A stretch of 38,649 nucleotides of DNA from an uncultured Lachnoclostridium sp. (lineage in GTDB: Bacteria; Bacillota; Clostridia; Lachnospirales; Lachnospiraceae), in assembly GCA_947178155.1 (NCBI GenBank), contig CAMWXG010000007.1:1-38649 (forward strand), read 5' to 3'. The notes beneath the pieces were generated by a model. That model had not been told where the DNA came from. It searched no databases and worked only from the letters and a program-made list of their open reading frames with translations. Of the stretch, positions 1 to 38,649 are shown one piece after another. The translations under genes and the position numbers were made by a program. Position 1 is the first letter of the stretch. Each line of letters starts with the position of its first letter.

Positions 1-39
1 GGACTCCCTATTTTTAATTTATTTTAGAGCCATTTTAGA

Positions 40-76
40 GCCACAAGCCATTTTCCATGAAATTTCGGCAAGTGGC
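40..76. terminator. imperfect hairpin downstream of tuf
   Basis: GCCAC...GTGGC and GCC...GGC arms pair with two central mismatches, and a T-rich stretch follows on the plus strand. It is the outer of two hairpins beyond the tuf stop. It may terminate a plus-strand gene lying left of the window or back up tuf termination; the function is inferred. Confidence 0.4.
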
Positions 77-113
77 TTTCCCTTTTGTTCGCTATTATTT
101 TTGACATTAAGAA

Positions 114-147
114 ACCGCAACCCCTTAATTTCTCAAAGGATTGCGGT
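114..147. terminator. tuf transcription terminator, possibly bidirectional
   Basis: The arms ACCGCAA (114-120) and TTGCGGT (141-147) extend inward with further pairs, giving a stem of about 10 bp with one G-U pair. It lies 34 bases past the tuf stop. The T-run is better on the plus strand than on the minus strand, so it may work in both directions. Confidence 0.65.
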
Positions 148-180
148 GCTTATTTTTATTATTTGGCTCTAATCTAAAGA

Positions 181-1368
181 TTACTCAACAATCGTAGCAA
201 CCTTACCAGAACCAACTGTTCTACCACCTTCACGGATAGCAAAGTTAAGTCCCTGCTCCATAGCTACTGGATGAATAAGCTCAATTGTCATTTCTACGTT
301 ATCACCAGGCATACACATCTTTACATCTGCTGGTAATTCGCAAACACCTGTTACGTCTGTTGTTCTGAAGTAGAACTGTGGACGATAGTTATTGAAGAAT
401 GGTGTATGACGACCACCTTCATCTTTTGTTAAAACGTATACCTGAGCTGTAAACTTTCTATGGCATGTTACTGTACCTGGTTTAGCAAGTACCTGACCAC
501 GTACTATCTGATCACGGTTGATACCACGAAGAAGCGCACCAATATTATCACCAGCCTGAGCCTCATCAAGCATCTTACGGAACATTTCGATACCTGTTAC
601 AACAGTCTTTTCGATTTCTTCTTTTACACCAAGAATCTCAAGTTCGTCGTTAAGGTGAAGTGTACCTCTCTCTACTCTACCTGTAGCAACTGTACCACGA
701 CCTGTAATTGTAAATACATCTTCTACAGGCATAAGGAATGGCTTATCTGTATCACGCTCTGGATTTGGAATATACTCATCAACTGTGTTCATAAGTTCCA
801 TAATCTTGTCGCCCCACTCACCAGTTGGATCTTCAAGTGCTTTAAGAGCTGAACCCTTAATAATTGGACAATCTTCAAATCCATACTCTTCAAGAGCTTC
901 TGTAACTTCCATCTCTACTAATTCGATAAGCTCCTCATCATCTACCATATCACACTTATTAAGGAATACAACGATGTAAGGAACGTTAACCTGACGTGAA
1001 AGTAAGATATGCTCTTTTGTCTGAGCCATAACACCATCAGTTGCAGCAACAACAAGGATAGCACCATCCATCTGTGCAGCACCTGTAATCATGTTCTTTA
1101 CATAATCAGCATGGCCTGGGCAGTCAACGTGTGCATAATGTCTGTTATCTGTCTCATATTCTACATGGGCTGTAGAAATTGTAATACCTCTTTCACGCTC
1201 TTCTGGAGCCTTATCAATATTTTCAAAATCTACTGCTGCATTTCCAGCAACTCTCTCTGCAAGAGTTTTTGTAATAGCTGCTGTTAATGTTGTTTTACCA
1301 TGGTCTACGTGTCCGATAGTACCAATGTTACAATGGGGTTTAGTTCTCTCAAACTTTTCTTTAGCCAT
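181..1368 (-). CDS. tuf: translation elongation factor Tu
   Basis: EF-Tu is the GTPase that delivers aminoacyl-tRNA to the ribosomal A site. The 395-residue product is normal full length. It has the P-loop GHVDHGKTT near residue 19, the switch II motif [12 protein letters not shown] for guanine recognition, and the two beta-barrel domains expected after residue 200. The ATG at 1368 is preceded by GGAGG with about 9 bases of spacing. It is the last gene of the str operon and has its own predicted promoter (1449-1477), so it is probably transcribed both with fusA and alone. No downstream rpsJ follows; hairpins end the transcript instead. Confidence 0.99.
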
Positions 1369-1448
1369 TTTTAAAATCCTCCTTTTAATACATAGACATT
1401 TATTGCCTAACTTAATTTCTCATATAATCTAATCACGTTATGGGCTTT

Positions 1449-1477
1449 ATTATATTGCAAATTTATCCAATTTTCAA
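1449..1477 (-). promoter_or_regulatory. internal promoter of tuf
   Basis: Read on the minus strand, TTGAAA (1472-1477) and TATAAT (1449-1454) are separated by exactly 17 bases. This predicts a start near 1442 and a leader of about 75 nt. GGGCTT and AAGCCC flank the promoter as a short inverted repeat. An extra tuf promoter fits the need for more EF-Tu than EF-G. Confidence 0.7.
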
Positions 1478-1517
1478 GCCCTTTTCTTACTTTAACAGTA
1501 AAAAACCTTTAAAAGTG

Positions 1518-1580
1518 GTTACTTTTCACTTCGTTACAAGTAACAAGCAGTGCTTTCAGTGCTGGAATGCATACATTCTG
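1518..1580 (+). repeat. dispersed hairpin repeat, copy A
   Basis: A 27-bp core (1518-1544) starts GTTACTT and ends AAGTAAC, forming a 7-bp stem. Similarity to the copy at 34404 continues for about 35 more bases, including AAGCAGTGCT and AATGCA...ACATT. It lies in the fusA-tuf spacer, so on the operon mRNA it is read as the complementary strand. The family is described in the findings. Confidence 0.75.
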
Positions 1581-1625
1581 CAAAAACTACTTTACAAAAT
1601 TACTGCACAACATGTCATCTCGTTC

Positions 1626-3746
1626 TTAATCACTATTCTTTGCTGCAAGCACTTTATCCTGAACATTTTTAGGACACTGCGCATATCTTTCAAAGAACAT
1701 TGAATAATTACCACGTCCTTGAGTTGTAGAACGAAGCTCTGTAGAATATCCGAACATCTCTGCAAGTGGTACAAATGCCTTTACAAGCTTACCACCGCCG
1801 ATATCCTCCATTCCTTCAATCTGTCCACGCTTTGCATTAAGGCTTCCAATAACATCACCCATATACTCTTCAGGCATTGTTACTTCTACCTTCATAATAG
1901 GCTCAAGCAACACTGGATTTCCTTTCTTCATAGCATCTTTAAATGCCATAGAACCTGCGATATGGAATGCCATTTCACTTGAATCGACTTCATGGTATGA
2001 GCCATCATATACAACAGCATGTACACCAAGTACCGGATAACCGCCGAGTATACCGGCTCTTGCAGCTTCCTCGATACCTTCGCCAACGGCAGGAATATAT
2101 TCCTTAGGTATCGCACCACCAACTACTGTTGATTCAAACTTAAATGTTTCCTCTCCATTAGGATCAAGTGGCTCAAATTTAACTTTACAATGTCCATACT
2201 GACCACGTCCACCAGACTGTTTCTTATACATACTGTCTACTTCAACAGAATTTGTAAATGTCTCTTTATAAGAAACCTGCGGATTACCAACATTTGCCTC
2301 AACTTTATATTCTCTAAGAAGACGATCTACAATAATCTCAAGATGAAGCTCACCCATTCCTGCGATAATTGTCTGTCCTGTTTCTTTATTTGTATGAGCT
2401 CTGAATGTAGGATCTTCTTCAGCAAGCTTCGCTAAAGCCTCACCCATTTTACTTTGACCATCTTTTGTCTTTGGCTCAATAGCAAGCTCAATAACAGGTT
2501 CTGGAAATTCCATAGACTCCAGTATAACAGGATGCTGCTCATCACAGATTGTATCTCCTGTTGTAGTAGTCTTAAGACCTACTGCTGCTGCTATATCACC
2601 TGAATATACTTTATCAAGCTCTTCCCTCTTATTAGCATGCATCTGTAATATACGTCCAACACGCTCTTTTTTACCCTTTGTAGCATTTAAAACATAAGAA
2701 CCCGAATTTAAAGTTCCTGAATATACCCTTATAAATGCAAGCTTACCTACAAATGGATCTGCCATAATCTTAAATGCAAGAGCTGAGAATGGCTCATCAT
2801 CAGAAGAATGACGTACAACCTCATTACCATCTTCATCAATACCTGTAATATCAGGTATATCAGTAGGTGCCGGCATATACTCAAGTACAGCATCAAGAAG
2901 CTTCTGTACGCCTTTATTTCTATATGCAGAACCACAGCATACAGGAACAGCCCTGCACTCACATGTAGCAAGTCTAAGTGCCTTCTTCATATCTGCAACT
3001 GATGGCTCTTCACCCTCAAGATAAACCATCATAAGGTCATCATCAAGGTCACAAATCTTTTCGACAAGCTCTGTATGGTACTCTTCTGCCTGTTCCTTCA
3101 TATCTTCCGGAATCTCTGTAATTGTGATGTCATCACCCTTATCATCATTATAAATATAGGCTTCCATCTCAAATAAATCAATAATTCCTTTAAAATCATC
3201 TTCTTTGCCAATAGGCAACTGAAGAATAATTGCATTTTTACCTAATCTATCACGAATCTGGTCAACAGCCCCATAGAAATTTGCACCTAAAATATCCATT
3301 TTATTTATAAATGCCATTCTTGGTACATTATACGTATCAGCCTGACGCCATACATTTTCTGACTGTGGCTCAACACCGCCTTTAGCACAGAACACGCCAA
3401 CAGCACCATCCAGTACACGAAGCGAACGTTCAACTTCTACAGTAAAGTCAACGTGTCCCGGTGTATCAATAATATTGATACGATGCTCTAAGGCACCATT
3501 CATCGGCTTTGTATGGTCCTGCATTGTCCAATGGCAGGTTGTAGCAGCAGATGTGATTGTTATACCTCTTTCCTGCTCCTGATCCATCCAGTCCATAACA
3601 GCAGTTCCTTCATGAGTATCACCAATCTTGTAATTAACACCAGTATAGTATAATATACGCTCTGTTAATGTTGTCTTACCGGCATCAATATGAGCCATAA
3701 TACCGATATTTCTCGTTCTCTCAAGTGGATATTCTCTTCCAGCCAA
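1626..3746 (-). CDS. fusA: translation elongation factor G
   Basis: EF-G is the ribosomal translocase GTPase. The 706-residue product is full length, with the P-loop AHIDAGKTT near residue 17, DTPGHVDF switch II, NKMD, and the C-terminal domains III-V common to the family (for example [10 protein letters not shown] in domain IV). The start codon is TTG at 3746, placed 9 bases after AGGAGG; no upstream in-frame ATG is available and the conserved N-terminus [15 protein letters not shown] begins here. It sits between rpsG (45 bases upstream) and tuf (257 bases downstream). The TTG start is unusual for such a highly expressed gene. Confidence 0.98.
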
Positions 3747-3791
3747 GACCTTTTACCTCCTAATTTATTACAATATGACAAACATATTTTA

Positions 3792-4402
<611 letters not shown>

Positions 4403-4419
4403 CACCAAATTAGTGAATC

Positions 4420-4833
4420 TTACTTCTTAGGTTTCTTTGCCCCATACTTGGAACGAGCCTGCTTTCTATTAGCAACACCTGCTGTATCAAGTTTACCACG
4501 TACAATATGATATCTTGTACCTGGCAAATCTTTAACCCTGCCGCCACGGATAAGAACTACACTATGCTCCTGTAAGTTATGACCTTCACCTGGAATATAG
4601 CTTGTAACCTCAACACCGTTTGAAAGACGTACTCTGGCAGTTTTTCTAAGAGCTGAATTAGGCTTCTTAGGTGTAGCTGTACGTACAGCAGTACAAACAC
4701 CTCTCTTTTGAGGAGAGCTCTGTTCTACAACTTTCTTATTAAGAGAGTTGTATGTGTACTGAAGCGCAGGAGAGGTAGACTTCTTAGCTGAAACCTTTCT
4801 TCCCTTTCTTACTAACTGGTTAAATGTTGGCAT
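4420..4833 (-). CDS. rpsL: 30S ribosomal protein S12
   Basis: S12 lies at the decoding centre and affects accuracy and streptomycin response. The 137-residue product begins [12 protein letters not shown] and contains the conserved KKPNSALRK and [10 protein letters not shown] motifs. The ATG at 4833 has GGAGGTG 6 bases upstream; three extra in-frame codons further up (ATG 4842) overlap the ribosome binding site and are rejected. It is the first gene of the str operon and has its own promoter. In many Firmicutes an L7Ae-like gene and rpoBC lie upstream; here the neighbour is an unrelated membrane protein. Confidence 0.98.
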
Positions 4834-4911
4834 TAATTTCACCTCCTATGATTATAATTAATAGTACATGTGTATGTTTCAAATGTAAATAATTCCAAAA
4901 CACACTTGCTT

Positions 4912-4940
4912 ATTTTAATATGCAGGTGTGCATTTGTCAA
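4912..4940 (-). promoter_or_regulatory. str operon promoter before rpsL
   Basis: Minus-strand TTGACA (4935-4940) and TAAAAT (4912-4917) are 17 bases apart, predicting a start near 4905 and a leader of about 70 nt ending in GGAGGTG. Confidence 0.75.
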
Positions 4941-4962
4941 TATGTATATAATTATTTTTTAC

Positions 4963-6147
4963 CTATTTCTTTAATTTTATTTCCTGAATCTGGTTTTCTG
5001 AAATAATATAATATCTGTTAAGCCTATTCGTTGGTAAAAATTCTATTACTTTTGCATCTATTGTACTTGAAAATTTTTTTACACCATTTTTCCTATACAC
5101 CATACATTTTGAATTTGAATAAAAAACAATTTCATCATTATCATACATTCTAACGCAATCATAATCATCACGAAACTTAATATCAAGAGCTTTTTTCCCT
5201 TTTAAATTATACATTCTCAGATGATTTTGCATTTTGCCATCCTCTGTTTCAAATATCATGCCAATAAAATTTTTGTTATAAAAAGCACTTTTTATGTTAC
5301 TTTTAAAAGTTTTAGCATATAATTGTACCGGCTTTTTCATATCACTCCATACGCTAAAACCGTCGTCACTAAAAATACATACATTTTCATTGCTTAAAAA
5401 TCTTACATCTGCTACAACATGTCCATCGTAATTTCTCGCTCCTACAAGACAGTTTGTATTTCTGCCAACATCTGAAAAATCATAAAAGACAACTCTGCTT
5501 TGCAGCTTCCCACTTGTAACACAGACATAAGCTGCCACAAGATTTAATCCATTAGGTGATATATCCATACACACCGGATATCCCTCATCAACATTTGTTG
5601 GTATTTCTACAAGCAGATTGTTTGACACATCATATGGATTATATATATTTATTACATTTGAACTTTCCTGCTCCAGCAGTACAGCAACTACCCCCTGAGA
5701 AGATACACATGCCTGAACAATCGGATATTCAGTAAAAATTTCTTTTCCCTGCTCTTCACCATTATATACAATAAATGATTTTCCCTCTATATCAGCAGCA
5801 ACTACATAATCCCCGCATATATTAACTGCCGGAGAAATCATATCATAACTTCCATTCCATACTGTTTCACCTGAGGCATCAATCACCGAAATACCATCAC
5901 GGCTATATTTAAGTATTTTGCCATTATAATCCATATAAGTTACTGTTTTGCTGTCTGTTGTTTCTGTTGAACTTTTCACTTCATACAATACATATTCCTT
6001 ATTTAGAAATGAATTTATAAGAAATGTAAATATTCCTGATACTGCAACTACACATACTATACATGTTAATACAATTATAATCCTTCTGCGGTGTTTTTCA
6101 CGCATTGCCTGCCTGTCCCCTGACTGTCCAACAAAACTACCGTCCAT
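4963..6147 (-). CDS. membrane-anchored beta-propeller-like protein (DUF5711-like)
   Basis: The 394-residue protein has a basic N-terminus (REKHRRR, residues 16-22), one membrane helix at about 23-45, and a long extracytoplasmic part of short beta-rich repeats. These include repeats such as VTYMDYNGKILKYSRDG and VRMYDNDEIVFYSNSKC, the pattern of WD/PQQ-like propellers. It resembles proteins annotated DUF5711 in Lachnospiraceae; this is recognition from memory, not a search. Start ATG 6147 follows AGAGG with 8 bases of spacing. It has its own promoter and lies 84 bases after another single-pass envelope protein, so the two may act together in envelope sensing. No catalytic motif is visible. Confidence 0.6.
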   Translation of the reverse strand: MDGSFVGQSGDRQAMREKHRRRIIIVLTCIVCVVAVSGIFTFLINSFLNKEYVLYEVKSSTETTDSKTVTYMDYNGKILKYSRDGISVIDASGETVWNGSYDMISPAVNICGDYVVAADIEGKSFIVYNGEEQGKEIFTEYPIVQACVSSQGVVAVLLEQESSNVINIYNPYDVSNNLLVEIPTNVDEGYPVCMDISPNGLNLVAAYVCVTSGKLQSRVVFYDFSDVGRNTNCLVGARNYDGHVVADVRFLSNENVCIFSDDGFSVWSDMKKPVQLYAKTFKSNIKSAFYNKNFIGMIFETEDGKMQNHLRMYNLKGKKALDIKFRDDYDCVRMYDNDEIVFYSNSKCMVYRKNGVKKFSSTIDAKVIEFLPTNRLNRYYIISENQIQEIKLKK

Positions 6148-6184
6148 TACATTATCCTCTGTTTCTTAATATTATTTATGTCCT

Positions 6185-6213
6185 ATGTTATGACAAACTA
6201 TACAGAAAGTCAA
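6185..6213 (-). promoter_or_regulatory. promoter of the DUF5711-like gene
   Basis: Minus-strand TTGACT (6208-6213) and TAACAT (6185-6190) are separated by 17 bases, 38 bases upstream of the ATG. Confidence 0.55.
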
Positions 6214-6231
6214 TAAAGCAGACAAATATCT

Positions 6232-7512
6232 TTATTTTGTAATAAAATCTGGTAATATTATACAGTCTCCTTCATATATTTTATCACAGTCCTTTATATT
6301 GTTTGCCTTCATCACCTTATCAAGATAATAAAATGAATGATACTGGTCCCACACAATCTGACTTAAAGTATCACCTGCACTTACAATATAACTTTCATAG
6401 CTACCATTATATACTGACACATCTGCCGTATTGTCATTTTCATTTGTATTATCACTTGTATTGTCTGTTTTAGAATCACTTTTTTCTGTCTGTGAACTAT
6501 TATCATTAATTGTACTTTTATTTGATACATCTTTTGATATATTATTATCATTTTGTGAAGCAGTATTTTGAGGTAATAATATATCTTCACTGCTGACGTC
6601 TTTGTTTTCAGCCTTTGTGGTTGCTTTTGGTTTATCTTTTTTAGAATTTCTTTTTGTAGCTTTGGGTTCTTCCAAAAGCTCTGTTGTATTATTTGACATT
6701 ACAGTTTCTGCTTTTTTTCCTTCTATATAACCCTCAACATTACTTAAAGACTTCTCAAGGCTTTTTATCTTGTCCATACTTTCTATAAGCAAATTTGCAC
6801 CTATCAAAATCATTATTGCCATAACTGCACCTACTGCATAGGCTATATGTTTTGTTTGTATATTTCTTTTTATTCCTTTCCTCCTGATAATCTGCCTTAC
6901 ATTTACTGTCACATCATCTTTATACGAAGATTCAAAACTCTCCTTTGGCTGCCCCTTTAGCATATATTCCTGCATTTGAGGGTTTTTTTCATAATATACA
7001 ATAAATCCCGGCTGCTCTATCAATTCTCCGCTTTCACAAATAAAAAGCTTTTCCTCCTTTTCAGATAAATCTGAAAGAAATAGTATTTTTCCATTTTCAT
7101 TAAAGTATTTACTATGTATCTGTCTTACTGCAGCATCTATTCTGCTGTTCCACATGACTACCCCGCAGCCCCAGCCAAGTATCTGTGCTCCTGGAAAATT
7201 TTCATTCATGTCATGATATATTTTATTCCATTTTTCAGTTGTAAATTCCTTTATTCCTTCCTGCATATTATACTCAACAGCAAGTGCTCCATATATAAAT
7301 TTACGTCCTTCTGCTGCCTTTTTTCCTGTTTTCCCCAACAATAAAACTATTGCATTTTCCTGCTTTTCCATAAACACCTGACGTATATACGTCATAACGT
7401 AATCTTCTATGTATATTCCAACTTTTCCTGTCATCTCTCCAATCTGTCTTATATTTTCAGGCAGACGGCTGTATACATATTCACCTGCATCATCAAATCT
7501 TTTGCCTTCCAT
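6232..7512 (-). CDS. degenerate MPN/JAB-like domain, membrane helix and LysM protein
   Basis: The protein has 426 residues from ATG 7512, which AAAGG precedes by 10-11 bases; an in-frame GTG at 7524 is possible. Residues about 32-178 resemble the MPN (JAB/Mov34) fold: VGIYIEDYVM..., AIVLLLGK..., and ILGWGCG...SRID, aligning with the JAMM segment GW-HSH-x7-S-xx-D but three residues shorter and lacking both histidines. A basic stretch (RRKGIKR) precedes the helix at about 225-243, implying a cytosolic N-terminus. A Ser/Thr/Asn/Lys-rich linker then leads to a C-terminal LysM (about 373-423, SYIVSAGDTLSQIVWDQY) outside the cell, expected to bind peptidoglycan. LysM is certain; the MPN assignment is inference. 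Confidence 0.8.
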   Translation of the reverse strand: MEGKRFDDAGEYVYSRLPENIRQIGEMTGKVGIYIEDYVMTYIRQVFMEKQENAIVLLLGKTGKKAAEGRKFIYGALAVEYNMQEGIKEFTTEKWNKIYHDMNENFPGAQILGWGCGVVMWNSRIDAAVRQIHSKYFNENGKILFLSDLSEKEEKLFICESGELIEQPGFIVYYEKNPQMQEYMLKGQPKESFESSYKDDVTVNVRQIIRRKGIKRNIQTKHIAYAVGAVMAIMILIGANLLIESMDKIKSLEKSLSNVEGYIEGKKAETVMSNNTTELLEEPKATKRNSKKDKPKATTKAENKDVSSEDILLPQNTASQNDNNISKDVSNKSTINDNSSQTEKSDSKTDNTSDNTNENDNTADVSVYNGSYESYIVSAGDTLSQIVWDQYHSFYYLDKVMKANNIKDCDKIYEGDCIILPDFITK

Positions 7513-7678
7513 TTTCCACAACACCTTTCTGCAATATAATGCAAAAATTTTATCACTGCTGTAATAATGTTTTTGTCGAAAAAGGGTGTGGTCCTATTCT
7601 ATTTTAGTGTTAAAATTCGACTTAATACAAATCTGATGCAATGAATAAAGCATATACCTAATGGACATAATATCGTCT

Positions 7679-7731
7679 GTACAAAAAGTTTTGGTTACTG
7701 TCCACTTCGTTACCAGTAACAAATTTTGTAC
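7679..7731 (+). repeat. dispersed hairpin repeat, copy B, in an extended hairpin
   Basis: The 27-bp core is 7694-7720 (GTTACTG...CAGTAAC). It is enclosed by an outer perfect 8-bp stem, GTACAAAA (7679-7686) with TTTTGTAC (7724-7731). The sequence beyond does not match copies A and C, so this copy shares only the core. Confidence 0.7.
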
Positions 7732-7841
7732 TTTATATACTCATGAATTGAAACTTTTTTCTTTTTTGATTTGTGAGTCTGCGCCGACTGCGGTCATAAA
7801 ATGGCTAATTTCCTTACGCAGCCGTGCACATCATAATATAT

Positions 7842-7868
7842 ACTAATGGTCGTTTATCAACCATTAGT
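7842..7868. repeat. perfect 9-bp inverted repeat upstream of yyaC
   Basis: ACTAATGGT (7842-7850) and ACCATTAGT (7860-7868) flank a 9-base loop. No T-run follows, so an operator or leader structure for yyaC is more likely than a terminator. Confidence 0.55.
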
Positions 7869-7933
7869 AACTGTTAAGAAATAACTTTTAAATAAAGAAA
7901 ATCTAAAGAAACAAAATACCGAAAGGCTTGCTT

Positions 7934-8479
7934 ATGGAGAACATCTCAACAGAAATAAAATATTATAATATATACCGCGGCTCTTCACTTGCCGCCTTTG
8001 TAAAAAATCTTAAAAGACATCGTAAGGAATGTTATGCTGACAGCCGCACAATGGTATTTTTGTGCATTGGTTCTGACCGTGCTACAGGCGACTGTCTTGG
8101 CCCAATAGTTGGCCATATGCTTTTGCAGAATAATAAAAAACTTCTTGTATATGGAACATTATCATCACCTGTCCATGCACAAAATCTTGAAATAACAATA
8201 GATACAATATATAGTTCCATCAATAATCCATATATAATTGCCATAGATGCCTCTTTGGGAATAAGACAGCATATAGGCAATGTGACAATGGGACATGGAA
8301 CATTATCTCCAGGTATAGGCGTAAATAAAAAGCTGCCTTGCGTAGGAGATGCATTCATAACCGGAATCGTCAATGCCTCTAACCAAAACAGCCATATTAC
8401 ATTACAAACAACAAGACTTTCTACTGTTGTAGACCTTGCAGAATTTATAGCACGCGGAATATTACATGCCGTTCGTTAG
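7934..8479 (+). CDS. yyaC: YyaC family (DUF1256) putative spore protease
   Basis: The 181-residue protein has the YyaC/DUF1256 hallmarks: CIGSDRATGDCLGP near residues 45-57, a second motif IIAIDASLG near residue 100, and a glycine-rich HGTLSPGIGVNKKLPCVGD. YyaC is distantly related to the germination protease GPR that degrades small acid-soluble spore proteins, and is conserved in endospore formers. ATG 7934 is preferred because GAAAGG lies 7 bases upstream; a TTG two codons earlier is in frame. The gene stands alone, divergent from the LysM gene and convergent with recR. Confidence 0.85.
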   Translation: MENISTEIKYYNIYRGSSLAAFVKNLKRHRKECYADSRTMVFLCIGSDRATGDCLGPIVGHMLLQNNKKLLVYGTLSSPVHAQNLEITIDTIYSSINNPYIIAIDASLGIRQHIGNVTMGHGTLSPGIGVNKKLPCVGDAFITGIVNASNQNSHITLQTTRLSTVVDLAEFIARGILHAVR

Positions 8480-8529
8480 AGCATGTTTTAAAATTAGCTT
8501 GTGCTTAAATGAAACACGCAATGGTGCAT

Positions 8530-8593
8530 AAAATCTAAAAAATTTCTTTTTCTATGTCACATATATTCATAGAAAAAGAAATTATAAGATTTT
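8530..8593. terminator. long bidirectional hairpin between yyaC and recR
   Basis: A perfect 16-bp stem pairs AATTTCTTTTTCTATG (8541-8556) with its complement (8568-8583). An outer 7-bp stem pairs AAAATCT (8530-8536) with AGATTTT (8587-8593). It lies between the ends of two convergent genes, the standard place for a shared terminator. Confidence 0.7.
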
Positions 8594-8628
8594 AAACCTT
8601 ACATTGTATTTTGAATATAAAGTAATTT

Positions 8629-9225
8629 TTACATGTATGTTCTTCCCTCTAATGCCCTATACAATGTAATCTCATCTATGTATTCTAAATCACCGCCGGC
8701 AGGTACACCGCTTGCTATCCTGCTGACCTTTATTCCAATAGGCTTTACAAGCTTGCTGATATATGTTGCAGTTGTATCACCTTCAAGATTTTTATTGGTT
8801 GCAACTATTACCTCATCAACATCTCCTGAAAGTCTTACCATTAATTCTGAAAGGCGTATATCCTCTGGCCCTATCCCCGCCATCGGCGATATTGCGCCAT
8901 GAAGCACATGATATACTCCTTCATATTTGCCTGTTTTTTCATATGCTGCCAAATCCCTTGGATTTTCCACAACCATTATCTGTTTATGATTTCTCCTCAT
9001 ATTTGCACATATAGGACATAATTCATCATCTGTATATGTACAGCACTCTTTACAATAACGCACATTCTTCTTAGCATTTGTCATTGCGCTTGCAAGCCCT
9101 GCGACTTGCTGTTCTGACATATTCAATATGTGAAATGCAAGCCTTTGCGCTGACTTTGCTCCTATCCCTGGCAGTCTTGAGAGCTGTTCTATCAGATTGC
9201 TTATCTGCGAACTGTAAAATTCCAT
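8629..9225 (-). CDS. recR: recombination mediator RecR
   Basis: RecR acts with RecO/RecF to load RecA onto gapped DNA. The 198-residue length is typical. It has an N-terminal helix-hairpin-helix (LSRLPGIGAKSAQRLAFH), a four-cysteine zinc finger (CKECCTYTDDELCPIC), a Toprim domain (MVVENPRDLAAYEKTG; GDVDEVIVATN) and the C-terminal helix with GGDLEYIDEITLYRAL. Its ATG directly follows the TAA stop of ybaB, with the GGAGG inside ybaB, so translation is probably coupled. The order dnaX-ybaB-recR is conserved in bacteria. Confidence 0.98.
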   Translation of the reverse strand: MEFYSSQISNLIEQLSRLPGIGAKSAQRLAFHILNMSEQQVAGLASAMTNAKKNVRYCKECCTYTDDELCPICANMRRNHKQIMVVENPRDLAAYEKTGKYEGVYHVLHGAISPMAGIGPEDIRLSELMVRLSGDVDEVIVATNKNLEGDTTATYISKLVKPIGIKVSRIASGVPAGGDLEYIDEITLYRALEGRTYM

Positions 9226-9567
9226 TTAGAATAATCCTCCAAGACCTCCTGTAAGTTGCTGCATTACTGCTGCATTCTCTTCTTCCATTTTACGAAGTGC
9301 TTCATTTGTTGCTGCAACTATAAGGTCTTCAAGCATTTCAATATCATCGGGATCAACTACCTCTGGCGAAAGCTTAACTGAAACTACCTCTTTTTTACCA
9401 GAAACTTTTACAGTAACCGCTCCGCCGCCTGCTGTTGCTTCCCACTCTTTTTCTTCTAACTCTTTTGACTTTTCTTCCATCTGCTTTTGCATGCGCTGTG
9501 CCTGCTTCATCAGGTTATTCATGTTGCCTGGCATTGCACCGCCCGGAAAACCTCCACGTTTTGCCAT
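9226..9567 (-). CDS. ebfC: YbaB/EbfC family nucleoid-associated protein
   Basis: This small DNA-binding protein family has 113 residues here, with a central helix [18 protein letters not shown] and the conserved [19 protein letters not shown] segment; it forms tweezer-like dimers. The N-terminus is glycine rich ([15 protein letters not shown]). It lies 17 bases after dnaX and abuts recR, the usual dnaX-ybaB-recR operon, which suggests a link with replication or repair. Confidence 0.95.
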
Positions 9568-9584
9568 TTATAATTCCTCCAATT

Positions 9585-11171
9585 TTACTTATATTCTACA
9601 TCTTCAAAATGTATCACCTGAGACAAATCAACAAACTTTTCATTTTCCTCATAGCTTATAGTTCTTGTCTTTATTGACACATCTTTACCTATCATATTGC
9701 TTATAACACTCTTTAGCGCCTCAAGCTGTTTGTTGTCGTCTTGTCTGAAATACCCTTCATCTACAGAATCCGTAAACTGCAGTATCAAATCACCATCATC
9801 AGAAACCACCTTTTTGGCATTAAAAAGCATAGTCTGTTCTACTCTGTCACACTGGTTAAGAATCTTCTGCCAATTTCCAATAACTGCCTTTATATCCTCT
9901 GGAACTGCTTTCGGCAAAATCTTTGGTGTATCATCATTTTTAGAAAACACATTTCTTTGTGCTGTTTCTGACTCTTCAAGCTTTGAATTAGCATCAGAAT
10001 TAATTGCAATTCCTTCTTCAAGCTTTTGCTCCAGCATATTTATTCTGGATATTATCGTAGATAAATCCTGTACTTCATCCATCTGCGGTCTGCAGAGCTT
10101 TATAAAATCCACTTCTGCAAGAACTCTTTTCTGTGCAGAATAACGTATTCTGTTTAGCAGCTCTGACAATATATGAATATATCTTATTAGTATATCTGCA
10201 TCAACTCTTTTTGCCTGTTCCTGCATTACAGGAAACTGCTCCGATGAAATATCTGCCATATCTGAACCTTCGGCTGACGCACCAATAATAAGAAGATTTC
10301 TTAAATACCATATAAATTCTGAAATAAAGCGGCTTATATCACGCCCTGCTGCCATCATTTCATCAATCAATGATATACAGCCTATAGCATTAGCAGCAGC
10401 AACATATTCAAACATTCGGCTATAAACCTCTGTGTCTACAGCAGCAAGCACATCAAGAACATTATCATATGTAAGCTTTTGATCTATATAAAAAGCAATA
10501 CACCTATCCAAAAGACTTAATGCATCCCTTAAAGAACCATCGGCAGTCTTTGCAATATACCTAAGCGCCTTCTCCTCTGCTTCCGTCTGTTCTTTATCCA
10601 CAAGCTCGCGAAGCCTTTCTGCTATAATATCTATTGAAATTCTTTTAAAATCATATCTTTGGCATCTGGATAAAATAGTAATAGGTATCTTATGCGCCTC
10701 TGTAGTTGCAAGAATAAATATTACATATGATGGCGGCTCTTCAAGAGTCTTTAAAAGTGCATTAAATGCACCCGAAGACAGCATATGCACCTCGTCTATA
10801 ATATATACCCTATACTTGCCCTCTGTTGGAGAATACTGCACCTCATCTATAATATCACGTATATTTGCAACACCATTGTTAGATGCAGCATCTATCTCAA
10901 CTACATTCATTGATGTCTGACTGCTAATCTTTTGGCACATTTGACACTCATTGCAAGGACTTCCATTTACAGGCTGCTCACAATTTACAGCTTTTGCTAA
11001 AATCTTTGCAACAGAGGTCTTTCCGGTCCCTCTGGTGCCGCAAAAAAGATATGCATGCCCAATACGTCCTGTTCGTATCTCATTTTTTAAAGTTGTAACA
11101 ATATGCTCCTGCCCCTTTACGTCATCAAATCCGTTTGGACGGAATTTACGGTATAATGCCATATAAGACAT
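9585..11171 (-). CDS. dnaX: DNA polymerase III subunit gamma/tau
   Basis: DnaX is the clamp-loader ATPase that ties polymerase cores to the helicase. The 528-residue protein has the Walker A GTRGTGKT (45-52), a zinc module with cysteines 64, 73, 76 and 79, Walker B VYIIDEVHML, and an SRC arginine-finger motif (LSRCQRYDF). A tau-like C-terminus extends past residue 380. ATG 11171 has GGAGG 6 bases upstream. I saw no slippery A-AAA-AAG site, so a frameshifted gamma form is not evident. It lies 50 bases after the phosphofructokinase gene; no SRP RNA gene fits in that gap, unlike many Firmicutes. Confidence 0.98.
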   Translation of the reverse strand: MSYMALYRKFRPNGFDDVKGQEHIVTTLKNEIRTGRIGHAYLFCGTRGTGKTSVAKILAKAVNCEQPVNGSPCNECQMCQKISSQTSMNVVEIDAASNNGVANIRDIIDEVQYSPTEGKYRVYIIDEVHMLSSGAFNALLKTLEEPPSYVIFILATTEAHKIPITILSRCQRYDFKRISIDIIAERLRELVDKEQTEAEEKALRYIAKTADGSLRDALSLLDRCIAFYIDQKLTYDNVLDVLAAVDTEVYSRMFEYVAAANAIGCISLIDEMMAAGRDISRFISEFIWYLRNLLIIGASAEGSDMADISSEQFPVMQEQAKRVDADILIRYIHILSELLNRIRYSAQKRVLAEVDFIKLCRPQMDEVQDLSTIISRINMLEQKLEEGIAINSDANSKLEESETAQRNVFSKNDDTPKILPKAVPEDIKAVIGNWQKILNQCDRVEQTMLFNAKKVVSDDGDLILQFTDSVDEGYFRQDDNKQLEALKSVISNMIGKDVSIKTRTISYEENEKFVDLSQVIHFEDVEYK

Positions 11172-11221
11172 ATCAAACCTCCATGCCGTATAAAAGGTTC
11201 TCTTTATACTTTTATAATATT

Positions 11222-12295
11222 TTAATCACCAAAGCAAATCCCTAATCCCTTTGCTTCCTTAATAATAGAAGAATCAGGATCTACCATTTTAAGTCTGCCT
11301 GCAACTTCACCAAGAGGCACAGGAACTATCTCGTTGTCTTTAAGTCCAACCATATATCCATATTTTTCTTCTATAATAAGTCTTGCTGCTGCCGCCCCAA
11401 GCCGACTTGAAATTACGCGGTCATAAGGACATGGCTCTCCACCCCTCTGTGTATGCCCCGGAACAGTAATTCTTACTTCCTGTCCCGTCTTTTCCTGTAT
11501 CTCCTGACCTATCTGATAAGATATTGAAGGGAAGAGATTTGCCTTTCTCTTTGCCTTTAGCTCTTTTTTGCTAAGTGCAGCATCCTCTTTTGAAATAGCA
11601 CCTTCAGCAACTGCAAGTATTGAGAACCTCTTTCCTTCTTTATTACGTTTTTCAAGAGCTTTTACAACAGATTTAATGTCATATGGTATCTCTGGCAAAA
11701 GAATAATGTCTGCACCACCTGCAATACCTGCATGGAGTGTAAGCCAGCCTACCTTATGTCCCATTACTTCAACAATAAATACTCTTCCATGAGAAGCTGC
11801 CGTAGTATGAATACAGTCTATCGCATTAGTTGCAATATTAACCGCACTCTGGAAGCCAAAGGTCATATCAGTCCCCCAGATATCATTGTCAATAGTCTTT
11901 GGCAGTGTAACAACATTTAACCCCTCTTCACTAAGCATATTTGCCGTTTTATGAGTTCCATTACCCCCAAGTACAACAAGGCAGTCAAGTCCCCATCTTT
12001 TATAATTGTCCTTCATTGCCTTAACCTTATCAAGCCCATTTTCATCAGGATCACGCATCTTTTTAAATGGCTGTCTTGAAGTACCTATAATAGTACCTCC
12101 CTCTGTAAGTATACCTGAAAAATCGCTTGATTTCATCTTTCTGTAATTGCCATAAATGAGTCCCTTATAGCCTTCTAAAATACCATAAATCTCAACATCA
12201 GAATATTTCTGGTATAAAGTCTTAGCAACACCCCTCATAGTAGCATTTAAGCTTTGGCAATCTCCGCCGCTTGTTAAAAAACCAACTCTCTTCAT
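11222..12295 (-). CDS. pfkA: 6-phosphofructokinase with Gly/Lys phosphodonor signature
   Basis: The enzyme phosphorylates fructose 6-phosphate in glycolysis. The 357-residue protein has the N-terminal GFLTSGGDCQSLNA, a phosphodonor loop GGNGTHKTA (residues 110-118), and PKTIDND (132-138), where D136 is the catalytic base. Relative to E. coli numbering, position 104 is Gly (ATP-type) while 124 is Lys (as in PPi enzymes), and the usual Asp103 is Asn112. Family knowledge links Gly104 to ATP use, so ATP is the likelier donor, but the mixed signature leaves doubt. It is longer than the classic 320-residue PfkA and belongs to the group III/plant-like branch. It heads the dnaX-ybaB-recR run. Confidence 0.93.
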   Translation of the reverse strand: MKRVGFLTSGGDCQSLNATMRGVAKTLYQKYSDVEIYGILEGYKGLIYGNYRKMKSSDFSGILTEGGTIIGTSRQPFKKMRDPDENGLDKVKAMKDNYKRWGLDCLVVLGGNGTHKTANMLSEEGLNVVTLPKTIDNDIWGTDMTFGFQSAVNIATNAIDCIHTTAASHGRVFIVEVMGHKVGWLTLHAGIAGGADIILLPEIPYDIKSVVKALEKRNKEGKRFSILAVAEGAISKEDAALSKKELKAKRKANLFPSISYQIGQEIQEKTGQEVRITVPGHTQRGGEPCPYDRVISSRLGAAAARLIIEEKYGYMVGLKDNEIVPVPLGEVAGRLKMVDPDSSIIKEAKGLGICFGD

Positions 12296-12414
12296 AGATA
12301 TTCCTGCCTTTCTTATAAACTATGGTTATCAGCCACAGAGTAAACAGTAACAAATTATACATTACATCATAACATATATTATTTTACAAATAATTTATAA
12401 ATATTCCCGCAACA

Positions 12415-12633
12415 CTAATACTTTCTCCATTTACTTCCTTTTTTGTTAAGATACTCATTTTCATCAAACTCTTCAAGCTCTTTTTCACGTTCTTTTGTAT
12501 AACCCCATTTTTTATTAACTATTTTTTGAAGTAATAAATATCCAACAATTATTATAACCAGTACAATAAAAAGCACTGGAATGGACACAATGACTTTACC
12601 TCTCATATTGACACGCTTTCTTATAATTTCCAT
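12415..12633 (-). CDS. small single-pass membrane protein, unknown
   Basis: The 72-residue protein has one membrane helix (about residues 15-36, [20 protein letters not shown]) and a charged C-terminal tail rich in Lys/Glu. ATG 12633 overlaps the last 13 bases of glgP and is preceded by GAGG within glgP, so translation is probably coupled; a later ATG at 12606 is also possible. I do not recognise the family. Its overlap with glgP suggests co-expression, not necessarily shared function. Confidence 0.6.
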
Positions 12634-14861
12634 ATATCCTCATTATACTGAGCTATAGTCCTGTCTGATGAGAAAAAGCCTGCCTTTGCAATATTTACAA
12701 GCATTTTGCCAGCCCATTTCTGTCTGTCTTCATAATCAGCAAGTGTTATTTCCTTTACTCTGATATAGTCTTTTAAATCAAGAAGCGCCATAAACCAGTC
12801 TTTTGTAACAATCTCCATATAAAGACGTATGAGACTCTTTTTATTACCTACCGCAAAAAGCTCTTTACTTATAATAAAATCTACAAGTTTTGCAATATCT
12901 TTATCTTCATCATAAATTTTTTCTGGTGAATAATCAGACTTTGCATAATGTTCAATAACCTGATTACTTGACTCTCCAAAGATATAAATATTATCATCAC
13001 CTACAAACTCGTGTATCTCTACATTCGCTCCATCATCTGTACCAAGCGTAACAGCTCCATTTAGCATAAATTTCATATTACTTGTGCCGCTTGCTTCCTT
13101 TGATGCCAGTGAAATCTGCTCTGAAATGTCAGTGGCAGGAATAACTTTTTCTGCATATGATACATTATAATTTTCAAGCATAACCACCTTAAGATAAGGA
13201 TTTACATCTGCATCATTTTTAATAACCTCTGAAAGACACAATATAAGATGTATTATATCCTTTGCAATAGTATATGCAGGAGCAGCCTTTGCACCAAAAA
13301 TCATTGTAATAGGACGTTTTGGCTTATTTCCTGCTTTTATATCAAGATATTTATATATAATATAAAGTGCATTCATCTGCTGACGCTTATATTCATGCAG
13401 ACGTTTTACCTGAACATCAAAAATTGAATTCTCATCTAATGTAATGCCTTCTTTTGCAAAAATATAATCCTTAAATTCTTTCTTCTTTTTATCTTTAATA
13501 TCAAGAAGAGCATTAAGTGTATCACTATCAGATGCAAATTGCATAAGCTTTTCAAGCTGTGTAGCATCTTTTTTATAACCATCGCCTATCTTTGAGGTAA
13601 TAAAATCTGAAAGCTCATGATTACAGTAAAGCAGCCATCTTCTAAATGTAATTCCATTTGTCTTATTATTAAATTTATGTGGATAAATATCATAAAAATC
13701 CTTAAGTTCACTTGCTTTAAGTATATCTGTATGAAGCGCTGCCACACCATTTACACTGCATCCATAATGTATATCAATGTGTGCCATGTGTACACGGTTT
13801 TCATTATCTATAATAGCAAGTTTAGGATTGTTATATCTTTCCTTTACTTTAACATCAAGCATCTTGATAATAGGAATAAGCTGTGGAACAACTTTTTCCA
13901 GATACCATATCGGCCATTTCTCAAGCGCTTCTGAAAGAATTGTATGATTTGTATATGCACACATCTTTGAAACAATATCAATAGCTTCATTCATATCTAT
14001 CCCACGCTTTACAAGAAGTCTTATAAGCTCTGGTATAACCATTGTAGGATGTGTATCATTAATCTGCACTACAGCATAATCATAAAGATCATGTAAACTG
14101 CTTCCCTTTGCCAATGCCTCATCAATAATAAGCTGTGCTGCATTGCTTACCATAAAATACTGCTGATAAATACGAAGAAGCTGCCCCTGATAATCACTGT
14201 CATCCGGATATAGGAAAAGTGTCAAATTCTTACGTATATCATTTTTATCAAACCATATACTTCCTTCTTGTACAATATTTTCATCTGTTGTATCAATATC
14301 AAAAAGCTTAAGAGTATTGCACTTATTGTCATATCCTGTAACATCAATTTCATACATAACAGACTTTAATCTAAGCTCTCCAAAAATAATCTCATATCCT
14401 ACATCTGTACGTCTAAGCCAGCTTCTGTCTGTAATCCATGGATTTTTAACTTCTTTTTGAAGATTTTTTTCAAACTCCTGCTTAAACAGTCCCAAATGAT
14501 AATTAATACCTATACCATCTCCATTTAATCCAAGTGTGGCAATAGAATCAAGAAAACATGCTGCAAGTCTTCCAAGTCCTCCATTACCAAGAGAAGGCTC
14601 ATTCTCTATTTCTTCTATATCAGATATATTCTTACCATGTGCCTTAAGCGCATCCGCCACCTGCTCATATATTCCCAAATTTATAAGGTTATTTGACAAA
14701 AGTTTTCCAATGAGAAACTCTGCTGAAATATAGTATAATTTCTTTTTTCCCTCAATTCTTCCTTTCTGTTGCATCATATTTTTGGTAAATTCAAGAAGAG
14801 AGTAATATATCTCTTCGTTGCTTCCCTTTGAAGCAATGTTTTCAATTTCTGTTTCGTACAT
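12621..14861 (-). CDS. glgP: glycogen/alpha-glucan phosphorylase
   Basis: The enzyme releases glucose 1-phosphate from glycogen or maltodextrins using pyridoxal phosphate. From ATG 14861 (GGAGG 6 bases upstream) the product has 746 residues, shorter at the N-terminus than E. coli MalP (about 800), as in a compact GT35 class. Seen are the active-site region [47 protein letters not shown] and the PLP-lysine segment [15 protein letters not shown]. The longer open frame to 14912 lacks family similarity. No other glycogen genes are nearby. It has an extended -10 promoter. Confidence 0.97.
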
Positions 14862-14934
14862 GTTATACCTCCGTTTTTCATTAATTCTCAAATACAGGAA
14901 TGTAACAAACACGCTCTAGAATCCTGCTATAAGA

Positions 14935-14943
14935 ATTATACCA
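14935..14943 (-). promoter_or_regulatory. extended -10 promoter of glgP
   Basis: Minus-strand TGGTATAAT matches an extended -10 (TGnTATAAT), with no clear -35 hexamer. It is about 75 bases upstream of the glgP ATG. Confidence 0.45.
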
Positions 14944-14985
14944 CATTTTTACAATTAATAAATAGCTATATTTTTTAAAATCCCC

Positions 14986-15468
14986 CTAAATACAATAGTC
15001 CTTATTATCTGTAGTTCTTATTCTTACCTGACCTGCACCTGCTGTAAAATATACAGTACGTCCTACAAACCCTCCTGTCATCTCTGCCTCAACCGGCACA
15101 TTAAGTTCTGCAAGATATTTTCTTGCCTGCATTACATTGTAAGTTCCTATATCATCATTTGAATTTGCCATTCCAAACTCAAACATTCTGGCTCCACCTA
15201 TTATTTTCGCTCTAAGAAGATTTTTATTAATCCCTCTTCTGCATAATGATTTATATAAATATGATGTGCCTGTATCAACATATTTTTGTGCCAAAAACAT
15301 GGATGTGCTCATATCAGCCATTGGAAGCATTGCATGAAGCATACCTCCTACTCCTGATACTTTATCATACATACACACTCCAATACATGATCCAAGTGCA
15401 TATGTCACAAGCTCATCATCACCTTTTCCTATTTTCATATCTGCCAGGCCAACTACAATCTGCCCCAT
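14986..15468 (-). CDS. cheD: chemoreceptor glutamine deamidase CheD
   Basis: CheD deamidates glutamines on methyl-accepting chemotaxis proteins and binds the CheC phosphatase. From ATG 15468 it has 160 residues; the upstream ATG 15486 would add six. GGAGG lies 11 bases before 15468 and overlaps the alternative start. The catalytic Cys is in ALGSCIGVCMYD (C28) and the His in GGMLHAMLP (H45), with the conserved KIIGGARMF and GRTVYF segments. It is not beside other che genes; a CheX-like gene is 6 kb away. The lineage probably has, or had, a chemotaxis system elsewhere. Confidence 0.93.
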   Translation of the reverse strand: MGQIVVGLADMKIGKGDDELVTYALGSCIGVCMYDKVSGVGGMLHAMLPMADMSTSMFLAQKYVDTGTSYLYKSLCRRGINKNLLRAKIIGGARMFEFGMANSNDDIGTYNVMQARKYLAELNVPVEAEMTGGFVGRTVYFTAGAGQVRIRTTDNKDYCI

Positions 15469-15588
15469 CCTTAAATACACCTCCATACCATCTTAAACTT
15501 ATAATCATTAATTCACATTTATTATAATTATATTACTGCATTTTTATAAAATTTGCATTAAAAAATTGAGTTTCTTACACACTTTTTA

Positions 15589-15617
15589 TTGCAAAATCCA
15601 TGTAAATGTAATAAAAT
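15589..15617 (+). promoter_or_regulatory. promoter of the fucose-isomerase-like gene
   Basis: TTGCAA (15589-15594) and TAAAAT (15612-15617) are 17 bases apart, about 50 bases upstream of the ATG at 15669. Confidence 0.6.
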
Positions 15618-15668
15618 GGCTTTATGAGTATTATAATATTTTAACATATAGAAAGGAAGGTTTTAAAA

Positions 15669-17159
15669 ATGAATAATTTACCAAAAATGAAAATTGGTAT
15701 TGTTGCAGTGAGCAGGGATTGCTTTCCAGAAGAGCTTTCTGTGACAAGAAGAAAGAATTTAGTAAAGGCATACACAGATAAGTATGGTGCTGAAGATATC
15801 TATGAATGTCCTGTCTGTATAGTAGAAAGTGAAATACATATGGTACAGGCTCTTGAGGATATTAAAAAAGCAGGCTGCAACGCTCTTTGTGTATATCTTG
15901 GTAACTTTGGTCCTGAAATTTCAGAAACTCTCCTTGCAAAACATTTTGAAGGGCCTAAGATGTATATTGCAGCAGCAGAAGAAACTTCTAAGAACAACGG
16001 TCTTATTGATGGACGTGGTGATGCTTATTGTGGTATGCTTAATGCAAGCTATAACCTTAAGCTCCGCAATATTCAGGCATACATACCTGAATATCCTGTT
16101 GGCACTGCTGAAGAATGTGCTGATATGATACATGAATTTGTTCCTATCGCACGTGCCGTATATGGATTAAACCATTTAAAAATTATAAGCTTTGGTCCTC
16201 GTCCACTTAACTTCCTTGCCTGCAACGCACCTATCAAACAGCTTTATAACTTAGGCGTTGAGATTGAAGAAAACTCAGAGCTTGATTTATTCGAAGCGTT
16301 TAATAAACATGCAGGGGACAAGCGTATTCCTGATGTTATAAAGGATATGGAAGCAGAACTTGGAGCCGGAAATAAAAAACCTGAAATCCTTGAAAAACTT
16401 GCGCAGTATGAACTTACTCTTCTTGATTGGATTGAGGAACATAAAGGCTACAGAGAATTTGTTGCAATTGCTGGTAAATGCTGGCCTGCATTCCAGACAC
16501 AGTTTGGCTTTGTTCCATGTTATGTAAACAGCCGCCTTACAAAAATGGGAATACCTGTATCATGTGAAGTTGATATCTATGGCTGCTTAAGTGAATTTAT
16601 TGGTACTGTTGTCAGCGAAGATGCTGTTACCCTTCTTGACATCAATAACTCAGTTCCTGCTGATATCTTTACTGAAGAAATTGAGAATAAATTCAACTAT
16701 ACACAGAAAGACACATTTATGGGCTTCCATTGTGGCAATACAGCTTCTAATAAGCTGTCATTCTGTGAAATGAAATACCAGAAAATTATGGCACGTTCAC
16801 TTCCAATTGAAGTTACAAACGGAACTCTTGAAGGCGATATTGTTCCTGGCGACATCACATTCTTCCGTCTCCAGAGCACTGCTGATGCTAAACTTCGTGG
16901 CTATATCGCTCAGGGTGAAGTTCTTCCAGTTGCAACACGTTCATTTGGTGCTATTGGTATATTTGCTATTCCTGAGATGGGACGCTTCTATCGTCATGTA
17001 CTTATTGAGGGCAACTATCCTCATCATGGTGCCGTTGCTTTTGGACACTTTGGCAAGGCATTATATGAAGTATATAAATATGTTGGTGTTGAAGTTGAAG
17101 AAATCGGCTTTAATAAACCAAAAGGAATGCTTTATAAGACAGAAAATCCATTTGCATAA
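15669..17159 (+). CDS. L-fucose/L-arabinose isomerase family protein
   Basis: The 496-residue protein belongs to the COG2407-type fucose/arabinose isomerase superfamily. It has an N-terminal Rossmann-like half (CNALCVYLGNFGPE; KIISFGPRPLNFLAC), a middle segment, and candidate metal ligands E300 (SCEVDIYG), D324 (LLDINNS) and H452/H453 (NYPHHGAVAFGH), matching the Glu/Asp/His triad of FucI in order. It is about 100 residues shorter than E. coli FucI, so the substrate may differ. ATG 15669 follows GGAAGG. It is a single-gene transcript with its own promoter and strong terminator; no kinase, aldolase or transporter is adjacent, so no pathway can be assigned. Confidence 0.85.
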   Translation: MNNLPKMKIGIVAVSRDCFPEELSVTRRKNLVKAYTDKYGAEDIYECPVCIVESEIHMVQALEDIKKAGCNALCVYLGNFGPEISETLLAKHFEGPKMYIAAAEETSKNNGLIDGRGDAYCGMLNASYNLKLRNIQAYIPEYPVGTAEECADMIHEFVPIARAVYGLNHLKIISFGPRPLNFLACNAPIKQLYNLGVEIEENSELDLFEAFNKHAGDKRIPDVIKDMEAELGAGNKKPEILEKLAQYELTLLDWIEEHKGYREFVAIAGKCWPAFQTQFGFVPCYVNSRLTKMGIPVSCEVDIYGCLSEFIGTVVSEDAVTLLDINNSVPADIFTEEIENKFNYTQKDTFMGFHCGNTASNKLSFCEMKYQKIMARSLPIEVTNGTLEGDIVPGDITFFRLQSTADAKLRGYIAQGEVLPVATRSFGAIGIFAIPEMGRFYRHVLIEGNYPHHGAVAFGHFGKALYEVYKYVGVEVEEIGFNKPKGMLYKTENPFA

Positions 17160-17226
17160 ATTAATATTTAAAAATTATACTTAAGAAATACTTGAAATCT
17201 TTTATTATCTTTACATAATTTGGTGT

Positions 17227-17262
17227 AAGCGGCAGCATTTACTGCCGCTTATTTATATTTTT
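17227..17262 (+). terminator. Rho-independent terminator
   Basis: AAGCGGCAG (17227-17235) pairs perfectly with CTGCCGCTT (17242-17250) around a 6-base loop and is followed by ATTTATATTTTT. It is a textbook terminator for the preceding gene. Confidence 0.92.
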
Positions 17263-17349
17263 ATGTTATGTATAACATTAGGGATATTGTATAACCTAAT
17301 AAAAAGCGCAAACCCATTATCTTTAACTGCAAAAGGAAGGAGAAGCTTT

Positions 17350-18402
17350 ATGCATACTCAATCACTTATCAAAACTCTTACAATAATAACATTAATCACA
17401 ATTTGTGTATGTGTATCCTTTAAGTACATTCTTCCTTTAGTATTTCCTTTTATACTTGCATATATGTTTATGCGTATGCTTCTTCCTGCCATACGTTTTC
17501 TCTATACAAAAGCAAAACTGCCTGTATGGTTTGCATACGGCAGTGTGCTTACTGTCTTTTTCCTGTCAGCTTCAGGTATATTTATACTTCTTGTATGGCT
17601 TATATGCAGGCAGTTTCAGCTTCTTGTAAATAATTTTCCAATATACAGACAGCTTTACAATGATTTATTTGTAAACTGCCTGAATAAGTGCTGTAATTGC
17701 ATAGATTACTATTTCAGCATACAGGATGGCACATCTCTAAATTTTGTCAATGAAAAAATCTCAATGCTTAAATCCGAATATATTGATACACTTTTTAACA
17801 ATGCCGGACAGATTTTCTCAAGCTGTGTATCAATGTTTACACGTGTAATAACTCTTATACTTATTACTACAATAAGTATGATTGTGCTATGCAAAGATAT
17901 AAGCATTATACACAACAACTACCGAAAAAGCCGTTTTTATGAACAGATACATAAGATAATGTATACTTTAAAGACTACAGGACTTTCATATATTAAATCA
18001 CAAAGCATAATAATATGTGCTAACTGGTTTGTATGCAGTATTGCATTTATGTTTATCAAGAATCCTTATTTTGTAATAATAGGACTTTTAATTTCGCTCA
18101 TTGATGCATTGCCAATTCTTGGAAGTGGCATAATCCTATGTCCCATTGGTATATATTATATATTTAAAAGTAATTTTTTATATGCTGCTATTATGTTTAC
18201 TGCATATATAATCACAATATTTGTCCGCGAAATTCTAGAGGCAAAACTGCTTGGTAATAACATGAATATACTGCCGTTTTTTATGCTTTTATCTATATAT
18301 GCAGGTCTGAAAATATTTGGCATTTCCGGTATTGTACTAGGTCCATTTGCAGTCGTTATAACACGTGCTGTATATGACTCTATCACTTCACCAAATAACT
18401 GA
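17350..18402 (+). CDS. ytvI: AI-2E family/YtvI-like sporulation membrane protein
   Basis: The 350-residue integral membrane protein has about seven or eight hydrophobic segments and the C-terminal pattern of the AI-2E transporter family (PF01594): GLLISLIDALPILGSG, and a final region with GLKIFGISGIVLGPFAVV. The length and Firmicutes context fit YtvI, a sporulation-associated member. ATG 17350 is chosen because GGAAGGAG lies 7 bases upstream; the open frame reaches back to 17263 through the preceding terminator and is not coding there. The gene ends 6 bases from a convergent GTPase gene. Confidence 0.85.
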   Translation: MHTQSLIKTLTIITLITICVCVSFKYILPLVFPFILAYMFMRMLLPAIRFLYTKAKLPVWFAYGSVLTVFFLSASGIFILLVWLICRQFQLLVNNFPIYRQLYNDLFVNCLNKCCNCIDYYFSIQDGTSLNFVNEKISMLKSEYIDTLFNNAGQIFSSCVSMFTRVITLILITTISMIVLCKDISIIHNNYRKSRFYEQIHKIMYTLKTTGLSYIKSQSIIICANWFVCSIAFMFIKNPYFVIIGLLISLIDALPILGSGIILCPIGIYYIFKSNFLYAAIMFTAYIITIFVREILEAKLLGNNMNILPFFMLLSIYAGLKIFGISGIVLGPFAVVITRAVYDSITSPNN

Positions 18403-18408
18403 AAATCA

Positions 18409-19383
18409 CTAATTGAAATAGACAAGCTCTTCTCCTGGCTTATCTGCCGCAGTTACACTTTCTGCATAAAACACAGGACCTTCCTCGCCATATTCCTGCA
18501 TATATTTATATTCCATAAGGGCTGTTATTGTAACATACTGCTGATTTTTAAAATTGCTCCAATCATCAGCTTTGCATAAAAATCCCATATATTGTACATC
18601 ATCTGCACAGCAGGTCATAGCATACCTTCCAAATATAGCAAACCCATTAGGAAGTCCAGGCGGCTTTTGTATCATTCCTGTCACCTTTAATGTCTTACCA
18701 TTATATTTGTCCTGATGGTCCACCATATCTACATACCACAAGCCAAAATCATCATTTGATATTTCAATAACGTCTGCATTAATGTCAAACGGCATCTCTT
18801 CCTTCATCTCATAAAATGCATCATCTTCTGATTCATAGACTATCTGAGCTCTTGGATTCACAGCTTTTATGCTTCCTCTTATAGCCAGCTTGTTTGTATC
18901 TAAGCTACATCTGTTTATTATAACCATCTCTGCAATCTTAAAATGCTCTACCATAAGTGAAGGCATATTTTTCATATATAACGCAAATGTTTCATCATTT
19001 GCCACATCTATTGTCTGAAATATAACCTCTCTGTCAAAGCAAAGCTCCTCAAGGTCGTCATAAAGTTTAGGAATGTGTGCTGTCGGCCACATTCCATTAT
19101 ACTCTATTATAACCCTATCCGGCTTATGTTTCTTTAAAAATTTAGATATAACATTAATATTAAATGATTCTTCATCTTGAATATACTCACAGACTGCCCT
19201 GCCCTTGTCAAGATCTGACTTCTCATACTCCTCCTCGCCTTCTTCACATGCAAGTATAAGAGTCTTTATCTTATCATCAAACATATCATCTGTTACTAAA
19301 TCCCGTATAAGACTGGTCTTTCCTGCTTCAAGAAATCCCATAATAATATATACCATGAGTTCTTCTTTCTTCTTTCCAAACAT
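18409..19383 (-). CDS. G3E-like GTPase fused to a YcgQ/DUF1980-like domain
   Basis: The 324-residue protein (ATG 19383, GGAGAG 4-6 bases upstream; ATG 19395 also possible) has an N-terminal P-loop GFLEAGKTSL near residue 17 and an RVIIEYNG motif, like G3E/CobW GTPases. It lacks their CxCC motif. The C-terminal third (about 210-311) resembles DUF1980 of YcgQ: YNGKTLKVTGMI, then RYAMTCCADDVQYMGFLC with a Cys pair. YcgQ-YcgR form a zinc-regulated predicted permease in Bacillus. It lies 87 bases after another G3E GTPase. A role in membrane-associated metal handling is inferred; no permease is adjacent. Confidence 0.7.
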   Translation of the reverse strand: MFGKKKEELMVYIIMGFLEAGKTSLIRDLVTDDMFDDKIKTLILACEEGEEEYEKSDLDKGRAVCEYIQDEESFNINVISKFLKKHKPDRVIIEYNGMWPTAHIPKLYDDLEELCFDREVIFQTIDVANDETFALYMKNMPSLMVEHFKIAEMVIINRCSLDTNKLAIRGSIKAVNPRAQIVYESEDDAFYEMKEEMPFDINADVIEISNDDFGLWYVDMVDHQDKYNGKTLKVTGMIQKPPGLPNGFAIFGRYAMTCCADDVQYMGFLCKADDWSNFKNQQYVTITALMEYKYMQEYGEEGPVFYAESVTAADKPGEELVYFN

Positions 19384-19482
19384 AAAACTCTCCATTTCTG
19401 GTTCTTCATACCTTATGCTTTTTTATATTATAGGGAATTACTTTGTGTTGATTACAATACAAACCCTAAAGTCTGCACTTTT

Positions 19483-20610
19483 TTATACTACATGAAAAAG
19501 CTCTTTTATAACATCTTCATTAAGCTTTGAACCTATAACACATATCCTGCCTGTATAATCTGCACTGCCTCTTCTAAGTTGTGTTTCATTTGGAACTATA
19601 TCAAAATGGAACCATTCACCATTATCAGAAGCCACAATTCCCTTAGCACGAAGCACCTCACCATATATGCTGTTCTCTGACAATTTGGACATAATCTGAT
19701 TAAGTTCATCTTCTGTAAATTTATGGGCGGTTTCTATTCCCAGGCTTGTAAATACCTCATCTGCATGATGATGGTGGTGGTCATGACAATGACACTCCTC
19801 ACCATGATGGTGATGATGTTCATGTTCCTCATCTTTATGATGATGTTCACACTCATGTTCTTCTTCATGATGGTGATGTTCATGATGATGCCCATCTTCA
19901 TGGTGGTGATGCTCATGATGATGTTCCTCTTCATGACAATGCTCATGATGATGCCCTTCTTCATGATGATGCTCATGATGGTGATGCTCTTCCTCTTCAA
20001 GAAGCTCCTTCTCCAATGAATTAACTTTTTCCATAGCCTCCAAAATCACATTTCCTTTTATTTCCTCCCATGGAGTAGTAATTACAGAAGCCTCGTCATT
20101 CTTCTCATGTATAAGTCTAAGACATGTATCAAGCTTGTCATCTGATATCTTTTGTGTTCTGCTGAGAATAATAGTGCCTGCATATTCAATCTGGTTATTA
20201 TAAAATTCACCATAATTTTTCATATACATCTTACATTTAGATGCATCAACAACTACAGCTGTACTATTTATTTCAACAGATTCCCCGATATTTTTAACAG
20301 CCTTTATAACATCTGAAAGCTTGCCAACACCTGAAGGTTCAATAATAACCCTGTCTGGAGAATATTTTTCAAGTACCTCTTTTAGTGCCTCTCCAAAATC
20401 ACCTACAAGTGAACAGCATATACAGCCTGAATTCATTTCAGTAATCTGTATGCCGGATTCTTTCAAAAAACCGCCATCTATGCCAATTTCTCCAAATTCA
20501 TTTTCAATAATAACAAGCTTCTCACCTGTAAATGCTTCTGAAATAAGCTTTTTAATCAAAGTAGTTTTTCCTGCTCCCAAAAAACCTGAGATAATATCAA
20601 TCTTTGCCAT
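19483..20610 (-). CDS. histidine-rich G3E/CobW family metallochaperone GTPase
   Basis: The 375-residue protein is a COG0523 GTPase of the zinc-chaperone kind (YciC/ZNG1/YjiA-like). It has the P-loop GFLGAGKTT (residues 9-17), ENEFGEIGID (36-45), the metal motif CICC (63-66), VIIEPSGVG (88-96), and a C-terminal CobW domain ending GRICVIG. Residues about 209-282 contain 43 histidines in 74 residues, mixed with Glu, Cys and Asp. Family knowledge says CxCC and His tracts bind zinc, nickel or cobalt. It precedes the GTPase-DUF1980 gene, probably in one transcript, which fits metal supply under limitation. Confidence 0.92.
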   Translation of the reverse strand: MAKIDIISGFLGAGKTTLIKKLISEAFTGEKLVIIENEFGEIGIDGGFLKESGIQITEMNSGCICCSLVGDFGEALKEVLEKYSPDRVIIEPSGVGKLSDVIKAVKNIGESVEINSTAVVVDASKCKMYMKNYGEFYNNQIEYAGTIILSRTQKISDDKLDTCLRLIHEKNDEASVITTPWEEIKGNVILEAMEKVNSLEKELLEEEEHHHHEHHHEEGHHHEHCHEEEHHHEHHHHEDGHHHEHHHHEEEHECEHHHKDEEHEHHHHHGEECHCHDHHHHHADEVFTSLGIETAHKFTEDELNQIMSKLSENSIYGEVLRAKGIVASDNGEWFHFDIVPNETQLRRGSADYTGRICVIGSKLNEDVIKELFHVV

Positions 20611-20667
20611 TTTATATCATTCCTTTCATTATAATTAAATACATATCTGTGAATAGTAACTATAACT

Positions 20668-20696
20668 TCCATATACTATTATACCAAACTTGTCAA
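20668..20696 (-). promoter_or_regulatory. promoter region of the G3E GTPase pair
   Basis: Two overlapping readings are possible on the minus strand: an extended -10 TGGTATAAT (20678-20686), or TTGACA (20691-20696) spaced 17 from a weak TATGGA (20668-20673). No unambiguous Zur/Fur box was identified. Confidence 0.4.
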
Positions 20697-20697
20697 C

Positions 20698-21420
20698 TCA
20701 TAGCTTCATAATTGTTGCCTGATACATTGCAATCCCTGCTGCTATAGGCAGATTAAGACTGTCTATAGCAGCCGTATGTGGAATAACAACAGATGTGCCT
20801 ACTTCTGCAAATTCTTTTGGAAGCCCTGCTGCCTCATTTCCAAATATAAGCGAAAACTTACCTTTTGGACTAATATCATAAATCTTTTTCTTTGCATCAA
20901 GCATAAAAGTATACAACTCTCTATCAGGATAATTGTCCTTATAATCATCAAAACTGTCAAAATATACAAAATTCGTTGAAAATATCGCTCCCATTGAAGC
21001 TCTTACCACACGTGGATCAAAAGCATCTACCGCCTGACGGATTATTGCTATCTGATTAAGTCCAAAACCAAGGGCACTTCTCATAATAGTTCCCATATTT
21101 CCTGCATTAGATGGATTTACAAGTACTATATGTGATAAATTATTATCAAGTTCTCCTTTAAATTTGCGAAACTCTCCTATAACATAGCAATTCTCCTTCT
21201 GTGACAATACATTAAAAATTTTATCTGTATATACCATATCTATCTCATGAATATTACAAATTCCTATAAGCTTATCAAGTGTATCTCCCTTATTCATAGA
21301 AGAATGTATATACACCTTATTCACATATTCAGCCTTAGATTTAAGCAGTTCAAAAACAAGTGTCACTCCTAAAGCATATGAAACTTTATCTTCCTTATGA
21401 TATTTTCTATACCCTGCCAT
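20698..21420 (-). CDS. TrmH/SpoU family RNA 2'-O-methyltransferase
   Basis: The 240-residue SPOUT methyltransferase has all three TrmH motifs: NPSNAGNMGTIMR (102-114), FGNEAAGLP (near 188) and DSLNLPIAAGIAMYQ (near 219), which form the trefoil knot that binds SAM. The N-terminal ~90 residues look like the RNA-substrate-binding domain of RlmB/TsnR-type enzymes. The exact RNA target cannot be told. GAGAGG lies 6 bases before the ATG and can pair with the downstream arm of the hairpin after cheX, a possible control point. Confidence 0.9.
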   Translation of the reverse strand: MAGYRKYHKEDKVSYALGVTLVFELLKSKAEYVNKVYIHSSMNKGDTLDKLIGICNIHEIDMVYTDKIFNVLSQKENCYVIGEFRKFKGELDNNLSHIVLVNPSNAGNMGTIMRSALGFGLNQIAIIRQAVDAFDPRVVRASMGAIFSTNFVYFDSFDDYKDNYPDRELYTFMLDAKKKIYDISPKGKFSLIFGNEAAGLPKEFAEVGTSVVIPHTAAIDSLNLPIAAGIAMYQATIMKL

Positions 21421-21444
21421 ATTTTACCTCTCAAAACGAAAATT

Positions 21445-21468
21445 GAAGAGAGGTGTTATCCTCTCTTC
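21445..21468 (-). terminator. terminator/attenuator-like hairpin between cheX and trmH-like genes
   Basis: GAAGAGAGG and CCTCTCTTC form a perfect 9-bp stem with a 6-base loop. On the minus strand it is followed by AATTTTCGTTTT, ending the cheX-like transcript. The CCTCTC arm can instead pair with GAGAGG, the ribosome binding site of the next gene. Confidence 0.7.
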
Positions 21469-21471
21469 CTT

Positions 21472-21939
21472 TTAAGCACTCAAAAAAATATCTACAGACA
21501 AATCACCAATATCGGACGAAAATGGTATACTGAAAAGCTCTTTTTCTCCATTTTGATACTGCTCCCCAACACAGTATGAAGGGGGCGTAATATCTATAAT
21601 AATACTATTATTAGCAAATACTGTAGCCGCATTTCCTGCTATCATATTGCCCAGCTCTGCGATAGCACTCTGTCCTAACTCATCTATAGCTTCCACAGGT
21701 GTCATAATCATCTTGGATACAATACCAATCGCTGTATCATGGTTAATATTTAAAACCACTTCACCTTTAAGATTGCCAAGCAGCCCAAGTTTAATAAGTG
21801 AACTGTCTGGTAAATAACTGCCTGCTTTTAAACTAGGCTTACCTATTTTTAAATCAAGCATGCACATATCTTTCATAATTTTACATACTGAAATAATAAA
21901 TGGATTTATATGTTCTGCCTTCACTCCATCACCTGCCAT
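21472..21939 (-). CDS. cheX: CheX-like chemotaxis phosphatase
   Basis: The 155-residue CheC/CheX/FliY-type protein has one phosphatase motif with the E-xx-N signature, SAIAELGNMIAGNA (E95, N98), after a GEVVLNINHDTAIGIVSKM segment. Only one motif is present, as in CheX. CheX dephosphorylates CheY-P and forms dimers. The start at 21939 lacks a strong ribosome binding site; a GTG five codons in, behind AGGTGATGGA, is possible. It has its own promoter and terminator and is not beside flagellar genes. Together with the cheD at 14986 it suggests chemotaxis genes scattered in this genome. Confidence 0.85.
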   Translation of the reverse strand: MAGDGVKAEHINPFIISVCKIMKDMCMLDLKIGKPSLKAGSYLPDSSLIKLGLLGNLKGEVVLNINHDTAIGIVSKMIMTPVEAIDELGQSAIAELGNMIAGNAATVFANNSIIIDITPPSYCVGEQYQNGEKELFSIPFSSDIGDLSVDIFLSA

Positions 21940-21953
21940 TCTTTAGTATAACC

Positions 21954-21982
21954 AGTATAGCAAATGTATGCTTATCTGTAAA
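21954..21982 (-). promoter_or_regulatory. promoter of the cheX-like gene
   Basis: Minus-strand TTTACA (21977-21982) and TATACT (21954-21959) are 17 bases apart, placing a start about 10 bases upstream of the ATG region and giving a very short leader, consistent with the weak ribosome binding site. Confidence 0.6.
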
Positions 21983-21985
21983 CGA

Positions 21986-22002
21986 AAAAAGCAACTTTTT
22001 TT
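21986..22002 (-). terminator. A/T hairpin after prsA
   Basis: On the minus strand AAAAAAGTTGCTTTTTT forms a short 7-bp stem ending in T residues, just past the prsA stop and just before the cheX promoter. It is low in GC, so termination may be weak. Confidence 0.4.
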
Positions 22003-22019
22003 ATTTAACTTTTTACTAT

Positions 22020-23042
22020 TCATATTTTAAAGTTTTCCCAAAAATCCTGACTAATATTAACATCGGCTTCTTCAAGCCACTCTGCATATTTTTCCCTAAA
22101 CATATTTGTCTGTCTGTTCTCAATAATTTCCTCTTTGCGCTTATATGTTGCATCTTCATTGTTGTCATTAACACAATATAAAATATAATATCCGGTATTT
22201 CCGCCTGCGCTGCTTTCGATGACGCTACTAATCTCCCCTTTTGACATCTTTAATGCTGTATCTGTTGCTGATCCCCCTAATATATCACTGTCTTTTCCTA
22301 TTGTAACACTAATTTGTGAACTATCTGTATTCTCTTGTGCAAAACTTTCAAAATCATCAGTGTTTGCCGCCTCTTTCCTAAGTTTCTTTGCTCTTTTCAG
22401 CGTCAAATACTTCGTCTTTTCGTCCATAGTTACTTTATTACCATTTCTGTCTGTTCCTGATGTCATAATCTGAATATATTGTATATCTACCTGACGTGCT
22501 TCATCATCTGACACTTTCGTATTGGCCTCATCAGTAGCTATATAAAACATCTTTTCTGCAAGAATATTATCCTCATACAATTCTGCAAGTCCCTGTATAC
22601 TAAGACAATACTCCTCCTTATCCTTTGCGCCTGCTGCTGCAATAAGCTCTTCTGCCTGCTGTAAAGCCTCATCTCTTTCGTCAGCTGTAAGCGTAATCTC
22701 CTGCTCCTGTGCCGTCTTCTTTATTACTCTTAGTTGCGTAATCATATTGACAACTTCCTGCTTTGCCTCATCACCTATAGTAGTATCCTCTCCAATAGAG
22801 TAATCCCACAATTTATTTCCATATATCCCCTCATACTGGCATTTAAGAAGATAACAGTAATTTTTCACTTCACTATATTTCACTCCTGTGTTTCCGATAG
22901 TTATAACTATAGAATTTTCAGTTATATCACCAGACTCAAGCCTTACACTTCTGCCTCCTATACTCTTTTTGCTACAGCCTGCAGTCATTACACATAATAC
23001 AATAAAAATGCATATGACAGCAGCCGGTTTAAATTTTTTCAT
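22020..23042 (-). CDS. prsA: PrsA/SurA-like peptidyl-prolyl isomerase lipoprotein
   Basis: The 340-residue protein starts with a lipoprotein signal; the lipobox MTAGC places the lipidated cysteine at residue 23. A SurA-type N-terminal helical chaperone region follows, and residues about 180-290 match a parvulin (PpiC) domain, though it is somewhat degenerate (VDIQYIQIMTSG; DSDILGGSA; GYYILYCVND). Such proteins help secreted proteins fold at the outer membrane face. The start overlaps the end of mfd by 14 bases, so they are co-transcribed and probably coupled. The mfd-prsA order is common in clostridia. Confidence 0.88.
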   Translation of the reverse strand: MKKFKPAAVICIFIVLCVMTAGCSKKSIGGRSVRLESGDITENSIVITIGNTGVKYSEVKNYCYLLKCQYEGIYGNKLWDYSIGEDTTIGDEAKQEVVNMITQLRVIKKTAQEQEITLTADERDEALQQAEELIAAAGAKDKEEYCLSIQGLAELYEDNILAEKMFYIATDEANTKVSDDEARQVDIQYIQIMTSGTDRNGNKVTMDEKTKYLTLKRAKKLRKEAANTDDFESFAQENTDSSQISVTIGKDSDILGGSATDTALKMSKGEISSVIESSAGGNTGYYILYCVNDNNEDATYKRKEEIIENRQTNMFREKYAEWLEEADVNISQDFWENFKI

Positions 23043-26000
23043 ATAAACCTCCTATACTCTTTATCACGCCCTCAACAATATAGAAAACATTATCCGCTGC
23101 AAGTATCTTCTGTTTTTTCAGTCCAACCTGCGCAGGTGTCATATAATGTCTTGATGTTTCTTTTACTTTCTGTTCAATGCCAATTATATATTTAAAATAA
23201 GGTTCCTTATCCTGTACATATTTTATACTGCCTTTGTACTCATTAAGCATATTCTTAATCTTTTCGCCTACCAATTTAACATTATCATAAAGATAAAATC
23301 TTATGCTGTCGTCCTTTTGCACAATCTGTGTAATCATCGACTTATGCGCATCTGCCTTAAGCAATGCTATACGCAGCAAATTCTGTGTTGCTGTAGGTAT
23401 ATCTCCAAAACGGTCAACAAGCTCCTCCTGTATATCAGAGTATTCTTCTACCGTTTCAATTCCTGCAATCCTTTTATACATATCAAGTTTCTGAAACTCA
23501 CTCTTTATATAAGTATTGGCTATAAATGCATCTACTGAAAGGTCTACACTTGTTTCAAATTCATCATCAGTCTTTGACTCTCCTTTCAGCCTGCTTACTG
23601 CATCATTTAACATCTTGCAGTATAAATCATATCCAACTGCCTCCATATGTCCTGACTGTGCTGCACCTAAAAGATTACCTGCACCTCTTATCTCCAGGTC
23701 GCGCATTGCCACCTTAATACCTGAACCTAAATCAGTAAATTCCTTAATAGCAGACAGACGTTTCTGCGCTATCTCCTTTAACATCTTATCACGCTTATAC
23801 ATAAGAAATGCATAGGATGTACGATTCGAACGTCCTACACGCCCTCTTAGCTGGTAAAGCTGTGACAGTCCCATCTGATCGGCATTATCTATAATTATCG
23901 TATTTACATTAGATATATCAAGGCCTGTTTCTATAATTGTTGTTGACACAAGTACATCAATTTCTCCATTTATAAACTCCAACATGATTTTTTCAAGCTG
24001 TCTTTCGCTCATCTGCCCATGTGCAAATGCAACATTTGCATCTGGAACGAGCTTTGCAACCTCCATTGCAACCTCATCTATATGATGTACTCTGTTATAT
24101 ACAAAAAATACCTGTCCGTTTCTTGCAAGCTCTCTGTTAATGGCTTCACGTATGATTTCATTATTGTGTTCCATTACAAATGTCTGTATGGGCATTCTGT
24201 CAACAGGAGGTTCTTCAAGTACACTCATATCTCTTATTCCAATAAGGCTCATATGAAGAGTTCTTGGTATAGGTGTTGCGCTAAGAGTAAGCACATCCAC
24301 ATCACCTTTCATCTGCTTAATCTTCTCCTTATGTGTAACACCAAAACGCTGCTCCTCATCTACTATAAGAAGTCCCAAATCTTTAAATTCCACATCTTTT
24401 GATAAAAGTCTGTGTGTTCCTACTATTATATCAACCTGCCCCTTTTTTAAAAGTGACAATGCTTTTTTCTGCTGTGCTGGTGTGCGAAATCTTGAAAGCA
24501 TCTCAACATTTACAGGAAAATCACCAAGTCTCTCTCTTAATGTATTATAATGCTGTTGTGCAAGAATAGTAGTAGGTACAAGAAATGCAACTTGCTTATT
24601 GTCATTTACTGCCTTAAATGCTGCTCTAAGTGCAATCTCTGTTTTACCATAGCCTACATCACCACATATAAGCCTATCCATAATTTTATCGCTCTCCATA
24701 TCCTTCTTAGTTGCGGATATGGCTTCAAGCTGATCTCTGGTTTCTTCAAAAGGAAATAAATCTTCAAATTCCTTTTGCCATACTGTATCTTCACTAAACT
24801 TAAATCCCTGTCTTTCCTGACGTTTTGCATATAAAAGCACAAGCTCTTTTGCAATTTCCTTAACAGCTCCCTTAACCTTAGCCTTTGTTTTCTTCCACTC
24901 AACAGAATTAAGTTTATTAAGTTTTGGTGTCTTTGCAGCGTCCTGTCCTGCATATTTTTGCAGCACATCAAGGCCTGAAACAGGCACATACAGATTGCCG
25001 CCATCTCCATATTCTACTTTAAGAAAATCCTTTGATACATTATCAACACGTATTTTTTCTATACCTCGGTATATTCCTAATCCATGATTCTCATGTACCA
25101 CATAATCACCTATACTAAGCTCATTAAAACTTTGTATAGATTTACCACTGTAATTCTTTTTCTTACTTTTTTTCTTGCTTTGCTTTGCACCAAAAATATC
25201 ACCTTCAGTAATAACTACAAACTTAAGTGATGTGTATGCAAAACCCTTATGAAGCTGCCCATATGATACCATAACCTGCCCCGGCTCAAGGACTATATCT
25301 TTTTCTTCCCTATAAAATGCAGGCACATCATAATCATTAATATCCTTGCTTAAGCGTTCTGCACGTATACGTGAATTTGAAAGAATAAGAACACGATACC
25401 CCTCATTTCTCCATTTCTGTAAATCCTGCACAAGCAATTCAAAATGTTTATTATATGAACCTACTGCCTGAACTGATATATTAAGTTGCTCGTTTACCTT
25501 TATGCTTCTTGGAATAGCATCAAGAGTTGTTATATATATACTTTTTTTTGAAGCAAACATTGCCATAACAGCCTCTGGTGTATATAATACATCAATCTGC
25601 CCTGGTATTATATCTCCCCTTCCAAGCCTGCTTTCCATACTGTCACTAAATTCTGTATGAACAGTTTCCATCTTTTCAATACAGCGCATTGGCTCATCTA
25701 TAAAAAAAAGTGTATTACTCTTATCAAAATAATCAAAAAAGCATTCAGTTTTTATCTCAAAATATCTGATAAAGCTTTCCATACCCATATGCCCATGAAA
25801 CATTTCAAGATTTTCCTTAATCTCTAAAAGCCTGTCTTTAAGCCTTTTTGCCGCATCAAAATTTTTGTCACTCCTAAACTTTTCAAGCAATTTTAAATGG
25901 TCAGCTTCAATATTTTTTACCCCTTCATTTATCTGCGCATCATTAAGTATAATCTCAGATGCCGGAAATATTAAAAGCCTTTCTGTTCGTTCAATAGAGC

Positions 26001-26628
26001 GCTGACTTTCTACATCAAATGACCTTATAGTATCCACTTCATCATCCCAAAGCTCAATACGATATGGACACTCTTCAGTAGCAGGAAATACATCTATAAG
26101 TCCTCCCCTTACTGCAAATTCACCGGGCTGCTCTACCTGATATTTACGCTCATACCCTATGTCAACGAGATGAACGGCAAATTTCTCAATATCAATTCTA
26201 TCCTGTTCTTTTACACTATATACAGCATTTGCAAATGTATCTAAAGAAGCTACAAGCTCCATTCCTGCATCTATAGTTGTTACAACAGTTCCGCAATTTC
26301 GTTCTATAAGTGCTTTTATTACTTTAAGTCTTTCAACACTTATTGCATTGCCATGAATATCCGCATTATAAAAAATTACATCTCTTGCAGGATAGTAAAA
26401 CACATCTCTGTCAAACATTAAATAATCTTCTGCAAGCTCCCTTGCGCGTATTTCATTTTGTGCAATAACTACCTTCCATGATATGTCCTTTGATAATCCA
26501 TATATAAAATGACATTTTTGTGTATCTATACAACCTGAAATATGCATCGGCAATTTATCTTTACCGATGCACTCCAGAGCTGTCCTGTATGCAGTAATCT
26601 CACCTAACGGTGCCAGCAATGTTTCCAT
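23029..26628 (-). CDS. mfd: transcription-repair coupling factor Mfd
   Basis: Mfd removes RNA polymerase stalled at lesions and recruits UvrA. The 1199-residue length is normal. An N-terminal UvrB-like module is followed by the RNA-polymerase-interacting CarD-like domain ([20 protein letters not shown]), then SF2 translocase motifs: Walker [32 protein letters not shown], and [15 protein letters not shown]-terminal domain ends it. GGGG lies about 10 bases before ATG 26628. It is 19 bases after pth and overlaps prsA, the typical pth-mfd-prsA arrangement. Confidence 0.98.
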
Positions 26629-26647
26629 TTTTTGTTATTCCCCATCA

Positions 26648-27208
26648 TTAATTAAATTTATTCATAGCAGTCCTTATATCATCTGCCACTATAATTTTGC
26701 ATACTTCTACTGTATCTGCAAGAGCACCTCGTATCACAGGTTCTTCTTCTCTGTCAAACCTTCCAAGCACATAATCCACAAGATCTCTTCCGGCAGGTTT
26801 TTCACCTACCCCTATTCGTACACGTTTAAAAGTTTGTGTCCCAAGATGCGCAATAATACTTTTTATACCATTATGTCCACCTGCACTGCCTTTTTCTCTT
26901 ATTCTTAATCTGCCTGTATCAAGATTTATATCATCATAAATTATAATGAGTTCCTCTTCCGGGTTTATCTTATAATAATCTACAAGTTCACGTATACTCT
27001 CACCACTTAAGTTCATATAGGTAAGAGGCTGTGCAATAAGCACTTTCTGCCCTTCTATATAGCCCATGCCACACAGTGCTTTATGCTTCTTTACATTAAG
27101 TGATATATCATATTCATCTGCAATCGCAGTAATTGCAGAAAATCCTATGTTGTGTCTTGTACCATCATATTTTCTCTCCGGATTGCCAAGACCAGCTATA
27201 ATATACAT
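26648..27208 (-). CDS. pth: peptidyl-tRNA hydrolase
   Basis: Pth recycles tRNA from dropped-off peptidyl-tRNA. The 186-residue protein has the conserved N10 (GLGNPERKYDGTRHNIGF) and catalytic His19, the YMNLSGES motif, and the IYDDINLDTGRLRIR...GSAGGHNGI segment. It is full length. It lies 20 bases after the HD-GYP-like gene and 19 before mfd. Confidence 0.98.
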   Translation of the reverse strand: MYIIAGLGNPERKYDGTRHNIGFSAITAIADEYDISLNVKKHKALCGMGYIEGQKVLIAQPLTYMNLSGESIRELVDYYKINPEEELIIIYDDINLDTGRLRIREKGSAGGHNGIKSIIAHLGTQTFKRVRIGVGEKPAGRDLVDYVLGRFDREEEPVIRGALADTVEVCKIIVADDIRTAMNKFN

Positions 27209-27228
27209 TGCGCCTTCCCTTTCTGTTT

Positions 27229-28356
27229 TTATATATGCTCACCCATATGGACAGGTTTGCCGGAATATTGTGATAACATATTGCTATCTACCAAATGACG
27301 GTTATCCATAGTCTTCATTACGTCCTTGATCTTAAACTCTGCCCCTTCTCTTGCATCACCCAGATTGTGCACCTTATTATCCTTAAATGACAATATAAAA
27401 GGCTCCAGCACATTATTCTCATTTGCAGTTATAACAAGCCCCTTATCACCATTTGTAAGCTCAACACATGTTCCCGGCTGCAAAATATTTATACTGGCAA
27501 GAAGTGAATCAACTACGCTCCTGTCATACTCCTTTTCTCTGTCAAGAAGATATCTTACTGCTGCAATCTCAGAAAACGGTTCCTCTTCAAATTTCATTGC
27601 AGTCATGTTGTCATACACATAAGCCACTTTAAGTACCTGTGCACCAATTGGCAAAGAATCCTTGCTAATACCACTGTTTGCTATTGCAGGATGCAATTCA
27701 CGTATAATTGATGTTAAAATCCTTATAATGTCAGTATTAAGATTTTTATCTTTATTGAACATCTGATAAACCGCCAAATGATAAGTATTTATCTTCTTCT
27801 CATCCTCTGGTGTCAGTTCTTCTTTGTTCTTATTCCTGATATTTGGAGGAATAAGAAGTGTCCCTGTATCATGTAACAATGCAGCCACCACCACATCAAG
27901 CTGACGTTTAAAATCCATCTTAAGCTTGTATGTCATCATAGCACACAATATAGCAACATTCAGAGAATGCTTATATACATAGTCCTCTCTGCTTCTTATA
28001 CTTTGTATAAAATTAATCTTTCTGTGAAGTGAACCATAGTTTTTTAAAATCTTATTCGCAAATTGATAAAGTTCTTTTGCCTCTTTTTGTTTGCTGACTG
28101 CATCCAGAATATCCTTTATCGTAAATACCGACATAGCCTGAAATCTCTCAAACTCTATATCATCCTCTGTCATAGGCGGAAGTGGTTCCGCCGACTCTAA
28201 GATATATACTCCTATAAGCCCGAAATTCTGAATACTGACTATACCCTGACTTGTAAGCTTAGAATTTCTGTCATAGAGCATAACCCCACTCCTGTTATAT
28301 ATGGGTTTGGCCAGTCTCATACCTGTTTTAAGGTCATCAGATTTAATAAATAACAT
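27229..28356 (-). CDS. HD-GYP-like protein with degenerate GYP region
   Basis: The 375-residue cytosolic protein has an N-terminal domain of about 110 residues (LKTGMRLAKPIYNRSGVML, as in many HD-GYP proteins of Clostridia), then an HD domain: H130 (YVYKHSLNVA), the HD pair H162-D163 in LLHDTGTLLIPP, and H193. The usual HHE...DGxGYP segment is replaced by RELHPAIANSGISKDSLP, so the GYP signature is missing. The final part (CVELTNGDKGLVI) is a small beta domain. Canonical HD-GYP enzymes hydrolyse cyclic-di-GMP; activity here is doubtful. It sits between hprK and pth. Confidence 0.85.
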   Translation of the reverse strand: MLFIKSDDLKTGMRLAKPIYNRSGVMLYDRNSKLTSQGIVSIQNFGLIGVYILESAEPLPPMTEDDIEFERFQAMSVFTIKDILDAVSKQKEAKELYQFANKILKNYGSLHRKINFIQSIRSREDYVYKHSLNVAILCAMMTYKLKMDFKRQLDVVVAALLHDTGTLLIPPNIRNKNKEELTPEDEKKINTYHLAVYQMFNKDKNLNTDIIRILTSIIRELHPAIANSGISKDSLPIGAQVLKVAYVYDNMTAMKFEEEPFSEIAAVRYLLDREKEYDRSVVDSLLASINILQPGTCVELTNGDKGLVITANENNVLEPFILSFKDNKVHNLGDAREGAEFKIKDVMKTMDNRHLVDSNMLSQYSGKPVHMGEHI

Positions 28357-28400
28357 ATTTTAGCCTCCGTTATAATGCACATATATTGCACATTCCTGAA

Positions 28401-29363
28401 TTATGGGTTTTTACGTTTTTCCGCAATATTATTAGTTACACGATTATAAAGTTCAAGCGCCGCATTATATCCCATCTTCTTCTGTCTGTGATTAACGGCT
28501 GCAGATTCACAAATTACTGCAAGATTTCTGCCCGGCCTTATTGGAATAGAATGACAAACCACTTTATTACCAAGAAATTCAATATACTGCTCTTCAAGCC
28601 CAAGTCTATCATATTCCTGATCTTTATTAAACTCTTCAAGCTTAATTACAAGGTCTATCTCCTGCTCATCTTTTACACTTTCAACACCAAAAAGAGAGCG
28701 GGCATCAACAATTCCTATACCGCGAAGTTCAATAAAATGCTTAGTAGTTGCCGGAGCACAGCCAATAAGAGACTTATCACTAACTCTTTTTATCTCTACA
28801 ACATCATCTGAAACAAGTCTGTGCCCTCTATGTATGAGCTCTAGTGCAACTTCTGACTTACCAATACCGCTCTCGCCCATAATTAAAATTCCTTCACCAT
28901 ATATATCTACAAGTACACCATGTATTGTGCATCTTGGTGCAAGTTCTGAATTAAGCCAACGTATAACCTCTGCCATAAAAGGTGATGTAGCTTTCTTGCT
29001 TCTTAAAATTGGCACCTGATATTTATTAGCAAGTGCAACGATTTCATCTTCAAGCCATATTTCACGACAATATACAATGCATGGAGGCTTAGGCGATTCG
29101 TCACTGCCCGCCATGATTTTCTCCAACATCATTATACTGTGTTCCATTCCTCTTTTCTGCATGTATGTGTGCTCAACATGCCCAATAATCTGTATGCGAC
29201 TTGAATCAAAATAATCAAAATAACCTGCAAGCTGCAGTGCCGGACGATTTACTTCATTTTGTGTGATTAACACATTTCCTATGTTTACCTCCGGTGTACA
29301 ATTCTCCAAATCAAACTGCTCAATAAGTTCTTTTAATGGTACACTATATGCTCCATTCTGCAT
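28401..29363 (-). CDS. hprK: HPr kinase/phosphorylase
   Basis: HprK phosphorylates and dephosphorylates Ser46 of HPr, the key step of carbon catabolite control in Firmicutes. From ATG 29363 (GGAGGAG 4-7 bases upstream) it has 320 residues; the open frame to 29399 adds 12 unlikely residues. The Walker A GESGIGKS is at 163-170, with the N-terminal HprK domain before it and the conserved LRGIGIVDARSLFG and SIPIRPGRNLAVICE after it. It lies 71 bases after uvrC. It implies HPr/CcpA regulation of genes such as glgP and pfkA, but no clear cre site was identified. Confidence 0.97.
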   Translation of the reverse strand: MQNGAYSVPLKELIEQFDLENCTPEVNIGNVLITQNEVNRPALQLAGYFDYFDSSRIQIIGHVEHTYMQKRGMEHSIMMLEKIMAGSDESPKPPCIVYCREIWLEDEIVALANKYQVPILRSKKATSPFMAEVIRWLNSELAPRCTIHGVLVDIYGEGILIMGESGIGKSEVALELIHRGHRLVSDDVVEIKRVSDKSLIGCAPATTKHFIELRGIGIVDARSLFGVESVKDEQEIDLVIKLEEFNKDQEYDRLGLEEQYIEFLGNKVVCHSIPIRPGRNLAVICESAAVNHRQKKMGYNAALELYNRVTNNIAEKRKNP

Positions 29364-29434
29364 AATCTCCTCCTTTTCTGCCTGCTTTATATACGGCATT
29401 ATACACTATTGTTAATATTATTTTCAAGTTTCTG

Positions 29435-31303
29435 CTATGCATCATCAGAATGAAAAAATTTATATACATTCAATGCTACATTTTCATTCATGCTTTCAAC
29501 CTCTGCAAGCTCATCTACAGATGCATTTCTTACAGCTTCTATAGACTGAAAATGTCTCATAAGTGCCTTTCTCCTTCGTTCTCCTATTCCGTTTATATCA
29601 TCAAGTATTGATTTAACCTGCTCTTTACTGCGCAATGAACGATGATATTCTATTGCAAACCTGTGAACCTCATCTTGTATTCTTGTCATAAGATGAAATC
29701 CTTCGCTGTCTACCTTTACAGGCAGCTCATGCTCTTCAAAAAAAAGTCCTCTCGTTCTATGCCTGTCATCTTTTACCATACCACATACAGGAATATCAAT
29801 TCCAAGCTCATCAAGCACTTGCAGCGCCACATGCACCTGGCCAACACCACCATCCATCATAATAAGGTCAGGAAAATTTGTAAAACTTCCCATTTCTTTA
29901 TCAAAACCTTTTTTTTCAAGTGTTTCTTTTTCCGCCAGACCATGCCTGAAGCGCCTTGTCAAAACCTCATACATACTTGCATAATCATCAGGTCCTTTTA
30001 CAGTTTTAAGTTTAAACTTCCTATAGTCACTTTTTTTTGGTTTACCATCCTCAAATACAACCATAGAACCTACTGCCTGAAACCCGCTAATATTTGAAAT
30101 ATCATATGATTCAACACGTGATACACCACTTATTCCAAGCCATGAACAAATCTCTCTCATTGCACCAAAAGTTCGTTCTTCCTCACGCTTAATCCTTTCC
30201 ATATCCTGAGTAAGCACAAGAGCAGCATTTTTATGTGCAAGCTCTACAAGGCGTTCCTTCTGTCCTTTTTTAGGTACAACTATATGCACCCTGCTCCCTT
30301 TTTTCTCTGTAAGCCACTTCTCTATAATTGCAAAATCTTCTATGTTATATTCTATCATGACTTCACGAGGAATAAAAGGAGTTCCTGAATAAAATTGTTT
30401 AATAAAATCCTGCAAAATATTTTCTTTGCTCTCACCTGTTGTACCATTAAGATGAAAATGATCCCTTCCAATAAGCTTGCCATCACGTACAAAAAACACC
30501 TGAACCACTGCTTCATCAAGAGTGCTTGCCAAAGCTATAATATCTCTGTCCTCACCTTTAAAATCAGTAACCTTCTGCTGTTCAGATATCTTTTTAACAC
30601 TATTAATAAGGTCACGCCAGCCCGCTGCTTCCTCAAATGCCATAGATTTTGAAGCATTAAACATCTTTTCTGTAAGATAGGAAATCACCTCATCGTAATT
30701 CCCTTCTATAAGCTTTAGCGCCTTTTTAAAATTCTCCTGATACTCCTCTTTTGATATTTTTCCCTGACAAGGTGCATCACACTGACCTATATGATAATTT
30801 AAACATGGTCTTTCTTTTCCTATATCTCTTGGCAGTATCCTTCTACATGTCCTTACCTTATATATCTTATGCGCAAGATCAAGAGTGTCCCTTGCAGCAC
30901 TTGAACTTGTAAATGGGCCAAAATATCTGCATTTATCCCTGCTTTGCTGTCTTGAATATATAAGACGTGGAAAATCCTCAAAGACAGTAGCTTTAATAAA
31001 AGGATATGTCTTATCATCTTTAAGCATCGTATTATACTTAGGTCTGTGTTCTTTTATAAGGTTATTTTCAAGCACAAGAGCTTCAACCTCTGAGTCAGTT
31101 ATTATATACTCAAAATAATCAATCTGTGATATCATGCGCTCTATCTTTGCTGATACATTACGGCTAGTCTGAAAATACTGTCTGACACGATTCTTTAAAC
31201 TGACTGCTTTTCCTACATATATTATGGCATCAGTCTTATCATGCATTAGATAAACACCAGGCTTTGACGGCAGTTTCTTTAACTCCTCATCAAGGTCAAA
31301 CAT
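29435..31303 (-). CDS. uvrC: excinuclease ABC subunit UvrC
   Basis: UvrC makes both incisions in nucleotide excision repair. The 622-residue protein has an N-terminal GIY-YIG nuclease ([20 protein letters not shown]), a central UVR domain, the RNase-H-like C-terminal nuclease ([34 protein letters not shown]) and a terminal helix-hairpin-helix ([17 protein letters not shown]). Start ATG 31303 has GGAGG 5 bases upstream. It follows ftsH by 29 bases, and mfd lies further down the same cluster, so two arms of excision repair may share a transcript. Confidence 0.98.
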
Positions 31304-31332
31304 AACTACCTCCGTCCATACATGCTTCAGTA

Positions 31333-34206
31333 TTAAAATTTTTCCATATCATCTGAAATATCCTCTTCTGATTCTGCTGCCTTCTTTTCTATAATATTAT
31401 TTTCATTATCAATATCTTCTCTATCTTTTACTTCATCAGCCTGCATTTCTTTGTCTTGCCATACATTTTCCTGCATATCTTTGTTTTGTTCGATTACACT
31501 TTTACCTTCTTTATTTTTATCGTCTTTTTCTGTCATAAACTTATTGATAACATTTACAATTCCATCTTCATCATTTGAAAGTGTAACATAGTCAGCAAGT
31601 TCCTTTACTTCCTGCTGTGAATTTCCCATAGCAACACCCATGCCTGCAAACTTAAGCATTGGCATATCATTGTAACTGTCACCTATACATATAACTTTAT
31701 TGCGTTGTATATCAAGATGCTTTGCAAGTTTTTCAACTGCAGTACCTTTATCGACATATTTTGGAAGAAGCTCCACAAAATACGGATCAGAACGGAATAT
31801 ATTCAACCTGTCACCAAATTGCTTATCCATAAGCTTCTGAACTTCTGTCATCTCCTCTGGCTCACCACTTAAAACAAACTTATTAAATGGAAAATCAACA
31901 GCCTTGACAAAATCATTTGCTTCACGAATTGCAACATCACATGCAGCCGCATCTCTTCTTAAATATTCATTTATACCATTGCCTGATATCATTTCTTTAT
32001 TCCTGTCATTATAAACCGCGACACTTACCTTTGCACGCTTTGCAGCCTCATAAACAGGCTTTATCATATAAGGTGGTATAATCTGGTTATATATACACTC
32101 ACCTGTCTTGCAATTTACAACAGTAGTACCATTATATGCTATCACATATCCACCAAACTTTTCAAGAGCTATTGCTGATGCAGTTTTCCTTATACCTGCT
32201 ATAGAGCGTCCTGAAGCTATTGCCACTGTCTTCCCCCGTGCCTGCAGACCAATAATGGCATCTTTCGTAGTTTCTGAAATCTGTCTGTCAGATCCAGTAA
32301 GTGTACCATCTACATCAAGTACAAGCACATCATAGTTATCACCTTCAGGCTCCTCAATTCCTTTAACTTTACGGAATATCTTCATAAATTCCTTACCTGT
32401 AATAGTCTCATGTTCAATAAGAAACTCTGCAAGCTTATCAAGCGCCTCTCTGTCTCCTGAAAGAAGTTTTTCTGCTCGCTCATAACATTCCTTAAGAATC
32501 TTCATCACTTCTTTGTCTATCTCAGCTTCTGTAGAATCACCACAGTTTAAAACAGTACGTCCATCAAGATATTTACTCTCTACAGACTCCAAGCCTATCA
32601 TTCCAAATTTCTCTGTCATACCATACTGTGTTACCATAGATCTTGCAAGCGAAGTTGCCTTTTCAATATCATTAGACGCACCAGTTGTTATCGAATCAAA
32701 AACAATCTTCTCTGCTGCACGTCCTCCAAAAAGGGTGATTATACGTGTAAGTATCTCCTCCTTGCTCATAAGATACTTCTCTTCCTCTGGAACCTGCATA
32801 ACATATCCAAGAGAACCCATTGTTCTTGGTACTATAGTAATCTTTTGTACTGGTTCTGAATTTTTTTGAAGCGCAGCAACAAGTGCATGACCGATTTCAT
32901 GATATGATACTATCCTTTTCTCTTCCTTGCCAAGTATCCTGTCTTTCTTTTCCTTACCTGCTATAACCACCTCTACTGCCTCAAATAAATCCGACTGGCT
33001 TACTGCTTTTCTTCCTGCACGTACTGCCATTATCGCAGCCTCATTAATCATATTAGCAAGGTCTGAACCAACAGCACCACTTGTAGCAAGAGCTATCGCA
33101 TCAAAATCAACAGAATCATCCATAAGAACATCTTTAGCATGTACCTTTAATATATCAACTCTGCCCTTAAGGTCAGGCTTCTCAACTATTATACGCCTGT
33201 CGAAACGTCCCGGACGCAGAAGAGCCTTGTCAAGAACTTCTGGTCTGTTAGTCGCTCCCAGTATTACAAGTCCTTTTGATGTATCAAAACCATCCATCTC
33301 TGAAAGAAGCTGATTAAGTGTCTGCTCACGCTCATCATTACCGCCTCCATACTGTGAATCACGACTTTTACCTATTGCATCAATCTCATCAATAAAAATT
33401 ATACATGGTGCCATTGATTGTGCCTGTTTAAACAAATCCCTTACCCTTGAAGCTCCTACACCTACAAACATCTCTACAAAATCCGAACCTGACAGTGAGA
33501 AAAACGGAACACCAGCTTCACCTGCTACCGCTTTTGCAAGAAGTGTCTTACCAGTACCAGGAGGTCCAACAAGCAGCGCTCCCTTTGGAAGCTTTGCACC
33601 TATGTCTGCATATTTCTGTGGATTGTGGAGAAAATCTACAAGCTCATTTAAGGACTCCATCGCTTCCTCTTGCCCTGCTACATTTTTAAAAGTAACACCT
33701 GTTTCCTTTTGAACATACATCTTGGCTGTACTCTTGCCTACGCCCATCATTCCTCCAGAGCCTTTAGTCATCATTCTAAATATCAAAAACAACCCGCCCC
33801 ATAAAAGCAATATAGGAAACAATGTAGTCAGCACCATATACAAGATACTTGATGAACTGCTTGCCAACTTCTTTGAAAACTCTACACCTGATGAACTAAG
33901 GCGCTCCACAAGATTATAATCCATTGATATTATACCAGTATAATAAGTAATCTCATAAAGAGTGCTGCCCTGCGCTCTTGGCGTAATTTCAATTCTGTCA
34001 GAATCAAGAACTACTGACTCCACCATACCATCATTAAGCATTTTAATAAACTGATCATATGTTATTTCTTTATTAGATGCCTTCTCCACCTGATTATTCA
34101 TAAAAGAAAAAATCAAAAACATTCCAAGAGCTGCAACAAGACATATTATAATACTTCTCCTATTCTGATTCTTTCCGGAATCCGGCTTATTACTATTATT
34201 TTCCAA
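31333..34206 (-). CDS. ftsH: FtsH metalloprotease fused to a Cof-type HAD phosphatase
   Basis: One uninterrupted 957-codon frame. Residues 1-615 are complete FtsH: membrane helices at about 18-36 and 121-144, Walker A GPPGTGKT (214-221), Walker B FIDEIDA (271-277), second region of homology near 320-340, and zinc motif HEIGH (H436, E437, H440). Residues about 627-892 are a complete HAD-IIB/Cof domain: DVDGT (D631, D633), IASGRS, a lysine in [11 protein letters not shown], and [10 protein letters not shown] (842-851). An acidic tail of about 65 residues follows. The start is TTG 34206, with GGAGG 7 bases upstream. FtsH degrades membrane and misfolded proteins; the tethered phosphatase substrate is unknown. 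Confidence 0.93.
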
Positions 34207-34281
34207 TACTGTGCCTCCTTCGTTTCTTCCTTACTCGGAAGTTTATATGTTGTTACTATAAAATAGTAATTATACTTTCCC

Positions 34282-34310
34282 ATTATAAGACTAGAATGCG
34301 CATAAATCAA
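34282..34310 (-). promoter_or_regulatory. promoter of the ftsH cluster
   Basis: Minus-strand TTGATT (34305-34310) and TATAAT (34282-34287) are 17 bases apart, giving a leader of about 70 nt before the TTG start. Confidence 0.7.
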
Positions 34311-34403
34311 TATATTATAATGTGAATAAATCCTGAAATTTATAATTTTTTTGTTTTTTATATTTATTACATATAATTTCCATGTTACGATTCAGTCCTC
34401 ATA

Positions 34404-34557
34404 GTTACTGTTCACTTCATTACCAGTAACAAGCAGTGCTGAAAACACTGAATGCACACATTTTGCCAAAATCGTGCAAAATGGCACTGCAAAACTCGTA
34501 CTTTTGGCAAAAATCATGCCAAAAATCCTCGAATTTGGCATGGGTGTGAAAAGTAAC
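34404..34557 (+). repeat. MITE-like repeat element, copy C, with terminal inverted repeats
   Basis: The 27-bp core (34404-34430) is followed by sequence shared with copy A up to about 34480. The right end, GTGTGAAAAGTAAC (34544-34557), is the inverted complement of the left end GTTACTGTTCAC with one mismatch, so the unit has terminal inverted repeats. The interior has nested inverted repeats around TTTGCCAAAA and TTTTGGCAAAA. No coding capacity. Confidence 0.65.
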
Positions 34558-34596
34558 GCCATACACTATATTTACAAAATTTTCTGAAAAAAAGCA

Positions 34597-34626
34597 TTGA
34601 ATACCCATATTAATATGAGTTATAAT
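34597..34626 (+). promoter_or_regulatory. promoter of pyrG
   Basis: TTGAAT (34597-34602) and TATAAT (34621-34626) are 18 bases apart. The predicted start near 34633 has no GGG run, so the Bacillus-type reiterative G-addition control of pyrG is not evident. Confidence 0.6.
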
Positions 34627-34671
34627 AAAAAAATATTGTGCAAAGAGAGCTTTACAAGGAGGATAAATTAA

Positions 34672-36291
34672 ATGGCAGTCAAATATGTATTTGTTACCGG
34701 AGGCGTAGTATCCGGACTTGGCAAGGGGATTACCGCAGCTTCTCTTGGAAGGTTGCTTAAAATGCGGGGTTACAGCGTTACAATGCAAAAATTCGATCCA
34801 TATATCAATATTGATCCGGGTACAATGAATCCTGTTCAACATGGAGAGGTATTTGTTACAGACGATGGTGCTGAAACAGACCTTGATTTGGGACATTACG
34901 AACGCTTTATTGATGAAAGCCTTACAAAACAATCAAATGTTACAACAGGCAAAGTATATTGGTCAGTATTAAACAAAGAACGCCGTGGAGATTATGGCGG
35001 AGGAACTGTTCAGGTTATTCCTCATATAACCAACGAAATAAAAAGCCGCTTTTACCGCAATGATGGCTGCAAAGATACCCAGATTGCCATAATTGAAGTA
35101 GGTGGAACAGTAGGCGATATCGAAAGCCAGCCTTTTCTTGAGTCAATACGCCAGTTTCAACATGATATAGGACATGAAAACGCAATCCTTATACATGTAA
35201 CTCTTATACCATATCTACATGCATCAGGAGAGATGAAAACAAAACCTACACAGGCAAGTGTAAAAGAACTTCAAGGTATGGGTATACAGCCTGATATAAT
35301 AGTATGCCGTACTGAACGCGAACTTGATACTGGAATAAAGGACAAGATTGCTCTTTTCTGTAATGTACCTACAAAATGTGTACTTCAAAACTTAGATGTA
35401 GAAACACTTTATGAGGCTCCGCTTGCAATGGAAAAAGAACACCTTGCAGATGTAGTATGCGACAAGCTCTGCCTTGACTGTCCTGAACCAGACATAACAG
35501 AATGGCAAACTATGGTTGATAATATAAAACATCTTAATAAAGATGTAACTATTGCTCTTGTCGGAAAATACACTTCACTGCATGATGCATATATAAGTGT
35601 TGTAGAAGCACTTAAACATGGCGGTTTAGCTCATAAAAGCAATGTCAATATAAAGTGGATACCATCAGAAGAGCTCAATCTTGACAATGCAAAAGACTTG
35701 CTAAAAAATGTAAGTGGAATACTTGTACCTGGTGGTTTTGGAGACCGAGGCATAGACGGCAAAATATACGCCATACAGTATGCACGTGAAAATAATATTC
35801 CATTTCTTGGTCTTTGCCTTGGTATGCAGCTTGCCATCGTTGAGTTTGCAAGAAATGTTGTTGGCTTTCATGATGCACACAGCATTGAACTTGACCCACA
35901 GACTACACACCCTGTAATACACCTTATGCCAGAACAAGATGGAATTGAAGATATAGGCGGAACTCTTCGCCTTGGCTCTTATCCATGTGTACTTGATAAA
36001 AACTCCAAAGCATATAAATTATATGGTGAAGAAACAATTAACGAAAGGCACAGACATCGCTACGAGGTTAATAATTACTATCGGGATGAACTTATTAAAA
36101 ACGGGCTTTTACTCTCGGGACTTTCACCTGATGGGCGTATAGTGGAAATGTGCGAACTTCCAAATCACCCTTGGTTTGTCGCTACACAAGCACATCCTGA
36201 ATTTAAATCAAGGCCAAACAGACCTCATCCTCTATTTAGAGGATTTATAGATGCTGCACTGCTTTATGCAAAACAATTTCCTATCAATTAA
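34672..36291 (+). CDS. pyrG: CTP synthase
   Basis: CTP synthase aminates UTP to CTP using glutamine and ATP. The 539-residue protein has the N-terminal amidoligase domain ([35 protein letters not shown]) and a C-terminal class I glutamine amidotransferase with C382 in GLCLGMQ and the H508/E510 pair in AQAHPEF. Full length. ATG 34672 follows AAGGAGG with a 9-base gap. It stands alone behind its own promoter, 25 bases before the glycosylhydrolase gene. Confidence 0.98.
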
Positions 36292-36316
36292 ATTAAATTA
36301 AGAAAGGCAGAAACTC

Positions 36317-37738
36317 ATGAATAACCAAAAAGCTATATATATTCATAAAAAATCAATTTATGCTACAATTGCAATACTTATTGGAATCACATGTCTTATC
36401 TATTGCATTTTCGTATATAAAAGCCTAAATCCGGAAGGCACATTAAAAACCGTTTCCGGAGAAATTGCTGACAATGCTTCGGGTATAGACAATGTAACTG
36501 ATGACTCTGCCTCAGGTATTACCGACAACACAGGTGACACTCCTGACACCTCACAGATTTCTGATAGTATTACAGATTTAAGTGCCGAATACACATCTGC
36601 AAAAGAGTCTGATGAACTCAGAGGTGTATGGATTTCATTTTTTGACTATAATATTAAGGGATATACAAAAACATCTTTTACAAACCAAATACGAAAAAGG
36701 TTTAATAACTGCGTAAACAACAATTTCAATACAGTATTTGTACATGTGAGAATGTTTTCTGATGCAATGTATAACTCGGATTATTTCCCATGGTCACAAT
36801 ATTCATCAGGTAAAATTGGCAAAAATCCAGGATTTGATCCTCTGGCAATTATGGTAGAAGAAGCCCATAAACGAAATTTAAAAATACATGCATGGATTAA
36901 CCCTTATCGTATTACTAAAGATACTACAAGAAATTCTGCCCTTGCTAAAAATTCATATGCGTATAAGTGGAGAAATTCAAAATCTCCATCCCTTAGACGA
37001 AATGTACTTAACTATGATGGCAGGCTTTATTTTAACCCTTCTAAACCTGCTGTACGAAACCTTATTACAAATGGTGTAAAAGAGATTGTAAAATTTTATG
37101 ATGTAGATGGAATACATTTCGATGATTACTTTTATCCAAACCTTGGTACATCATACAAAAGTAACTTCGATGCCAAAGAATACAAAACCTATGTAAAAAA
37201 CTGCAAGACAAATGGAAATACGCCATTAAGTATAATAAACTGGCGACGCAATAACGTTTCAAAACTTATAAAGCAGGTATATTCAGCAGTAAAAAAAATT
37301 AATAGTGATTGTATATTTGGCATAAGCCCGGCAGGTCGCATGAGTAATCTTTATTTAAAAAATTCTTACTACTGTGATGTAAAAAAATGGATGGGACAGT
37401 CTGGATATATAGACTATATATGTCCTCAGATATATTGGTCATTTAACCATTCTATATGTCCATATAAAAAGACTCTAAATGAATGGACAAATGTAAAACG
37501 TCATAAAACAGTAAAACTCTATGTAGGTCTTGCCGCATACCGTGCTGGAATAAGCACCAAAGAAGCAAAAGCCATAGGTGATAAAAGCTGGTCAAAGAGC
37601 AATACTATATTAAAGCGAGAAATAACATATGCACGAAATACTGATAATGTAAGCGGATTTATATTCTTTGACTACTCTGATCTGGAAAGAAAATCAGCAC
37701 GAAAAGAAATTAATAATGCAGTTAAACTTTTTAATTAA
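36317..37738 (+). CDS. membrane-anchored GHL10 family glycosylhydrolase
   Basis: The 473-residue protein has one membrane helix (about 14-34), a Ser/Thr/Asp-rich linker (about 45-95), and a DUF187/PF02638 (glycosyl hydrolase-like 10) domain. Its strands include ELRGVWISF, NTVFVHVRMFSDAMY, NLKIHAWINPYRI, DGIHFDDYFYP (264-274) and IDYICPQIYWSF. E. coli DigH of this family cleaves denuded peptidoglycan at the divisome, so a cell-wall role is likely. It follows pyrG by 25 bases and ends before a bidirectional hairpin. Confidence 0.88.
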   Translation: MNNQKAIYIHKKSIYATIAILIGITCLIYCIFVYKSLNPEGTLKTVSGEIADNASGIDNVTDDSASGITDNTGDTPDTSQISDSITDLSAEYTSAKESDELRGVWISFFDYNIKGYTKTSFTNQIRKRFNNCVNNNFNTVFVHVRMFSDAMYNSDYFPWSQYSSGKIGKNPGFDPLAIMVEEAHKRNLKIHAWINPYRITKDTTRNSALAKNSYAYKWRNSKSPSLRRNVLNYDGRLYFNPSKPAVRNLITNGVKEIVKFYDVDGIHFDDYFYPNLGTSYKSNFDAKEYKTYVKNCKTNGNTPLSIINWRRNNVSKLIKQVYSAVKKINSDCIFGISPAGRMSNLYLKNSYYCDVKKWMGQSGYIDYICPQIYWSFNHSICPYKKTLNEWTNVKRHKTVKLYVGLAAYRAGISTKEAKAIGDKSWSKSNTILKREITYARNTDNVSGFIFFDYSDLERKSARKEINNAVKLFN

Positions 37739-37776
37739 ATACATATTCAAATATTCTTATTCTATTTTTTAATTCA

Positions 37777-37810
37777 ATATGGCATATAGATTTATATCTA
37801 TATGCCATAT
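37777..37810. terminator. bidirectional terminator hairpin
   Basis: ATATGGCATATAG (37777-37789) pairs perfectly with CTATATGCCATAT (37798-37810) around an 8-base loop, between two convergent genes, with T-rich flanks. Confidence 0.75.
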
Positions 37811-37893
37811 ACTATTTAATATATTTAACTTTATACAATTTAATTTTCTCATATTCTAAAGTCCTAATATTCTAAATTTTTCCAGAATTAAGT

Positions 37894-38568
37894 TTAAAAC
37901 TTTTTAAAGTTAACTACTGAATATCCCTTTGTCATATAATTATTATCAGAATTATTACTATCATAAGCTGCCATATAATAATCAAGCTCTTCTACCTCTG
38001 ATTGAGTAATCTTTTCTGATTTTTCATTCTTTATCTTGTTATTTATAAGCTCCCATGTTTTCTTATAGCACTGATCATATTCACTGCCATCTTCACTACT
38101 CATTCCAAATCCTTCAGCATGTTCTACAAATCCCTTTTTACCAGAAACAGTCATTCTTTCTGAAGAATGATGAAATCCTGTTATAAGATACTTTCCATTT
38201 TTAACTATAGGATAGCCTGAACCTGTACTACTGATACCTCCGATATAAACTACTTTCCCTTTTACATAATTATATACATCAGCATGAGCACTTTCACCTG
38301 ATTTTTTTTCAGAACTGCTGTCTCCTCCAATTATACCATCAGTTACAAGAAGCACAGGTGTACCTTCTTTGGAAGTATTGACAATAGCCATGTAAATATC
38401 CTTCTTTGGCTTATTTTCTTTAAGCTCCTTCAAATATTGCTTGTATGCTTTTTTAATCTTTGCATTACTGGCTGCATTGGAACTGCTACCACATACCAAT
38501 GATGAGATAAGAACTGCAAATGTCAAAATAATAGCAAATAACTTTTTGCTAAATAAACTTTTTTTCAT
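37894..38568 (-). CDS. secreted protein of unknown function
   Basis: The 224-residue protein has a clear signal peptide (about 1-32: Lys-rich start, hydrophobic core AIILTFAVLISSLVCG, likely cleavage after SNAA). The mature part is hydrophilic with a basic helix (KAYKQYLKELKENKPKK) and a beta-rich region (YMAIVNTSKEGTPVLLVTDG; VVYIGGISSTGSGYPIV). Such small secreted proteins recur in Lachnospiraceae, but I know of no function and see no catalytic motif. GAGGGG lies 7 bases before the ATG, with a strong promoter upstream. Confidence 0.8.
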   Translation of the reverse strand: MKKSLFSKKLFAIILTFAVLISSLVCGSSSNAASNAKIKKAYKQYLKELKENKPKKDIYMAIVNTSKEGTPVLLVTDGIIGGDSSSEKKSGESAHADVYNYVKGKVVYIGGISSTGSGYPIVKNGKYLITGFHHSSERMTVSGKKGFVEHAEGFGMSSEDGSEYDQCYKKTWELINNKIKNEKSEKITQSEVEELDYYMAAYDSNNSDNNYMTKGYSVVNFKKF

Positions 38569-38594
38569 ATTAAAACCCCTCTTTTCTTGTATTT

Positions 38595-38607
38595 ATCTGC
38601 TGCAGAT
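38595..38607. promoter_or_regulatory. palindrome in the leader of the secreted-protein gene
   Basis: ATCTGC-T-GCAGAT is a perfect 6-bp dyad with a one-base centre, located between the -10 and the ribosome binding site. It could be an operator; no regulator is recognised. Confidence 0.4.
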
Positions 38608-38615
38608 TAATAAAA

Positions 38616-38643
38616 ATTTTATCACTATATTTTGCAATGTCAA
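38616..38643 (-). promoter_or_regulatory. promoter of the secreted-protein gene
   Basis: Minus-strand TTGACA (38638-38643) and TAAAAT (38616-38621) are 16 bases apart, about 48 bases upstream of the ATG. Confidence 0.65.
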
Positions 38644-38649
38644 TATATC

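Follow-up and report, generated by a model that had tools for sequence, protein, structure and literature searches.

An FtsH protease joined in one reading frame to a Cof-type HAD phosphatase in a clade of Lachnospiraceae

The window, by which we mean the whole stretch of 38,649 nucleotides analysed here from an uncultured Lachnoclostridium sp. (contig CAMWXG010000007.1), contains an ftsH–HAD fusion gene which our reading of its ORFs places in a single open frame of 957 amino acids plus stop (31333..34206, minus strand); a frame of 957 codons at this position had been claimed in the sequence-only reading, which did not name the strand, and this is borne out. The gene begins with a TTG at position 34206, and a ribosome-binding site (AAGGAGG, 34214..34220, minus strand) is found 7 nt 5' of this start. 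A promoter scan returned 24 matches compared with a mean of 24.0 in shuffled sequences, which is the level of chance. Judged from their translations, the neighbours downstream on the same strand are uvrC (29435..31303), which follows after 29 nt, and as the second gene hprK, encoding HPr kinase/phosphorylase (28401..29399) and with homologues in relatives, and the divergent upstream neighbour is pyrG, encoding CTP synthase (34672..36291, plus strand). A frame of 170 amino acids (34420–34932, minus strand) lies antisense to the beginning of pyrG, which it overlaps, and is probably due to chance. Further along the window, and again from translation only, a CobW-like GTPase whose sequence includes a long run rich in histidine and has a metal-related look (19483–20610, minus strand) adjoins a second and apparently related GTPase (18409–19395).

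The first part of the fused protein has the full domain complement of FtsH. Pfam matches, which were all above cut-off for this protein (including that to Hydrolase_3 described below), place FtsH_ext at residues 19–112 (PF06480; 33871..34152), the AAA ATPase domain with Walker A at 214–221 at residues 211–342 (PF00004; 33181..33576), the AAA lid (AAA_lid_3) at residues 365–407 (PF17862; 32986..33114), and the Peptidase_M41 domain with the zinc site H436/E437/H440 plus D513 at residues 424–610 (PF01434; 32377..32937), with all coordinates on the minus strand. The NCBIfam FtsH model TIGR01241 scores 762.7 bits against a cut-off of 600 over residues 28–606 (model positions 6–597 of 598), and the Walker A and B motifs, the HExxH motif and a third ligand are also found; the positions proposed earlier for GPPGTGKT (214–221) and for H436/E437/H440 are right. 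The window protein shares FtsH_ext, the AAA, lid and M41 domains and the catalytic residues with the FtsH / peptidase family M41, but differs in adding a phosphatase domain of some 260 residues after the protease and in being a second paralogue. With FtsH_ext present, the fused protein is predicted to form a membrane-anchored hexamer with ATP-dependent proteolysis.

The same genome has another, ordinary FtsH, a frame of 636 amino acids behind spoIIE and tilS which is 44% identical to the fused FtsH, so that the fusion is present as an additional paralogue and not as the sole FtsH. It had been assumed that FtsH normally ends near residues 600–650, and for the uvrC-linked paralogue of this family this fails, as seven unfused frames among the approximately 155 of 272 matches listed have 800–955 amino acids (G176, G137, G041, G208, G228, G003 and G236; an 852-amino acid frame in G257 lies outside this set). 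These long unfused frames have low-complexity tails, and no HAD match was found in any of the seven, their surplus length being low-complexity tail or upstream sequence. We note that the tails of the unfused uvrC-linked FtsH proteins (L090, L091 and L095–L099) are long and highly variable and come after a conserved KGIPEP-like end, and that the tail of L090 has more than 300 residues with repeat units such as EFPLEVNTL.

The second part is a Cof-type HAD-IIB phosphatase domain (Hydrolase_3) at residues 628–887 (31546..32325, minus strand), which begins 17 residues beyond the end of the Pfam M41 domain. It matches the whole of PF08282 (217.3 bits, model positions 1–255 of 255) and of the NCBIfam Cof model TIGR00099 (204.3 bits, cut-off 137, model positions 1–256 of 256), and has the HAD core with the C2B cap fold as well as all four HAD motifs (DxD, S/T, K and GDxxxD), with D631/D633, S665-G-R667, K820 and D843/D847 where they had been said to be. 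None of the NCBIfam HAD equivalogs among those listed passes its cut-off, the best being the sugar-phosphatase PRK10513 (171.9 of 273 bits), which we take to be the YidA model. On these scores the domain appears YidA-like, yet it is not filed as YidA. The nearest solved structures of the Cof-type HAD-IIB family are 3niw/4dw8/4dwo from Bacteroides thetaiotaomicron and 1rkq, the Escherichia coli YidA. Cof-type HADs are known chiefly as small-molecule phosphatases and usually stand alone, whereas that of the window is carried by a membrane protease.

When an alignment of four HAD domains from fused proteins was used to search 84,980 species genomes, 37 loci were recovered, of which 29 (L053–L081, with HAD identities of at least 62%) have FtsH and HAD in one frame and eight (L082–L089, with identities of at most 37%) are unfused; the 29 are a lower bound because the contig scan used two peptide patterns. 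The fused loci are labelled as Lachnospiraceae, Lachnoclostridium, Butyribacter intestini (placed in Lachnospiraceae by NCBI), Eubacterium sp. MSJ-13 and Bacterium D16-51, with the remainder under the vaguer labels of Clostridiaceae, Eubacteriales and bacterium. The earlier suggestion of looking for homologues with C-terminal HADs led to 29 fused loci in one Lachnospiraceae clade. In the window and at these loci FtsH and HAD run uninterrupted in independent genomes, though in two cases (L068 and L074) a contig end cuts inside FtsH. The window comes from a draft genome fragmented into 228 contigs (86% complete), and the record titles of most fused relatives name metagenome-assembled genomes, which might suggest that the fusion was made by an artefact of assembly or sequencing, but it recurs at all 29 other loci, including records not titled in this way (B. 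intestini TF01-11, Eubacterium sp. MSJ-13 and Bacterium D16-51), and the frame is open there near codon 617, where a hidden stop had been considered. We reject both the artefact, to which we assign a negligible probability, and the hidden stop, and since 29 other genome loci carry the same fusion, it is confirmed as a real gene and not a sequencing error.

Sampling at different taxonomic levels gave a similarly narrow picture. An even draw of 299 genomes from the family of the window included 235 with a HAD match at a threshold of 1e-20, and among the matches listed there were four fused members with frames of 912–965 amino acids (from the window's genome, a second genome in its genus and two in other genera) and unfused matches in frames of at most 567 amino acids, most of these being 265–330. 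Three loci from this draw (L033–L035) were protein copies of L055, L071 and L076 and were dropped before tree construction (L035 and L076 were compared without the first residue). In the class sample of 391 genomes, 22 had a match to the HAD query at 1e-45 and a long frame was found only in the window's own, and in the phylum sample of 398 genomes the full-length query had 28 matches at 1e-200, of which again only the window's own spanned both halves; as just two candidates per genome were scored, the phylum sample might miss an independent fusion. A tblastn search of 72,556 plasmid records with the whole protein found no single place covering 80% of the query, and a plasmid origin was rejected on this result; a Mesomycoplasma match from this search is no fusion, as ftsH, lysS and then HAD are separate genes there. 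In the samples examined, the fusion thus appears confined to one clade.

The gene neighbourhood of the window is only partly retained across this clade. Of the 29 fused loci, 21 have a pyrG homologue on the upstream side and 11 have a uvrC homologue in the downstream sequence fetched (these do not always directly adjoin the fusion gene), and in nine (L054, L059, L060, L063, L064, L065, L067, L070 and L075) some 6 kb of downstream sequence showed no uvrC. With at least nine fused loci lacking uvrC over this distance, some members of the clade have had their neighbourhood rearranged. These nine keep pyrG upstream, and the fusion has outlived the rearrangement around it.

Unfused relatives suggest where the phosphatase came from. 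In seven of them (L040, L042, L048, L082 and L092–L094) a separate HAD gene directly follows ftsH on the same strand, and these loci resemble the fusion in being homologous, in gene order and strand, in a divergent pyrG (L040, L042, L048 and L092) and in having uvrC downstream (six of the seven, all but L082), but keep FtsH and HAD as two genes. Measured between the FtsH stop and the earliest start available to the HAD, the spacing varies from an overlap of 20 nt in L092 to a gap of 645 nt in L042. In L048 the two lie 15 nt apart and share a frame, so that losing the stop codon would be enough to fuse them. An eighth adjacent case, L044, has a HAD beside uvrC with FtsH mostly inside a stretch of 8,000 Ns (the fetched region, G108:C6:6000-24000, has 18,001 bases). 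A further nine unfused loci without the HAD were chosen for long frames or as controls, and in seven of these (L090, L091, L095, L096, L098, L100 and L101) uvrC comes directly after ftsH, with L097 and L099 not having this direct order; a divergent pyrG is found in L090, L099 and L100, and hprK in L101.

Phylogenetic analysis grouped the fused proteins by either half. In an FtsH tree built with a quick method, from which the cut L074 was omitted, the fused rows form one clade (SH-aLRT 98) nested in a group of 36 rows (98) made up solely of fused and adjacent-gene forms, although the nine rows without a HAD were mostly long-frame picks and not a random selection. In the HAD tree, from which the long rows L083 and L088 were dropped, the 30 fused rows also form one clade (100/99), and the nearest rows are L092, L044 and L008 (two adjacent-gene HADs and one stand-alone), the joining branches being unstarred. 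The adjacent-gene HADs are scattered through this tree and not in one group (6 changes), so that this tree does not show the fused form as a clean sister of the neighbouring-gene form. Nonetheless, with ftsH and HAD adjacent in at least seven unfused relatives, the fusion probably arose from joined neighbours, and a single event of this kind is the simplest reading of the two trees.

Both halves have kept their catalytic residues since then. The zinc ligands H436, E437, H440 and D513 are invariant in all 30 fused proteins, as are D631, D633, R667, K820, D843 and D847 of the HAD (position 665 of motif II is S in 26 and T in four), and K220, E274, R331 and R334 of FtsH are invariant in 29, the remaining protein being cut there. 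Taking the profiles, the 29 loci and this residue alignment together, the proposal of two complete enzymes with intact catalytic residues in one frame is strongly supported. The mean pairwise identity of the fused proteins is 93% for the AAA domain, 87% for M41, 79% for the linker (residues 613–624), 67% for the HAD and 55% for its stretch 708–790, 57% for residues 1–150 and 22% for the tail. Nei–Gojobori dN/dS values for the HAD half range from 0.020 to 0.107 in ten of 14 pairs (dS is above 1 in five of these ten, and the other four pairs are saturated at synonymous sites). In all ten usable pairs the cytosolic FtsH half has the lower value (0.029 compared with 0.107 for the HAD half between the window and L053, for example), and the phosphatase is therefore the faster-changing half. 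These values indicate that both halves are under purifying selection, with no loss of catalytic residues in 30 fused proteins.

The joining itself might have been neutral, with the stop between two neighbours lost and both enzymes working on as before but without any function in being joined. This would fit the seven unfused relatives in which the genes are adjacent yet separate at such different spacings, as well as the variable tail after the HAD. We regard it as unlikely, as the clade has kept the fusion over 30 sampled members whose HADs have drifted to the mean identity given above with no reversal seen, and as the FtsH-to-HAD stretch is constant in length where unfused FtsH tails vary greatly. 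The linker (32335..32370, minus strand) lies within a distance of 23 residues from M608 to D631 that is the same in 30 of 30 fused proteins. At the other end, the acidic tail pointed out in the sequence-only reading (residues 893–957, 31336..31530, minus strand) is certainly present in the window protein, with 24 acidic and 11 basic residues out of 65, but it is not a conserved part, being poorly conserved and ranging from 2 to 81 residues among the 30.

It could also be asked whether one gene gives two products, with the HAD freed by internal initiation or by FtsH self-cleavage. E. coli FtsH undergoes C-terminal self-processing, and some members of the fused clade have in-frame starts with purine-rich stretches upstream near the start of the HAD (in L057, AGGAG at -28 nt and an ATG at codon -4). 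Such pairs of start and Shine–Dalgarno sequence are not conserved across the fused members, however, and in nine of the 30 there is no in-frame ATG, GTG or TTG between codon -22 and the nucleophile D631, which makes separate products very unlikely.

We propose that the window encodes a second FtsH bearing six active sugar-phosphate phosphatases per hexamer which are tethered to the protease without obligatory chemical coupling, and give this reading a probability of roughly 0.55. In one Lachnospiraceae clade, a non-canonical second FtsH would have become fused, in the simplest case a single time, with a YidA-like Cof-type HAD that is the separate downstream neighbour of ftsH in related lineages. 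The fused protein would assemble into a membrane-bound FtsH hexamer, whose protease would bear six folded, active phosphatases at its C-terminal end, facing the cytosol; display of a C-terminal domain by the hexamer follows from what is generally known of FtsH. The HAD probably retains its ancestral job of dephosphorylating small sugar-phosphate-like metabolites, and the fusion may mainly tie the amount, life-time and place of the phosphatase to those of FtsH. At the level of sequence, the proposal builds on the single frame, the intact catalytic sets, the restriction to one clade, the constant linker length and the purifying selection. Structure modelling adds that the M41 and HAD domains together (as a monomer; mean pLDDT 83.3, pTM 0.71) have a helix at residues 604–615 followed by the HAD fold with pLDDT >90 in most blocks, and the full-length AlphaFold model (mean pLDDT 60) is too poor outside the HAD to place this domain on the ring.

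A closer, regulatory relationship, in which the HAD senses or consumes a phosphorylated ligand or protein and so controls what FtsH degrades or when, can be put forward only tentatively. The constant distance from M608 to D631 and a linker identity above that of the HAD (79% compared with 67%) fit a rigid coupling at least as well as tethering, and no re-split genes were seen in the fused clade. The linker conservation is, however, not specific to the fusion, because its VKGIxEPE-like part is ancestral FtsH sequence that also occurs in unfused kin, and the constant length is less special since the HAD too has no net length change between its DxDGT and GDSxND motifs at 29 loci. Similarly, hprK as the second gene downstream is by name a protein-phosphorylation enzyme, but says little about the HAD because L101 has FtsH–uvrC–hprK without an intervening HAD, and the small-molecule role of most Cof-type HADs also speaks against regulation of this sort. 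The position of the domain may count in favour. According to a review (PMC12994072), YME1L, a protease of the FtsH family, is hexameric, and in both YME1L and FtsH substrate engagement is believed to involve C-terminal helices of the protease domain; it is these helices that the HAD directly follows. A more specific version, which we consider rather improbable, would have a short linker, constant in length, anchor the HAD to the C-terminal helices of the protease ring, where sugar-phosphate binding or hydrolysis, or protein dephosphorylation, would set the substrate choice of the FtsH hexamer; if true, membrane proteolysis in these gut Lachnospiraceae would be connected with carbon flux.

In the portions of open-licence PMC papers returned by our literature search we found no description of an FtsH–HAD fusion, and the sole Cof-type mention in the part of PMC8112672 retrieved concerns a silent SNP unrelated to it. 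As far as we have seen, FtsH–HAD is a new domain architecture of two well-known parts. FtsH is among the most conserved bacterial proteases, and to our knowledge its regulation outside the proteobacteria is poorly known. The fused, side-by-side and HAD-less lineages provide a ready three-way comparison, and the retention of the fusion across the clade is a testable hint that the protease and phosphatase activities belong together. The fusion could point to the substrate of an unassigned HAD subfamily and to a new tie of proteolysis to metabolism.
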